A stretch of DNA of 64,000 nt from Thioalkalivibrio sp. ALE31 (GTDB taxonomy: Bacteria > Pseudomonadota > Gammaproteobacteria > Ectothiorhodospirales > Ectothiorhodospiraceae): contig NZ_KB905023.1 in NCBI RefSeq assembly GCF_000377405.1, positions 248,001 to 312,000 of the forward strand. Reading direction: 5' to 3'. Of the stretch, positions 1-64,000 are shown piece by piece. The first letter of the stretch is position 1, and every line of letters starts with the position of its first letter. Below the pieces are notes generated by a model. It did not search any database and had not been told where the DNA came from. It saw only the letters and a program-made list of their open reading frames with translations. The translations under genes were made by a program, and so were the position numbers.

Positions 1-2929
1 CGACTTCACCGCCGCATGGACGAATGGGTATGCCGAAAACCGTGATAACAGTACGGTGGATTTAAGTGCCGACTTCCGGCCTACCTGGTACTACTCTTGG
101 ACTGCCCAAGCCTATGCAGGCCCCGAGGAGCCCGCCTACTACTTCGAATACGCTCCCAGCTGCGGCAACGTGAATGATGATGCCTGCTACAGCAAAGTTC
201 AGGTAAGCGCCACATCCGGACCCGGCGGCGCGGACGAACGGACGAATTTCGCCAACTGGTACAGCTATTACCGGACACGACTCATGTCCTCCAAGGCCAG
301 CATGACGATCGCCTTTTCGGAATTTGGCCTAGCGTCAGATGGCACGACAGAGATCGGGCAGGATATCCAGCTCGGATGGGGGAGAATCAACCAGAGCCCA
401 TCCGTGGAGGAAGACTTGACCCAGTTCGGCGGCACGCACCGCCAGGATTTCTATCAGTGGATCTTTGATACAACTGCTTCGGGCTTCACCCCCTTACGCC
501 GCGCACTTTATGAAGCGGGCGAATACTACGAAGAGAATGCCTGGGACGATGGCGTATCCTGCCGGCAGTCGTACACCATCCTAAACACGGATGGGTTCTG
601 GAATGGAAATTTCTCTGGGCTTGGAAACGTAGATAGTGAGGGGGGAGACGAGATCACCGGCCCATCCGGGCGTTCGTTCCAGTACGAACCCGGGCCTCCC
701 TTCGCAGCTGATGACGCCGACACGCTGGCCGACATTGCGATGCACTTCTGGAAGCGCGACCTTAGGCCTGACCTGACCAACAACGTTCCGACCAACCGAG
801 AAAACCCGGCTTTCTGGCAACACATGGTCACCATCGGCCTCGGCCTGGGGGTAGAGCCGACAGGGTTGCCTGCCGGCTGGGACGTCGACCGGATTTTCGC
901 GTCCATACTCGATGAAAATGACGAATTCCCCGAGGATGGCTGGCCCACCCCGGTCTCGGGTACAGCAACCACGATCACCGATCTGGCCCATGCCGCCGTC
1001 AACAGCCGCGGGCAATTCTATGCCACGCAAAGCCCAGAAGAGTTTGTGGAGGGCATCCGAGAATCCGTTCGCCGCGCAACCGAGCGCGTGGGCGCGAGCT
1101 CGTCGGTGGCCGCGAACTCCTCCGAACTGGAAACGGATTCCCGCATCTATCAGGCGCAGTACATCAGCGGCACCTGGGCCGGCGACCTGCGCGCCTTTGA
1201 CCTGAACCCGGATACCGGAATTGCATCCGAGAACCCCGTATGGTCGGCCTCAGACATGCTGCCTGAGGCGCAAAACCGGAACATTCTGTCTACGGTGATT
1301 CAGACACAAGGCGTGAATACCAGCTTCAGCCTGGCGGCCTTCGAGGGTGGGGACTTCGCCAGTGACGTGGGGTCGGAGGAAATCCTGAATTATCTCCGAG
1401 GCGACCAGTCTAATGAACAACAAAACGGTGGTGACTTCCGCGATCGCGAGGCGGTCCTTGGGTCACTGATCAACTCGCAACCAGTATTTGTCGGCGCACC
1501 ACCACTAACGCGTTTTCTCGGTGCAGGCTTCTCCGGCGCGGATGACTATCAGGAGTTCGCGGAAGACAATATCGACCGCACCCCGGTGGTCTACATCGGT
1601 GGCAACGACGGCATGCTCCACGGCTTCCACGCAGACACCGGGGAAGAACTCTTCGCGTTCATCCCGCGGATGCTCGTAAATGAGGACCTCGCTTCCCTCT
1701 CCGACCCGGCGTACGAACACCAGTACTTCGTAGATGGCGAACTAACTGTCGCAGACGTTCACTACGGTACCGGTCAGGGCGACTGGCGCACGGTGCTCGT
1801 GGGCACCCTGGGACGTGGCGGCCCGGGGATGTTCGCGCTCGATGTAACGGATCCCAACGATGTCGAGATCCTGTGGGAACTTGATGGAGAAGCCTTCGAT
1901 GGAGAGCTGGGACAAAACCTCGGCAAGCCGATCATCGCGCAGGTAGCCGATGGTGATTGGCGCGTCCTGATGGGCAACGGGGCAAACGCTTCCGACGGAG
2001 GCGCCCGACTGATATCGGTCGGCATCGAGGATGGCGACATCACCACCATCCTGGCGGAAACCGGTGGCTCCAACGCGCTTGCCGGCATCGCGGCATGGGA
2101 TGCCGAAGGCGACGGCTTCACCGACACCGTTTACGCCGGCGACATGGAAGGCAACGTCTGGCGGTTTGATCTGGACAACAACAGTCGGGAACTGCTGTTC
2201 GTTGCCCGCGATGCCAGTGACAACCGCCAACCCATCACCGCCGCCCCGCTGGTCGGCATTGATCCGCAAACCGGCCGCACCTGGGTGTTCGTGGGGACCG
2301 GCCGCTATCTGGGCGAGAGCGATCTAGACGACACCAGCGTGCAAACCTGGTATGGCCTGATCGACGACGGCTCCACAATCGACGACCGCGATGATCTGGT
2401 AGAACGCCAGATCGAAGCACAAACCACAGTCAGCGGACGCGAAGTGAGGACTATCGAGGAGGGTTCGGCCTCAGACTTCGAAGACGCCACCACTGGAGAA
2501 CAGCGTCGCGGCTGGTACATCGACCTGGTCGCCAACAGCAACCCCGAAGGCGAACGCATGGTGACCCCCAATCAGTTCCGGGCGAACGTGCTGGTGGGGC
2601 AAACGCGCATCCCCGACGGTAGCGACCCCTGCGAACCCACCGGCCGCGGCTTCATCTACGCGATCAACCCGTTTACCGGTGCCCGCTTGCCGTTTACGTT
2701 CTTCGATGTGGATGGCGATGGTGAATTTACCGATGCCGACATGATGGAAGTGAACGGCGAGCTGGTCCCCGTATCGGCCATCGGCACGGTCAGCAGCCCG
2801 ACTCAGCCGACCTTCGTGGGTGATTCCATGCAGGTCAGCACCGAGGATGGCCAGATCGAATCCATCCGCACACAGACCGTGGGGACCGATACCGGACGGA
2901 TGTCCTGGCGCGAGATCATCATGCAATAG
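1..2929 (+). CDS. pilY1: PilY1-family type IV pilus tip protein, C-terminal part (5' end outside window)
   Basis: The frame is open from the first bases of the window, so the gene starts upstream; about 975 residues are visible. The second half resembles the PilY1/PilC beta-propeller domain: a block beginning near visible residue 530 contains VYIGGNDGMLHGFHADTGEE, typical of the family, followed by repeated W/D-rich blades. An EF-hand-like calcium loop, DVDGDGEFTDAD, lies near residue 901, and DAEGDGFTD is a second acidic loop. PilY1 proteins act at the pilus tip or outer surface and control pilus extension, retraction and adhesion, often in a calcium-dependent way. The next gene is a pilin, as expected for a minor-pilin operon. 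The protein is strongly acidic, consistent with a saline habitat (inference). Confidence 0.9.
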   Translation, partial: DFTAAWTNGYAENRDNSTVDLSADFRPTWYYSWTAQAYAGPEEPAYYFEYAPSCGNVNDDACYSKVQVSATSGPGGADERTNFANWYSYYRTRLMSSKASMTIAFSEFGLASDGTTEIGQDIQLGWGRINQSPSVEEDLTQFGGTHRQDFYQWIFDTTASGFTPLRRALYEAGEYYEENAWDDGVSCRQSYTILNTDGFWNGNFSGLGNVDSEGGDEITGPSGRSFQYEPGPPFAADDADTLADIAMHFWKRDLRPDLTNNVPTNRENPAFWQHMVTIGLGLGVEPTGLPAGWDVDRIFASILDENDEFPEDGWPTPVSGTATTITDLAHAAVNSRGQFYATQSPEEFVEGIRESVRRATERVGASSSVAANSSELETDSRIYQAQYISGTWAGDLRAFDLNPDTGIASENPVWSASDMLPEAQNRNILSTVIQTQGVNTSFSLAAFEGGDFASDVGSEEILNYLRGDQSNEQQNGGDFRDREAVLGSLINSQPVFVGAPPLTRFLGAGFSGADDYQEFAEDNIDRTPVVYIGGNDGMLHGFHADTGEELFAFIPRMLVNEDLASLSDPAYEHQYFVDGELTVADVHYGTGQGDWRTVLVGTLGRGGPGMFALDVTDPNDVEILWELDGEAFDGELGQNLGKPIIAQVADGDWRVLMGNGANASDGGARLISVGIEDGDITTILAETGGSNALAGIAAWDAEGDGFTDTVYAGDMEGNVWRFDLDNNSRELLFVARDASDNRQPITAAPLVGIDPQTGRTWVFVGTGRYLGESDLDDTSVQTWYGLIDDGSTIDDRDDLVERQIEAQTTVSGREVRTIEEGSASDFEDATTGEQRRGWYIDLVANSNPEGERMVTPNQFRANVLVGQTRIPDGSDPCEPTGRGFIYAINPFTGARLPFTFFDVDGDGEFTDADMMEVNGELVPVSAIGTVSSPTQPTFVGDSMQVSTEDGQIESIRTQTVGTDTGRMSWREIIMQ

Positions 2930-2998
2930 CTCGTCGGACGGGGCGCGTGGCGCTCCGCCCGCAACAGGAATGCTCCACGCAACCAACAGGATGACACC

Positions 2999-3436
2999 AT
3001 GAACCAACGCACGCGGAAAGCAGGTCACACCCCCGGGCTGCACCGGGGGTTCACCCTCATCGAAGTCATGATCGTGGTCGCCATTATTGCCATTCTGGCG
3101 GCCATCGCTTGGCCGGCCTACCAGAACCACGTGACCACCTCGAACCGCGCGGCCGCCACGGCCTGCCTGACTGAGCATGCCCAGTTCATGGAGCGCTATC
3201 ACACCAGCAACCTCACCTACGAGAACGCCGACCCCGATTTGGGATGCGCCTCGGAAGGACGGATGGATGATCTCTACGAGTTCAACGTGAACAACGTGTC
3301 GCGCAGCAGCTTCGACCTGACCGCCGTCCCTCAGGGCGTGCAGGCCACACGCGACACCCGCTGCGGCACCCTGGAGCTGAATCACGCCGGCGAACGTGGC
3401 GTCACTGGGACCGGCGATGTCGCCGGTTGCTGGTAA
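2999..3436 (+). CDS. pilE: Type IV pilin, PilE-like minor pilin
   Basis: A 145-residue prepilin. Residues about 17-22 form the leader-peptidase site, RGFTLIE, with cleavage after glycine and the conserved Glu5 of the mature protein. It is followed by the hydrophobic helix MIVVAIIAILAAIAWPAYQ. The C-terminal half carries cysteines (CGTLELN and a final CW) compatible with a pilin disulfide loop. It lies 69 bp downstream of pilY1 on the same strand, the usual end of a fimU-pilVWXY1E cluster. It probably primes or caps pilus assembly and is not necessarily the major pilin; the sequence does not settle this. Confidence 0.9.
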   Translation: MNQRTRKAGHTPGLHRGFTLIEVMIVVAIIAILAAIAWPAYQNHVTTSNRAAATACLTEHAQFMERYHTSNLTYENADPDLGCASEGRMDDLYEFNVNNVSRSSFDLTAVPQGVQATRDTRCGTLELNHAGERGVTGTGDVAGCW

Positions 3437-3438
3437 CG

Positions 3439-3484
3439 AGCGGAGCCTCGGGGTCAAACCTAGCGGAGCCTCGGGGTCAAACCT
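3439..3484 (+). repeat. Two perfect 23-bp tandem repeats after pilE
   Basis: The unit AGCGGAGCCTCGGGGTCAAA plus CCT occurs twice back to back (3439-3461 and 3462-3484), starting 2 bp after the pilE stop. The following TTGCCTTTTGCCTG resembles sequences I associate with ends of REP-associated transposase elements, but no transposase is present. That link is weak inference. Confidence 0.85.
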
Positions 3485-3633
3485 TGCCTTTTGCCTGAAA
3501 CTCCGTGAGAGGCTGGCCCGCCACTGTTTCCAGGATGACGCCGTTTAGAATCGCGTGGCCCGGGGATCCGAGATCACGAACCCAAAATAACAAACTCCGC
3601 TCGCGCCCCAGACAACCGCGCCCGCGCACCTAA

Positions 3634-4065
3634 TCAGCTCGTTTCAAACAGCTGAAGGCCCGCCTCGGGCGTGACGACACGCCCCGGCGCAAATGGCTGT
3701 TGGACCAGCAGCTTGTCGCCCGTCACCAGGATGCTGCGCGGGTGACAAGCCAGCAGATCCCACAGGTGAGAATCTCCGGCATCCGGAGCCGAAATTGATG
3801 AGGGGCTCGGCTCACGCCAGATCGCATTGGCGACCAGTTCGGTCACCAAGTCATCGATATGCGAGTCCGAAAGGCCATGCAGCCGAACCAGCGACGGCCG
3901 CAAGAGAACCCTGCGATATTCGGATATCAGGGCAGGCGAAGTCAGGAAAGGGAAATGTCCCGCCAGCATCCCGTCCAGGACACGGCATACGGGTGAGCGT
4001 GGCGCACTGGACAGAAGCCCCGCCACCACGACGTTGGTGTCAACCACCAGCGTCCACGGCTTCAT
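3634..4065 (-). CDS. PIN-domain ribonuclease toxin
   Basis: A 143-residue single PIN domain. The acidic metal-binding residues are visible: Asp9 in VVDTNVVVAG, Glu49 in ISEYRRVLL, Asp95/Asp98 in APDAGDSH and Asp117 in VTGDK. This set is expected of an active magnesium-dependent RNase. The family is the 'putative toxin-antitoxin system toxin, PIN family' group (COG1569-like). Its start overlaps the stop of the upstream RHH gene by four bases (ATGA), typical of a translationally coupled antitoxin-toxin pair. The RNA target cannot be told from sequence. Confidence 0.85.
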   Translation of the reverse strand: MKPWTLVVDTNVVVAGLLSSAPRSPVCRVLDGMLAGHFPFLTSPALISEYRRVLLRPSLVRLHGLSDSHIDDLVTELVANAIWREPSPSSISAPDAGDSHLWDLLACHPRSILVTGDKLLVQQPFAPGRVVTPEAGLQLFETS

Positions 4066-4298
4066 CGGCCGCGCTCGGAACGAGTCTCCTCCAGCGCTAG
4101 AGCCATGGCATCTTCTTCGCTTAGCGCTGCGCGCTTCCGAGCCGAGACCACTAAGTTGCGCGCTTCGCTACGGGTACGAATCCCGCGATAGACCAGGCTC
4201 TCCTCGATAATCGAGGCGATGGAACGGTGCTGCCGCGCCGCCGCCTCTTTCAGGGCCTGATGCAGCTGGTCGTCCAGGGTGATGGTTAATCGGCTCAT
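4062..4298 (-). CDS. Ribbon-helix-helix antitoxin of the PIN pair
   Basis: A 78-residue protein beginning MSRLTITLDDQLHQALKEAA, a ribbon-helix-helix DNA-binding N-terminus with a beta strand then two helices. The tail, rich in acidic and basic residues, would bind the toxin. The start at 4298 is chosen because AGGAG sits 6-7 nt upstream and the RHH fold begins there; an earlier in-frame start at 4334 would add 12 residues without a good ribosome site. It precedes and overlaps the PIN toxin gene. By analogy it should repress its own promoter. Confidence 0.8.
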   Translation of the reverse strand: MSRLTITLDDQLHQALKEAAARQHRSIASIIEESLVYRGIRTRSEARNLVVSARKRAALSEEDAMALALEETRSERGR

Positions 4299-4525
4299 CG
4301 AAGCACTCCTGACGGGCTTAATCGTGCACACCAAAACACCATAGCACCGGATGAGAGCGGAGGCCAGATCACCTCGTGCAGCACGATCCAGCCGGAGGAG
4401 ACCCCGGATAACTGGAAGAAAGAGGACACCCGTCTCCTCGAACAGCCCTCCTGGTCACATGCCGCTGCAGCCCTCGTCTCCCGCAGGAGCCCGGCCCTCT
4501 GGGCGATGGGGCGCTGGACGCACCT

Positions 4526-4551
4526 GATCGGCGAGAGGGCTCGCCTCCTAC
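4526..4551. repeat. 26-bp palindromic repeat, copy 1
   Basis: GATCGGCGAGAGGGCTCGCC followed by TCCTAC, identical over 26 bp to 18352-18377. GGCGAG/CTCGCC forms a short hairpin with an AGGG loop. It is REP-like in size and composition. Confidence 0.85.
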
Positions 4552-4596
4552 AGCTGGCGGGCAACGGAAGGGACGCCCATCTGCTTCCAGACGCCG

Positions 4597-4712
4597 CACC
4601 GTCCTCCCGGCTGCAGCGCAGCGATGAGCCGGGATCTCCGGCGCTGGACATACCCCGGGATCCGCGCAATCCCCGGCGCAGGGGAACCCGGATAACCGTT
4701 GCGCGGGCTCGG
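4597..4712. repeat. REP-type palindromic block, copy 1
   Basis: Contains CCGGCTGCAGCGCAGCGATG then AGCCGGGAT, and later ACCCGGATAACCGTTGCGCG. The same two modules appear in the same order at 8160-8303 with small differences, so the block is a mobile or recurrent palindromic unit. Each module is an imperfect CCGG...CCGG hairpin. Confidence 0.65.
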
Positions 4713-4736
4713 GGATGGCGGCAGAGGGCAGGACGT

Positions 4737-4779
4737 AAAAAAAGCGCCCGGCGGATGCGATCCGGCCGGGCGCTTTTTG
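4737..4779 (-). terminator. Rho-independent terminator of bipA
   Basis: Perfect 9-bp stem GCGCCCGGC (4745-4753) / GCCGGGCGC (4766-4774). On the minus strand it is followed by a T run (complement of the A run at 4737-4744). A five-T run on the plus side makes it potentially bidirectional. It lies 20 bp past the bipA stop. Confidence 0.9.
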
Positions 4780-4799
4780 GTTCCGCCTTGGGTCTAGCT

Positions 4800-6623
4800 T
4801 CAGGCGGTTGCGGCGGCGCGGGAGGCCTTCTTGCGTTCGTGCTCGAGCAGGAACTTCTTGCGGATGCGCAGGTTTTCCGGGGTCACCTCGACGAGTTCGT
4901 CGTCGTCGATGAACTCGATGGCCTGCTCCAGCGTCATGCGGATCGGCGGGGTCAGCTGGATGTTCTCGTCGGTCCCGGCAGCACGGATGTTGGTCAGCTG
5001 CTTGGCCTTGAGCGCGTTGACGACCAGGTCGTTCTCGCGCGAGTGCAGGCCGATCACCATGCCTTCGTAGACTTCTTCACCGGGGCCGATGAACAGCTTG
5101 CCACGGTCCTGCAGGTTGAACAGGGCAAAGCCCAGGGCCTTGCCGGCGGCGTTGGCGATCAGCACGCCATTCTGGCGCGAGGCCACCGCCCCGGACTGAT
5201 ACGGGCCGTAGTGGTCGAAGATATGGTGCAGGATGCCGGTACCGGAAGTGGCGGTCATGAACTCGGTCTGGAAGCCGATCAGGCCGCGCGACGGCACGAT
5301 GAAGTCCAGGCGCACGCGGCCCTTGCCGTCCGGAACCATGTTGGTCATCTCGCCTCGGCGCTCGCCGAGTTTCTCCATGACCGTGCCCTGGTGCTGCTCC
5401 TCGACGTCCACGGTGACCGACTCGTACGGCTCCTGCTTCACGCCGTCGACTTCCTTGATGACCACCTCGGGGCGCGCGACGGCCAGCTCGTAGCCCTCGC
5501 GACGCATGTTCTCGATCAGGATGCCCAGGTGCAGTTCGCCACGGCCGGAGACCTTGAACTTGTCCGGGTCCTCGCCCTCTTCCACGCGCAGGGCGACGTT
5601 GTGCTTGAGTTCTTCCTGCAGGCGGTCGCGCAGCACGCGCGAGGTGACGTACTTGCCCTCGCGCCCGGCGAACGGCGAAGTATTCACCTGGAAGGTCATG
5701 CTGACGGTCGGCTCGTCGACGGTCAGCGGCTCCATCGCCTCCACGTGGTTCGGATCGCACAGGGTGTCGGAGATAAACAGCTTGTCCATCCCGGTGAAGG
5801 TGATGATGTCGCCCGCCCGGGCCTCCTGAACCTCCACCCGTTCCAGGCCGTGGAAGCCCATGATCTGCAGCATGCGGCCGTTGCGCACGCCGCCTTCGCG
5901 GTCCACCACCTTGACCGGGGTGTTCGGCTTGATGCGCCCACGCTTCACGCGGCCGATGCCGATCAGGCCCTGGTAGGAGTTGTAGTCCAGCGAGGAGACC
6001 TGCATCTGGAACGGGCCATCCGCGTCCACGTTCGGCGGCGCGACATGCTTGACGATGGTCTCCAGCAGGCAGGTCATGTCGCCCTCGGTGACACTGGAGT
6101 CCAGCCCGGCAAAGCCGTTCAGCGCGGAGGCGAACACAATGGGGAAGTCGAGCTGCTCGTCGGTGGCACCAAGGCGGTCGAACAGATCGAACACCTGATC
6201 CACGGCCCAGTCGGGGCGCGCGCCGGGGCGGTCGACCTTGTTGACCACGACGATCGGCTTGAAGCCCATCGCGAAGGCCTTCTGCGTCACGAAGCGGGTC
6301 TGCGGCATCGGGCCATCCACCGCGTCCACCAGCAGCAGCACCGAGTCGACCATCGACAGCACGCGCTCGACCTCGCCACCGAAGTCGGCGTGTCCGGGGG
6401 TGTCCACGATGTTGATGCGGTAGTCCTGCCATTCGATGGCCGTGTTCTTGGCCAGGATGGTGATCCCGCGTTCCTTCTCGATGGCGTTGGAGTCCATGAT
6501 CCGCTCGCCGTGATCGCCACGCTTGTCGAGGGTGCCGGACTGGCGCAGGAGCTGGTCGACCAGCGTGGTCTTGCCATGATCAACGTGGGCGATGATGGCG
6601 ATGTTGCGAAGCTTCTCGGTCAT
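4800..6623 (-). CDS. bipA: Ribosome-associated translational GTPase BipA/TypA
   Basis: A 607-residue EF-G-like GTPase. The start at 6623 gives [20 protein letters not shown], matching the family N-terminus; an upstream TTG would add three residues. G1 is [10 protein letters not shown] (about residues 12-21), followed by the switch region EKERGITI, G3 [12 protein letters not shown] and G4 [10 protein letters not shown]-Tu domain 2, EF-G-type domains III and V and the BipA C-terminal domain follow, at the normal full length. BipA binds the ribosome and assists 50S assembly and translation under stress. The gene stands alone with its own terminator. Confidence 0.97.
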
Positions 6624-6851
6624 GGAATACAAACTCTGGATACTGGCAAAAGGGCGGACACTATACAGACTTATGCGTGACCGCGCTGCGACTCCCGCGT
6701 TTTATGCGCAGGCTCCGCCCTCGCGCCTCCCCGCGGCCCCCAGCCAAAGCGATTCCGCCCCGGAACTACCGGCCACCTGAGCCCTGTGGCCAAGCCAGTA
6801 CGGCACCCCCCGACCTGATCGCTGACAGCACACTGGCCTCCGTTGAATGCA

Positions 6852-6869
6852 CGTAGTTTTCGTGCTACG
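6852..6869 (+). promoter_or_regulatory. Imperfect dyad upstream of the broken RHH antitoxin
   Basis: CGTAG (6852-6856) and CTACG (6865-6869) are inverted around TTTTCGTG, about 30 bp before the ATG at 6899. This is the position expected for an antitoxin operator. Arms are short, so support is modest. Confidence 0.4.
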
Positions 6870-6898
6870 CATTTTTACGTGAGCCATGAGGATTCAGC

Positions 6899-7413
6899 AT
6901 GAAACAGAACATTACCCTGTCCCTCGACAAGCAGGTACTGACCGAACTGAAGGTCATCGCAGCCCGTCGTTCGACTTAGGGAGACGCTGATTGAATCGCA
7001 CGTCCGCGCTCGAGTCGCTTTTGCGTGCGTTTAATGCGCGGTGACTGCCGTGCAGTCATTCTGCACAAAGGAGCCGCAACGCCGTTCCCACGCAAAAGCG
7101 GCCGAGCCCCTGCTCTCAATGGCTTGTGGGGTTGGTGCCCCCTGTTCCGCGATCCTGCGTTGCGCCGCTTGCGGGTAGAACCACTACCCGCTGCACGACG
7201 CGCCTTGCCTCGGAAAACAGGGGGCACCAACGCGGACGTGCGATTCAATCAGCGTCTCCTTAGGTCAGCCGGCTGCTGACGGAGGAACTGGAGCACATCG
7301 TGGAACGATCCGAACGGTATGAGCGTTCCAAGCGCGCGGCGCTGCCCGCTCTGGACAAGGGCTGCCACTTCGGCGGCGAACGCCCGGATCGGGACGCGCT
7401 GCATGAGCGATAA
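6899..7413 (+). pseudogene. RHH antitoxin gene interrupted by palindromic element A
   Basis: Left fragment 6899-6979 encodes MKQNITLSLDKQVLTELKVI then AARRST and a TAG stop. Right fragment 7264-7413 continues VSRLLTEELEHIVERSERYE and on to LHER stop. Joined, they give the continuous RHH antitoxin seen with PIN toxins (ARRST-xVSRLL is the usual junction). The 280-bp element at 6980-7259 separates them. TTAG flanks it on both sides, and the left TTAG creates the premature stop. The gene is inactive as an antitoxin unless a short fragment has a role. The downstream PIN partner is also only a remnant. Confidence 0.85.
6980..7259. mobile_element. Palindromic MITE-like element, copy A (280 bp)
   Basis: Perfect 29-bp terminal inverted repeats: left from 6980, GGAGACGCTGATTGAATCGC and on to CCGCG at 7008; right 7231-7259 is its exact reverse complement. 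TTAG at 6976-6979 and 7260-7263 are direct flanks that may be a target duplication. Inside are a GTTGGTGCCCCCTGT / ACAGGGGGCACCAAC stem, a GCGGGTAG / CTACCCGC hairpin tip, and a smaller hairpin GTGCAG-TCATT-CTGCAC. No protein is encoded. Copies B (39880-40152) and C (48431-48640) share the plan. Confidence 0.9.
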
Positions 7414-7468
7414 GGTCTTCGTCTATACCAACGTCCTGTTCTACGCGCACGACCCAGGGCCTGGTCAG
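7403..7468 (+). pseudogene. Remnant of a PIN-domain toxin
   Basis: The ATG at 7403 overlaps the end of the broken antitoxin and encodes MSDKVFVYTNVLFYAHDPG, matching the first strand and helix of PIN toxins (usually DTNVLLYAHD). The first catalytic Asp is Tyr here, and similarity ends after about 20 codons. The rest is replaced by the 3' end of the opposing mazF. Clearly non-functional. Confidence 0.75.
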
Positions 7469-7485
7469 ATGGCAGCTCACAAACG

Positions 7486-7812
7486 TCAGACGAACATTTC
7501 CAGGAGTTGCGGATGCCAGCTTGCGTGTTCGATCGAGCCAAGCGTGGACCCCAGACGCCGCTTGTCCACACTGCGGATCTGGTCCAGAAGAATACGGGCC
7601 GGGCGGCCCGCGAGCTCGACCTCCGGCCGGCATCCAAGGGGCTGCCCCTTGCTGGTGATCGGGGCCACCAGAACCCGTGGCAAGGCTGCGTTCATGTCGT
7701 CGGGGGAGACAATCAATGCAGGACGGGTCTTGCGGATCTCCGTTCCAACGGTAGGGTCCAGGTTGACCCAGTAGACGTCGCCGCGGCGAACCGGTGCGCG
7801 ACGCCCTACCAT
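7486..7812 (-). CDS. mazF: MazF/PemK-family endoribonuclease toxin
   Basis: A 108-residue protein from the ATG at 7812. It shows the MazF fold landmarks: RRGDVYWVNLDPTVGTEIRK near the N-terminus (Arg/Gly/Asp and the loop before strand 2), RPALIVSPD, VLVAPITSK and a C-terminal DQIRSVDKRRL, which holds residues used for RNA cleavage. Its ATG overlaps the mazE stop by seven bases (ATGGTAG). By family it cuts single-stranded mRNA at short motifs. The convergent PIN remnant abuts its 3' end. Confidence 0.9.
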   Translation of the reverse strand: MVGRRAPVRRGDVYWVNLDPTVGTEIRKTRPALIVSPDDMNAALPRVLVAPITSKGQPLGCRPEVELAGRPARILLDQIRSVDKRRLGSTLGSIEHASWHPQLLEMFV

Positions 7813-8045
7813 TCCCACTCCTCGGCATCCTCGGCCCAGGGCGCGTCGGACCATTCGGGTGCATCGTCCTGATCGATGTCGTAGTGGTCGAACCAGCCGG
7901 CGCGCGGCTCGGTAATCGGTTCGATCACGATCCGGTGACCCTCGAGCCGCAGGTCGATCTCGTCGCGGATCCCGCATTGGCGCAACAGTGTCGCAGGTAA
8001 CAGAACGCCGCGGGAGTTTCCGATCTGTCGCAAAGTTGTTTTCAT
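7806..8045 (-). CDS. mazE: MazE-like AbrB-fold antitoxin
   Basis: A 79-residue protein beginning MKTTLRQIGNSRGVLLPATL, the swapped-hairpin SpoVT/AbrB DNA-binding motif. An acidic, Trp-rich tail (DAPEWSDAPWAEDAEEWEW) would occupy the MazF RNA site. A GGGGAGG ribosome site lies just upstream of the ATG. It is first in the mazEF operon and probably represses it. A TTATAAC -10-like box lies about 25 bp further upstream. Confidence 0.88.
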   Translation of the reverse strand: MKTTLRQIGNSRGVLLPATLLRQCGIRDEIDLRLEGHRIVIEPITEPRAGWFDHYDIDQDDAPEWSDAPWAEDAEEWEW

Positions 8046-8159
8046 GGCCTCCCCACAAACCGGCCGAAGTTATAACAATGTATCACCATGGGCGCCGTGG
8101 AGGCCAGATTGAAGCTCGCCATCCGCTGCTGGCTCAACGCACCCCGCCTGCAGCCACCC

Positions 8160-8303
8160 CGCCCCGGTCATCCCGGCCGCAGCGCAGCGAAGAGCCGGGA
8201 TGACCGAGGCTGGACAGCACCCGAAGCCCGGGCAGCCCCCACCGCATGAGATCCCGGATAACCGCTGCGCGGTTTCCGGGATGACCGAGAGGGCGCTGGT
8301 TCT
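8160..8303. repeat. REP-type palindromic block, copy 2
   Basis: Two hairpin modules: GGTCATCCCGGCCGCAGCGC with AGCCGGGATGACC, and ATCCCGGATAACCGCTGCGC with TTTCCGGGATGACC. The same pair occurs at 4597-4712. The 8046-8344 interval contains no gene. Confidence 0.7.
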
Positions 8304-8344
8304 GGGAGTTTGGCGGCGCCATGTGCGGATGGCCGCGCGGAGGG

Positions 8345-8593
8345 TCAGGACCCGGACTCGTCTTCCGGGGGCGGGAACTGGAGATGGAAGCCCTGCTCCT
8401 TGAGGTTAGCGAGGACCTTTTGTGGATCTTCCTGAGCCAGGGTGCGCTCGGGTGTCAGATCGAACTCCAGTGCGAACTCCAGGGTGCCGAGGGCGCGCAT
8501 CACGCCTTCGGGCAGGTCGGAGAAATCGTCCTTCTCCGGGAAGTAGACATAGGTGTCGGCGCGACGGGTTGCGCGGTAGACGTAGCACTGCAT
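8345..8593 (-). CDS. ycgL: YcgL-domain protein
   Basis: An 82-residue protein with the YcgL domain: MQCYVYRATRRADTYVYF at the N-terminus, LPEGVMRALGTLEFALEFDL in the middle, and a LANLKEQGFHLQFPP end. The family is small, cytosolic and of unknown biochemical role. It begins 4 bp after the speA stop on the same strand, so it is probably cotranscribed with arginine decarboxylase. I can give no function beyond family membership. Confidence 0.85.
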   Translation of the reverse strand: MQCYVYRATRRADTYVYFPEKDDFSDLPEGVMRALGTLEFALEFDLTPERTLAQEDPQKVLANLKEQGFHLQFPPPEDESGS

Positions 8594-8597
8594 GGGT

Positions 8598-10502
8598 TCA
8601 GTCCTCGAGATAGGTGTAGCCGGTCAGGCCCTGTTCCAGCTCGGCCAGCAGCCGCCCGGCAGCCTCGCCACGCAGGCCGGCGGCGTCGATCTTGGCGCGG
8701 AAGGTGCGGCGCAGGTCATCCGGGGCAAAGTGCACATAGGAGAGCAGCTCGTCGACGGTATCGCCACGCTCCGGGTCCACCAGACGGTAGCCACCCTCGG
8801 GCAGCAGTTCCACGTTCACGGTGTCGGTGTCCCCGAACAGGTTGTGCAGATCGCCCAGGATCTCCTGGTAAGCGCCGACCAGGAAGATGCCGAGATAGTA
8901 CGGCTCGCGGTCGTTCCACGGGTGCAGGGCAAGCGTGGTGTGCGTGCCCTCGCGCTCCACGTAGTGCTCGATGTGGCCATCGGAGTCGCAGGTCAGGTCC
9001 TGCAATACCGCGCGCCGGGTCGGCCGCTCGTCCAGCCGGTGCAGCGGCATGATCGGGAAGATCTGGTTGATCGCCCAGGTGTCCGGGATCGACTGGAACA
9101 CGGAGAAGTTGCAGAACACCTTGTCCGCCAGCTTGTCGGTCAGTTCCGCGTGGATCTCTGCCGGCAGGGCCTCCGGTCGCGCCAGCAGGCGCTGGCACAG
9201 GGCGAAGTAGATTGCCTCGGCGCGGGCACGGTCGGCCAGCGACAGCATCCCGCGGGCAAAGCGCGCCTGCACCTCGGCCAGGCCATAGGCGGCATCGTGA
9301 TAGATCTCGGAGGCCGGGCGCTCGCCGTCCTCCAGCAAGGCGCGCATGGCGGCGATCTCGGGCAGCTCGCCATCCTCCGCGGGCGGGACATCGCCATCCC
9401 CCGGAGCCGGCTCGCAATCGATCACGTTGGTGATCAGCACTGCGTGGTGTGCGGTCAGGGCGCGGCCCGACTCGCTGAACACCTCCGGCATGACCAGACC
9501 CTGCTCCTCGCAGATGCGCTTGAGCGGGCGCAGGATGTTCAGCGCGTACTCCTCCACCGAATAGTTGATGGAGCACTCGTTGCGCGAACGCGAGCCCTCG
9601 TAGTCGATCCCCAGCCCGCCGCCGACATCCACCACCCGCAGGGCCGCACCGGCCTCGGTCAGCGCGGCGAAATAGCTGGCTGCCTCGCCCATGCCGTTCT
9701 GGATGTCGCGGATGTTCGCGATCTGCGAGCCCATGTGGAAGTGCAGCAGTTGCAGCCGGTCCAGCCAGCCAAGGCCGCGCAGGCGCTCGAGGATGCCCAG
9801 CACGTCCGCCGCGGACAGGCCGAACTTGGCCTTCTCGCCGCCGGTGTTCTGCCACTTGCCCTTGCCGATCGAGGCCAGGCGCACGCGCAGGCCCAGCAGC
9901 GGCTCGACCTGCATGGCCTCGGCCTGGCGGATCACCTCCTCCAGCTCGGAGGGCTTCTCGATCACGATGTACACGCGGTGCCCGAGTTGCCTCCCGATCA
10001 GCGCCAGGCGCACGTATTCGCGGTCCTTGTAACCGTTGCAGATGATCGCCGCACCCGGGCGCGACTGCGCCAGCACGGCCATCAGCTCCGGCTTGCTGCC
10101 GGCCTCCAGTCCCACACGCGGGGTCAGTCCCTCGGCATCCGGCTGATCGCCGGCCGCCAGGATCTGGTCCACCACGCTGCGCTGCTGGTTGACCTTGATC
10201 GGGTAGATCGCGGTGAACGCGCCTTCGTACTCCAGCTCGCGCGCGGCGGTATCGAAGGCCCGCGCCAGGCGGCGTACGCGCCCGTCCAGCACATCCTGGA
10301 ACCGCACCAGCACCGGCGGACCCACATGCTCCTCGCGCAGGCGGCCCGCCAGCTCGTACAGATCCACGCCGGGGTGCTCCGGCCAGTCCGCGCGGCGCAT
10401 CGCCACGTTGCCCGCGGCGTTCACCTCGAAGAAGCCACCGTTCCAGTGGTCGATCCCGTAGGTAGTGCGGGCCTCATCCAGATTCCAGGGCGTGACGGTC
10501 AT
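8598..10502 (-). CDS. speA: Biosynthetic arginine decarboxylase (PLP-dependent)
   Basis: A 634-residue fold-III (alanine-racemase-like) decarboxylase that converts arginine to agmatine, the first step of polyamine synthesis. The PLP lysine is Lys103 in AIYPIKVNQQ. HFHMGSQI and GGGLGIDYEGS (phosphate binding) and a C-terminal VFSESGRAL (specificity helix) are present. The start at 10502 is preferred over an in-frame TTG six codons earlier because a GGGA motif lies upstream of the ATG. It is followed by ycgL and diverges from speE, which also belongs to polyamine synthesis. Length is normal. Confidence 0.95.
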   Translation of the reverse strand: MTVTPWNLDEARTTYGIDHWNGGFFEVNAAGNVAMRRADWPEHPGVDLYELAGRLREEHVGPPVLVRFQDVLDGRVRRLARAFDTAARELEYEGAFTAIYPIKVNQQRSVVDQILAAGDQPDAEGLTPRVGLEAGSKPELMAVLAQSRPGAAIICNGYKDREYVRLALIGRQLGHRVYIVIEKPSELEEVIRQAEAMQVEPLLGLRVRLASIGKGKWQNTGGEKAKFGLSAADVLGILERLRGLGWLDRLQLLHFHMGSQIANIRDIQNGMGEAASYFAALTEAGAALRVVDVGGGLGIDYEGSRSRNECSINYSVEEYALNILRPLKRICEEQGLVMPEVFSESGRALTAHHAVLITNVIDCEPAPGDGDVPPAEDGELPEIAAMRALLEDGERPASEIYHDAAYGLAEVQARFARGMLSLADRARAEAIYFALCQRLLARPEALPAEIHAELTDKLADKVFCNFSVFQSIPDTWAINQIFPIMPLHRLDERPTRRAVLQDLTCDSDGHIEHYVEREGTHTTLALHPWNDREPYYLGIFLVGAYQEILGDLHNLFGDTDTVNVELLPEGGYRLVDPERGDTVDELLSYVHFAPDDLRRTFRAKIDAAGLRGEAAGRLLAELEQGLTGYTYLED

Positions 10503-10537
10503 GGTGTTCCCGGATTTCAAAAGCTAGGAAAGCCCCG

Positions 10538-10731
10538 TCATTGCGAGGAGCGAAGCGACGTGGCAATCGCCTTCATCTCCACCCGAACACCAGGGGCGAT
10601 CAGGGCAACCAAGCGCACTGCCCTCGTTCAGGAGATTACTCGCTACGCTCGCCCTTCGGGCCGGCCGGCGGCCGTTCAACGCAGCTTCGCTGCTTTTGTA
10701 CGTCGTCGCCTACGGCTCCTCGCAATGACGA
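10538..10731. repeat. Inverted pair of ATTGCGAGGAGCGAAGCGAC-type repeats between speA and speE
   Basis: GTCATTGCGAGGAGCGAAGC at 10538 is matched in inverse orientation by GGCTCCTCGCAATGAC at about 10715-10730. This is the widespread bacterial GTCATTGCGAGGAGC palindromic repeat. The interior holds smaller hairpins such as GCAGCTTCGCTGC-type. The 314-bp speA-speE gap contains no gene; the speE promoter must lie in or beside the repeat. Confidence 0.8.
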
Positions 10732-10816
10732 GAAGAACAGAGTTGCCCGCAGGATACAGGGCACTATCATAGCGGCGCATCATACCGTCCACCGCACCGG
10801 CAAGGGGAGCCGCCCA

Positions 10817-11668
10817 ATGGCACTCGACAACAACTGGTTCAGCGAACCGCACGAAGACATGGCGCTGTCCCTGCGCATCAAACAGAAGCTGCACGAGGAA
10901 CAGACCCCGTACCAGAAGATCGAGATCTACGAGACCGAGGCCTTCGGCAACCTGATGGTGATCGACGACTGCGTGATGCTCACCGGCCGCGACAACTTTA
11001 TCTACCACGAGATGATGTCGCACCCGGTGCTGTACTCGCACAGCGCCCCGAAGAACGTGGTCATCATCGGCGGCGGCGATTGCGGCACCCTGCGCGAGGT
11101 GCTCAAGCACGACGAAGTCGAGCACGCCGTACAGGTGGATATCGACGAGCGCGTCACCCGCCTGTCCGAGCAGTACTTCCCGGAGCTGTGCGACGCCAAC
11201 AACGACCCGCGCGCCGAACTGCTGTTCGACGACGGCGTGCAGTACCTGAAGGACGCCGCCCCCGGCTCCATCGACGTGATCATTGTCGACTCCACCGATC
11301 CGGTCGGCCCGGCCGAGGGCCTGTTCTCCACCGCGTTCTACAAGGACTGCGTGAAGGCCCTGGGCCCGGACGGCCTGCTGGTGCAGCAAAGCGAATCGCC
11401 GCTACTGCACACCGACAGCATCATCCGCCCGATGCACGACAGCCTGCGCGCGGCGAACTTCATCGACGCCCTGACCCTGCACTTCCCCCAGGCCACCTAC
11501 CCCTCCGGCTGGTGGACCTGCACCATCGCCGCGAAGGACTGCCCGGTGTCCTTCCTGCGCGAAGAGGCCGCCGAAGAGCTGCCGTTTATCACGCACTACT
11601 ACAACGCCGCGATCCACCGCGCCGCTGGTGCCACCCCGGAGTTCTTCCGTCGCAAGCTGTTCGCCTGA
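10817..11668 (+). CDS. speE: Spermidine synthase (polyamine aminopropyltransferase)
   Basis: A 283-residue enzyme from the ATG at 10817 (AAGGGGAG upstream). It transfers aminopropyl from decarboxylated SAM to putrescine. Visible motifs: the N-terminal beta domain EAFGNLMVIDDCVMLTGRDN, SAM-binding IIGGGDCGTLREVLKH, the acidic VDIDERV, and the catalytic region VDSTDPVGPAEGLF. Length agrees with the family. It diverges from speA, giving a local polyamine locus. Longer in-frame starts upstream run through the repeat and are rejected. Confidence 0.95.
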   Translation: MALDNNWFSEPHEDMALSLRIKQKLHEEQTPYQKIEIYETEAFGNLMVIDDCVMLTGRDNFIYHEMMSHPVLYSHSAPKNVVIIGGGDCGTLREVLKHDEVEHAVQVDIDERVTRLSEQYFPELCDANNDPRAELLFDDGVQYLKDAAPGSIDVIIVDSTDPVGPAEGLFSTAFYKDCVKALGPDGLLVQQSESPLLHTDSIIRPMHDSLRAANFIDALTLHFPQATYPSGWWTCTIAAKDCPVSFLREEAAEELPFITHYYNAAIHRAAGATPEFFRRKLFA

Positions 11669-11698
11669 TCGCGCGCCAGCGCCGGGGCCACCTACAGA

Positions 11699-11731
11699 GA
11701 TCGTCACGGCGCTGCGCGCCTCGCGATGACG
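11699..11731. repeat. Short palindromic repeat after speE
   Basis: CGTCA (11702-11706) and TGACG (11727-11731) close a GC-rich hairpin (CGGCGCTGCGCGCC). It resembles the intergenic palindrome near 34071-34107. No T run follows, so it is not a convincing terminator. Confidence 0.5.
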
Positions 11732-11821
11732 GGCACCACAAACGCCGCAGGGTGCATTGAGCGCATGCAGAATGTACCCATCCGGGCGTTTGCTTGCTGG
11801 CAATTCGGACGCGCGCCACCA

Positions 11822-11839
11822 TTGCTACATTTGTAGCAA
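11822..11839 (+). promoter_or_regulatory. 18-bp perfect palindrome, probable antitoxin operator
   Basis: TTGCTACATTTGTAGCAA is two 8-bp arms around TT. It ends just before the AAAAGGAGCAGGCG ribosome site of the following antitoxin gene. Location and symmetry fit autorepression by the antitoxin or toxin-antitoxin complex. Confidence 0.75.
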
Positions 11840-11851
11840 AAGGAGCAGGCG

Positions 11852-12079
11852 ATGAGTTTGCCCGTCCGCATTGATGAAACGCTCTACCAGCAGGCTCGCG
11901 CCCACGCGAAGGCCGAGCACCGAACCATCGCCGGCCAGATCGAGTTCTGGGCCGAGGTCGGGCGTACCGCCATGGACAACCCCGACCTGCCCATCGACTT
12001 CATCTGTGAACTCCTGATCGCGCGGGCCGAGGGCCGGGAGCTGGCCACGCCATTTACTCCCGAGGGCCAGCGCGACTGA
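11852..12079 (+). CDS. ParD-like antitoxin
   Basis: A 75-residue protein, MSLPVRIDETLYQQARAHAK then AEHRTIAGQIEFWAEVGR, of the 'TA system antitoxin ParD-like' type in which an RHH-like N-terminus binds DNA. A strong ribosome site (AAAGGAG) precedes the ATG. The stop overlaps the toxin start by one base (TGATG). The perfect palindrome 13 bp upstream is its likely operator. Confidence 0.8.
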   Translation: MSLPVRIDETLYQQARAHAKAEHRTIAGQIEFWAEVGRTAMDNPDLPIDFICELLIARAEGRELATPFTPEGQRD

Positions 12080-12363
12080 TGACTACAGGCGTGGAGGTGC
12101 TGCAAAGCACCCAATTCCGACGGGCTTACAAGCGCCTGCACCCCGCCCAGAAGGCCGACGTGGACGATGCAGTCGCCGAGATCATCCGCGACCCCGAGCT
12201 GGGCACCAGCGAGAAAGGGGATCTGGCGGGGGTCATGGTTTACAAGTTCAAGTCACGCGGGCAACTGATGCTGCTCGCCTATGAGTACGATCCCCGCACG
12301 CGCCACCTGCTCCTGCTGGGCACACACGAGAACTTCTACCGGGATCTGAAATGCGGGCCATAA
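12079..12363 (+). CDS. RelE/ParE-superfamily toxin
   Basis: A 94-residue protein with the RelE/ParE fold pattern: an N-terminal strand (VEVLQSTQFRRAYKRLH), two helices (KADVDDAVAEIIRDPELG), and C-terminal strands VYKFKSRGQLMLLAYEY and HLLLLGTHENFYRDL. ENFYRDLK resembles RelE-type rather than gyrase-targeting ParE toxins, so mRNA cleavage is more likely, but this is inference. Translation is coupled to the upstream antitoxin. Confidence 0.8.
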   Translation: MTTGVEVLQSTQFRRAYKRLHPAQKADVDDAVAEIIRDPELGTSEKGDLAGVMVYKFKSRGQLMLLAYEYDPRTRHLLLLGTHENFYRDLKCGP

Positions 12364-12429
12364 GTCAGCCCGCAGTCCGCGCGCCCCAATCCGCCCGATG
12401 CTCCAGCATGGGGCGGCCGCCCTGTCTTT

Positions 12430-12454
12430 GTGCGCCCACGCAGGCCTGGCGCAC
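12430..12454 (+). promoter_or_regulatory. Inverted repeat upstream of hupE-ure promoter
   Basis: GTGCGCC (12430-12436) and GGCGCAC (12448-12454) form a perfect 7-bp dyad with an 11-bp spacer, centred about 113 bp before the predicted sigma-54 start. It is a candidate enhancer. The spacer differs from a canonical NtrC box, so the binding protein is uncertain. Confidence 0.45.
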
Positions 12455-12529
12455 CATGCTGAGGCATCCACGGATCCACCCGCACTGCCTCCATCCGGCC
12501 CCAGCCCCGCAAACCGCTGTCCCACCTGA

Positions 12530-12545
12530 TGGCACGGATCCTGCT
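12530..12545 (+). promoter_or_regulatory. Sigma-54 (-24/-12) promoter of hupE-ureDABCEFG
   Basis: TGGCAC-GGATC-CTGCT: perfect -24 element, exact 12-bp GG-to-GC spacing, and a -12 element one base from TTGCT. The predicted start near 12556 gives a leader of about 49 nt to the hupE ATG. Confidence 0.75.
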
Positions 12546-12604
12546 CCGGCTTGATACAAGCCTCGCTGTTATTGCGTTCTGCCAGTCCCTGAACAAGGAG
12601 CCCC

Positions 12605-13189
12605 ATGATGTATGGCCGCTGGATTGCGTTATTGATCCTGTTTTTTACCCCCTCGATTGCCTTGGCCCATCCCGGCCACGACCACGCCGGGCTGGGTGCC
12701 GGTTTCCTGCACCCGCTGTCGGGTCTGGACCATCTGCTGGTGCTGCTCGGCATCGGCTTCTGGGCCGCGCGCTCCGGCCTTGCCCGCGGCAGCCTGGCGG
12801 CCGGGGCCGCGGTGCTGGCGGCACTGGCGGGCGGGTTTGCCCTTGGACTCGCGCAGGGCCCGCTGCCGGTGATCGAGTTCGGGATCGTGGCCTCGGTACT
12901 ACTGACCGGACTGCTGGTGTTCTTCGGCGCCCGCCTGCCGGTCGCGTTCACCGCGGCCATCGCGGCCGGGTTTGCCGTGCTGCACGGGTTTGCGCATGGC
13001 GCCGAGATGGCGGCCGGCTTGTCGGCGGTCGCGTTTCTGAGCGGTTTCCTGGTGGCCAGCAGCATACTTCTCGCCGCCGGTGCCGGGCTTGCGGTACTGA
13101 CGCGCGGTGCGGCGCTGGAACGCCCGACCCGCCGGGCCGCTGGCGGCGTCCTGGTCGTGGCCAGCGTGTACCTTCTGATCGTGGTGTGA
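12605..13189 (+). CDS. hupE: HupE/UreJ-family nickel permease
   Basis: A 194-residue membrane protein with a signal-like first segment (LIALLILFFTPSIALA or similar), then the family signature HPGHDHAGLGAGFLHPLSGL followed by DHLLVLLGIGF, and five or six further hydrophobic segments. His and Asp residues in the signature are thought to bind nickel. It is the first gene of the urease operon, 4 bp before ureD, so it probably supplies Ni2+ to urease. AAGGAG lies 4 nt before the ATG at 12605 and 7 nt before a second ATG at 12608, which may be the true start. Confidence 0.88.
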   Translation: MMYGRWIALLILFFTPSIALAHPGHDHAGLGAGFLHPLSGLDHLLVLLGIGFWAARSGLARGSLAAGAAVLAALAGGFALGLAQGPLPVIEFGIVASVLLTGLLVFFGARLPVAFTAAIAAGFAVLHGFAHGAEMAAGLSAVAFLSGFLVASSILLAAGAGLAVLTRGAALERPTRRAAGGVLVVASVYLLIVV

Positions 13190-13193
13190 CCGG

Positions 13194-14057
13194 GTGGACA
13201 TCGCCCCCGTCGATCTGACCGGCGCACACCAGGCCGCGCCGGATAGCGGCTGGCTCGGACGCCTGGAACTGGGGTACGCCCCGCGTGGCGGCCGCACCAT
13301 CCTGGCGCGCCGGCGGCACCAGGGGCCGTTGCTGGTGCAACGCAGCTTTCACCCGGAGGGGCCGGTCTGCCACAGCTATGTGATCCACCCGCCCGGAGGC
13401 GTGGCGGGTGGCGACCGACTGCAGATGGAGGTGACCCTGGCGCCCGACAGCCAGGCCCTGCTGACGACCCCGGCAGCCGCGAAGTTCTACCGTACCCGCC
13501 AGGCCAGCGCCCGCCAGGAACAGGGGTTCACGGTGGGCCCCGGGGCGAGCCTGGAATTCCTGCCGATGGAGACCATCCTGCACGGACAGTCCCGGGTCCG
13601 GCTGCATAACCGCTTCCATCTGGCACGCAGTGCCCGCCTGTGCACCTGGGATGTGCTGTGCCTGGGCCGCCCGGGACACGGCGACCACTACGCGGGGGGT
13701 GCCTGCCTCCAGGATCTGTGGATCGAACGCGACGGCGCACCGCTGCTGCACGACCGCCTGAACCTGGAGCATGGCGACCCGCTGCTGACCCGCCCCTGGG
13801 GCCTGGACGGACATCCGGTCCTCGGCAACCTGGTCGCGACCCCGGCGCCGGATGGGATCGAGCAGGCCCTGCGCGACCACCTCGGCACCCTGGAGAGCCT
13901 GCGCGTCGGCGTCTCGCGAATCGGGGACGTGCTGGTGCTGCGCTGCCTGGGCCCCGGGGCAGAGGCCATACGCATGCTGCTGCAGCGCGCCTGGCGCTTC
14001 CTGCGCGAGCCGGTGATCGGGCGCGCGCCCTGCGACCCCCGGATCTGGACCACCTGA
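13194..14057 (+). CDS. ureD: Urease accessory protein UreD (UreH)
   Basis: A 287-residue protein starting at a GTG 4 bp after hupE. Family features: LELGYAPRGGRTILARRRHQ, QRSFHPEGPVCHSYVIHPPG, GGVAGGD, TTPAAAKFYRT and FLPMETILHG. UreD is the scaffold that binds apo-urease and, with UreF and UreG, delivers nickel through an internal tunnel. Full length. Its place before ureA is the common bacterial order. Confidence 0.93.
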   Translation: MDIAPVDLTGAHQAAPDSGWLGRLELGYAPRGGRTILARRRHQGPLLVQRSFHPEGPVCHSYVIHPPGGVAGGDRLQMEVTLAPDSQALLTTPAAAKFYRTRQASARQEQGFTVGPGASLEFLPMETILHGQSRVRLHNRFHLARSARLCTWDVLCLGRPGHGDHYAGGACLQDLWIERDGAPLLHDRLNLEHGDPLLTRPWGLDGHPVLGNLVATPAPDGIEQALRDHLGTLESLRVGVSRIGDVLVLRCLGPGAEAIRMLLQRAWRFLREPVIGRAPCDPRIWTT

Positions 14058-14072
14058 ATCATCGAGAGAACC

Positions 14073-14375
14073 ATGGAACTGACCCCACGCGAAAAGGACA
14101 AGCTGCTCCTGTTTACCGCCGCCCTGCTGGCTGAACGGCGTCAGGCGCGCGGACTGAAGCTCAACTACCCGGAGGCCATGGCGCTGATCTCGGCCACGTT
14201 GCTGGAAGGCGCGCGCGACGGACGTTCGGTGGCCGAGCTGATGAGCCTGGGCGGCGAGGTCCTGACCCGTGACGACGTGCTGGACGGTGTGCCAGAGATG
14301 ATCCCGGAGGTCCAGGTCGAGGCGACCTTCCCGGACGGCGTGAAGCTGGTCACCGTCCACGAACCGATCCGCTAG
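14073..14375 (+). CDS. ureA: Urease gamma subunit
   Basis: A 100-residue UreA with the family pattern [48 protein letters not shown] and a C-terminal [15 protein letters not shown]. It forms the (gamma-beta-alpha)3 holoenzyme with UreB and UreC, here as separate polypeptides rather than a fusion. Spacing to ureB is 14 bp with a ribosome site. Confidence 0.97.
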
Positions 14376-14389
14376 AACAAGGAACAAGC

Positions 14390-14706
14390 ATGATCCCCGG
14401 CGAACTGCTGCCCGCAGACGGCGACATCACCCTGAACGCCGACCGCGACACCCTCACCCTGGAGGTGACGAACAGTGGTGACCGGCCGATCCAGGTCGGC
14501 TCCCACTATCACTTCTTCGAGACCAACAACGCCCTGCACTTTGACCGCGCAGCGGCGCGCGGCTTTCGCCTGGACATCCCGGCCGGCACCGCCGTGCGCT
14601 TCGAGCCCGGCCAGAGCCGGACCGTACGGCTGGCGGCCTATACGGGCGAGCGCCGGGTATTCGGCTTCCAGGGCCGGGTCAGCGGGCCACTGGACGGAGC
14701 TGCGAC

Positions 14707-14710
<4 letters not shown>
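14390..14710 (+). CDS. ureB: Urease beta subunit
   Basis: A 106-residue Ure[39 protein letters not shown] and a C-terminal [16 protein letters not shown]. It packs on UreC in the cytosolic holoenzyme. The stop overlaps the ureC start by 4 bp (ATGA), implying translational coupling and balanced subunits. Confidence 0.97.
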
Positions 14711-16413
<1,703 letters not shown>

Positions 16414-16421
16414 GGCCCGCC

Positions 16422-16886
16422 ATGCTGCACCTGACCGAACATGCAGAAACCGCCGGCGCACCCGTGATCGGCACCCTGAACCTGCCGATCGAGACACGCG
16501 TGAAAAGCCGCTTTCGCGCTACGCTCGACAATGGGACCGAGGTGGGGGTCTTCCTGGAGCGCGGCGGCATGCTGCGCGACGGCAGTGCCCTGCGCGCGGA
16601 CAGTGGCGAGTGGGTTGCGGTGCGCGCCGCTCCGGAACCGGTCAGCACCGTGCATTGCGAGGATCCCCTGCTGCTGTCCCGCGCCGCCTATCACCTGGGC
16701 AACCGGCATGTAGCCCTGCAGATTGGCCCGGGCCTGCTGCGTTACCTGCACGATCACGTGCTGGACGACATGCTGCGGGGCATCGGACTCGATCCGATGT
16801 TCGAAAACGCCCCGTTCGAGCCGGAGGCGGGTGCCTACGGGCACGGCCATGCGCACGGTGGCCACGGCCATGGCCACTCGCACTGA
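16422..16886 (+). CDS. ureE: Urease nickel metallochaperone UreE
   Basis: 154 residues from the ATG at 16422, 8 bp after ureC. The N-terminal peptide-binding domain ([20 protein letters not shown]) and central metal domain ([14 protein letters not shown], with the conserved His) are followed by a His-rich tail, [15 protein letters not shown], which would store or buffer Ni2+. UreE passes nickel to UreG. The last 17 bp overlap the ureF start. Confidence 0.93.
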
Positions 16887-17586
16887 TCTAGGCCTGACGG
16901 ACCCGGGCCTGACAGACCCCGGTCTGGCCCGGCGACGGCTCTGGCAACTCCTCAGCCCCGCGCTTCCGGTCGGTGCGTACAGCTACTCCGGCGGACTGGA
17001 ATGGGCCATCGAGGCCGGCTGGGTACAAGACGAGGCCGCGGTCGCCGACTGGCTGCAAGGCCAGCTCGACCACACCCTGAGTCGGGTCGACATCCCCATG
17101 CTGCAACGCCTCCACCAAGCATGGCAGACCCAGGACCTCGACGCAGTCGCCCGGCTGAGCGCCTGGCTGAGCGCCAGTCGCGAGACCCGCGAACTGCGGG
17201 ACGAGGATCGCCAGCTGGGTCAGGCGCTGGCGCGCCTGCTGACCGAACTGGAGCTGCCCGAAGCCGAGCCCTGGACCCGCGATCCCGAGGCGACCTGGGC
17301 CACGCTGCTGGCGCTGGCGCTCGCGCGCTGGGATATCGCCATCGGGGAGGGCGCCGAGGCCTGCCTCTGGGCCTGGTGCGAGAACCAGGTGGCGGCCGCC
17401 ATCAAGCTGGTCCCGCTGGGCCAGACCGCCGGTCAGCGGCTGCTCTACCAACTGGCCTCGACGATCGGCGCAGCGGCTCGTGCCGGGCTCGACCGCGAGG
17501 ACTTCGGGATCGGCGGCACCGCCCCGGGTGTCGCAATCGCCAGCGCACTGCACGAAACCCAGTATTCACGCCTGTTCCGCAGCTAG
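16870..17586 (+). CDS. ureF: Urease accessory protein UreF
   Basis: 238 residues if the ATG at 16870 is used. It lies inside the His-codon end of ureE (17-bp overlap). The core, [20 protein letters not shown] then EWAIEAGWV, is diagnostic. UreF bridges UreD and UreG during nickel insertion. The N-terminus contains a three-fold GL(T)DPGL-type repeat ([14 protein letters not shown]) encoded by near-repeated DNA, which is unusual and probably disordered. Confidence 0.92.
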
Positions 17587-17609
17587 GAACCCATCATCAG
17601 GAGAATCCC

Positions 17610-18242
<633 letters not shown>

Positions 18243-18265
18243 GGCGCGCCCCGCAGCGCCCAAAC

Positions 18266-18327
18266 GAGACAGCTCCGCTTCGCCTGCGAGGCAGTCTCTA
18301 TGGGGGGTTAGATCACGCAGCCCCCCA
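18266..18327 (+). terminator. Possible terminator hairpins after ureG
   Basis: Two hairpins follow ureG: GAGAC (18266) / GTCTC (18298) and TGGGGGG (18301) / CCCCCCA (18327). Neither has a clear T run, so they may only slow or stabilise transcripts. Confidence 0.35.
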
Positions 18328-18351
18328 AGCGGCGAGGAGTTGGCAATGCCC

Positions 18352-18377
18352 GATCGGCGAGAGGGCTCGCCTCCTAC
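18352..18377. repeat. 26-bp palindromic repeat, copy 2 (overlaps amiB stop)
   Basis: Identical to 4526-4551. The last bases (CTA at 18374-18376) are the complement of the amiB TAG stop, so the repeat forms the end of that gene. Confidence 0.85.
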
Positions 18378-19498
18378 GCGTTGGCGGGCGCGTGTCCGAG
18401 GCGACGGAAGCTGACCGTGTCGCGACCGGGCATCGCCTCCAGGACCCGTGGCTCTGAGTCAGGATTGGGCGTGACCAGCAGATATTCCGCTAGCGGGGCC
18501 TCGACGACATGGCGCATGGCGCGACGCATGGCCCGAGCCCCGAATTTGCGGTCGTATCCCGCCTCGCGCACCTGGCGATGCACCGCCTCGGTCAGCCGCA
18601 GCTCCACCCGGTGTTTCTCCAGACGTCGATTCAGGCGCGCCAACTCGAGGTCCACCAGCTCGTTCAGGGTATCGCCATCCAGCCACTGGAACACCGAGAT
18701 ACTGTCGATGCGGTTGACGAACTCCGGCGCGAAGCGGCCCAGCAGTTCGCGCTCAACCAGCCGGTACTGGCGCTGCCGCTGTGGGCCGCGCGAACGCCAG
18801 CGCCCGAGCCAGCCCTGACGCCGTTCCGCGTCCTGCTGCAGGCGGCGGGCGCCGAGGTTGCTGGTCATAAACACCAGTGTGTTGCGGAAGCTGTAGGTAC
18901 GCTCCCCTGACGCCGTAGTCAGAAGGCCGTTGTCGAACACGTTGAGCAACGCCTCCACGACCTCGTCGGAGGCCTTCTCCAGTTCGTCGAACAGGACAAT
19001 ACCGGGCTTGCGCAAGCTGCCCTCGATAAGTTCCTGGTCGAGCAGCGTCGTGCCCTCCCTGCTACCTACGTAACCCGGTGGGGCCCCAGTCAAAGCAGCC
19101 GCGTAGTGCTCCTGAGAAAGGGTGTTCATGTCGACCCGACAGAACGCCTCGGCATCACCGTGCAGAGCCCGCGCAAGCGCGCGCACGATTTCGGTCTTGC
19201 CGACCCCTGTCGGGCCCAGGAACAACGCGGTATGCAACGGCCGGTGCGGGTCGGAGATATCGGCCCGCACGATCCGGAGCATGCGTTCGACAGCCGCGAC
19301 GGCATCGTCCTGGCCCAGGATCTCCCGGCGAATCGCAGACATGATCGCGTCCACGTCGAAGCGATAGCGGCTTTCGATCCCGCCGCCCTCTCCTGTGGCC
19401 ACGGAGGCGCCGCTGCGATCCCTTCCCGCATCGATCCGGCGCTCTGTCTCCATCAGTCGGCGTTCGGTATCCGCAAGACGGTCATTAATAAATGGCAT
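18374..19498 (-). CDS. amiB: AmiB-type AAA+ ATPase linked to amidase
   Basis: 374 residues with one AAA+ module of the ClpA/B second-domain type. Walker A is LGPTGVGKTEI (about residues 95-102), Walker B is GIVLFDELEKA (near 170), sensor-1 is TSNLGAR, the arginine finger lies in GRFAPEFVNRID, and a D2-small domain (YDRKFGARAMRRAMRHVV) follows. The first 40 residues are a charged, possibly coiled segment. Size and position just after amiE match amiB of the Pseudomonas amiEBCRS operon. Its role there is unclear; it may act as a chaperone in amidase production. A hairpin separates it from amiE. Confidence 0.8.
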   Translation of the reverse strand: MPFINDRLADTERRLMETERRIDAGRDRSGASVATGEGGGIESRYRFDVDAIMSAIRREILGQDDAVAAVERMLRIVRADISDPHRPLHTALFLGPTGVGKTEIVRALARALHGDAEAFCRVDMNTLSQEHYAAALTGAPPGYVGSREGTTLLDQELIEGSLRKPGIVLFDELEKASDEVVEALLNVFDNGLLTTASGERTYSFRNTLVFMTSNLGARRLQQDAERRQGWLGRWRSRGPQRQRQYRLVERELLGRFAPEFVNRIDSISVFQWLDGDTLNELVDLELARLNRRLEKHRVELRLTEAVHRQVREAGYDRKFGARAMRRAMRHVVEAPLAEYLLVTPNPDSEPRVLEAMPGRDTVSFRRLGHAPANA

Positions 19499-19530
19499 TA
19501 CCTCAGCCTTTCAGGCTATACAAAAGATTA

Positions 19531-19554
19531 CCGGTCCTCCTCGGGGAGGACCGG
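19531..19554 (-). terminator. Hairpin between amiE and amiB
   Basis: CCGGTCCTCC (19531-19540) / GGAGGACCGG (19545-19554) is a perfect 10-bp stem with a 4-nt loop. On the minus strand it is followed by TAATCTTTT. A partial terminator would lower amiB relative to amiE. Confidence 0.7.
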
Positions 19555-19593
19555 CATCCATCACACTGCCTGTACAAGCGGGAAATCCTGCGA

Positions 19594-20640
19594 CTACGAT
19601 CCCGTCTCTTTGGTCTTTGCGGCGTAGGGAAGATCGCGCACTGGCGCACTGGCAACCCCGACCTGGTCGCGGGTGATCTTTTCGACGTCCTCGCGGGCCT
19701 TTTCGGCGTCGTTGACCCAGGTGCGGTAGAACTCGAACGGACAATCCGCGACGCCCTTGTCGCCATCGCCCGAGTCGTGCATCCCGGTGTAGCCGCGATG
19801 CAGCAGCTTGAACAGGTGGTTCTGCGACTGGTCATTGGCGCGCGCATCCCGGATCTCCGGGATCGAGAGCTGCGCATACTGGATACCATTTTCCTCGGTC
19901 CCGCATTCGCCCAGGGTGCGGCCGTCGAAGCCGACCACCGCAGAGTGGCCGAAGTAGCTGTAGACGCCGTCGAACCCGGTGGCGTTGGCCACCGCAACAT
20001 AGGTGTTGTTGGCCCAGGCCATGCACTTGGACATGTTCACCTGCTGTTCCTTGGCGGGGTACATGTAGCCCTGGCAGCGCACGATCAGTTCGGCGCCCTT
20101 CATCGCGCAGTCGCGCCAGATCTCGGGATAGTTGCCGTCGTCACAGATGATCAGGCTGAGCTTCAGCCCCTTCGGGCCCTCGGAGACGTAGGTGCGATCG
20201 CCTGGATACCAGCCCTCGATCGGGCACCAAGGGATGCACTTGCGGTACTTCTGGACGATTTCACCCTTGTTGTTCATCAGGATCAGGGTGTTGTAGGGCG
20301 CCTTGTTCGGGTGCTCCTCGTGCCGCTCGCCGGTAAGCGAGAACACCCCCCAGACATTGGCCTTGCGGCAGGCCGCCGCGAAGATCTCGGTCTCGTCGCC
20401 CGGGATGGTGGCAGCGGTCTCCATCATCTCGTCATGGTCGTACATGATCCCCATGGTGCTGTACTCGGGGAAGATGACCAGATCCATGCCGGGCAGACCC
20501 TGCTTCATGCCCAGGATCATGTCGGCAATCTTCTGCGCGTTGTCGAGGACTTCGCCTTTGGTGTGGAGGCGGGGCATCTTGTAATTCACCACCGCCACGC
20601 CCACGGTATCGGGGCTGCTGGAAATGTCGCCGTGTCGCAT
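19594..20640 (-). CDS. amiE: Aliphatic amidase (acylamide amidohydrolase)
   Basis: 348 residues of the nitrilase superfamily. The catalytic triad falls at the same numbers as in the Pseudomonas enzyme: Glu59 (IFPEYS), Lys134 ([10 protein letters not shown]) and Cys166 ([11 protein letters not shown]). It hydrolyses short amides such as acetamide or propionamide to acid plus ammonia in the cytosol. It lies 48 bp after urtE on the same strand, so importer and amidase are probably one transcription unit. AmiF-type formamidases are homologous, but the N-terminus [20 protein letters not shown] and the length favour AmiE. Confidence 0.95.
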
Positions 20641-20688
20641 GGATGTTTGCTCCTCTAGCTAATAGGTGTACCGGCCCACGGGGCCGGA

Positions 20689-21378
20689 TCAGATCGACAG
20701 ATACCCGCTGATGGTCTGTTCGTCGCAACTGGCGCGATCGGTTTCGTGCACGATCTCGCCGGACTCGATCACCAGCAGGCGGTCGGCAATCGCCATCGTG
20801 AAACTCAGGATCTGCTCGGAGACCACGATGGTGATCTCGCGCGAGCGGCTGATCTCGTTCAGGGTGCTGGCGATGTCCTTGATCACCGACGGCTGGATGC
20901 CTTCCGTGGGTTCATCCAGCAGCAACACCTTGGGGTTGGAGACCAGGGCCCGCGCGATCGCGAGCTGCTGCTGCTGGCCGCCAGAGAGATTGCCGCCCTT
21001 GCGGTGCCGCATCTCGTGCAGCACCGGAAACAGGTCGAAGATCTCGGACGGAATACGGCGGCTTTTGACCGTTTCCAGACCGGTGGCGATGTTCTCCTGC
21101 ACGGTCAGGCCGGGAAAGATCATCCGTCCCTGGGGGACATAGGCCAGACCAGCCGCCACCCGTTTGTGAGTAGGCATACTGGAGAGATCCTGCCCATCCA
21201 GGTTGACCTGCCCGTCTTTCGACTGGATCAGGCCCATCAAGGTCTTGAACAGGGTCGTCTTGCCCATGCCATTGCGGCCCATGACGGCCAGGGTCTCGTT
21301 GTCCCCGACCGAGATGTCGAGCCCCTTGATGACTCCGATCTCTCCATAGCCGGAACGCAATCCTGTTACTTGAAACAT
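20689..21378 (-). CDS. urtE: Urea/amide ABC transporter ATP-binding protein UrtE
   Basis: 229 residues of the LivF-type ATPase. Walker A is MGRNGMGKTTL, signature NLSGGQQQQLAIARAL, Walker B VLLLDEPTEGIQPSV. The EGIQPS after Walker B is usual for UrtE. With UrtD it powers import through UrtB/UrtC. A 27-bp gap separates it from urtD. Confidence 0.93.
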   Translation of the reverse strand: MFQVTGLRSGYGEIGVIKGLDISVGDNETLAVMGRNGMGKTTLFKTLMGLIQSKDGQVNLDGQDLSSMPTHKRVAAGLAYVPQGRMIFPGLTVQENIATGLETVKSRRIPSEIFDLFPVLHEMRHRKGGNLSGGQQQQLAIARALVSNPKVLLLDEPTEGIQPSVIKDIASTLNEISRSREITIVVSEQILSFTMAIADRLLVIESGEIVHETDRASCDEQTISGYLSI

Positions 21379-21405
21379 GTCGTTTTGTCCTCTGCAGAAT
21401 CTGCG

Positions 21406-22152
21406 TCAGTGGCCCAGGTAGACCTCGATCACCCGGGGATCGGACTGCACCGTTTCCATATCCCCTTCGGCCAGCACCTTGCCCTGGTGCATGACGGTGA
21501 CCTTCCGGGCGATCTGCTTGACGAAGTTCATGTCGTGTTCGATCACGATCACCGAACGTCCCTCGGTGATCCGGTTGAGCAGGTCCGCGGTCAGCTCGCG
21601 TTCGCGCACGCTCATGCCCGCCACCGGCTCGTCCAGCAGCAGGAGTTCCGGGTCCTGGATCAGCAGCATCCCGATCTCCAGCCACTGCTTCTGCCCGTGA
21701 CTCAGCTCCGAGGCGGGGCGCTCCAGCATGTCGGTGAGGAAGATGGCCTCAGCCGTCTCGCGAATCTTGCGGTCGACCTTCGGCGTGTTCTTGAACAGCA
21801 GCGCCCCGAACACGGTCTTGCCCTCCGGATACGAGACCTCGAGGTTCTCGTAGACCGTGAGTCCCTCGTAGACCGAGGGCGTCTGGAACTTGCGGCCCAC
21901 CCCCTTCCAGACGATCTGGTGTTCGCGCAGGCGGGTCAGTTCGGTGTCACGGAACTTGATCGAACCCTCGGTGGGCTTGGTCTTGCCGCAGATCAGGTCC
22001 AGCAGCGTCGTCTTGCCGGCGCCATTGGGACCGATGACCACCCGCAGCTCCCCGGTGTCGACATAGAAGTTGAGGCCCTCGATCGCCTTGAACCCGTCAA
22101 ACGAGACGGTCAGATCCTCGACGGCGAGCAACAAGGGGGTATGGGTCGTCAT
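21406..22152 (-). CDS. urtD: Urea/amide ABC transporter ATP-binding protein UrtD
   Basis: 248 residues of the LivG-type ATPase. Walker A IGPNGAGKTTLLDLICGKTK, the Urt-typical KPTEGSIKF, the signature ELSHGQKQWLEIGMLL (SHGQ instead of SGGQ, a UrtD trait), and Walker B LLLLDEPVAGMS. The start overlaps the urtC stop by 4 bp. Confidence 0.95.
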   Translation of the reverse strand: MTTHTPLLLAVEDLTVSFDGFKAIEGLNFYVDTGELRVVIGPNGAGKTTLLDLICGKTKPTEGSIKFRDTELTRLREHQIVWKGVGRKFQTPSVYEGLTVYENLEVSYPEGKTVFGALLFKNTPKVDRKIRETAEAIFLTDMLERPASELSHGQKQWLEIGMLLIQDPELLLLDEPVAGMSVRERELTADLLNRITEGRSVIVIEHDMNFVKQIARKVTVMHQGKVLAEGDMETVQSDPRVIEVYLGH

Positions 22153-23315
22153 TTGCGGGCCTCCTGGGCAGCCTGGGGATCAATGGCACGGGGGGTATCG
22201 GAAGGGGGCGCGCCCGGACGCCAGCCCATGCGCACCAGGAAGGCCTCCACGCGCGGGCGGACATGGGTGTTGTAAAGCCCCGCCAGCCCGTAGGGCGCGA
22301 ACATCACCACCGCGATAAACACGGCACCGATCAGGAACAGCCACAACTGCGGGAAGGCCTCGGCAAAGGTCACCCGGGCATAGCCCACCAGCAACGAGCC
22401 ATAAACGGCACCCAGTAGCGACAGCCGGCCACCCACCGCGGCGAAGATCACGAACTCGATCGACGGGATGATCCCGATGATGCTCGGGGACATGAAGCCG
22501 ACCTGCAGGGTGAACATCGCCCCGCCGATACCGGACATGAAGCCGGCCAGGGCGAAGATGAAGATCTTGAAGTAGGCCACGCTATACCCGGAGTAGCGGA
22601 TCCGGTTCTCCTGGTCACGCGTGGCCATCAGGATCCGGCCATACTTGGTGGAGAGCACCCACATCCCGAGCGCGATCATCGCGAACAGCAGCACGACCGT
22701 GGCGAAGTAGAAGACAACCAGCGCCTGGTCCGTGTGGATATCCCATCCCTTCAGCGTGCGCAGGTCGGTGATGCCGTTAACACCGCCGGTGTAGCCTTGC
22801 TGACCGATCACCAGGATGGTGGCAATGGTCACGATGGCCTGGGTGATGATCGCGAAGAACACCCCGCTGACCCGTCGGGTGAACAGTGCGAAGCCGATAA
22901 AGGCCGCAAACAGCGCGGGCAGGGTCAGGATCGCCAGCACCGTGAAGGTCAGGCTGTGGAAGGGTTCCCAGAACCAGGGCAGCGAGGTGATCTGGTTCCA
23001 GTCCATGAAGTCCGGGATCCCCGGCGTGGTCTGGATGGCGGTGGCCTCAGGCGTCGAGGCCTCCAGCTTGAGGTACATCGCCATCGCGTACCCGCCGATC
23101 CCGAAGAACAACCCCTGGCCGAGGCTCAGCAGGCCGCCGTACCCCCAGGCCAGGACCAGCCCGACCGCGACGAAGGCAAAGGCCAGGAAGCGCCCCGTGA
23201 GGTTCAGGCCATCCACGTCCATGGTCAGCGGGAACACGACCAGCAGGATGAAGGCCAGGATCAGCAGCCCTGGCAGGCCCTTCTTGCCCAGTAACATCTG
23301 CAATGCGTTATTCAT
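22149..23315 (-). CDS. urtC: Urea/amide ABC transporter permease UrtC
   Basis: 388 residues of LivM type with about ten hydrophobic segments and the Urt-typical LAWGYGGLLSLGQGLFFGIG then GYAMAMYLKLE. A cytoplasmic C-terminal tail ends after MGWRPGAPPSDTP. It forms the inner-membrane channel with UrtB. Overlaps urtD by 4 bp; 28 bp from urtB. Confidence 0.95.
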   Translation of the reverse strand: MNNALQMLLGKKGLPGLLILAFILLVVFPLTMDVDGLNLTGRFLAFAFVAVGLVLAWGYGGLLSLGQGLFFGIGGYAMAMYLKLEASTPEATAIQTTPGIPDFMDWNQITSLPWFWEPFHSLTFTVLAILTLPALFAAFIGFALFTRRVSGVFFAIITQAIVTIATILVIGQQGYTGGVNGITDLRTLKGWDIHTDQALVVFYFATVVLLFAMIALGMWVLSTKYGRILMATRDQENRIRYSGYSVAYFKIFIFALAGFMSGIGGAMFTLQVGFMSPSIIGIIPSIEFVIFAAVGGRLSLLGAVYGSLLVGYARVTFAEAFPQLWLFLIGAVFIAVVMFAPYGLAGLYNTHVRPRVEAFLVRMGWRPGAPPSDTPRAIDPQAAQEARK

Positions 23316-23343
23316 TTCTCTGTGACTCCCGGAAGAGGCCCGC

Positions 23344-24264
23344 CTAGCGGCGGACCTTGCTCTTGAACAGACCTTCGGGGCGCATCATCAGGATCGCGAT
23401 GATGACGAGCAGCGTGGTCACCTTGGCCATGGAACTGCCCAGGAAGAACTCGAGGATCGACTGACCCTGGGCAATGAGGAAGGCGGAAACCACGGTTCCG
23501 GAGATGCTGCCGGCCCCGCCGAACACGACCACCAGGAAGGTGTCGACGATGTAGAGCGTGCCGCTCGTGGGCCCGGTGGAGGAGATCATCGTGAACGCCG
23601 CGCCGGCGATCCCCGCCACGCCGCAGCCGAGCGCAAACGTCAGGCGATCCACCCAGCGGGTATTGATCCCGACCGCCGCACTCATCTCGCGGCTGGCCAT
23701 GGTCGAGCGCACTCGCAGGCCCCAGCGCGAGCGATACATCAGCCAGACCACGCCGAGAGTGACGATCACGGTCAGCACCATGATCGCCATGCCGTTGATC
23801 GGGATGTCGATCATCGGCGTCGGGCGCCAGGAGCCCTCCAGCCATGAAGGGGTGGAAGGACTCACCTCGCGCGCGCCGAAGATCGAGCGGAAACCCTGCT
23901 GCATGACCAGCGCCAGCCCCCACGTCGCCAGCAGCGTATCCAGCGGACGGTGATACAGGTGCCGGATCATCAGCACCTCGATCAGCATTCCGAACAGGAA
24001 GGCCGAGAGAAACGCCAGCGGGATCGCCAGCAGAATGTAGTATTCGGTCGCCCAGGGGCCCAGGCCGGAGGCCAGGGTAGACACCATGTAGGTGGTGTAG
24101 GCCCCGAGCACCATGAATTCGCCATGGGCCATGTTGATGACCCGCATCTGGCCGAAGATGATCGCCAGCCCCAGGGCCATCAGAAGCAGGACCGAGAAGA
24201 AGCTCAGCCCCGCGAAGCCCTGCATGGCGGTGATCGCCATCAGGTCCTGCATTGAGTAATCCAT
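23344..24264 (-). CDS. urtB: Urea/amide ABC transporter permease UrtB
   Basis: 306 residues of LivH type, multi-spanning, with FGQMRVINMAHGEFMVLGAY near the N-terminus and GAGSISGTVVSAFLIAQGQS near the C-terminus. It is the short form, without the long periplasmic N-terminal domain found in some UrtB proteins. It follows urtA after 95 bp holding an RNA hairpin. Confidence 0.93.
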   Translation of the reverse strand: MDYSMQDLMAITAMQGFAGLSFFSVLLLMALGLAIIFGQMRVINMAHGEFMVLGAYTTYMVSTLASGLGPWATEYYILLAIPLAFLSAFLFGMLIEVLMIRHLYHRPLDTLLATWGLALVMQQGFRSIFGAREVSPSTPSWLEGSWRPTPMIDIPINGMAIMVLTVIVTLGVVWLMYRSRWGLRVRSTMASREMSAAVGINTRWVDRLTFALGCGVAGIAGAAFTMISSTGPTSGTLYIVDTFLVVVFGGAGSISGTVVSAFLIAQGQSILEFFLGSSMAKVTTLLVIIAILMMRPEGLFKSKVRR

Positions 24265-24315
24265 GAACGGTATTCCCTGAAGCGGGAGCCGGGTGGCTCG
24301 TTACGGGATTCAGGA

Positions 24316-24349
24316 GGGGGCGCCGGACCGGCCAGCGGCCGACACCCCC
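24316..24349 (-). other. Intercistronic RNA hairpin between urtA and urtB
   Basis: Arms 24316-24326 and 24339-24349 pair over 11 positions on the minus strand, two of them G-U. On the plus strand the same two positions would be C-A mismatches, so the stem is stable only in the urt transcript. No T run. It is probably an mRNA stabiliser favouring urtA over the permeases. Confidence 0.6.
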
Positions 24350-24359
24350 GCGGTACGGC

Positions 24360-25622
24360 TTACTGATAGCCTTCGGGGAACGGATCCGGCTCGATCAGAT
24401 CGGATTCCCACACCACATCGGCCTGACCATCGCGGCGCCACTGACCGATCCGGGTCTTGCTCCACAGGTGGTGGTTGTCGTGGACCTTCACGTAGCCTTC
24501 CGGTGCCTGGTTGAGCTCGATCCCCGGCGAGTGGGCAGTCACCTTGGCCACATCGAAACTTCCAGCGCGTTCGACCGCTTCCTTCCACAGCCACGGGCCG
24601 AGATAGGCAGCCTGGGTCACGTCGCCGATCACGCTGTCCTCGCCCCAGCGTTCCTTGAACGCGCGCACGAACTCCTGGTTGTTCTCGTTATCCAGGCTCT
24701 GGAAGTACTTCATGCTGGAGTAGAATCCCTCGACATTCTCGCCGCCGATGCCCAGCACCTCGTCCTCGGTGGTCGCCAGGTTCAGCAGGGTCTGGTTGCT
24801 GCCGTCCAGGCCGGCGGAAACGAGCTGGCGGAAGAACGCGACGTTGGAACCGCCGACCACCGCGCCGTAGATCGCATCCGGACGCCGCAGGCGAATGCGG
24901 TTGATCATGGAGCCGAACGAGGTATGGCCCAGCGGCGCATAGTCCTCGCCCACCACCGAGGCCCCGTCGAGGTGCTGTTCGATATGGATGCGCGCGATCT
25001 TCATGGTGGTGCGCGGCCAGATGTAGTCGGAGCCCACCAGATAGAAGGTGCGCACACCCTTCTCGTTGTACAGCCAGTTCAGGCTGGCAAGGACCTGCTG
25101 AGTGGCCTCCTGGCCCGTATAGATCACGTTCGGGGACTGCTCGAGGCCCTCGTAGAAGGTCGGGTAGTACAGCAGGCCGTTCTCGCGTTCGAGAACCGGC
25201 AGCACCGCCTTGCGAGAGGCAGACGTCCAGCAACCCATGATCGAGGCGACATTGTCCTCGCGCAGCAGTTTGCGCGCACGCTGGGCGAAGGTCGGCCAGT
25301 CACTGGCGCCGTCTTCGGTGATGATCTCGAGCTTGCGGCCGAGGATGCCGCCCATCTCGTTGATCTGTTCGATGGCCAGGGTCTCGGCCTCGACCGACCC
25401 GGTCTCGGAGATCGCCATGGTGCCGGTCAGCGAGTGCAGGATGCCGACCTTGACCGTGTCATCGGTCACGGCCAGGCCGGTGGTGTTGATCTCGGAGGTG
25501 GCCGGCTTGGCAAACAGTGAACCGGACCCCGCAATACCGGTCGCCATAATGGGGAGAGCGGCCATCGATTTCAGCAGTCGACGGCGGGTGAAAGAAGGCT
25601 TCTTGCTGTCGGTCATTGTCAT
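24360..25622 (-). CDS. urtA: Periplasmic urea/short-amide-binding protein of the Urt importer
   Basis: 420 residues. A Tat-type signal (FTRRRLLKSMAALPIMATGI) is followed by a type-1 periplasmic-binding fold: VKVGILHSLTGTMAISETGS, MGCWTSASRKAVLPV, GLLYYPTFYEG and VGSDYIWPRTTMKIA. These are shared by UrtA, AmiC and FmdD, so the ligand may be urea, a short amide, or both. Amidase downstream and formamidase nearby make amides a real alternative. A sigma-54 promoter match lies about 70 bp upstream. Confidence 0.9.
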   Translation of the reverse strand: MTMTDSKKPSFTRRRLLKSMAALPIMATGIAGSGSLFAKPATSEINTTGLAVTDDTVKVGILHSLTGTMAISETGSVEAETLAIEQINEMGGILGRKLEIITEDGASDWPTFAQRARKLLREDNVASIMGCWTSASRKAVLPVLERENGLLYYPTFYEGLEQSPNVIYTGQEATQQVLASLNWLYNEKGVRTFYLVGSDYIWPRTTMKIARIHIEQHLDGASVVGEDYAPLGHTSFGSMINRIRLRRPDAIYGAVVGGSNVAFFRQLVSAGLDGSNQTLLNLATTEDEVLGIGGENVEGFYSSMKYFQSLDNENNQEFVRAFKERWGEDSVIGDVTQAAYLGPWLWKEAVERAGSFDVAKVTAHSPGIELNQAPEGYVKVHDNHHLWSKTRIGQWRRDGQADVVWESDLIEPDPFPEGYQ

Positions 25623-25689
25623 ATACCTCGGTTGAACCTAGATGAAGGGCGCACGTGGGCCGCTGCCTGCGTGAACGCAACGGGACTGC

Positions 25690-25705
25690 AGCAAGACGCA
25701 TGCCA
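25690..25705 (-). promoter_or_regulatory. Sigma-54 (-24/-12) promoter of urtABCDE-amiEB
   Basis: On the minus strand TGGCAT-GCGTC-TTGCT: a -24 element one base off consensus and a perfect -12 element, with GG-to-GC spacing exactly 12. The predicted start near 25679 gives a leader of about 57 nt to urtA. Confidence 0.8.
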
Positions 25706-25815
25706 CCATCCAGATTGGCCAACAAAAGCCTAGTAAGAGATGACCACCGAGCGCCTCGGGGGAGCGGCCGGCCACACCCAAGCACGCGCAACTTGGGGGC
25801 GTTAATACCCCTTTT

Positions 25816-25830
25816 GCACTGGAACAGTGC
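25816..25830. promoter_or_regulatory. NtrC-type enhancer box between urtA and the regulator gene
   Basis: GCACTGGAACAGTGC is a perfect 6-3-6 palindrome and equals GCAC-N7-GTGC, the core of NtrC sites. It lies about 113 bp upstream of the urtA -24 element, normal for an enhancer. The divergent regulator could also use it. The rest of the 333-bp gap (25623-25955) shows no gene. Confidence 0.65.
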
Positions 25831-25955
25831 GCTCGATGGGGCGAAGGGAGTGCACAACCGCAAACGCTCAACGCGCGGTTGATCCACGGCATACAAGGCG
25901 CGATTCCTGCATGCGGACTCACCACAAGCCAAACCACGAACGTGCGCGCAACCCC

Positions 25956-27599
25956 ATGAACGAGAGCCGACAAGGAGGGACGACCGACACGCTGCGTCTT
26001 CAGCTTTCGGTCCTGCAGGAAATCGCAAAGCTGCTGGACCGGCCCCTCGATCCTCCCCACACGGTGCGCGGTATCCTGCGTTTGCTGTCGCAGATGCTGG
26101 GTCTCAACTGCGGGCGGGTACTGGCTCCGGATGGCGACGGGCAGCTTCTGGAGGTTCGCTATTCCTACGGCTTGACCCATGCCCGACTCAGGGAGGGGGC
26201 GTTCTCGGTTGGCTACGATGAAGGTGTGACCGGATTGGTCATGCGTACCGGTTCCACAGGTCTGGTACCCGATATCGACCGCGAGCCTTTGTATCTGCAA
26301 CGCATTACCGAGCGGCCCGGCGACGACTTAACGCGCCTGGCCTTTATAGCCGTACCCATTCTGGAATCCGGCAAGCCGGTCGGGGTCTTGTCGGTACAAA
26401 AGGAAGGGGGTCACGAGACGCCGTTCGAAGCGGATATCGCAACCCTCAAGGTTGCCGCGTCCGCAATTGGCCAGGTGATGCGAATCGGTGCGTTCATCCG
26501 GCAGGAAACGGAACACCTTCTGCACGAAAACCAGAGCCTGCGGAACTCAGTCACCATGGAGGGCATGCTCCAGAAGAGCCTGGCTCACGGGATCATCGGT
26601 TCGTCGGAAGCCCTGCTCGATGCGGTCAAGCAATGCATTCAGGTAGCGCCCAGTGACGCCCCGGTGATGCTCCTTGGGGAATCCGGCACCGGCAAGGAAA
26701 AATTTGCCCGGATGATCCACCAACAGACGGACCGCAGCGATCGTCCGTTTATCTGCATCAACTGCGCAGCCATCCCCCCCGACCTCCTTGAATCAGAGCT
26801 CTTTGGTCACGAGAAAGGGAGCTTCACCGGCGCGTCCGGACGCAAGAAAGGTAAGATCCTCCAGGCCGATGGCGGGACCCTCTTCCTGGATGAGATCGGC
26901 GACATGCCCCTGCAGCTTCAATCCAAGCTGCTACGGGTGCTCCAGGAACGGCAGGTTGACCCTATTGGTGCAGCCCAGCCGATCCCGGTCAACTTTCGAC
27001 TGATAAGCGCCACCCACGAGGACATGCAGGCGCACGTCAACTCCGGTGGTTTCAGGCTCGACCTCTTCTACCGGATCAACGTTGTACCGGTATATCTGCC
27101 TCCCCTGCGCGCCCGCCAGGGTGATATCCGCCCCTTGACGCTGCATTTCCTCAACGAGCTCAACCACCGCTACCAGCGCAATATTGCCCTCCACCCGGAT
27201 GCCCTCACCGCACTGGAGCGCTATGGCTGGCCCGGCAATGTTCGCCAATTACAGAACGTGGTGGAACGCGCGGTGCTGATGGCGGAAAGTGACCGTATTC
27301 GGCCCGCTCAGATCCAGCAGATCCTTACGGAACAGGCAACAGTTCAAGTACCCGAAACGGCGACCGGCTCGCCTTCTCAAACGGATGGCCGACGATTCCT
27401 GGCGAACCACGGCGAAGGATCCGCGGATACCGAGGTGGGCCGCTATCAATGGGTGCGCCAAGAGGAGGCGGAAGACATCGTCAACGCCCTGAATCAGTGC
27501 AGCGGGAACCAGTCGCGAGCAGCACGCCTGCTGAACCTATCCATACGCCAGTTGCGGTATCGGATCGAAAAGCTGGGGCTGGAGGTTCCGCGTCGATAA
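25956..27599 (+). CDS. GAF-domain sigma-54-dependent activator (NifA-like architecture)
   Basis: 547 residues from the ATG at 25956 (a start at 25911 would add 15 residues; neither has a strong ribosome site). An N-terminal GAF sensor (about residues 25-175: LLSQMLGLNCGRVLA, GVTGLVMRTG, AVPILESGKPVGVLSVQKEG) is followed by an AAA+ sigma-54 domain with Walker A GESGTGKEKF (near 240), ELFGHEKGSFTGA (GSFTGA replaces GAFTGA near 288) and Walker B GGTLFLDEIGD. A Fis-type HTH (NQSRAARLLNLSIRQLRYRI) ends it. It diverges from urtA and precedes fmdA, both with sigma-54 promoters, so it probably activates one or both. No phosphorylation domain is seen; the GAF ligand is unknown. Confidence 0.88.
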   Translation: MNESRQGGTTDTLRLQLSVLQEIAKLLDRPLDPPHTVRGILRLLSQMLGLNCGRVLAPDGDGQLLEVRYSYGLTHARLREGAFSVGYDEGVTGLVMRTGSTGLVPDIDREPLYLQRITERPGDDLTRLAFIAVPILESGKPVGVLSVQKEGGHETPFEADIATLKVAASAIGQVMRIGAFIRQETEHLLHENQSLRNSVTMEGMLQKSLAHGIIGSSEALLDAVKQCIQVAPSDAPVMLLGESGTGKEKFARMIHQQTDRSDRPFICINCAAIPPDLLESELFGHEKGSFTGASGRKKGKILQADGGTLFLDEIGDMPLQLQSKLLRVLQERQVDPIGAAQPIPVNFRLISATHEDMQAHVNSGGFRLDLFYRINVVPVYLPPLRARQGDIRPLTLHFLNELNHRYQRNIALHPDALTALERYGWPGNVRQLQNVVERAVLMAESDRIRPAQIQQILTEQATVQVPETATGSPSQTDGRRFLANHGEGSADTEVGRYQWVRQEEAEDIVNALNQCSGNQSRAARLLNLSIRQLRYRIEKLGLEVPRR

Positions 27600-27661
27600 A
27601 CCTGCTTACATCCCAGCCAATCGTAAGCCAGAGCAGAGGTCTCCCGTTCCAAATGGCGCGC

Positions 27662-27699
27662 AATGGCAGTCATTGTCGAACAATCCTGCCTCTGCCATT
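27662..27699 (+). promoter_or_regulatory. Nested dyads upstream of the fmdA promoter
   Basis: AATGGCAG (27662-27669) / CTGCCATT (27692-27699) enclose ATTGT-CGA-ACAAT (27672-27684). Centred about 90 bp before the predicted fmdA start, it could be an activator site. It could also be a weak terminator of the regulator gene, which ends at 27599, but no T run follows. Confidence 0.45.
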
Positions 27700-27744
27700 A
27701 CTTCACATTCACGACACTGGCGCCCGCCGTTTCAACGCGCCCAC

Positions 27745-27760
27745 TGGCACGATTCTCGCT
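27745..27760 (+). promoter_or_regulatory. Sigma-54 (-24/-12) promoter of fmdA
   Basis: TGGCAC-GATTC-TCGCT: perfect -24 element, exact 12-bp GG-to-GC spacing, -12 element one base from TTGCT with GC kept. The predicted start near 27771 leaves a leader of about 105 nt. Confidence 0.7.
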
Positions 27761-27814
27761 AGTTATCGACTGCATCAGCACGCGTCGGGCTTCCACAAGT
27801 CGTGACGCCTGAGC

Positions 27815-27849
27815 CAGGAACCGGCGAAGCGACAGCCCGCCGGTTCCTG
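27815..27849 (+). promoter_or_regulatory. Strong hairpin in the fmdA 5' leader
   Basis: CAGGAACCGGCG (27815-27826) and CGCCGGTTCCTG (27838-27849) form a perfect 12-bp stem with an 11-nt loop. It ends about 15 nt before the GGAGA ribosome site and 26 nt before the ATG. No T run follows, so it is not a simple terminator; it could stabilise or control the mRNA. Confidence 0.7.
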
Positions 27850-27875
27850 CCGGAATCACCATACTGGAGAGACTC

Positions 27876-29102
27876 ATGGCGGAAACCCTGATTTCTTACG
27901 ATATCGACAAGTCCCCCGAAGAGCAGGACATCAAACCACACAACCGCTGGCATCCGGACATTCCGATGGCGGTCCACGTCAAACCCGGCGACGAGTTCCG
28001 TCTTGAATGCTGCGACTGGACCGGCGGCCAGATCGGCAATAACGACTCCGCCAACGACATCCGGGATGTGGACTTGACCAAAGTTCACTATCTGACCGGG
28101 CCTGTCTCGGTGGAAGGCGCTGAACCCGGCGACCTGCTGGTGGTGGACATCCTTGACGTGGGCCCTCGCCCTGATCAGCTGTGGGGGTTCAATGGACTGT
28201 TCGCACGCGAAAACGGCGGCGGGTTCCTGACTGAACACTACCCTGAAGCACGCAAGGCGATCTGGGATTTTCACGGGATCTATACCAGCTCCCGGCACAT
28301 CCCGAAGGTTCGCTTCCCCGGGACGATCCACCCGGGGCTAATCGGAACGCTGCCCTCGCATGATCTGCTGGACAAGTGGAACAAGCGCGAGAAGGCACTG
28401 GTCGACACCGACCCGGATCGCGTACCGCCGCTGGCGACCCTTCCCTACGAAGAAACCGCGCTCATGGGCGGCATGCAGGGTGACGAGGCCAAACGCGCGG
28501 CATGCGAAGCCGCGCGGACCGTCCCCCCCAGAGAACACGGCGGAAACTGCGACATCAAGAACCTGTCGCGCGGCTCGCGCGTGTACTTCCCGGTCTACGT
28601 GAAGGGCGCCGGCCTGTCGGTGGGCGATCTCCACTTCTCGCAGGGCGATGGCGAGATCACCTTCTGCGGCGCAATCGAGATGGCCGGTGTAATCGACCTG
28701 AAGGTGGGACTGATCAAGGGCGGGATGGAGAAATACAACATCAGCAGCCCGGTGTTTCAACCCAGCCAGATCGACCCGCATTTCCGTGATTACCTGATCT
28801 TTGAAGGGATCTCGGTGGACGAACAAGGCAAACAGCACTACCTGGATGCACATGTCGCGTACCGGCAGGCCTGCCTCAATGCCATTGACTACCTCAAGAA
28901 CTTCGGCTACTCGGGCGCACAGGCGTATTCGATCCTGGGCACCGCTCCGGTAGAAGGCCACATCAGCGGAATCGTCGACATCCCCAATGTTTGCGCGACG
29001 CTGTGGCTACCCTCGGAGATTTTCGAATTTGATATTCATATCTCCGACTCGGGCCCAACCATCGAAATCGGCGACGACGTCGATACCGCAACCGCAACCT
29101 GA
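27876..29102 (+). CDS. fmdA: Formamidase (acetamidase/formamidase family)
   Basis: 408 residues, equal to the usual FmdA length. Family landmarks: the N-terminal NRWHPDIPMAVHVKPGDEFR, ECCDWTGGQIGNNDSANDIR, VDLTKVHYLTGPV, FPGTIHPGLIG, REHGGNCDIKNLSRGS and LHFSQGDGEITFCGAIE. It releases ammonia and formate from formamide in the cytosol. It is preceded by a sigma-54 promoter and leader hairpin and followed by a terminator and fmdB. AmiE nearby covers C2-C4 amides, so the two are complementary. Confidence 0.96.
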   Translation: MAETLISYDIDKSPEEQDIKPHNRWHPDIPMAVHVKPGDEFRLECCDWTGGQIGNNDSANDIRDVDLTKVHYLTGPVSVEGAEPGDLLVVDILDVGPRPDQLWGFNGLFARENGGGFLTEHYPEARKAIWDFHGIYTSSRHIPKVRFPGTIHPGLIGTLPSHDLLDKWNKREKALVDTDPDRVPPLATLPYEETALMGGMQGDEAKRAACEAARTVPPREHGGNCDIKNLSRGSRVYFPVYVKGAGLSVGDLHFSQGDGEITFCGAIEMAGVIDLKVGLIKGGMEKYNISSPVFQPSQIDPHFRDYLIFEGISVDEQGKQHYLDAHVAYRQACLNAIDYLKNFGYSGAQAYSILGTAPVEGHISGIVDIPNVCATLWLPSEIFEFDIHISDSGPTIEIGDDVDTATAT

Positions 29103-29124
29103 GCCGAGTCCACCGCTTGCAGGC

Positions 29125-29154
29125 GGCCCCGGCCAATTGCCGGGGCCCTCTTTT
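29125..29154 (+). terminator. Rho-independent terminator between fmdA and fmdB
   Basis: GGCCCCGGC (29125-29133) / GCCGGGGCC (29139-29147), loop CAATT, then CTCTTTT. A strong stem; it should end most fmdA transcripts and leave fmdB to read-through or its own promoter. Confidence 0.85.
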
Positions 29155-29165
29155 CGGAGCCCGTC

Positions 29166-29513
29166 ATGCCCCTGTACGACTATCGCTGCCCGAATTGTGG
29201 CGACTTCACGGAGTTCGGTCGGATGACCGAGTCCTCTTCACCGCAGTGCTGCCCGGAGTGCGGAACTGAAGCCCCCCGCTTGATCAGCGCCCCTCGACTC
29301 TCCCTGATGGATCCGTCCAACCGGGAGCGATGGGCACGCAACGAACAAAGCCGGCACGCCCCCAAGAAGGTCCGACGCAGCTCATGTGGCTGTAGCGGGA
29401 CACACACCTGCGGAACACAGAAAGCCCAAGAGACCAAGTCAGCAGAAACCCAACACCCACCACTGAAAAAACAAACCAAAAAAACCGCCCGCCCCTGGAT
29501 GCTCGGACACTAG
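29166..29513 (+). CDS. fmdB: FmdB-family zinc-ribbon protein
   Basis: 115 residues. The N-terminal ribbon MPLYDYRCPNCGDFTEFG has Cys8/Cys11 and Cys29/Cys32 (CPECG), the FmdB signature. A second Cys/His cluster (SSCGCSGTHTCG) near residue 75 and a basic tail follow. FmdB was described as a putative regulator of formamidase expression; its biochemical role is unproven. Placement after fmdA, behind a terminator, fits an accessory gene. Confidence 0.88.
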   Translation: MPLYDYRCPNCGDFTEFGRMTESSSPQCCPECGTEAPRLISAPRLSLMDPSNRERWARNEQSRHAPKKVRRSSCGCSGTHTCGTQKAQETKSAETQHPPLKKQTKKTARPWMLGH

Positions 29514-29609
29514 TAGGGAAACACCTTTCCGTTCGAGAATTTCGCTCCTGAACGACTTCTGGAGCGATCATACCCTCCACTAGCGATCACCTTCGTTCCA
29601 TCCGGGCCG

Positions 29610-30416
29610 TCAGCTGTGGCGGCCTGCTTTGAGGCGGTCGAGGCGCAGGCGCTCGCGGGTGTCGAACAGGCGGCGGGAGGCGAACCAGACCGCACCCAGG
29701 GTGCCCAAGCCGGTACCGGCGGTGATCAGGAACATGATCAGGATCTGGTACTTCACGGCCTCCACCGGCGGGGCGCCGGCCAGGATCTGGCCGGTCATCA
29801 TGCCCGGCAGGCTGACGATGCCGGCGGCGGCCATGGCGTTGATGGTCGGCATCAGGCCGGAGCGCGCGGCCTCGCGGCGCATGGTCGTGACCGCCTCGCT
29901 CCAGGAGGCCCCCATCGCCAGCCGGCCCTCAATGGTGCGGCGCTCGCGCCAGACCGTCTGCGTCAGGCGGTCCAGCCCCAGCGCAATGCCGGTCATGGTG
30001 TTGCCGAGCAGCATGCCCAAGAGCGGGATCGCGTACTGCGGCTCCCACCAGGGGGTCGGGCCGACCATGGTGGTCAGCGCCAGCACGGTGACCGCGAACG
30101 CCGAGATGAACATGGTCACGGCACCAATGCCGTAGCCCCACAGCCCGGCGAAGCGGCGCTGCTGGCGCGCCATCACCTCGTAGCCGGCCACAGCGAGCAT
30201 GATCACCGCCATCAAGGCTACCCAACCGAGCTGCGCATGGTCGAACAGCGTCTGCAGGATCAGCCCGACCAGCAGCAGCTGGATCACGGTGCGCGCCCCG
30301 GCGATCAGCAGGCTGCGCCCCAGCCCCATACGTGCCCAGACGGTCAGCCCTGCCAGCGCGACGACCAGCAAGGCCGCCAGCGACAGGTCCAGCGCGGAAA
30401 GCGAGATCAGTTCCAC
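29610..30416 (-). CDS. fetB: FetB-like ABC transporter permease (UPF0014)
   Basis: 268 residues from a GTG at 30416 that overlaps the fetA stop by 10 bp. About seven hydrophobic segments and the family blocks ARTVIQLLLVGLILQTLF, PLLGMLLGNTMTGIALGLDR, TIEGRLAMGAS and GIVSLPGMMTGQILAGAPP. In E. coli FetAB has been linked to iron efflux and oxidative-stress resistance. Nothing here ties it to nitrogen metabolism; it merely sits between fmdB and amtB. Confidence 0.88.
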   Translation of the reverse strand: MELISLSALDLSLAALLVVALAGLTVWARMGLGRSLLIAGARTVIQLLLVGLILQTLFDHAQLGWVALMAVIMLAVAGYEVMARQQRRFAGLWGYGIGAVTMFISAFAVTVLALTTMVGPTPWWEPQYAIPLLGMLLGNTMTGIALGLDRLTQTVWRERRTIEGRLAMGASWSEAVTTMRREAARSGLMPTINAMAAAGIVSLPGMMTGQILAGAPPVEAVKYQILIMFLITAGTGLGTLGAVWFASRRLFDTRERLRLDRLKAGRHS

Positions 30417-31027
30417 GCGGTCACCTCCAGCTTGCCGTTGGCGATGGTCAGGATGCGGCCGCCCAGGCGCTGACGCTGCAGGGTGTCGTGACTGACCCAA
30501 AGCGCTGCCGCGTCTTCCTCGGCGAGATACCCCCGTACCGCGCGTTCGATGCGTTTGGTGTTTTCCAGATCCAGATTGGCGGTGGGCTCGTCCAGCAACA
30601 GGACGCGCGGCTGGTTCAGCAGCGCGCGCACCAGCCCCAGGCGCTGCTTCTCGCCGCTGGAGAGGCGCTCGACCTCCCAGCCTAGAGAGGCCTCCGGCAA
30701 CGCGACCTGCTCCAGCAGGTGCAGGGCCGCCGCGCGCGCGAAGTCCACTGGCAGGTGCTCGTCCACGCGCTCGCCCCACCAGGCAGTCTCCGCCGGTACG
30801 TACGCCACGCGCCGGCGCCAGTCGACCGGCGCCATGGCGTCCCGCGGTTGCCCGTTCAGCATCACCTCCCCCGTATTGGGGTCAAGGTCGGCCAGGGCCC
30901 GCAGCAGCAGGGATTTTCCGGAACCGGAGGCGCCCGTGACCTGCACCAGCTCCCCGGGCTGAAGCGCCAGATCCAGCGGGCCCAGATGGGCGGTTTTCAG
31001 TTGGCGAACATCCAGCAGGCGATCCAT
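30407..31027 (-). CDS. fetA: FetA-like ABC transporter ATP-binding protein
   Basis: 206 residues. Walker A is TGASGSGKSLLLRAL, the signature LSSGEKQRLGLVRAL, Walker B VLLLDEPTANLD, and the switch histidine lies in WVSHD. Small size and direct coupling to fetB match the FetAB pair. No clear ribosome site precedes the ATG. Confidence 0.88.
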   Translation of the reverse strand: MDRLLDVRQLKTAHLGPLDLALQPGELVQVTGASGSGKSLLLRALADLDPNTGEVMLNGQPRDAMAPVDWRRRVAYVPAETAWWGERVDEHLPVDFARAAALHLLEQVALPEASLGWEVERLSSGEKQRLGLVRALLNQPRVLLLDEPTANLDLENTKRIERAVRGYLAEEDAAALWVSHDTLQRQRLGGRILTIANGKLEVTAWN

Positions 31028-31220
31028 GCGACAGGGTTCCGGTGCGGCGAAATGGCGATCGTAACCGAAGCCGGGGCGGCGGGATGAATGGCCGGACGGG
31101 CAGGCGCTGCTTGCTGCGAGACGAACGGTCCGCCGTGAGGGGTGCCTCTGCGGATGTCGATCGCACTATCGGGCGCAGGCAGGGGCTTCGCGGGCGAGCC
31201 CGCTCCCATAGCTCTGGAAA
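31028..31220. other. Non-coding stretch upstream of fetA
   Basis: No gene is seen. A REP-like hairpin, GGCTTCGCGGGCGAGCCCGC, lies near 31184-31203. The fetA promoter should lie here, but no convincing boxes are visible. Confidence 0.5.
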
Positions 31221-31250
31221 CAAAAAAAGGGCGCCCGGGAAGGGGCGCCC
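31221..31250 (-). terminator. Rho-independent terminator after amtB
   Basis: GGGCGCCC (31229-31236) / GGGCGCCC (31243-31250) is an 8-bp self-complementary stem. On the minus strand it is followed by a T7 run (complement of the A7 at 31222-31228). Confidence 0.88.
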
Positions 31251-31352
31251 AAAGGCCAACATCCAAGTCCTGGGAGACTGTCTTGTCGGCGTCGGAGGAG
31301 ACGATGTCGGGGCCGGGCCTGTGGCCCGACCCCGGTTCAGGTTAACGAGGGT

Positions 31353-32606
<1,254 letters not shown>

Positions 32607-32642
32607 GATTGGAATTCCTCTTTAAGGGACCCGGGGTTCGCA

Positions 32643-32984
<342 letters not shown>

Positions 32985-33048
32985 TCACTCCTTGGGGCGG
33001 GCCCGCTCACCGCAAGCCCGCCATTGGGGTTTTGGATCAATGACCGGC

Positions 33049-33741
33049 TCAGAAATCGAGCGACCAGGCTACGTAGGCGCGAACATCCTCGCCAGACACA
33101 TCGGCATACGCCAGATTCATGCTAAAGGAACCCATGCTCTCGGTATGCCGCGTCAGATTGGCGTGATAGTGCTCATAGCTGTCGGCATCACCATCGAAAG
33201 TCTGGTGGCCGATCATAAACCCGGTGCTCCAGACATCCGCGAACGGGACATCAAGACCCGCGTAGTAATAGGCACTGCCGCTCTCAAACAGGTCTTGATC
33301 GCTTTCTTCGTTCACTACGACCTTCACACCACCGTAAAACATGTCGTATGAGAGTTCGCCGTAGATCTCACCAAAGCCGACGTCCAACTCGGCATCCGGA
33401 TAGAGGTAGTAGACATAGCCAACGTCGTAGCCGAGACCATTAGCGGCTTCGCCAGCGAATCCGGCGTAAAGGTCGAGCTCATAACTGGGGTCGGGGGCGC
33501 CATCACCCGCGAGGTTGGAGGCCCACGTCCCAACGTAGAAGCCGGACCCGTGGTTGTAATCGAACCCACCCTGGATCGCGGCGTCACCGCCCGTCTCCGA
33601 GAAACCCCGGAGTTCATAATCCGATGCGATCGTGATATTTCCGGAGAATTCGGCGGCGGCGGTAGAGGTGGCAAGCATGGCGCCAGTACCGCTCATCGCC
33701 AGAACTGCGGAAGCCAGGATGGAACGCTTGAATTTCTTCAT
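33049..33741 (-). CDS. TorF-family putative outer-membrane porin
   Basis: 230 residues from the ATG at 33741 (GAGGGAGAT upstream). A Sec signal (ILASAVLAMSGTGAMLATST then AAA) is followed by AEFSGNITIASDYELRGFSE, typical of the 'TorF family putative porin' group, then alternating strands and a terminal aromatic residue (AYVAWSLDF) recognised by the BAM machinery. It is the first gene before glnK-amtB and has its own sigma-54 promoter match, so it probably serves nitrogen uptake across the outer membrane. The substrate is unknown. Confidence 0.85.
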   Translation of the reverse strand: MKKFKRSILASAVLAMSGTGAMLATSTAAAEFSGNITIASDYELRGFSETGGDAAIQGGFDYNHGSGFYVGTWASNLAGDGAPDPSYELDLYAGFAGEAANGLGYDVGYVYYLYPDAELDVGFGEIYGELSYDMFYGGVKVVVNEESDQDLFESGSAYYYAGLDVPFADVWSTGFMIGHQTFDGDADSYEHYHANLTRHTESMGSFSMNLAYADVSGEDVRAYVAWSLDF

Positions 33742-33794
33742 TGGATGGATCTCCCTCTGGTTGATCGAGTGTCGCGTAGTCGACACCCGGTCCT

Positions 33795-33810
33795 TGCATG
33801 GGCTGTGCCA
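33795..33810 (-). promoter_or_regulatory. Sigma-54 (-24/-12) promoter of the porin-glnK-amtB unit
   Basis: On the minus strand TGGCAC-AGCCC-ATGCA: perfect -24 element, 12-bp GG-to-GC spacing, -12 element one base from TTGCA. The predicted start near 33784 leaves a leader of about 43 nt. Confidence 0.75.
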
Positions 33811-33881
33811 AGTATCGAAAGGGAGCAAAAATCGGCTTTTCGCAACACCTGTTGCGGCCCAACCACGGGCTTTTGCCTTTA

Positions 33882-33914
33882 TTTGGTGCGCACTAAAAGT
33901 GCACACGCACCAAA
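33882..33914. promoter_or_regulatory. Nested dyad, candidate NtrC-type enhancer
   Basis: TTTGGTGCG (33882-33890) / CGCACCAAA (33906-33914) encloses GCACTAAAAGTGC (33890-33902). Centred about 112 bp before the predicted start. Half-sites GCAC/GTGC match NtrC, but the inner spacing is 5 instead of 7. Confidence 0.6.
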
Positions 33915-34164
33915 AACGTGCGGAGACCGAGGACCTGAACCATGTTCGGGATTCCGGAAGGTTCAGTCCTTCGGCAAGCGGCGGAGTCGGAGAGGCAAAT
34001 CGAGGCGGGGACAGGCGCGACCAACGCACACGCGGCCATGCGGGACGTACGGCGAACACCTCCCTGCCCTGCAGATCGCCACGTCGCCTCGCGACCCGCG
34101 ATGACACAGCACGGCAGGGGGGGGGTGGCGCCGACCGGGGCAGCGCCCCGTCGCCGGCGCGGGT
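33915..34164. other. Non-coding interval between porin enhancer and folB
   Basis: No gene is seen. CTGAACC (33935-33941) / GGTTCAG (33960-33966) makes a hairpin without a T run, possibly an end signal for folB transcripts. A palindrome near 34071-34107 resembles that at 11699-11731. A run of ten G lies near 34115-34126. Confidence 0.5.
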
Positions 34165-34524
34165 TTACGAGGAAAGGCTACCGCGTTCGATCTCGATGCC
34201 GACCTCGCGCACGCCGGGCACGGCACCGGGCTTGCCGAGTTTGATGCGCAGCCAGGGCGTGCCGAACTGGGCCATCAGGGCCTCGGCGATCTCTTCGGCC
34301 AAGGATTCCAGCAAGGCATGCGGTTCGCGCGTGACGATGGCACGCACGGCGTTGGCCACCGCCTCGTAGTCGACGGTGTCGCCGATCTCGCCGGAGTAGG
34401 CGGCGATGCGGGTATCGGCCGCCAGTTCGATATCGAATCGCAGGCGGCGCTGGATGCGCTGTTCCCAGTCGTAGACGCCAACAACGGCGTCAATCTCGAG
34501 GTCGCGCAGATAGATTCGATCCAT
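34165..34524 (-). CDS. folB: Dihydroneopterin aldolase
   Basis: 119 residues from the ATG at 34524: MDRIYLRDLEIDAVVGVYDW, with the substrate-binding Glu in VGVYDWEQRI, DTVDYEAVANAV, LLESLAEEIAEAL and a catalytic Lys in LRIKLGKPGAV. It forms 6-hydroxymethyl-dihydropterin in folate synthesis. It diverges from the amidoligase gene, with the starts about 100 bp apart. Full length. Confidence 0.93.
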   Translation of the reverse strand: MDRIYLRDLEIDAVVGVYDWEQRIQRRLRFDIELAADTRIAAYSGEIGDTVDYEAVANAVRAIVTREPHALLESLAEEIAEALMAQFGTPWLRIKLGKPGAVPGVREVGIEIERGSLSS

Positions 34525-34627
34525 GGGGTCGGCGGGCTCCTGTAGGTCGGCGCCTATCCTACTGCCCGGGCCACACGAGGTACACCGAGCCGCTATCATG
34601 GCGCCTCCCGATTACTACGAGACACGC

Positions 34628-35620
34628 ATGAGCGAGCCCTTTCACGAACTCCCCTGGCCCGCCAACCCGGATGGCGAGCCCCGACGCATCGGCGTGGAGA
34701 TCGAGATGGCCGGGGTGTCGCTGGAGACGATGGCCGAGACCGTGAAAGGCGAGTTCGGGGGCCACGTCGAATCGGACAACGCCTTCGTCTTCCACGTACG
34801 CGACACGGACGTCGGCGACTTCCAACTGGAGCTGGACGCCCGGGTACTGAAGGACCGCGGCTACCGCGAACACCTCGCGCGCCTGGGCATCGAGCTGGAC
34901 GACTCCGACGAGGCCGCGCTGGAGCGCTGGCTCGCGGACGCCGCGGGCCGCCTGGTCCCGCACGAGATCGTGGCGCCGCCGATCGCGACGGCTGACCTTC
35001 CCCGCCTGGACCGGGTGCGCGCCGCCCTGCAGCAGGCCGGCGCACTGGGTACCGAACGCTCGTTTCTCTATGCCTTCGGGCTGCAGATCAATATCGAGGT
35101 GCACCGCACCGATGCCGAGTGGCTTCTGGCAATCCTACGCAGTTTCCTGCTGATGGTGGAAGTGCTCACTGCGGCGGGCGCCATCGACCTGGCGCGGCGC
35201 CTGTCGCCCTACATTCGGTCTTTCCCCGGCCCGTTTGTACGCTACGTGCTGGACCCGGACTTTCGTCCCGACCGGGAGGGCCTGATCGACGCCTACCTGG
35301 CGCACAACCCGACCCGCAACCGCCCGCTGGACCTGTTGCCGCTGTTCGCCCACCTGGACCCCGGGCGGATCGACGCGGCCCCCGTGGAGCACGAACTGAT
35401 CAAGCCGCGGCCGGCCTTCCACTATCGCCTGCCGAACTGCGAGATCGACGACCCGGACTGGAGCCTCGCGCGGCCGTTCAACGGCTGGGTCGAGGTCGAG
35501 CGCCTGGCGGCGGACCCGGAACGCCTGGAGCGCCTGTCGCGGGAATATCTGGAACGCCCCGGCCAGGCCCTGGGCCGCTGGGCCGACGACTGGAGCCAGC
35601 GCCTCCGTGACTGGTTCTGA
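34628..35620 (+). CDS. Amidoligase-family protein (COOH-NH2 ligase superfamily)
   Basis: 330 residues from the ATG at 34628 (34598 is an alternative; neither has a strong ribosome site). GEPRRIGVEIEMAGVSLETM and VFHVRDTDVGDFQLELDARV hold the acidic residues of the glutamine-synthetase-like ATP/metal site. FGLQINIEVHRTDAEWLLAI follows in the middle. I recognise it as the Amidoligase_2 family, predicted ATP-dependent amide-bond formers whose substrates are mostly unknown. The next gene, a class-I glutaminase-like hydrolase, overlaps it by 14 bp, so the two likely act on one gamma-glutamyl or amide compound. Confidence 0.8.
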   Translation: MSEPFHELPWPANPDGEPRRIGVEIEMAGVSLETMAETVKGEFGGHVESDNAFVFHVRDTDVGDFQLELDARVLKDRGYREHLARLGIELDDSDEAALERWLADAAGRLVPHEIVAPPIATADLPRLDRVRAALQQAGALGTERSFLYAFGLQINIEVHRTDAEWLLAILRSFLLMVEVLTAAGAIDLARRLSPYIRSFPGPFVRYVLDPDFRPDREGLIDAYLAHNPTRNRPLDLLPLFAHLDPGRIDAAPVEHELIKPRPAFHYRLPNCEIDDPDWSLARPFNGWVEVERLAADPERLERLSREYLERPGQALGRWADDWSQRLRDWF

Positions 35621-36449
35621 GCCCGACCGCACGACCACCGATACCGTGGCCGATACCGCGCCGCCGCGTCCACGCCGCCCGGTGATCGCCATTACCGGAC
35701 CCGACCAGGGCGGCGGGCCCGCCTGGCTGTTTACCGCGCTCGCGGTGTGGCGCGCCGGCGGCCGTCCGCTGCGGCTGCGCCCGGGAAAACCCCGCAGTCA
35801 CCGGCGCTTCGATGGTCTGGTGGTGGGCGGCGGGGCGGATGTGGATCCTGAGCTCTACGGCGAGACGCTCCCCGAGGGGCCGGATGCGGCCGCCATCCGC
35901 CAGGCGGAGCGACGCCTGTCGCAGCGCCTGATCGGCTATCTCTTCTACCCGGCCCTGTGGTTACTGCGCCGGTTATTCCAGTCCCATGGCGGCGTACTGG
36001 ACACCGACCGCGACCGGCTGGAAAAGGCCCTGATCCATCGCGCGCTGGACGAGCACCGCCCGATCCTCGGCATCTGTCGCGGGATGCAACTGGTCAACGT
36101 GGTACGCGGCGGCACCCTGCACCGCGACCTGGCCGAGTTCTACGTGGAAACCCCGCAGGCCCGCAGCCTGCTGCCAGTCAAGCCGGTGGAGCTGGACCCG
36201 CGCAGCCTTCTGGCCAACATCCTGGGCGACACGACGCTCCACGTGAACGCGCTCCACAACCACGCCGTCAATGACCTGGGGCGGGACCTCAAGATCGCGG
36301 GCCGCGAATCGACCGGCGTGGTCCAGGCCATCGAGGCCGAACACGACTGGTGCATCGGCGTGCAGTGGCACCCCGAATACCTCCCACAGAAACGCCGCCA
36401 CCAGCTCCTGTTCCGCGCCCTCGTCCAAGCCGCCACCCAAAACGGCTAA
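35607..36449 (+). CDS. Class-I glutamine amidotransferase-like hydrolase (PuuD/peptidase C26 type)
   Basis: 280 residues from a GTG overlapping the amidoligase end. The nucleophile Cys lies in ILGICRGMQLVNV and the His-Glu pair in GVQWHPEYLP; GLVVGGGADVDPELYG is the peptidase C26 oxyanion-loop block. These are features of gamma-glutamyl-GABA hydrolase-type enzymes. An insertion-like hydrophobic stretch (LIGYLFYPALWLLRRLF) between strand blocks could contact a membrane or partner. Coupling to an amidoligase suggests paired synthesis and cleavage. Confidence 0.85.
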   Translation: MTGSEPDRTTTDTVADTAPPRPRRPVIAITGPDQGGGPAWLFTALAVWRAGGRPLRLRPGKPRSHRRFDGLVVGGGADVDPELYGETLPEGPDAAAIRQAERRLSQRLIGYLFYPALWLLRRLFQSHGGVLDTDRDRLEKALIHRALDEHRPILGICRGMQLVNVVRGGTLHRDLAEFYVETPQARSLLPVKPVELDPRSLLANILGDTTLHVNALHNHAVNDLGRDLKIAGRESTGVVQAIEAEHDWCIGVQWHPEYLPQKRRHQLLFRALVQAATQNG

Positions 36450-36460
36450 AAGACTGATTC

Positions 36461-36668
36461 ACCACGAAGGCACGAAGAAAGGCGATTCACAGGAAGTCTG
36501 GAAGAAGAGAAGGTTTGCAGGTGAAGGGTCGAGTGCGTGACGGTCGCTCAAGGCACCATATCAACGTGCTGCTGGAGGCCGTCGCATCAGCCTTCTTCCG
36601 GTCTTAAAACCTTCCTGTGAATCGCTTTTGACCTGCCCTTCTTCGTGCCTTCGTGGGCTTCGTGGTAA
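36461..36668. repeat. Long imperfect inverted repeat of CACGAAGGCACGAAG type
   Basis: Left arm 36461-36510 (ACCACGAAGGCACGAAGAAA, GGCGATTCACAGGAA) and right arm about 36591-36668 (TTCCTGTGAATCGC, CTTCTTCGTGCCTTCGTGGG) are inverted copies. The right arm is longer and contains an insertion (TTTTGACCTGCCC). This repeat type is common in bacterial intergenic DNA. The 234-bp gap otherwise has no gene. Confidence 0.8.
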
Positions 36669-36683
36669 AAAACGCCTTTCGAC

Positions 36684-37316
36684 CTAGGTGGGATAGGGCA
36701 CGTCCAGGCCGCCGAGGCCGCAGTAGCCGTTGGGGACCTTGGCGAGGTATTGCTGGTGGTAGTCCTCGGCGAAGTAGTACGCCGGGCCCTCGGCGATCTC
36801 GGTGGTGATCGCCCCGCGCCCGGCGGCGTCCAGCGCAGCCTGGAAACGCTCGCGGCTGGCCTCGGCAGCCGCCATTTGGTCCGCGTCGGTGGTGTAGATC
36901 GCGGAGCGGTACTGGGTACCGACGTCGTTGCCCTGGCGCATGCCCTGGGTCGGGTCGTGTCCTTCCCAGAAGGTACGCAGCAGCGCCTCCAGCCCGACCC
37001 GTTGCGGATCGAGCACCACCCGCACCAGTTCGGTGTGCCCGGTCTGGCCGCTACAGACCTCGCGATAGGTCGGGTTCGGGGTATAGCCGCCGCCGTAGCC
37101 CACGCTGGTGGAGTACACGCCCTCCTGCTGCCAGAACAACCGCTCGGCACCCCAGAAACAGCCCATGCCGAAATGGATCACCTGCATGCCCTCGGGGTAC
37201 GGCGGGGCCAGCGGCGTCCCCAGGACCATGTGGCGCTCGGGGACCGGCATCGGCTCTTCGCGCCCGGGCAGGGCCTGTTCGGGGGTCGGCATGCGCGGCT
37301 CGGAAAAGGCGAACAT
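36684..37316 (-). CDS. msrA: Peptide methionine-S-sulfoxide reductase MsrA
   Basis: 210 residues of the E. coli type. The N-terminal [20 protein letters not shown] and catalytic Cys in [12 protein letters not shown] are present, then [20 protein letters not shown] and [21 protein letters not shown] resolving Cys is present in [11 protein letters not shown]. The extra C-terminal Cys of E. coli MsrA is absent (ends VPYPT), so the recycling disulfide must differ. Repairs oxidised methionine in proteins. Confidence 0.95.
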
Positions 37317-37327
37317 CGGCGGCTCCG

Positions 37328-38488
37328 TCAGTCGGCCGGGACGAGCCGGATCAGCTCCCCCGGATTGTGGTCGGTCAGGATATAGATGGCCCCGTCATGG
37401 ACGCGCACGTCCCGCACGCGGCGGTCGAGATCCGGCAGCACCTCGCTCTCGTTGACCAGCTCGCGCCCCTCGAAGGTCAGCCGGCGAAGGGTCTGATGCG
37501 CCAGGCCGCCCACGAGCAGATCGCCGTCCCAGTCGGCAAAGGCGGGATCGCGGAGGATCGCCATACCCGAAGGGGCGATGGAGGGCGTCCAGTGATACAG
37601 GGGCGATTCCATCCCCTCCTTCTCGGTCAGGCCTTCGCCGACCTGCCCGCCGGCATACTCCCGGCCGTGGGTAATGACCGGCCAGCCGTAGTTCAGCCCG
37701 GGCTCGATGATGTTCACCTCGTCGCCCCCGCGCGGTCCGTGCTCGTTCTGCCAGAAGGTGCCGGTCTCGGGGTCCATCACCATGCCCTGCGGGTTGCGCA
37801 CCCCCCAGGCCCAGATCTCGGGGCGGGCATCGGCATCATCCACCAGCGGATTGTCGTCCGGGACGCGCCCGTCGTCATGCAGCCGGATGATGCTGCCGAT
37901 ATGGGTGGAGGTGTCCTGGGCATGATCGCGCTGGCCGCGGTCACCCACGCTGATGTACACATAACCCGTGTCATCGAACACGATGCGGCTGCCAAAGTGC
38001 CGCCCCCCGGAGACGCCCGGCTCGGCCGTGAACAGCGTCTCCACACCCTGAAGCTCACCGTCCTGGAAACGTGCGCGCGCCAGGCGTGTGGTGAGCCCGC
38101 CATCCACGGCTGCGGAATAGGTGAAGTACAGCCAGCGGTTCTCGGCGAAGTCGGGATGCAGCGCGAGGTCCAGCAGGCCGCCCTGGTTGCGCGCCTGCAG
38201 GTCGCCCGGAACACCGGACACCAACTCGCCCCGGCCGTCGAAGGACCCGGCGTCCTCGAACCAGCGCAGGGTGCCCGGGCGCTCGCTGATCAGGGCCCCG
38301 CCCTCCGGCAGAAACGCAATGGCCCAGGGGTGATTAAGCCCCTCATGCAGCACACTGGCTTGCAGGCCGTGCTCCCCGGCACCGAGCCCCTCGGCCGAGA
38401 CCCCGGAGGATCCGGTACAGGCCATCACCAGACCGGCCAGCACGGGCGCCAGGGTGAGGCGGCTCGTCTTCATCGTGCGCGTCTGCAT
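37328..38488 (-). CDS. PQQ-dependent sugar (aldose) dehydrogenase-like protein
   Basis: 386 residues. The ATG at 38488 is chosen because an excellent AAGGAGGTGA site precedes it. A signal with a possible lipobox (LVMAC) suggests export, perhaps as a lipoprotein. The soluble-GDH/YliI six-bladed propeller motifs are present: [62 protein letters not shown] and [13 protein letters not shown]. It probably oxidises sugars in the periplasm with PQQ; no PQQ synthesis genes are in the window. It is downstream of nei and 11 bp before msrA. Confidence 0.88.
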
Positions 38489-38600
38489 GGTTCACCTCCT
38501 TGGAAAATGCGATGCCTGCGGGGCGGGATACCGCTGGAGACTTGGGCGGCACGGCCAGGAGCCGTGCATCATTCATATCCTTTTGGGATGCCGCGGGGGC

Positions 38601-39422
38601 CTACGGGTTCCCCGGCTGGCAGACCGGACACCAGTAGGTCGCACGCAGGTGCTCGCCCAGTCGGGCATATTCGACCGGTGCCCCGCACTGGTGACAGGGC
38701 TCACCCCGACGACCGTAGACGTTCAGAAACGCCCCCGCCTCCGCACGCTCACGGGTAATCCGCGGCCCCGGCTTCACATTGCGCCGCAGCAGGCGCTCGG
38801 CATCGCGGTACAACCCGCACAGCATGGCCTCCGGCACCTGTGCCAGAGGGCGCAGTGGATGGCACCCCTGCAGGAACAGCACCTCGGACTTGTAGATGTT
38901 GCCGATCCCCGCCGCCAGGGACTGATCCAGCAGCACATCCACGATCGGGCGGGCTGAATCGGCACGATCGCGTACCCGGGCAACAACCGCATCCAGGTCA
39001 ATCGCCGGGTCCAGCAGGTCGGGGCCCACCCGCGCATCCAGCCGGGGAACGTCCCGTGCGCCGTCCGCGCGCGGACGCCACTGCAGCTCACGCGGGTGGA
39101 AACAGACCAGCACGCGATCCGGCAGGCCCAGCACCGCCCACGCCCCGGCCGCCGGCTTGTGCCACGCCGCGCCCGGCGCATACTGGTGCCAGGTCCCGTA
39201 CATCCCAAGATGGCTGCGCAACTGCCAGCGCCGCCCGTCCGCCGCCTCCAGGTCCAGCAGCAGGTGCTTGCCCCGGGCCTGCACGGCCTCCGCGGTCATC
39301 GCGCCGTGTTCCAGTAACGGATCTCCGCGGCGCACACGGGTGGCGACCCGGCTCAGCGCCACCCCCTCGAGCACGGGCCGCAGCGCCGCCGCCAGCTTGT
39401 GGATCGTATCGCCCTCGGGCAT
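38601..39422 (-). CDS. nei: Endonuclease VIII-like DNA glycosylase (Fpg/Nei family)
   Basis: 273 residues starting MPEGDTIHKLAAALRPVLEG. After Met removal, Pro is the Schiff-base nucleophile and Glu the catalytic acid. Lys lies in ARGKHLLLDLEA; helix-two-turn-helix ...QSLAAGIGNIYKSEVLF; and a C4 zinc finger CHQCG...CPVC ends the protein. It removes oxidised bases and nicks abasic sites. MPEGDTIHK and the finger resemble Nei2-type rather than MutM. Confidence 0.9.
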   Translation of the reverse strand: MPEGDTIHKLAAALRPVLEGVALSRVATRVRRGDPLLEHGAMTAEAVQARGKHLLLDLEAADGRRWQLRSHLGMYGTWHQYAPGAAWHKPAAGAWAVLGLPDRVLVCFHPRELQWRPRADGARDVPRLDARVGPDLLDPAIDLDAVVARVRDRADSARPIVDVLLDQSLAAGIGNIYKSEVLFLQGCHPLRPLAQVPEAMLCGLYRDAERLLRRNVKPGPRITRERAEAGAFLNVYGRRGEPCHQCGAPVEYARLGEHLRATYWCPVCQPGNP

Positions 39423-39554
39423 GGCACCCCATCTCCTTGAGCCGCATCCGGATCAAACGAATGCAATCGGGAACGCTGAGGCCGCCCCCCTTGAATGATT
39501 GGCACTCTTGGGCCAAATTCGGAAAACTTGTCAAGGTACAGGGAGGTACCTAGA

Positions 39555-40590
39555 ATGAAAGATAGATCCGCCCTCGGCAGTAAGCCTTCTCTCAATGATT
39601 CAGGGAAGGCCGACCCCGAGGGCTCTTTGTTTCTGCGCCACGCAAGTCCTGCCGTGACTGCGGTGCTGGTCGACGCCGGCTTCTTTCTGGTTCGAAGCCG
39701 ACGCATTTTCGGCAAGCAAGGCCCGGAAGAAACCGCGAAAACCCTCCACGGTCTCGCCCTTGATCATCTCAACGCCCCACGCAATGGGCCGCGGGTTTCC
39801 CGCCTCTATCGCATATTTGTCTACGACGCCCACCCGTCGAACTGGAAAGGACACACCCCACTAGGCAAGAGCCTGTCGACCAGGGGAACACTGATCAATG
39901 TACACGCTCGCGCTCGAGTCGCTTTTGCGTGCGAACAAGGCGCGGTGACTGCCGTGCAGTCATTCTGCACAAGGGAGCCGCAACGCCGTGCGCGCGCAAA
40001 AGCGGCCGAGCCTCCTGGGGTTGGCACCCCAGGTTCCCCGATCCTGCGTTGCGCCGCTTACAGGTAGAACCACTACCTGTTGCACAACGCGCCTTGTCTC
40101 GGAAAACCTGGGGTACCAACGCGAGTGTGTACATTGATCAGTGTTTCCCTGGGGCAGAAGCGAGGTCGCCGTATGGCGGCGGGCATTCCATGACGCACTT
40201 CGCAGCCAGCGAAAGGTCGCTTTGCGGCTCGGGGAGCTGCCGACCAACCATGTCCACTGGCGCCTGAAGCAACACGCGCTGCATGCACTCTGCCAGGGAG
40301 CGCGCGACTGGACGGACATCACCGACGCCGATTTCCACCTCGACCTGCGCCAAAAGGGCGTGGATATGCGATTGGGCATTGATATCGCCGCATTGTCGTT
40401 CAAGCAACAGGTGAATCAGATCATCCTGGTCTCGGGCGACTCCGATTTCGTTCCAGCCGCCAAACTGGCACGACGGGAAGGGATCGATTTCATCCTCGAC
40501 CCCATGTGGGCAACCATCCGCCCAGACCTGCACGAACACATCGACGGTCTGAGAAGTGTTTGCCCGCGCCCGACGCCTGCGACTCCCTGA
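39555..40590 (+). pseudogene. NYN-domain (LabA/DUF88-like) protein gene split by palindromic element B
   Basis: Left part 39555-39879 encodes an N-terminus with AVTAVLVDAGFFLVRSRRIF and SRLYRIFVYDAHP; right part from about 40153 encodes RSEVAVWRRAFHDALRSQRK, then QKGVDMRLGIDIAAL and VSGDSDFVPAAKLARREGID. Together they give one NYN protein of about 255 residues with the acidic RNase-like residues (VDAG, VDMR, SGDSD). The 273-bp element at 39880-40152 interrupts it, shifts frame and adds a stop near 40065. Both halves are otherwise undamaged, so the insertion looks recent. Confidence 0.85.
39880..40152. mobile_element. Palindromic MITE-like element, copy B (273 bp)
   Basis: Terminal inverted repeats of 33 bp with two mismatches (CCAGGGGAACACTGATCAAT at left; its inverse ends CAGTGTTTCCCTGG at right). 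Internal stems GTTGGCACCCCAGGT / ACCTGGGGTACCAAC, tip CAGGTAG-TGGTT-CTACCTG (read on the minus strand; plus-strand loop AACCA), and side hairpin GTGCAG-TCATT-CTGCAC. Same orientation as copy A. No protein. Confidence 0.9.
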
Positions 40591-40623
40591 CACCACCCAA
40601 TAGCGCATGAAGGCGGTGGCTGA

Positions 40624-41601
40624 TCAGCGCTTGCGGTCGGGGTACAGGCGCGGCTCGCCGGCGGGGCGGGTGCGGAACAGGCGCATGGACCACAGATACT
40701 GCGCCGGGGCCTGTTCGATGCCGCGTTCCACGGCTGCGTTCATATGTCGGGCATCCGCCTCGTCGTCGCCGGCGGGATAGTCCTCCAGCGGCGGCCACAG
40801 GCGCATCACGTACTGATCCGCCGCGGGGTCGTACCAGGCGAAGCTGGGGAGCACCGCGGCCTTCGACATGCGCGTCAGGCGCGCCAGCGCGGTCAGCGTG
40901 GCCTTCTTCACACCGAAGAAGTCGACGAAGACGGCGCCCTCGGCGCCCAGGTCCTCGTCCGGCAGGTAATAGAAGAACCGCCCGCGCTTGAGCTGGCGGA
41001 TTGCCGGGCGCAGGCCCTGATCGCGGGCGAAGATGTCGCCGGAGTAGCGCGTCCTGCTGCGGTGGTTGATCCACTCCAGCACCGGGTTCTTCATCGGCTT
41101 GGCGAAGGACACGCCATCGAACATCTGGCTCATGCGCACGCCGCCGTAGTCCAGCGCCAGTGAATGCGGCGCGAGGATGATCACCGGGATGCCGGCCGAG
41201 CTCAGGCGCTCGTAATGTTCCAGGCCCTCGATGCGGATACGCGCGGCATGCTGCCCCGGCTTGCCGAACCACAACAGGCCATAGTCCAGCACGGTCTGTG
41301 CCTGGTAGCGGTAATAGGCCTCCAGGCGTTGCATGCGTTCGGCGGGGCTCAGCTGCGGGAAGCACAGCTCCAGGTTGCGTTCGGCCACCGCGCGGCTGCG
41401 CCCGGCAAAGCGCCGGATCAGCCGGCCCAGGCCACGGGCCAGGCCACGCACGGCCGGGCGCGGCAATTCCTGCAGCACCCACGCCAGGCCCAGCAGCAGC
41501 CAGCTGCCCCAGTAGCGCGGGGCGAAGTGGGCCGCGGTCAGCGGGGCCTGGTAGGCGCCGGCGTCCTCGCTCCGGCTTCGATCGTCGTCGGCTGCGCTCA
41601 T
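40624..41601 (-). CDS. LpxL/HtrB-family lipid A acyltransferase-like protein
   Basis: 325 residues from the ATG at 41601 (ATGA overlap with the upstream TPR gene). The HX4D acyltransferase motif is HSLALDYGGVRM. Other family blocks: RSRAVAERNLELCFPQLS, GIPVIILAPHSLAL, MKNPVLEWINHRSRTRYSGD, RFFYYLPDEDLGAEGAVFVD and FFGVKKATL. A membrane helix near residue 35 (WLLLGLAWVLQELP) anchors it. It would add a secondary acyl chain to lipid A at the inner membrane; whether LpxL- or LpxM-like is not clear. Confidence 0.88.
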   Translation of the reverse strand: MSAADDDRSRSEDAGAYQAPLTAAHFAPRYWGSWLLLGLAWVLQELPRPAVRGLARGLGRLIRRFAGRSRAVAERNLELCFPQLSPAERMQRLEAYYRYQAQTVLDYGLLWFGKPGQHAARIRIEGLEHYERLSSAGIPVIILAPHSLALDYGGVRMSQMFDGVSFAKPMKNPVLEWINHRSRTRYSGDIFARDQGLRPAIRQLKRGRFFYYLPDEDLGAEGAVFVDFFGVKKATLTALARLTRMSKAAVLPSFAWYDPAADQYVMRLWPPLEDYPAGDDEADARHMNAAVERGIEQAPAQYLWSMRLFRTRPAGEPRLYPDRKR

Positions 41602-41957
41602 GCGCCCCCGGAGCCGTCGCCCGGCCCGTCCGTGGCGGCCTGCTGCTTGCGGGCGCGCTTGGCGAAGACCTCCATCTCCTTCACCGCCTGCAGGTCGCCC
41701 TTCTCCGTGGCCACGCGAATGCCGCGCTCGCAGGTGGACAGCGCCGCCTCGGGGCGCTCGAGCTGGACCAGCGTCTTCGCCAGCAGTTTCCACGCCGCGG
41801 AGTACCCGCCGTCCAGTTCCAATGCGCGCTCGAGGTGCGGAACGGCGGCCTCGAGCTGACCGTCGGTCGCCAGGGCGTTGCCCAGCGAGAAACGCAACAT
41901 GGCGGAGTCCTGTCCGCCATCGAGCATGTTCTGGAAACGTTCGATCATGTCGCTCAT
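41598..41957 (-). CDS. Small TPR-repeat protein
   Basis: 119 residues: SAMLRFSLGNALATDGQLEA then AVPHLERALELDGGYSAAWK and LLAKTLVQLERPEAALSTCE make about two and a half tetratricopeptide repeats; the tail is basic then disordered. Cytosolic, with no signal. Probably a protein-interaction adaptor. It lies between trkH and the acyltransferase gene, coupled to the latter. Confidence 0.75.
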   Translation of the reverse strand: MSDMIERFQNMLDGGQDSAMLRFSLGNALATDGQLEAAVPHLERALELDGGYSAAWKLLAKTLVQLERPEAALSTCERGIRVATEKGDLQAVKEMEVFAKRARKQQAATDGPGDGSGGA

Positions 41958-41997
41958 GGGGCACCTCCCGCGCCGCCGGTCAAACGATGCGTTCAGG

Positions 41998-43452
41998 CTA
42001 ACGCCGCCAGAAGGCGGGCGACAGAAGCACCAGCACGGTAAAGATTTCCAGCCGCCCCATCAGCATGGCGAGCACGAGAACCCATTTGCTGAAATCGTTG
42101 ATTGACTGGAAATTGGGCCCGACCTCACCCAGCCCGGGGCCGAGGTTGTTCAGCGTGGCCGCGACCGCGGAAAACGACGTGACCTGATCGAGCCCCGACG
42201 CCATTAGCGCCAGCATCATCACCACGAATACCATCACGTAGGCCGCGAGAAAGCCCCACACCGCCTGCACGACGCGGTCCGGTGCCTCCTTGCCGTTCAC
42301 CTTGACCGTGATCCGCGCATGCGGATGGATCAGCCGCTTGATCTCGCGCAGGCCCTGCTTGGCCAGCAACAGCACGCGCACCACCTTCATGCCGCCGCCG
42401 GTGGAGCCGGTACAGCCGCCGATGAACGACAGGAAGATCAGCAGTACCGGGAGGAAACCGGGCCACAGATAGAAGGCATCCGTGGCATAGCCCGTGGTGG
42501 TCGCGATGGACACGACATGGAAGATCCCGCGCCGCAGCGCATCCCCGAGCTGATCGGTAAACCCGCTCCAGAGCATGAAGGCAACCACCAGCACCGTTGC
42601 GGAACCCAGCACCAGCAGATAGGCGCGCAGCTCCTCGTCGCGCCGGTAGGGCTTCCAGGTCGCCCGATGCAGTACCAGGAAATGCAGGGCGAAGTTCATC
42701 CCGGCCAGCACCATGAAGGCAATGGCGACGATCTCGATGGCCACCGAATCGAAATGACCGATGCTGGCGTCATAGGTCGAGAATCCGCCAATGGCGACCG
42801 TGGTAAACGAATGCGCCACCGCGTCGAAGGCATCCATGCCGGCGGCCCAGTAGGCCAGCGCGCAGGCCACGGTCAGGCCCAGGTAGATGTACCAGAGGTT
42901 GCGCGCGGTCTCGGCGATGCGCGGGGTGAGTTTATTGTCGCGGATCGGCCCCGGGGTCTCGGCCTTGAACAGCTGCATGCCGCCGACGCCCAGCAGCGGG
43001 AGGATGGCCACCGCCAGCACGATGATGCCCATGCCCCCCATCCACTGGAGTTGCTGGCGATACCACAGGAGCGCCCGCGGCAGGTCATCCAGCCCGGTCA
43101 GTACCGTGGCCCCGGTGGTGGTCAGCCCGGACATCGACTCGAAGGCCGCATCGGTAAAGGAGATCTGCAGACTCGGATCGAGGAACAGGGGCGTCGCCCC
43201 GGCGATGCCCAGCCCCAGCCAGAACAGCACCACCAGGATGAAGCCGTCGCGCGCCTGCAGTTCCCGACGCATCCGGTACAACGGGGCCCACAGCAGCCCG
43301 CCAATCAGCAGGAGCAGGGCAAAGGCCTGCAGGAACACCAGCGCGGTGGCCTCCCCGTACAGGAAGCCGATGGCCGCCGGCGGGAGCATCGCCAGACTGA
43401 ACAGCGTCAGCAGAACACCCAGCAACCGGGCGGTGGAGGCAAGATGAAGCAT
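41998..43452 (-). CDS. trkH: Trk potassium transporter membrane subunit TrkH
   Basis: 484 residues with four pore repeats. Filter-like glycines are seen in SGLTTTGATVL, VAIGGFSTYDASIGHF, VSIATTTGYATD and AATLNNLGPGLG. GCTGSTGGGMKVVRVLLL is the TrkH loop. It takes up K+ with TrkA, encoded 13 bp upstream. High-affinity salt adaptation is its usual role. Confidence 0.95.
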   Translation of the reverse strand: MLHLASTARLLGVLLTLFSLAMLPPAAIGFLYGEATALVFLQAFALLLLIGGLLWAPLYRMRRELQARDGFILVVLFWLGLGIAGATPLFLDPSLQISFTDAAFESMSGLTTTGATVLTGLDDLPRALLWYRQQLQWMGGMGIIVLAVAILPLLGVGGMQLFKAETPGPIRDNKLTPRIAETARNLWYIYLGLTVACALAYWAAGMDAFDAVAHSFTTVAIGGFSTYDASIGHFDSVAIEIVAIAFMVLAGMNFALHFLVLHRATWKPYRRDEELRAYLLVLGSATVLVVAFMLWSGFTDQLGDALRRGIFHVVSIATTTGYATDAFYLWPGFLPVLLIFLSFIGGCTGSTGGGMKVVRVLLLAKQGLREIKRLIHPHARITVKVNGKEAPDRVVQAVWGFLAAYVMVFVVMMLALMASGLDQVTSFSAVAATLNNLGPGLGEVGPNFQSINDFSKWVLVLAMLMGRLEIFTVLVLLSPAFWRR

Positions 43453-43465
43453 CTGCGCCTCCCGC

Positions 43466-44845
43466 CTAGAAGAACAGTGCCGTGGGCTGGAACAGGCGCT
43501 GGACCTGCTTCACCTTGCGCCGGTCGGTCACGAACAGGATCACATGGTCGCCGGCCTCGATGACCGTGTCCCGGTGCGGGATGATGACCTCCTCCTCGCG
43601 GACCACCGCGCCCAGGCTCGTACCCTCGGGGAAGTCGATCTCGTCGACCCGCCGCCCGACCACCTGCGAGGTGCGCGCATCGCCGTTGACCACCGTCTCG
43701 ATCGCCTCCGCCGCCCCGCGCCGCAGGGTATGCACGGTGGCAGTACCACCCTCGCGCACCCGCGCCAGCAGGGCCCCGATGGTCGCCTGCTGCGGCGAGA
43801 TCGCGACATCGATGGTCCCGCTCTGCAGCAGGTCCACGTAGCTGGGACGATTGATCAGCGACATCACCTTGCGCACGCCCCAGCGCTTGGCCAGCATCCC
43901 GGCAAAGATATTCGCCTGGTCGTCGTTGGTGACCGCGCAGAACACATCGCTGTGCTCAACGTTGATGGACTCGAGGAAGCGGTCATCCGAGCTGTCCCCG
44001 TGCAGCACCAGCACATTGCTGGGCAGCGTCCGCGCCAGGTGGTCGGCGCGCTCGGAGTCACGCTCGATCACCTTGACCCGGTAGCGCTTGCTGAGCGTCT
44101 CGGCGAGCCGCTCGCCGATGTTGCCGCCGCCCGCGATCAGGATGCGCTTGTAGGGCTTCTCCAGCTTGCGCAGCTCGGACGTCACCGCGCGGATGTTCTT
44201 CTTCGCCGCGACAAAGAAGACCTCGTCGTCCGCCTCGATCACCGTGGAACCATCCGGCTGAATCGGCCGGTCCTTGCGGAAGATCGCGGCCACCCGGGTA
44301 TGGATCCCGGGCATGTCGCTTTGCAGGTTCTTCAGTTCGTGGCCGACCAGCGGCCCGCCGTAGTAGGCCCGCACGCCGACCAGGGATACCCGCCCCTCGG
44401 CGAATTCCAGCACCTGCAGCGAGCCGGGGTGCTCGATCAGCCGCTGGATATGGCTGGTCACGATCGCCTCGGGCGAGATCAGCATGTCCACCGGCATCGC
44501 ATCCTGGGCGAACAGCGCCGGGGTCTCGTGATAGTCGCGCGCCCGTACCCGGGCGATCTTGGTCTCGACGTTGAACAGCGTGGAGGCCACCTGGCAGGCC
44601 ACCATGTTGGTCTCGTCGGAATTGGTCACCGCGATCAGCATGGACGCGTCCCGCGCCCCGGCCGCCTCCAGCACCGACGGGTGCGCAGCGAAGCCGTGTA
44701 CCGTTTTTATGTCGTAGCGGTCTTCCAGGTCCGCCAGCATCTCGGAGCGATAGTCGACCACGGTGATGTCGATCCCGTCGGCGCTCAGCGCCTCGGCCAG
44801 CGACTGGCCGACCTGCCCGGCCCCGAGGATGATGATGTGCTTCAT
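43466..44845 (-). CDS. trkA: Trk potassium transporter NAD-binding regulator TrkA
   Basis: 459 residues with two RCK-N Rossmann domains (MKHIIILGAGQVGQSLAEAL at the start and RILIAGGGNIGERLAETLS near residue 235), each followed by a TrkA-C domain. Binds NAD(H)/ATP and gates TrkH. Full length; order ntrX-trkA-trkH on the minus strand. Confidence 0.96.
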   Translation of the reverse strand: MKHIIILGAGQVGQSLAEALSADGIDITVVDYRSEMLADLEDRYDIKTVHGFAAHPSVLEAAGARDASMLIAVTNSDETNMVACQVASTLFNVETKIARVRARDYHETPALFAQDAMPVDMLISPEAIVTSHIQRLIEHPGSLQVLEFAEGRVSLVGVRAYYGGPLVGHELKNLQSDMPGIHTRVAAIFRKDRPIQPDGSTVIEADDEVFFVAAKKNIRAVTSELRKLEKPYKRILIAGGGNIGERLAETLSKRYRVKVIERDSERADHLARTLPSNVLVLHGDSSDDRFLESINVEHSDVFCAVTNDDQANIFAGMLAKRWGVRKVMSLINRPSYVDLLQSGTIDVAISPQQATIGALLARVREGGTATVHTLRRGAAEAIETVVNGDARTSQVVGRRVDEIDFPEGTSLGAVVREEEVIIPHRDTVIEAGDHVILFVTDRRKVKQVQRLFQPTALFF

Positions 44846-44868
44846 GCGTCTCCCGTCCCGGAGCGGAT

Positions 44869-46248
44869 TCAGCTATCGGATTTCACACGCTTGGGGTCGA
44901 TCCCCAGCGCCTTGAACTTGCGGTACAGATGGGTGCGCTCCAGTCCCACCCGTTCCGCCAGGCGCGTCATGTTGCCCTCGGAACGCTCCAGCTGCTGCTG
45001 CAGATACTCGCGCTCGAACTGCTCGCGCGCCTCGCGCAACGGCAGGTCGGGGATGGCCACTGTGCCCTCGCCAGCCTCCTCCGCGCGCTGCGGCTGCCCG
45101 CTGAGGGTGCGTTCCACCTCGTCGCGGGTAATCTCGTCGCCGGAGCCCAGGATCATCAGCCGCTGCACCAGATTGCGCAGTTCGCGCACATTGCCGGGCC
45201 AGTGGTACTGCTGCAGCCGCTCCAGTGCCGGGCGCTGGAAGGCGCGCACCGGCAGGCCCTCCTGCTGGTGCAGGTGGCGCATGTGGCATTCCAGCAGTTC
45301 GGGGATATCCTCCGGGTGCTCGCGCAGTGGCGGGATCGCCAGCGGCAGTACGTTGAGCCGGTAATAGAGGTCCTCGCGGAAGTGGCCCTGCTCCACCGCC
45401 TCGGCCAGGTCGTACTGGCTGGCCGCGATCACGCGCACATTCACGCTGATCGGCTGGTTGCCGCCAATGCGCGTGATGCGCTGGGTGTCCAGCGCGTGCA
45501 GCAGCCGCCCCTGGGTCTGCAGGTCCATCTCCGCGACCTCGTCGAGGAACAGCACGCCGCCCGCCGCCTGCTCCAGCAGGCCATAGCGCACATGCTCGCC
45601 CTGCTCGCTGCCGAACAACTCGGCAATCGCCTCCTCGCCGGACAGCGAACCCACTGAGACCACGATGAACGGGCTCTCGCGCCGCGCGCTGCGCGCATGC
45701 AGCAAGCGCGCGAAGGTCTGCTTGCCCACCCCCGGCTCGCCGGTGATCAGCACCCAGGTATCGTGCTGCGCCATGCGCTGCACCTGGTCGCGCAGGTTCA
45801 CCATGGTGGCGCTGCTGCCGACCGGGTCGTGCACGGTGCCGGCATGGCGTTTCAGGCCCACGTTCTCGCGCTGCAGGCGCGCGGCCTCCAGGGCGTTGTT
45901 CAGGGTGATCAGCAGCTTGTCGATGGACAGCGGCTTCTCGATGAAGTCGTAGGCCCCGAGTCGCGTGGCGTCCACGGCGGTCTCGACATTGCCATGGCCG
46001 GAGATCATCACCACCGGGCAGGGCAGGCCCTCGTCGTCGCTCCACTCCTTCAGCAGCGAGATGCCGTCGCCGTCCGGCATCCAGACATCCAGCAGGATCA
46101 GATCAGGACGGCGGCTGCGGCGCTGGGCCTTGGCCTCGGCCACGGAGCCGGCAAGGGCTACCTGGTAGCCCTCGTCCTCCAGCACATCCTGCAGCAGCAT
46201 GCGGATGTCCGGCTCGTCGTCGACCACGAGTATGTAGGCTTCGCTCAT
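44869..46248 (-). CDS. ntrX: NtrX-like response regulator lacking the sigma-54 contact loop
   Basis: 459 residues. Receiver domain: DDE near 10-12 and phospho-Asp54 in LILLDVWMPDGDG. AAA+ domain: Walker A GEPGVGKQTFARLL (near 168), Walker B GGVLFLDEVAEMD. At the place of GAFTGA the sequence runs ELFGSEQGEHVRYGLLEQAA, so the loop that contacts sigma-54 is missing. A Fis HTH ends it (NMTRLAERVGLERTHLYRKF). It is probably a phosphorylation-controlled DNA binder or repressor rather than a sigma-54 activator (inference). Overlaps ntrY by 4 bp. Confidence 0.9.
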   Translation of the reverse strand: MSEAYILVVDDEPDIRMLLQDVLEDEGYQVALAGSVAEAKAQRRSRRPDLILLDVWMPDGDGISLLKEWSDDEGLPCPVVMISGHGNVETAVDATRLGAYDFIEKPLSIDKLLITLNNALEAARLQRENVGLKRHAGTVHDPVGSSATMVNLRDQVQRMAQHDTWVLITGEPGVGKQTFARLLHARSARRESPFIVVSVGSLSGEEAIAELFGSEQGEHVRYGLLEQAAGGVLFLDEVAEMDLQTQGRLLHALDTQRITRIGGNQPISVNVRVIAASQYDLAEAVEQGHFREDLYYRLNVLPLAIPPLREHPEDIPELLECHMRHLHQQEGLPVRAFQRPALERLQQYHWPGNVRELRNLVQRLMILGSGDEITRDEVERTLSGQPQRAEEAGEGTVAIPDLPLREAREQFEREYLQQQLERSEGNMTRLAERVGLERTHLYRKFKALGIDPKRVKSDS

Positions 46249-48449
46249 TCGGGCTCCTCGTGAACCACCGGACCATGCTCCACCGGAATGCGGATGCGGA
46301 AGACCGCCCCATGCCGCCCGGATTCCGCATTATGGCACTCAATCATGCCGCCATGCTCCTCCACGATCTTCTGTGCGACCGCCAGACCGAGACCGGTTCC
46401 ACGCGGTTTGTCGGTGGTGTAGGGCTCGAAGATGCGTTCGAGGAACTCCGGCTTGATGCCGGGACCGGTGTCGGTCACCCGCAGCTCGATGTGCGGACCC
46501 GCCGGGTCGTCGAGGTAGGCAGTGGCCACATGCACCTCCATGTCCTCGTGGCCCTTGCCCGCCTCCAGCGCGTTCTTGATCAGGTTGTGCAGCAGCTGGC
46601 GCAGGCGCCCGGCGTCGCCATGGATCCGCGGCAGTTCCGCATCCAGCGTGACATCCACGCGCGAGCGGCCGTCCTGGTCGAGGTACAGCTCGCAGACATC
46701 GCGGATCAGCTGGTTCAGGTCCACCGAGGCGCGCTCCAGCTGCGGCGCCTGGGCATAGTCGCGGAAGGCGTTGACCAGGGTCTTCATCGCCTCCACCTGC
46801 TGCACGATGGTGCCGGTGGCACGGTCCAGCACCTCGCGGTCGGCTCCCTCCAGCACCTTGCCCAGGCGCCTCGAGAGGCGCTCGGCGGAGAGCTGGATCG
46901 GCGTCAGCGGGTTCTTGATCTCGTGTGCCAGACGCCGCGCCACCTCGCCCCAGGCCGCGTCGCGCTGGGCCTTCAGGAACTCGGTCATATCGTCGAACAC
47001 GATGGCGTGCAGGCCGCGGCTGGAGCCCGAGGTCGGCAACCACACCGCGCGGGTCATCAGTACCTTGCGCCCGCTGCGGGTAAAGACGACCACCTGACGC
47101 GACCATTCGGCCTCCTGGCGCACCAGGGCGTCGCTGATCGCCTCGAAGAACTGTGCGACCAACGGGCACTCGTCACCCAGCTCGGACATCACCCGGGTGC
47201 GCGCGCCCTGCAGGTCGCATTCCAGGATCTCGCTGGCCGCGGCATTCGCCGTGCGCAGGCGCAGGCTGCCATCCAGCGCCAGTACGCCGGAGCGCAGATG
47301 CTGCAGCACGCTCTCCAGATAGGCGCGCTCGGCGTCCAGCAGGCGGCGGTTGCGCTCGGCCTCGTCGCGCGCCTCGTTCAGGGTGCGAGTCATGGTGTTG
47401 AACGACTGCACCAGGAAGCCCAGCTCGTCGGCGCGCTGCACCGCGAGGCGCGTGCTGTAGTCGCCCTGCGCCACCATGCGCGTGCCCTGCACCAGATCGG
47501 AGATCGGGCGCACCATGCGCCGCGCCACCAGCAGACCGGCCCACAGCGCGGCCATCAGCGAGATCGCCAGCGCCAGTGACAGGGTAAACACAAAGCCCTG
47601 AATCATCGGCCCGCGCAGGTAAGCGAACTCGCGGTAATCGGCGAAGGCGTCCTGAACCCGCAGCGACAGCGCACTCATGCGCGGATCCACCGGGTAGATG
47701 CCCTGCAGGATGCGATTCTCCGAGCCCGGGCGGCGACTGCTGGTGGTGGCCACCACGCGGATGATCAGCGAGCCGTCGGACTGCGGCTCCAGGCGCGAAT
47801 ACGGCTGCTCCGGGCGCACCCGCATCAGGATGTCGGAGCCCGGCGGGGTCGGCAGACGGCGGATCGGGCTGTCGGTACTGGAGGCGATGATGCGGTTGTT
47901 CGAACCGACCAGCGTCAACTCCTGCGCCCCGACCTGGCGGCGATAGTCGTTCAGCGCCAGCGGAACCAGGCCTTCCGAGACCCCCTCGAGGTCGCTCATC
48001 AGTTCCTGGGTCTCGGTCGCCAGCTGGCGCACCCGCAGATCCAGCGACGAGCGCGACAGCTCCAGCGCATCCTCCAGCGCCGACTCCACGCGCACGTCGA
48101 ACCAGGAATCCACGCCCTCGTTCAGGAACTTGAAGGAGAAGTAGTAGACGACCGACACCGGCAGCACGGCCACCAGCATGAACACCGCCACCAGGCGCAG
48201 CGTCAGGCGGCTGCCGGGCACCCCGCGGCGATACTGGATCGCCATGCGCACGAGCTGATAGATAATCAGCCCGCCCAGCACCACCAGCACGGCCACATGG
48301 AACACCAGCAGCCACAGGAACACCTGTTCGAAGCGCGCCTGGTTCTGGGCCGCATCGCCCATCACCACCAGCGAGGTCAGCAGCAGCGCGAACAGGAGCC
48401 CGATGCCGAGGAGCCCCCACGGGAAGCCTCTTAGGGAAACGCTGGTCAA
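46245..48449 (-). CDS. ntrY: NtrY-like membrane histidine kinase with element-supplied start
   Basis: 734 residues. N-terminal helices (GLLGIGLLFALLLTSLVVMG and a second near 45-65), a third at LVAVFMLVAVLPVSVVYYFS, an extracytoplasmic segment, another helix then HAMP, a PAS-like region, the HisKA box LAHEIKNPLTPIQLSAERL (His near 506) and HATPase (NLIKNALEAGK, DTGPGIKPEFLERIFEPYTT, GTGLGLAVAQKIVEEHGG). The only early start is a TTG at 48449, inside the inverted repeat of element C, preceded by GAGGG at good spacing. The native start may have been displaced. Confidence 0.9.
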   Translation of the reverse strand: MTSVSLRGFPWGLLGIGLLFALLLTSLVVMGDAAQNQARFEQVFLWLLVFHVAVLVVLGGLIIYQLVRMAIQYRRGVPGSRLTLRLVAVFMLVAVLPVSVVYYFSFKFLNEGVDSWFDVRVESALEDALELSRSSLDLRVRQLATETQELMSDLEGVSEGLVPLALNDYRRQVGAQELTLVGSNNRIIASSTDSPIRRLPTPPGSDILMRVRPEQPYSRLEPQSDGSLIIRVVATTSSRRPGSENRILQGIYPVDPRMSALSLRVQDAFADYREFAYLRGPMIQGFVFTLSLALAISLMAALWAGLLVARRMVRPISDLVQGTRMVAQGDYSTRLAVQRADELGFLVQSFNTMTRTLNEARDEAERNRRLLDAERAYLESVLQHLRSGVLALDGSLRLRTANAAASEILECDLQGARTRVMSELGDECPLVAQFFEAISDALVRQEAEWSRQVVVFTRSGRKVLMTRAVWLPTSGSSRGLHAIVFDDMTEFLKAQRDAAWGEVARRLAHEIKNPLTPIQLSAERLSRRLGKVLEGADREVLDRATGTIVQQVEAMKTLVNAFRDYAQAPQLERASVDLNQLIRDVCELYLDQDGRSRVDVTLDAELPRIHGDAGRLRQLLHNLIKNALEAGKGHEDMEVHVATAYLDDPAGPHIELRVTDTGPGIKPEFLERIFEPYTTDKPRGTGLGLAVAQKIVEEHGGMIECHNAESGRHGAVFRIRIPVEHGPVVHEEPE

Positions 48450-48640
48450 CGTACACCCTCGCGTTGGTATCCCAGATTTTCCGAAACAAGGCGCGGTCCG
48501 CAGCCGGTAGCCATTCTACCGGCAAGGGCCGCAACGCCGGATCGGGGAACCCGGGGTACCAACCCCAAGGGGCTCGGCCGCTTTCGCGCGCGCAAAAGCG
48601 ACTCGAGCGCGAGCGTGTACGTTGACCAGCGCTTCCCTAA
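48431..48640. mobile_element. Palindromic MITE-like element, copy C (210 bp)
   Basis: 33-bp terminal inverted repeats with two mismatches (TTAGGGAAACGCTGGTCAAC at left; right end GTTGACCAGCGCTTCCCTAA). Opposite orientation to A and B. It keeps the long stem (GTTGGTATCCCAGAT-type) and the tip GCCGGTAG-CCATT-CTACCGGC, but lacks the side module of about 60 bp, leaving a closed CTTTCGCGCGCGCAAAAG hairpin. It fills the whole gap between the DUF4390 gene and ntrY and reaches into both. Confidence 0.9.
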
Positions 48641-49215
48641 TCCAGCGACCATCGCCGCCACTCCTGTCGGGTCGTCAGATCACCGCGCAAACCGGCATCC
48701 AGCTGCAGGGGCAGCGGCAGCGCGGAATACACCAGCGTCAGCCGCGCCGCGAGATCGAACTCGCCGGGATTCTCGCGCACCGCGTCCGGAACCTCGTCCA
48801 GACGCAGCCGCCCCAGCCGCCGGGCGACCAGGTCCAGGGCATCCCCCAGGGTCGGTTTCAGGTCCATGCGCTCGTCGGTCACCGCGGTTACCAGATAGTG
48901 CCGATTCAGGGCGAAGTATTGCAGCTGGACGCGACGCGTCTCGCTGGCAAGGGTATCGCGCCCGACCCGCCGGCCGCGTTCCAGCCGCGTCTGCGCCTCG
49001 AACTCCAGCGTCACGCCGTTGGCCAGGGCGTCCTCCAGCACCGCGGGCAGGCGCATGTCGATATCGAGGCGCACCAGCACGGTGGCATCATCCAGCCACA
49101 TGTGATTCGCGGCGCGGATCTCCACCGCGCTCGCCGTCACCGGCAGCGCCAGCAGGGCCAGTAGCCCGCACAGCGCCGTCAGGGGCCCGCCCCGCCACGA
49201 TGAACGCCCCGGCAT
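48637..49215 (-). CDS. DUF4390 protein
   Basis: 192 residues with a Sec signal (LTALCGLLALLALPVTASA) and a mature part VEIRAANHMWLDDATVLVRL, LRGDL near the end, matching the DUF4390 family found before ntrYX in gammaproteobacteria. Predicted periplasmic; function unknown. Its TAG stop (complement of 48637-48639) lies in the end of element C, so the last codons may have been changed by the insertion. Confidence 0.85.
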   Translation of the reverse strand: MPGRSSWRGGPLTALCGLLALLALPVTASAVEIRAANHMWLDDATVLVRLDIDMRLPAVLEDALANGVTLEFEAQTRLERGRRVGRDTLASETRRVQLQYFALNRHYLVTAVTDERMDLKPTLGDALDLVARRLGRLRLDEVPDAVRENPGEFDLAARLTLVYSALPLPLQLDAGLRGDLTTRQEWRRWSLD

Positions 49216-50573
49216 CAGGGGGCCTGCTTCTCCAGCAGCGCGTAATAGAAGCCGTCCCCGTCCTCGAGCCCCAGCGGCAGCGTTACACCTGCCGCGCGGG
49301 GCTTGCTGCCGGGGATAGCGTACTCGCCCTCCAGCGGCCGGGCGCGGGCATCCGCGGTCGCCGCGACGAACGGGGCGACCACCGCCTCGTTCTCCGCCGA
49401 CAGCAGCGAACAGGTGGCATACAGCAACCGGCCGCCCGGGCGGAGCAGCTTCCAGGCGCCGGCCAGCAGGCGGGCCTGCTCCGCCGCCAGGCGCGGGATG
49501 TCATCGGCCCGGCGCAGGGTCTTGATGTCCGGATGACGCCGGATCACGCCGGTGGCGGAACAGGGAACATCCAGCAGGATCGCGTCGAAGGGCTCGCCGT
49601 CCCACCAGTCATCGGTGGCGTCCAGATCCGCCGCGACCAGGCGGGCGTCATAGCCCAGCCGGTCGAGGTTCTCGCGTACCTGTTCCAGGCGTTCGGGGTC
49701 GTTGTCCAGCGCGGTGAGATCCAGATCGCCACCCGCGTGTTCCAGCAAATGCCCGGTCTTGCCGCCGGGTGCCGCACAGGCGTCCAGCACCCGTTCGCCG
49801 GGCCGCGGCCCCAGCAACGGCCCGGCCCATTGCGCCGAGGCGTCCTGGACCGAAAGCGCCCCGTCAGCGAACCCCGGCAGGGCGGCCACATCGACCGGGT
49901 CATCCAGCGTCAGCGCGCTGGCCAGCGCCGGGTACGCGCGCCCCGGGATACCGGCGGCGGACAGGGCCTCCAGCGCCGCTTCGCGACTGCCACGGTGCAG
50001 GTTGACCCGCAGGGTCATCGGCGCGGGGCGGGTCGAGGCCTCCAGCAGCGTCTCCCAGTCCTCCGGCCAGGCATCGCGAATCGCCTCCAGCAGCCATTCC
50101 GGGACCGCATAGCGCAGCACCGGGTCGCCCTCGATCCGGCTCGCCAGTTCGTCCTGCTCGCGCAGGGCGCGGCGCAGTACCGCGTTGATCAGGCCCACCG
50201 CGCCAGGGCGATGGATCTCGCGCGCCAGCTCGGCGGTCTCCCGCACCGCCGCGTGATCGCGCGTCCCGAAATGCAGCACCTCGGCCAGTCCCTGCGCCAG
50301 CAGCACACCAATCACGGCATCCTTCTTGCGCAGCGGCCGATCCAGAAAGCCATCGACCAGCCCCGCCAGCTGCGGGTACCAGCGCAAGGTGGTGTAGGCG
50401 AGCGCCTGCACCCAGGCGGCATCGCGCGCCGCCAGCCCTTCGGTCACCAGCTCCACCGCCCGGGTCAGCGACTGCCCCTGCAGCACTACGCGCTCCACCG
50501 CCTCCAGCGCGCGCTGACGCGGCGAGCGCGAATCCACCCGCGAGGGCACCACGCGTTTCGGCTTGCCCGCCAT
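49215..50573 (-). CDS. rsmB: 16S rRNA m5C967 methyltransferase RsmB
   Basis: 452 residues: an N-terminal NusB-like RNA-binding domain (SPRQRALEAVERVVLQGQSL, RPLRKKDAVIGVLLAQGLAE) and a C-terminal SAM methyltransferase (VLDACAAPGGKTGHLLEHAG). The two cysteines are in DVPCSATGVIRRHPDIK (near 337) and YATCSLLSAENE (near 387), the release and catalytic residues. The start overlaps fmt by one base. Confidence 0.95.
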   Translation of the reverse strand: MAGKPKRVVPSRVDSRSPRQRALEAVERVVLQGQSLTRAVELVTEGLAARDAAWVQALAYTTLRWYPQLAGLVDGFLDRPLRKKDAVIGVLLAQGLAEVLHFGTRDHAAVRETAELAREIHRPGAVGLINAVLRRALREQDELASRIEGDPVLRYAVPEWLLEAIRDAWPEDWETLLEASTRPAPMTLRVNLHRGSREAALEALSAAGIPGRAYPALASALTLDDPVDVAALPGFADGALSVQDASAQWAGPLLGPRPGERVLDACAAPGGKTGHLLEHAGGDLDLTALDNDPERLEQVRENLDRLGYDARLVAADLDATDDWWDGEPFDAILLDVPCSATGVIRRHPDIKTLRRADDIPRLAAEQARLLAGAWKLLRPGGRLLYATCSLLSAENEAVVAPFVAATADARARPLEGEYAIPGSKPRAAGVTLPLGLEDGDGFYYALLEKQAP

Positions 50574-51538
50574 CAGACCGCCCCGGTCAGGGTTTGGCCG
50601 GGCAGGTCCGCATTGCGGGCCCAGTCCGCCGCCGCGACCGGGCGGCGGCCGGGCAGCTGAACGGTCCGCAGGCGCAGGATGCCGTCGCCGGTGGCCACAT
50701 CCACGCCCTCCGGGCAGGCATCCATGATCGTTCCGGGCGTTGCATTCGCCGCGACCTCCAGCGGGGTCGCCGCGTAGACCCGCAGCGCCTGCCCCTGCCA
50801 GCCGGCCTGCGCCACCGGCCAGGGGTTGAAGGCCCGCACCTGTCGATCCAGGGCCGCGGCCGGCTGCGACCAGTCCATCCAGGCCTCCTGTTTCTCCAGT
50901 TTTCGGGCGTAGCTGGCCTGCGCATCATCCTGGGGCCACGGTGCGGAGGCACCCGCGGCAATCGTCGGGAGCTGCTCCACCAGCAGCTCCGCCCCCTCGC
51001 GGGCGAGGACATCGTGCAGCTCACCGGTGGTGGTCTCCGGTGTAATCGGGACGCGACGGCAGGCGTGCACCGGGCCGGCATCCAGCCCCGGGGCCATCTG
51101 CATCAGGCAGACACCGGTCTCTTCGTCCCCCGCGAGAATCGCGCGATGGATCGGCGCCGCGCCGCGCCAGCGCGGCAGCAGCGAGGCATGGATATTGAGC
51201 CCGCCCAGCGGCGGGATCGCGAGTACGGCGCGGGGCAGGATCAGCCCGTAGGCTGCGACAATCAGGATGTCCGGGCGCCAGGCGGCAAGTTCGGCTTGGG
51301 CCTCGGCGGACTTCAGGCTCTCCGGCTGCACCACCGGCAGGCCGGCGGCCTCGGCGACCTGCTTGACCGGGCCCGGACGCAGCTTGCGCCCACGCCCCGC
51401 CGGTCGGTCCGGCTGGGTATAGACCGCGACCGGGGCATGCCCGCCGTCGATCAGGGCCTGCAGCGCGGGAACCGCGAAATCCGGCGTCCCGGCATAGACA
51501 ATGCGCAGGGACTCGACGTCCGTGTCGGCCACTCCCAT
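50573..51538 (-). CDS. fmt: Methionyl-tRNA formyltransferase
   Basis: 321 residues. Catalytic Asn/His/Asp are visible in [20 protein letters not shown] and [30 protein letters not shown] opens the protein; and an OB-fold C-terminus binds tRNA. It formylates initiator Met-tRNA. Coupled to def (one-base overlap at 51538) and rsmB. Confidence 0.96.
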
Positions 51539-52071
51539 CAGACCGCGGGGACCGCGGTCTTGTCACCGGCTCCGGAGCGCCCGCCCTGCTTCTCCAGCTT
51601 CTTTCGGATGCGGCTGCGCTTCAGGCTGGACAGGTAATCGACAAACAGCTTGCCGTCGAGGTGGTCAATCTCGTGCTGGATGCACACCGCCAGCAGGCCA
51701 TCGATGTCCAGCTCGAAGGGCTGGCCGTCACGCCCCAGGGCACGCACGCGAATCCGGTCGGCGCGCTGCACCTTCTCGTAGAAGCCGGGCACGGACAGAC
51801 AGCCCTCGTCCATTTCCTCCTCACCGGAGGTCTCGAGGATCTCCGGGTTGATCAAGGCATGCGGCTCGCTCTGGTCCTCGGAGACATCCGCGACCAGCAC
51901 ACGCTTTTGCACGTTGATCTGGGTGGCGGCCAGACCAATGCCGGGCGCGGCGTACATGGTCTCGAACATGTCGTCCACCAGGGTGCGGATTTCGTCGTCC
52001 ACCTCGGCGACCGGCTCGGCCTTCAGCCGCAGCCGGGGGTCGGGGAAGTGCAGGATTTCACGCTTGGCCAT
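51538..52071 (-). CDS. def: Peptide deformylase
   Basis: 177 residues. All three motifs: [12 protein letters not shown] (motif 1), EGCLSVPG (motif 2, metal Cys) and [16 protein letters not shown] (motif 3, HEXXH). Removes the formyl group from nascent proteins. It is the first gene of a long minus-strand operon (def-fmt-rsmB-DUF4390-ntrY-ntrX-trkA-trkH). Confidence 0.97.
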
Positions 52072-52213
52072 GAAAAAACCTCAAACTTTGTACTGTACAG
52101 ATGTCGCAATTCTGCTAACGTTGGACCGCAATATCCGCGGAATTGCGTCATCCGATTGGGGGCCGGGCCACAGGAAGGCTCGGGGAGCGCGCGGACCTGA
52201 CAGGGGACACCAA

Positions 52214-53374
52214 ATGTACAAGACCAGGGCCACCACGACCTTCGTTCTGCCGGGCATTCTGTTCAGTGTAACGCTGTTGCTGGGCGCCTGCGCGGCCACA
52301 CCCGAGAACGGCGGCGGCGAAACGACCGCCTCCGATTCCGGCACGGCGCAGGCCGAAGCCCGCCCGGCGCGCGAAGCCCAGGATGAACGCTCGCCCCCCG
52401 AGGCCGAGCCGGAGATCCGCGAATCCGCGCCCGAACGCTACGTCGTGAAGAAAGGCGACACCCTCTGGGACATCTCCGCGATGTTCCTGCAGGACCCGTG
52501 GTACTGGCCGGAGATCTGGCTGGTCAACCCGGAGATCGAGAACCCCCACCTGATCTATCCGGGTGACGTGCTGAGCATCCACTACGTGGACGGCCGGCCG
52601 CGCATCACGGTCGACGGCGGGCCGCGGGTGCGCCCGACGCATCGCCTGTCACCGGAAGCACGGGTGGTGGAGCGCGACGAGGACGTCTCCCCGATCTCCA
52701 CCCTGCAGTCGTTCATGTTCCGTCCACAGGTGCTGGACGAGGAAACCCTGGAAAACGCCCCCTACATCCTCGCCTCGCAGGACGAGCGCGTGATCTTCGG
52801 CCCAGGCGACCGGGTGTATGTGCGCAACGCCGAGGACACCGAACGCTACGAGCTCTATCACATCGTTCGCCACGACGGCGCACTGACCGATCCGGACACC
52901 GGAGAGGACCTGGGCGTCGCCACCCTGCCGGTGGGCGAGGCCGAGATCATCGAGCCGGGCAACGTCGCCCGCGCCGACATCCGCAAGGGCGAGCGCGAGG
53001 CCATCCGCGGTGACCGCCTGGTCCCCTACGCCGAAGAGCAGGACATGCTGTTCGACATCGGGCGCCCGCCGGCTGGTACCGAGGGCACGATCATCTCGCT
53101 GTTCGACGCCCTCAGCCAGATCGGCCAGCTGCAGGCCGCCATCATCAACCGTGGTGAACGCGACGGCATCGAAAACGGCCAGGTCTTGACCGCCTTTACC
53201 GCCGGGCGCGAGGTCCGCGACCCGATCAGCGATCGCGCCAACGAGGTGGTCACCCTGCCGGAAGAGGAAGTCGGCACCGTCATGGTCTTCCAGACCTTCG
53301 AGAAGGTGTCCTACGTGCTGGTGACCGAGGCCGAGCGCACCCTGCGCGAGGGCGACAAGGTTCGCACCCCCTGA
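52214..53374 (+). CDS. LysM-domain lipoprotein
   Basis: 386 residues from the ATG at 52214. A lipoprotein signal ends LLLGACAAT (lipid Cys26), followed by an Ala/Glu-rich linker to about 75 and one LysM domain (RYVVKKGDTLWDISAMFLQD, then PWYWPEIWLVNPEIENPHLI). The C-terminal region is a family-specific domain of beta type (DVSPISTLQSFMFRPQVLDE, FGPGDRVYVRN). It binds peptidoglycan at the envelope; orthologues often sit upstream of dprA. Divergent from def. Confidence 0.87.
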   Translation: MYKTRATTTFVLPGILFSVTLLLGACAATPENGGGETTASDSGTAQAEARPAREAQDERSPPEAEPEIRESAPERYVVKKGDTLWDISAMFLQDPWYWPEIWLVNPEIENPHLIYPGDVLSIHYVDGRPRITVDGGPRVRPTHRLSPEARVVERDEDVSPISTLQSFMFRPQVLDEETLENAPYILASQDERVIFGPGDRVYVRNAEDTERYELYHIVRHDGALTDPDTGEDLGVATLPVGEAEIIEPGNVARADIRKGEREAIRGDRLVPYAEEQDMLFDIGRPPAGTEGTIISLFDALSQIGQLQAAIINRGERDGIENGQVLTAFTAGREVRDPISDRANEVVTLPEEEVGTVMVFQTFEKVSYVLVTEAERTLREGDKVRTP

Positions 53375-53395
53375 CCGGGCCTGCGGCCAGGCTGC

Positions 53396-54535
53396 ATGCG
53401 TGATGCCGGCGCGACAGCCGCCCCGCACGAGGACTGGCTGCAACTGATCAACACCCCAGGCCTCGGCCCGCGGCGCCTGCTGCAACTGGTCGAGGCCTTC
53501 GGCTCCCCGGGCAACGCCCTGGCCGCCCCCGCGGCCGAATGGCAGCGCGCGGGCGTCGACCTCAAGCTGGACACCACCGCCCATAAAGCCCGCGAGGCCG
53601 GGGCGCAGGCCGACCAGGCCTGGCTGGATGCCGACCCCCGGCACACATTGCTGTGTCTGGACGACCCCGACTACCCGCCCCTGCTGGCGGAACTCCCCGA
53701 CCCGCCCCCGGTGCTGTACCTGAACGGCGCGCGCGAGCTGCTGCGCAGCCCGCAGGTGGGCATCGTCGGCAGCCGCGAGGCCACCCCGCAGGGCGAGCGC
53801 CTCGCCACGGAATTCGCCCGCGAGCTGGCCGGGGCCGGGCTGACGGTCACCAGCGGCCTGGCCCGGGGCATCGACGGCGCCGCCCACGAAGGCGCCCTGG
53901 CCGCGCCCGGCGGGCGCACCATCGCGGTCGTGGCCACCGGGCCCGACCGCATCTACCCCGCCCAGCACCGGCGCCTGGCGCACCGCATCGCGGACCATGG
54001 CTTGGTGGTCTCGCTGTGGCCCACCGATACCCGGCCGCTGGCGCGGAACTTCCCGCAGCGCAACCGCGTGATCAGCGGCCTGTCACTGGCGACCCTGGTC
54101 GTCGAGGCGGCGCTGAAGAGCGGATCCCTGATCACCGCACGGCTGGCTGCCGAACAGGGGCGCCAGGTCTATGCCGTCCCCGGTTCGGTGCTGAGCCCGA
54201 CCAGCCGCGGCTGCCACCGGCTGATCCGCGATGGCGCCCAGCTGGTGGAGTCGGCCGAGGAGATCCTGGATGACCTCGCGGACTGGCTGGGCGTCGCGCC
54301 CGATGCGCCTCCGGCCGCGGCCGAACCCGCCTCCGACCCGCTGGATCCGGAGCAGGAACGCGTACTGAACGCGATGGGATTCGACCCGGTCCCGCTGGAA
54401 ACCCTGCGCGAACGCACCAAATTGACCATCGAACAGCTTTCATCCATGCTGGTTTTGCTTGAACTCCATGGCCGTGTGGCCGCCCTCGACCACGGGCGTT
54501 ACCAGCGCCTCGACGCAGGATCCCCCGAATCATGA
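53396..54535 (+). CDS. dprA: DNA processing protein DprA
   Basis: 379 residues: an N-terminal SAM-like region (INTPGLGPRRLLQLVEAFGS), a Rossmann domain (VGIVGSREATPQGERLATEF, TSGLARGIDGAAHEGAL, RNFPQRNRVISGLS) and a C-terminal winged helix (ERTKLTIEQLSSMLVLLEL). It loads RecA on incoming single-stranded DNA during transformation. With the type IV pilus genes at the left edge, competence is plausible. Overlaps smg by 4 bp. Confidence 0.94.
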   Translation: MRDAGATAAPHEDWLQLINTPGLGPRRLLQLVEAFGSPGNALAAPAAEWQRAGVDLKLDTTAHKAREAGAQADQAWLDADPRHTLLCLDDPDYPPLLAELPDPPPVLYLNGARELLRSPQVGIVGSREATPQGERLATEFARELAGAGLTVTSGLARGIDGAAHEGALAAPGGRTIAVVATGPDRIYPAQHRRLAHRIADHGLVVSLWPTDTRPLARNFPQRNRVISGLSLATLVVEAALKSGSLITARLAAEQGRQVYAVPGSVLSPTSRGCHRLIRDGAQLVESAEEILDDLADWLGVAPDAPPAAAEPASDPLDPEQERVLNAMGFDPVPLETLRERTKLTIEQLSSMLVLLELHGRVAALDHGRYQRLDAGSPES

Positions 54536-55017
54536 ACGAGAATGTGCTGGATGTGCTCATGTATCTCTTCGAGCACACCATCGACGAGGAATCCGACGAG
54601 GAGCCGGACCGCTCGGAGCTGGAACGCCACCTGGTGGAGGCCGGCTTTGCCCGCCGCGAGATCGACCGCGCTCTGGGCTGGCTGGACCGCCTGATGAGCG
54701 AGGCCCCCCTGGCCGGGCGCGGCGGCGACGGCGCCGCCCAGCGGATCTATGCCCCGGAAGAGCAAAAACGCCTGGATACCGAGGCCCATGGCTTCCTGCT
54801 GCACCTGGAGCAAAACGGCCTGCTGACCGCCGGCACCCGCGAGCTGGTGCTGGACCGCGTAATGGAGCTGGACGCCGAGGAGATCGACCTCGACCAGCTG
54901 CGCTGGGTGGTGCTGATGGTGCTGTTCAACCAGCCCGACGACGCGATCGCCTATTCCCGCCTGGAAGAGGTCATGCGCGACGATGCCGGCCCCGCGGCCG
55001 TGGATTATCTGCACTGA
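54532..55017 (+). CDS. smg: Smg protein (DUF494)
   Basis: 161 residues: MNENVLDVLMYLFEHTIDEE, ARREIDRALGWLDRLM and a C-terminal EIDLDQLRWVVLMVLFNQPD. This family stands between dprA and topA in many gammaproteobacteria; its role is unknown. Acidic and cytosolic. Confidence 0.93.
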   Translation: MNENVLDVLMYLFEHTIDEESDEEPDRSELERHLVEAGFARREIDRALGWLDRLMSEAPLAGRGGDGAAQRIYAPEEQKRLDTEAHGFLLHLEQNGLLTAGTRELVLDRVMELDAEEIDLDQLRWVVLMVLFNQPDDAIAYSRLEEVMRDDAGPAAVDYLH

Positions 55018-55158
55018 TTTCTCCGTCTTGCGAAAGGCGCGCGGTAGCCAACGGGCATTTCCTCCTCTAGTCTTTAGCGCCCGTGAACCCGGTCGCTGCC
55101 ATGCGACCGCGATCGCCCCGATACGGAACCCGCTGCCACGGAGACGGTCCCGAGCGAC

Positions 55159-57706
55159 ATGAGCAAGCACCTCGTCATCGTAGAGTCGCCCGCCAAGGGC
55201 AAGACCATCGAGAAGTATCTCGGCCCGGACTACCAGGTCATGGCCTCCTATGGCCATGTGCGCGACCTGGTGCCCAAGGAGGGCGCGGTGGACCCGGAGA
55301 ACGGGTTCCGCATGAAGTACGACGTGATCGAGCGCAGCGAGAAACAGATCGAGGCGATCGCCAAGGCGCTGAAGAAATCCGACGACCTGATCCTTGCGAC
55401 TGACCCTGACCGTGAAGGCGAGGCGATCTCCTGGCATCTCTACGAGGTGTTGCGTGACCGCGGCCTGCTGGACGATCGCGGCGTGCATCGCGTCGTGTTT
55501 CACGAGATCACCAAGAAGGCGATCCAGCAGGCGATCGAGGAACCGCGCGACCTGGCCAAGCCACTGATCGATGCCCAGCAGGCGCGCCGCGCGCTGGACT
55601 ACCTGGTCGGCTTCAACCTCTCCCCGCTGCTGTGGCGCAAGATCAAGCGCGGCCTGTCCGCCGGGCGCGTGCAGAGCCCGGCGCTGCGCATGATCTGCGA
55701 GCGCGAGAACGAGATCGAGGCCTTCGTCCCTCGCGAATACTGGACCCTGGATGCGAAGGTCGAGCGCCAGAGCCAGCCGTTCACCGCGCGCCTGACCCAC
55801 CTGGACGGCAACAAGCTGGACCAGTTCGACCTGAACAGCGCCGAGCTCGCGCACGATGCCCAGAAGCGTCTGACCGACGCCGCGAATGGCGAGCTGCGCG
55901 TCGCCAAGGTCGAAAAGAAGCAGCGCCGCCGCAACCCGGCGGCGCCGTTCACCACCTCGACCCTGCAGCAGGAGGCCTCGCGCAAGCTGGGCTTCACCGC
56001 ATCGCGCACCATGCGCACCGCGCAGCAACTATATGAAGGCATCGATCTGGGATCCGGCGCGATCGGCCTGATCACCTACATGCGTACCGACTCGGTGGCC
56101 CTGGCCGGCGAGGCGATCGGCGAGATCCGCGGCCTGATCGAGGAGCGCTACGGGGCCAACAACGTCCCCGACAGCCCGCGCCAGTACAAGACCAAGTCGA
56201 AGAACGCGCAGGAGGCCCACGAGGCCATCCGCCCAACCTCTGTGCGCCGTCTGCCGAACGAGGTCCGCGAGCGCCTGAGCAGCGACCAGGCCCGGCTGTA
56301 CGACCTGATCTGGAAGCGCACCGTCGCCTGCCAGATGATCCACGCGACCTTCGACACCGTGGCCGCCGACCTGGTCCCGGGCGACAGCCAGCACCAGTTC
56401 CGCGCCACCGGCTCCACCCTGGTCGACCCCGGCTTCATCGCGGTCTACCAGGAGGGCCGCGACGACGCGCAGGATGACGACGAGGACAAGCGCCTGCCGG
56501 AAATGGCCGAGGGCGACACGGTCCAACTCGAAGAGGTCACCGCCGACCAGCACTTCACCGAGCCGCCGCCGCGCTATACCGAGGCCAGCCTGGTGAAGAC
56601 GCTGGAGGAATACGGCATCGGCCGTCCGTCGACCTACGCCAGCATCATCTCCACGCTGCAGTCACGCGAGTACGTGGAGATGGACGGCAAGCGCTTCATC
56701 CCGACCGACACCGGCCGGATCGTGAACAGCTTCCTGACCCAGCACTTCGACCGCTACGTGGACTACGACTTCACCGCGAAGCTCGAGGACGAGCTGGACG
56801 CCATCTCGCGCGGCGAGAAGGACTGGGTCCCGGTGCTGGAGGATTTCTGGGGCGACTTCCGCGACCGGGTGAAGGAAAAGGAAGAGAACGTCACCCGCGC
56901 CGAGGCCGTGCAGTCACGCGAGCTGGGCCCCGATCCGCAGAGCGGGCGCCCGGTCAGCGTGCGCCTGGGTCGTTTCGGCCCGATCGTGCAGATCGGTACC
57001 AAGGACGACGAGGAGAAGCCGCGCTTCGCCGGCCTGCTGCCCGGGCAGAAGATGGACAAGATCACTCTCGATGAGGCCCTGGAGCTGTTCAAGCTGCCGC
57101 GCGACCTCGGCGAGACGCCCGAGGGCGAGCCGGTGATGGTGAACATCGGCCGCTTCGGACCGTACGTGAAGTACGGCTCCAAGTACGCCTCCCTCGGCCC
57201 GGACGACGACGTCTGGACCATCGAGCTGCCGCGCGCGCTGGAGATCGTCGCCGAGAAGAAGCGAAAGGACGCCGAGCGCTTCATCAAGAGCTTCGACGAG
57301 GAAGGCATCCAGGTCCTCAACGGCCGCTACGGACCGTATGTGACCGACGGCAACAAGAACGCCAAGATCCCCAAGGAAACCGATCCCAAGTCCCTGACAC
57401 TTGCGCAGTGCCAGGAACTGATCGCCGCCGCCCCGGAACGCAAGGGCCGCGGCCGCAAGGGGGCGTCCAAGTCGACCGCCAAATCTTCCGGGAAGACCGC
57501 ATCCAAATCGTCGACCGCGAAGAAGACGACCACGAAAAAGGCGGCCACCACCAAGAAGGCCGCCAGCAAGACGGGCACGAAAAAGACCGCCGCCAAGAAG
57601 AGCACATCGAAGAAGGCCCCGGCGAAGAAGGCTTCGACCGCCAAATCCGGCAGCGCGAAATCCGGCGATGGCGACAGCCGCCTGAGTGCCCAGCCCTCCG
57701 GCGACC

Positions 57707-57720
<14 letters not shown>
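55159..57720 (+). CDS. topA: DNA topoisomerase I with lysine-rich tail
   Basis: 853 residues. Toprim domain (HLVIVESPAKGKTIEKYLGP; ATDPDREGEAISWHLYE), catalytic Tyr307 in LITYMRTDS, and GIGRPSTYASIISTLQSREY. After the core, instead of C4 zinc fingers, two glycine-rich C-terminal repeats occur (VSVRLGRFGPIVQIG, VMVNIGRFGPYVKYG, VLNGRYGPYVTDG). The last 85 or so residues are a Lys/Ala/Thr/Ser tail (AAKKSTSKKAPAKKAST) like histone H1. Relaxes negative supercoils; the tail should bind DNA non-specifically. Confidence 0.95.
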
Positions 57721-61143
<3,423 letters not shown>

Positions 61144-61246
61144 CCCACCCATTCTCCGGATTCATGGACGGTTCACCCCGCGGACCGCAAGCTGGGATTC
61201 ATCACGTCCGCTGCCTTGCGGATCACACGAACACGGGAGAACCGCC

Positions 61247-61909
61247 ATGCAACGCATCCTCGCCCTGGCCGCCACCAGTGCCCTGGTCCTGGTGATGGGC
61301 TGCACCACCACCGATCCATACACCGGGGAAGAACGCGTCTCGCGCGCCACCATCGGGGCCGGCATCGGCGCGGCCACCGGTGCCGTGCTCGGCAGCGTCA
61401 CCAGCAGCCGCAACCGCACCCAGCGCGCGATGATCGGGGCCGGCATCGGCGCCCTGGCCGGCGGCGCCATCGGCAACTACATGGATCGTCAGGAGGATGC
61501 CCTGCGCGAGCAGCTGCGCGGGACCGGCGTCAGCGTGACCCGCGACGGCGACAACATCATCCTCAACATGCCGAGCAACATCACCTTCGATTTCGACCGC
61601 AGCGACATCAAGCCGGAATTCCAGGATGTACTGGACTCGGTGGCCCTGGTCCTGGAGGAGTTCGACCAGACCGGCATCGAAGTCGCCGGCCACACCGACA
61701 GCACCGGTCGCGTCGAATACAACATGGACCTCTCCGAGCGCCGCGCCCAGAGCGTGGGGCAGGCCCTGATCCGCCGCGGTGTGCAGCCGGTGCGCGTGCA
61801 CACCATCGGCTTCGGACCGCACCAGCCGGTCGCCACCAACGACACCGAGGCGGGCCGCCAGCAGAACCGCCGGGTGGAACTGACCCTGTTCCCGCTGACC
61901 GCCGACTGA
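61247..61909 (+). CDS. OmpA-family lipoprotein with glycine-zipper
   Basis: 220 residues from the ATG at 61247 (GGGAGAACCGCC upstream). Lipid Cys19 in [11 protein letters not shown]; glycine-zipper [20 protein letters not shown] and [16 protein letters not shown]; then OmpA-like peptidoglycan-binding domain ([48 protein letters not shown]). Similar to YiaD. Outer-membrane lipoprotein stabilising the envelope. Confidence 0.92.
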
Positions 61910-62081
61910 TCGAAACCCGCACGCCGGCACCGCGCCGGGCGCGGTACCGGCGCGCCCAAGGCACCCTCCGCGCTGGACACCCCCACCCCTCCTGCGGCAA
62001 AATCCCGAACATTCGTCGCACCGTCATTTTTCGGTGCAATCGCGTCCATTCTCGACAGGATCGCTACCGATTCCCCCTGCC

Positions 62082-62522
62082 ATGGCGTCCATACTGCTGC
62101 TCAACGGCCCCAATCTGAACCTGCTGGGACAGCGGGAGCCGGAGCGCTACGGCGCGCAGACCCTGGCGGATATCGAGACCGACCTGAGGGCTCGGGCGGA
62201 ACAGGCCGACACCTCCTTCGACTGCTTCCAGAGCAACCATGAAGGCGACCTGATCGACCGCATCCATGCCGCCCCCGGCGAGGGCGTGCAACGCATCCTG
62301 ATCAATCCGGGTGGCCTGACCCACACCAGTGTCAGCCTGCGCGATGCCCTGCTGGGTGTTGCCATCCCGTTCTACGAGATCCATATCAGCAACATCCACG
62401 CCCGCGAGCCCTTTCGCCAGACCTCGCGTCTGAGCGATGTCGCCGCCGGTCTGGTCAGTGGCTTCGGCGTCATTGGCTACCGGCTGGCGCTCGATGCGGC
62501 GCTCGCGGCTATCAAGGAATAA
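62082..62522 (+). CDS. aroQ: 3-dehydroquinate dehydratase, type II
   Basis: 146 residues from the ATG at 62082: [20 protein letters not shown] (with catalytic Tyr in the lid), [33 protein letters not shown] and [18 protein letters not shown]. Forms 3-dehydroshikimate. It precedes accB by 9 bp, a common order. Confidence 0.97.
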
Positions 62523-62531
62523 GAGGCTTCC

Positions 62532-62993
62532 ATGGACATTCGCAAGGTCAAGAAACTGATCGACCTGCTCGACGAGAGCGGCATCCACGAGATCGAGATC
62601 CACGAAGGCGAGGAGTCGGTCCGCATCACCCGCTCGGCCAGCGGCACCGCCGTCGCCGCACCGGCCCCGGCCCCTCTGCCCGCCGCGGCACCGGCACCAG
62701 CCGGCGCACCGCCCGCAGCCGCCCCGGCCGACGCGGCGGACGCGACCCCGGAGATGGACGGTCACCGGGTCACCGCCCCCATGGTCGGCACCTTCTACCG
62801 CGCACCCAGCCCGGGCTCGAAGCCGTTCGTCGAGGTCGGGCAGACCGTGGAGGTCGGCGAGACCCTGTGCATCATCGAGGCGATGAAGATGCTCAACCCG
62901 ATCGAGGCCGACCAGGCGGGGACGGTCCGCGACATCCTGGTCGAGAACGGCAACCCGGTGGAATACGGCCAGCCGCTGTTCATCATCGGCTGA
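62532..62993 (+). CDS. accB: Biotin carboxyl carrier protein of acetyl-CoA carboxylase
   Basis: 153 residues: an N-terminal helical part ([20 protein letters not shown]), an Ala/Pro linker, and the biotinyl domain with EAMKM (Lys119 biotinylated) and the thumb-bearing segment around [12 protein letters not shown]. Carries CO2 for malonyl-CoA synthesis. Cotranscribed with accC. Confidence 0.97.
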
Positions 62994-63024
62994 ACCCTCC
63001 GATTCCCTGCCAACAGGTCCGAGC

Positions 63025-64000
<976 letters not shown>

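Follow-up and report, generated by a model that had tools for sequence, protein, structure and literature searches.

A terminal-inverted-repeat element between the DUF4390 and ntrY genes of Thioalkalivibrio may be tolerated by relaying ribosomes from one gene to the next

In the window, a stretch of 64,000 nt from Thioalkalivibrio sp. ALE31, a gene for a DUF4390 protein (48637–49215, reverse strand, 192 aa) is followed on the same strand by ntrY (46245–48449, 734 aa when read from a TTG at 48449–48447) and by a response regulator gene (44869–46248, 459 aa) that we presume from gene order to be ntrX. Pfam confirmed both the DUF4390 protein and NtrY, the latter by its NtrY_N, HAMP, HisKA and HATPase domains. 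In agreement with the preliminary description, the whole interval between the first two genes is taken up by a short inverted-repeat element of the form TTAGGG...CCCTAA, here called element C (48431–48640, reverse strand, 210 nt), whose core without the flanking target bases spans 204 nt (48434–48637). Its ends are two 33-nt inverted repeats that are 94% complementary, one on the DUF4390 side (48608–48640, reverse strand) and one on the ntrY side (48431–48463, reverse strand), the second of which contains GAGGG, TTG and TGA. The DUF4390-side repeat reads CTGG, at a place where most control copies of the element family have the in-frame stop CTGA. The target dinucleotide TA is present at both ends (left copy, 48638–48639; right copy, 48432–48433; both reverse strand), and the left copy together with the first G of the element (48637) makes up the TAG stop codon of the DUF4390 gene (48639–48637). 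Two further copies of the family lie in the window on the forward strand: copy A (6973–7268), of the GGAGACG subfamily, and copy B (39880–40152), between genes that a simple ORF caller places as divergent.

The DUF4390 gene was present in 29 of 30 genomes of the genus, and the junction was readable in all 29 (in G021 through locus L030; locus L014 lacks ntrY). Eight of the 29 carry the element at exactly the ntrY site (L001–L004 and L010–L013), two (L007 and L008) have a copy of the opposite orientation 5 nt further upstream, and the junction is empty in the remaining 19. In 18 of the 19 empty loci (the exception being L028) the two genes overlap, the codon for NtrY residue 7 beginning with the last base of the DUF4390 stop, and the same 18 have an in-frame ntrY start, ATG or GTG, five codons before that residue; the junction of L005, for example, reads CG-ATG-GTC-GCT-GGA-CTG-AGG. 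Five empty loci (L017, L018, L020, L023 and L027) offer an additional candidate start, one codon ahead of residue 7. Comparison with relatives lacking the element thus revealed an older arrangement in which, in the close relatives, ntrY begins at an ATG within the DUF4390 gene. Both this ancestral ATG (48652–48650) and the Shine-Dalgarno-like AGGAG 8 nt 5′ of it (48661–48665, reverse strand) are retained in the window and therefore, as judged from the sequence, element C severed ntrY from an existing start rather than giving one to a gene without a start. The exact empty site is preserved in L009 as TTAA (GGATTAAG), as against T-TA-GGG...CCC-TA-A in the carriers, which identifies a target-site duplication. 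Both L005 and L009 lack the element and are nested among the carriers (tree supports of 99 and 100), so that precise loss or recombination has to be assumed. The eight ntrY-site copies are 80–94% identical to one another and match some copies elsewhere equally well (up to 91% for L010, among the matches listed); either one insertion at ntrY or several may lie behind them.

These comparisons also refine the view that the element supplies the stop of one gene and the start of the next. The G of the DUF4390 stop codon is indeed the first base of the element; the TA before it belongs to the target duplication. The position of the stop is unchanged (TAG in the window; TGA or TAA where the element is absent), and the C-terminus W-S-L-D is kept; as empty relatives stop at the same codon, the DUF4390 protein is unaltered. 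The start of ntrY, on the other hand, does come from the element: among in-frame start codons in the window, none but the TTG at 48449 precedes residue 7, and it follows GAGGG (48456–48460, reverse strand) at a distance of 6 nt. The TTG is present in all eight carriers, six of which have other in-frame starts upstream of it. A Shine-Dalgarno-like GAGG is not typical of the family: it is found in five of the eight elements at the ntrY site compared with 3 of 282 repeat ends from 141 other distinct copies (Fisher P = 1.8e-7, for related sequences that are not independent). Both genes were left open by the insertion; the proposal that both reading frames were preserved is wrong for ntrY, which was re-started and had its first residues replaced.

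Relatives without the element cannot use the same TTG, since it is element sequence. We also considered that the real ntrY start lies downstream at Met31, with the element serving as a mere longer leader, given that the next in-frame start codons in the window are 63–69 nt downstream of the element. This is highly improbable, because residues 7–30 of NtrY are conserved as protein (pN/pS of 0.25 in the eight carriers and 0.43 in five empty relatives, compared with 0.12 and 0.20, respectively, for residues 31–206). Moreover, the NtrY_N profile matches from residue 21, and the start codons of the empty relatives sit upstream of Met31.

Besides the two genes, the junction holds a third reading frame that the preliminary description did not include. 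From the old ATG, a frame that we call orfX (48446–48652, reverse strand, 68 aa plus stop) stays open through element C and ends at a TGA (48448–48446) that overlaps the TTG of ntrY as TTGA. This frame is open from the old ATG to TTGA in all eight carriers, with lengths of 68, 104, 99, 99, 99, 99, 99 and 102 aa. The carriers are related to one another, and the frame being open in every one of them may reflect a single lucky ancestral copy. As controls we used 70 other copies of the family (46 from G000, the genome of the window, and 24 from other genomes); anchoring succeeded at both ends for 55, and the remaining 15 were dropped. The phase corresponding to orfX is open in only 2 of the 55 anchored controls; disregarding the first-repeat stop raises this to 6 of 55. 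Two in-frame TGAs frequently interrupt this phase, occurring in 45 and 43 of the 63 aligned rows but in none of the eight ntrY-site copies; the place of the second is deleted in the copy of the window. When neutral evolution was simulated along the element tree from the sequence of L004, all eight copies remained open in 1.5% and 1.1% of runs (2000 runs at each of two settings), which is consistent with selection having kept the frame open. A length divisible by three was tried as a sign of frame selection and discarded, since the core is divisible by three in 37 of 55 controls too.

The constraint on orfX appears to concern the frame and hardly the peptide. Its pN/pS was 0.79, compared with 0.12–0.25 in ntrY of the same eight carriers. 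An open frame in every carrier might be taken to mean that orfX encodes a functional new small protein; both this ratio and the variation in length between 68 and 104 aa make that a very doubtful proposition. In line with this, four relay peptides scanned against Pfam, two of them orfX, gave no match at E ≤ 0.1.

In L007 and L008 the opposite-orientation copies upstream of ntrY measure 147 and 318 nt, respectively. There, a frame of 37 and 94 aa begins 3 nt past the DUF4390 stop with an ATG that belongs to the repeat, crosses the element and closes as ATGA, the ATG of which is in frame with ntrY at a start position of −8 codons. The two are sister genomes (support 100), and their insertions may represent one event.

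Taking these observations together, we propose that element C tolerates its position between coupled genes by relaying ribosomes from the DUF4390 side to ntrY, a reading that we consider about 65% probable on comparative sequence evidence. Before the insertion, ntrY would have started from the ATG overlapping the end of the DUF4390 gene. The element would then have entered at the DUF4390 stop codon, leaving the old ATG and its Shine-Dalgarno sequence in place, and ribosomes loading there would translate 68–104 codons through the element hairpin, terminate at the TGA of the far repeat and start anew at the TTG that overlaps it, the new ntrY start. It would thus be re-initiation, and not independent initiation, that feeds ntrY. 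In the predicted fold of the transcript, a hairpin of −158 kcal/mol (z = −10.6), the TTG is part of the basal stem. A ribosome translating the relay frame, an event that we regard as probable, would open this stem and arrive at the overlapping start.

Element C belongs to a dispersed family. At least 47 places were found in G000 by scoring 40 of 81 and 40 of 85 candidates, and matches at E ≤ 1e-40 occurred in at least 16 of 30 Thioalkalivibrio genomes; at E ≤ 1e-15, 16 of 47 genomes of the host's family had a match, all of them Thioalkalivibrio. A plasmid collection contained no match to the element. Many copies end in C-TA-GGG...CCC-TA-G while others deviate, and in many the TA at both ends lies within CTAG or TTAA. 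The core measures 249–313 nt in 147 anchored copies, compared with 204 nt in element C. Shortness (below about 500 bp), terminal inverted repeats, many dispersed copies and a target-site duplication are all traits of miniature inverted-repeat transposable elements (MITEs), and the family has each of them, with TA at both ends in many copies though not in others. The two repeat arms of one copy differ by 1.57 mismatches in 26, whereas arms of different copies differ by 5.18, so that pairing appears to be maintained or renewed. In particular, the family resembles the TA-duplicating MITEs of the IS630/Tc1 type in being short and multicopy with terminal inverted repeats and TA ends; IS630 itself prefers CTAG targets. 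No partner transposase was found by DDE_3 matches or by the end pattern of G000: a DDE_3 search of G000 gave no match, and none of 11 DDE_3 loci in Thioalkalivibrio shows the end pattern. Rfam at gathering score returned no match to the element in five loci (two tRNAs were the only hits) and none within 48300–48800, where one sub-threshold match fell outside the element.

Element C sits at ntrY in the rarer orientation of this family, as became clear from a larger sample. Outside G000, copies were chosen for their similarity to the one at ntrY in L010. A set of 80 further places was added nearly in the order of that similarity, among the matches listed; it left out the ntrY site, G000, places fetched before and some at contig ends, and its last place was out of order. 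In total, 147 of 158 copies could be anchored, and 141 distinct ones remained after three double entries and three ntrY-site copies were removed. The criteria for a relay frame were settled on the first set, and the tests of orientation, openness and overlap were specified before the second, though without fixed cut-offs. Genes were called with a simple codon model, which left the context of 47 of the 141 distinct copies unclear; 69 lay between co-directional genes (60 in the favoured orientation and 9 not), 20 between divergent and 5 between convergent genes. Throughout, copies and genomes are related and P values overstate independence. We defined as tight those copies that follow the stop of the upstream gene by at most 60 nt and have a candidate start of the downstream gene within less than 60 nt on their other side. 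The 54 tight copies were oriented 49 to 5, and merging of shared sites left 43 distinct co-directional ones, oriented 38 to 5 (P = 2.5e-7); the bias of 22:2 at first-seen sites was replicated at 16:3 in sites found only in the added set. Among the five exceptions, a frame ending in TTGA was seen only in L158, whose upstream gene call does not fit.

At 28 of the 38 favoured tight sites, the stop of the upstream gene coincides with the edge of the element or lies no more than 16 nt inside it; at the other 10 it precedes the element. A relay frame, which in this orientation runs opposite to the one used at ntrY, is open in 19 of 22 sites of the first set and 13 of 16 of the added set. An exact overlap between the relay stop and a downstream in-frame start is seen in 6 of 22 and 3 of 16 (9 of 38), and in 12 of 22 and 7 of 16 the stop falls within −5 to +15 nt of such a start. 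Across 28 relay sites, exact overlaps numbered 9 in the true downstream frame compared with 3 and 1 in the other two, and near starts 18 compared with 11 and 3, the true-frame counts being inflated by the presence of a real gene start near the element. In the control copies, read in the orientation opposite to that at ntrY, a frame starting in the repeat was open in 44 of 55 when the first-repeat stop was disregarded, and 32 of 55 had the ATG as well. Random placement of the same substitutions predicted 35.4 open family relay frames out of 55, and 50 were observed, in copies that share ancestry; the other five frames gave 9 vs 7.5, 31 vs 33.5, 0 vs 8.1, 1 vs 1.8 and 0 vs 6.8 (observed vs expected). 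By context, the relay was open in 50 of 60 copies lying in the favoured orientation between co-directional genes and in 6 of 9 lying there the other way round, in 12 of 20 between divergent and 2 of 5 between convergent genes, and in 35 of 47 copies of unclear context. An open relay frame is therefore common in every context and partly intrinsic to the element family; it was still more frequent in favoured co-directional copies than in the divergent and convergent ones combined (14 of 25, P = 0.012).

Other operons repeat this arrangement next to empty relatives; to judge from the protein sequences, their genes are presumably uvrC, pgsA, ribH, nusB, thiG and trmB. Counts of stop-start overlaps at these sites exclude L206, L207, L209, L251 and L254. 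At uvrC-pgsA, 28 loci were informative: 8 contained the element family, one (L223) a different insert, and 19 were empty, with the nearest pgsA start 1–9 nt after the uvrC stop. In the carriers, a relay of 90–100 aa ends as ATGA on the pgsA start in five of eight (L197–L201), and in G000 it stops 24 nt before the called start. At ribH-nusB, the relay ends as GTGA on the nusB start in all four carriers; the spacing varies in empty relatives, from which tight coupling before the insertion is not evident. Finally, thiG-trmB has two carriers (L096 and L133) with a relay ending in ATGA, and 12 close relatives are empty, with a start 1–2 nt after the stop. The recurring architecture is thus a stop at the edge, a start in the repeat, an open crossing frame and a stop near or on the next start. 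Domestication of the ntrY copy alone, one of the two explanations offered in the preliminary description, is too narrow for a pattern that recurs at other sites; the tolerance of insertions into operons seems to belong chiefly to the element family, with local adaptation at ntrY in addition.

Could ntrY instead be started by an element that inserted passively? The GAGGG in the repeat would then initiate ntrY at the TTG independently, and the crossing frame would be an unneeded accident inherited from one ancestral copy. The enrichment of GAGG at the ntrY site, as if it were a selected feature, the nearly unconstrained orfX peptide and the relatedness of the carriers would all fit such an account. 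Nevertheless, three of the eight carriers have no GAGG and still show the open frame and TTGA, nearly all simulated histories lose the frame in at least one copy, and the TTG and GAGGG are predicted to lie within a very stable stem. In addition, L007 and L008 reach the same kind of solution by a different insertion. We therefore regard independent initiation as unlikely. A further account would place the cause of the orientation bias in transcription, such as a direction-dependent terminator or promoter, or in the insertion mechanism, and explain the open frame as a by-product of composition and hairpin structure. That the relay is open in more than half of the non-co-directional copies agrees with this. 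The near-palindromic ends, by contrast, should yield similar hairpins on both strands, openness is higher in the favoured co-directional copies, and random placement of substitutions would leave fewer copies open, in a comparison among copies that share ancestry; we judge this account improbable as well. Extending the relay reading to the whole family, one may suppose that the family evolved as a translation relay, with stop-then-start junctions at both ends usable in more than one frame, an interior frame kept open, and insertion tolerated mainly where that frame follows transcription. The ntrY copy, in the other orientation, would then have a normally closed frame opened and a Shine-Dalgarno-like sequence added, binding a selfish element and an operon together by ribosome traffic. 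For this broader idea we see about as much reason to accept as to doubt it.

In bacterial operons, neighbouring genes frequently lie close together and are coupled, and the spread of small transposable elements between such neighbours calls for an explanation. This family has many natural insertions in operons of central genes (presumably pgsA, nusB, trmB and ntrY), for which relatives with an empty site exist, and so allows a direct test of whether an element can enter between coupled genes by handing on the ribosome. The likeness to the mycobacterial interspersed repeats known as MIRUs is one of working: in the accessible part of their description, these are interspersed, apparently mobile repeats at start codons that work by the same principle, and we do not claim identity with them. 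Their mycobacterial hosts belong to another phylum than Thioalkalivibrio, a gammaproteobacterium. Unlike MIRUs, the present family has long terminal inverted repeats, TA at both ends and a strong hairpin, and its start signals (ATG or TTG) come from the inverted repeat itself; at ntrY, moreover, the relay begins at the old start codon of the host and ends in TTGA. The principle is thus known from MIRUs, and what is new is a TA-flanked inverted-repeat element with the junctions in its own ends. This suggests that a second, inverted-repeat class of elements reached the solution attributed to MIRUs.

Termination-reinitiation at overlaps of the ATGA type has been treated, in the accessible part of one study, between ordinary genes, with the 4-nt overlap among the commonest spacings and showing the strongest coupling, which is nearly lost at about 20 nt (PMC10666635); in Thioalkalivibrio the proposed upstream partner is a frame derived from an element. 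Mobile palindromes that keep host-gene reading frames open are known as Rickettsia palindromic elements, and the available portion of a MITE review covers ORFs within MITEs and such in-frame fusions, without a relay arrangement (PMC10969869). The Rickettsia elements fuse in frame into proteins, whereas the frame described here bridges two proteins and is closed by a stop-start overlap. The description of the Chunjie MITE of Geobacter, as far as it was accessible, does not mention a relay frame, and the accessible parts of the open-licence literature searched, including PMC10969869, PMC12548453, PMC3733652, PMC5328954 and PMC10666635, contained no description of the present family. Thioalkalivibrio genomes also harbour REPs of 20–40 bp, REP dimers that interrupt uvrA among them, according to the part of the report available to us (PMC3733652), and these differ from the element family by their size.

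Within single copies of the element family, the two terminal inverted repeats (arms) matched closely, with 1.57 mismatches of 26 among 141 distinct anchored copies, whereas arms taken from different copies of this set matched far worse (5.18 mismatches of 26). Both arms of one copy therefore change together. The length of the core, that is, the element without its flanking target bases, was most frequently 297, 282, 283, 312, or 298 nt, and the spacing between these commonest lengths was often about 15 nt, as if a 15-nt module had been gained and lost. Copy A (6973–7268 in the window) belongs to a subfamily with the repeat GGAGACGCTGATTGAATCG, in which TTG replaces ATG and the phase is identical. 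At G000:C6:35199–35226, in the ALE31 genome, two repeat ends of the element overlap almost at their tips, and this may be a derivative left by an extreme deletion.

At the ntrY site, two loci (L005 and L009) lacked the element, yet were nested amid carriers (compared with L004, L010, and L012). The empty site was an exact TTAA in L009 and the older form, CTGA, in L005. Given this nesting, either precise loss of the element or recombination involving an empty allele seems to be needed. At another operon site of the family, the 154-nt uvrC–pgsA gap of L223 (genome G004) was occupied by a different insert, which begins at a TAG stop and possibly represents another family with the same behaviour.

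Finally, several element copies in ALE31 lay at or close to contig ends (the starts of C1 and C10 and the ends of C2, C9, and C16), and the repeat may thus be what breaks this assembly.
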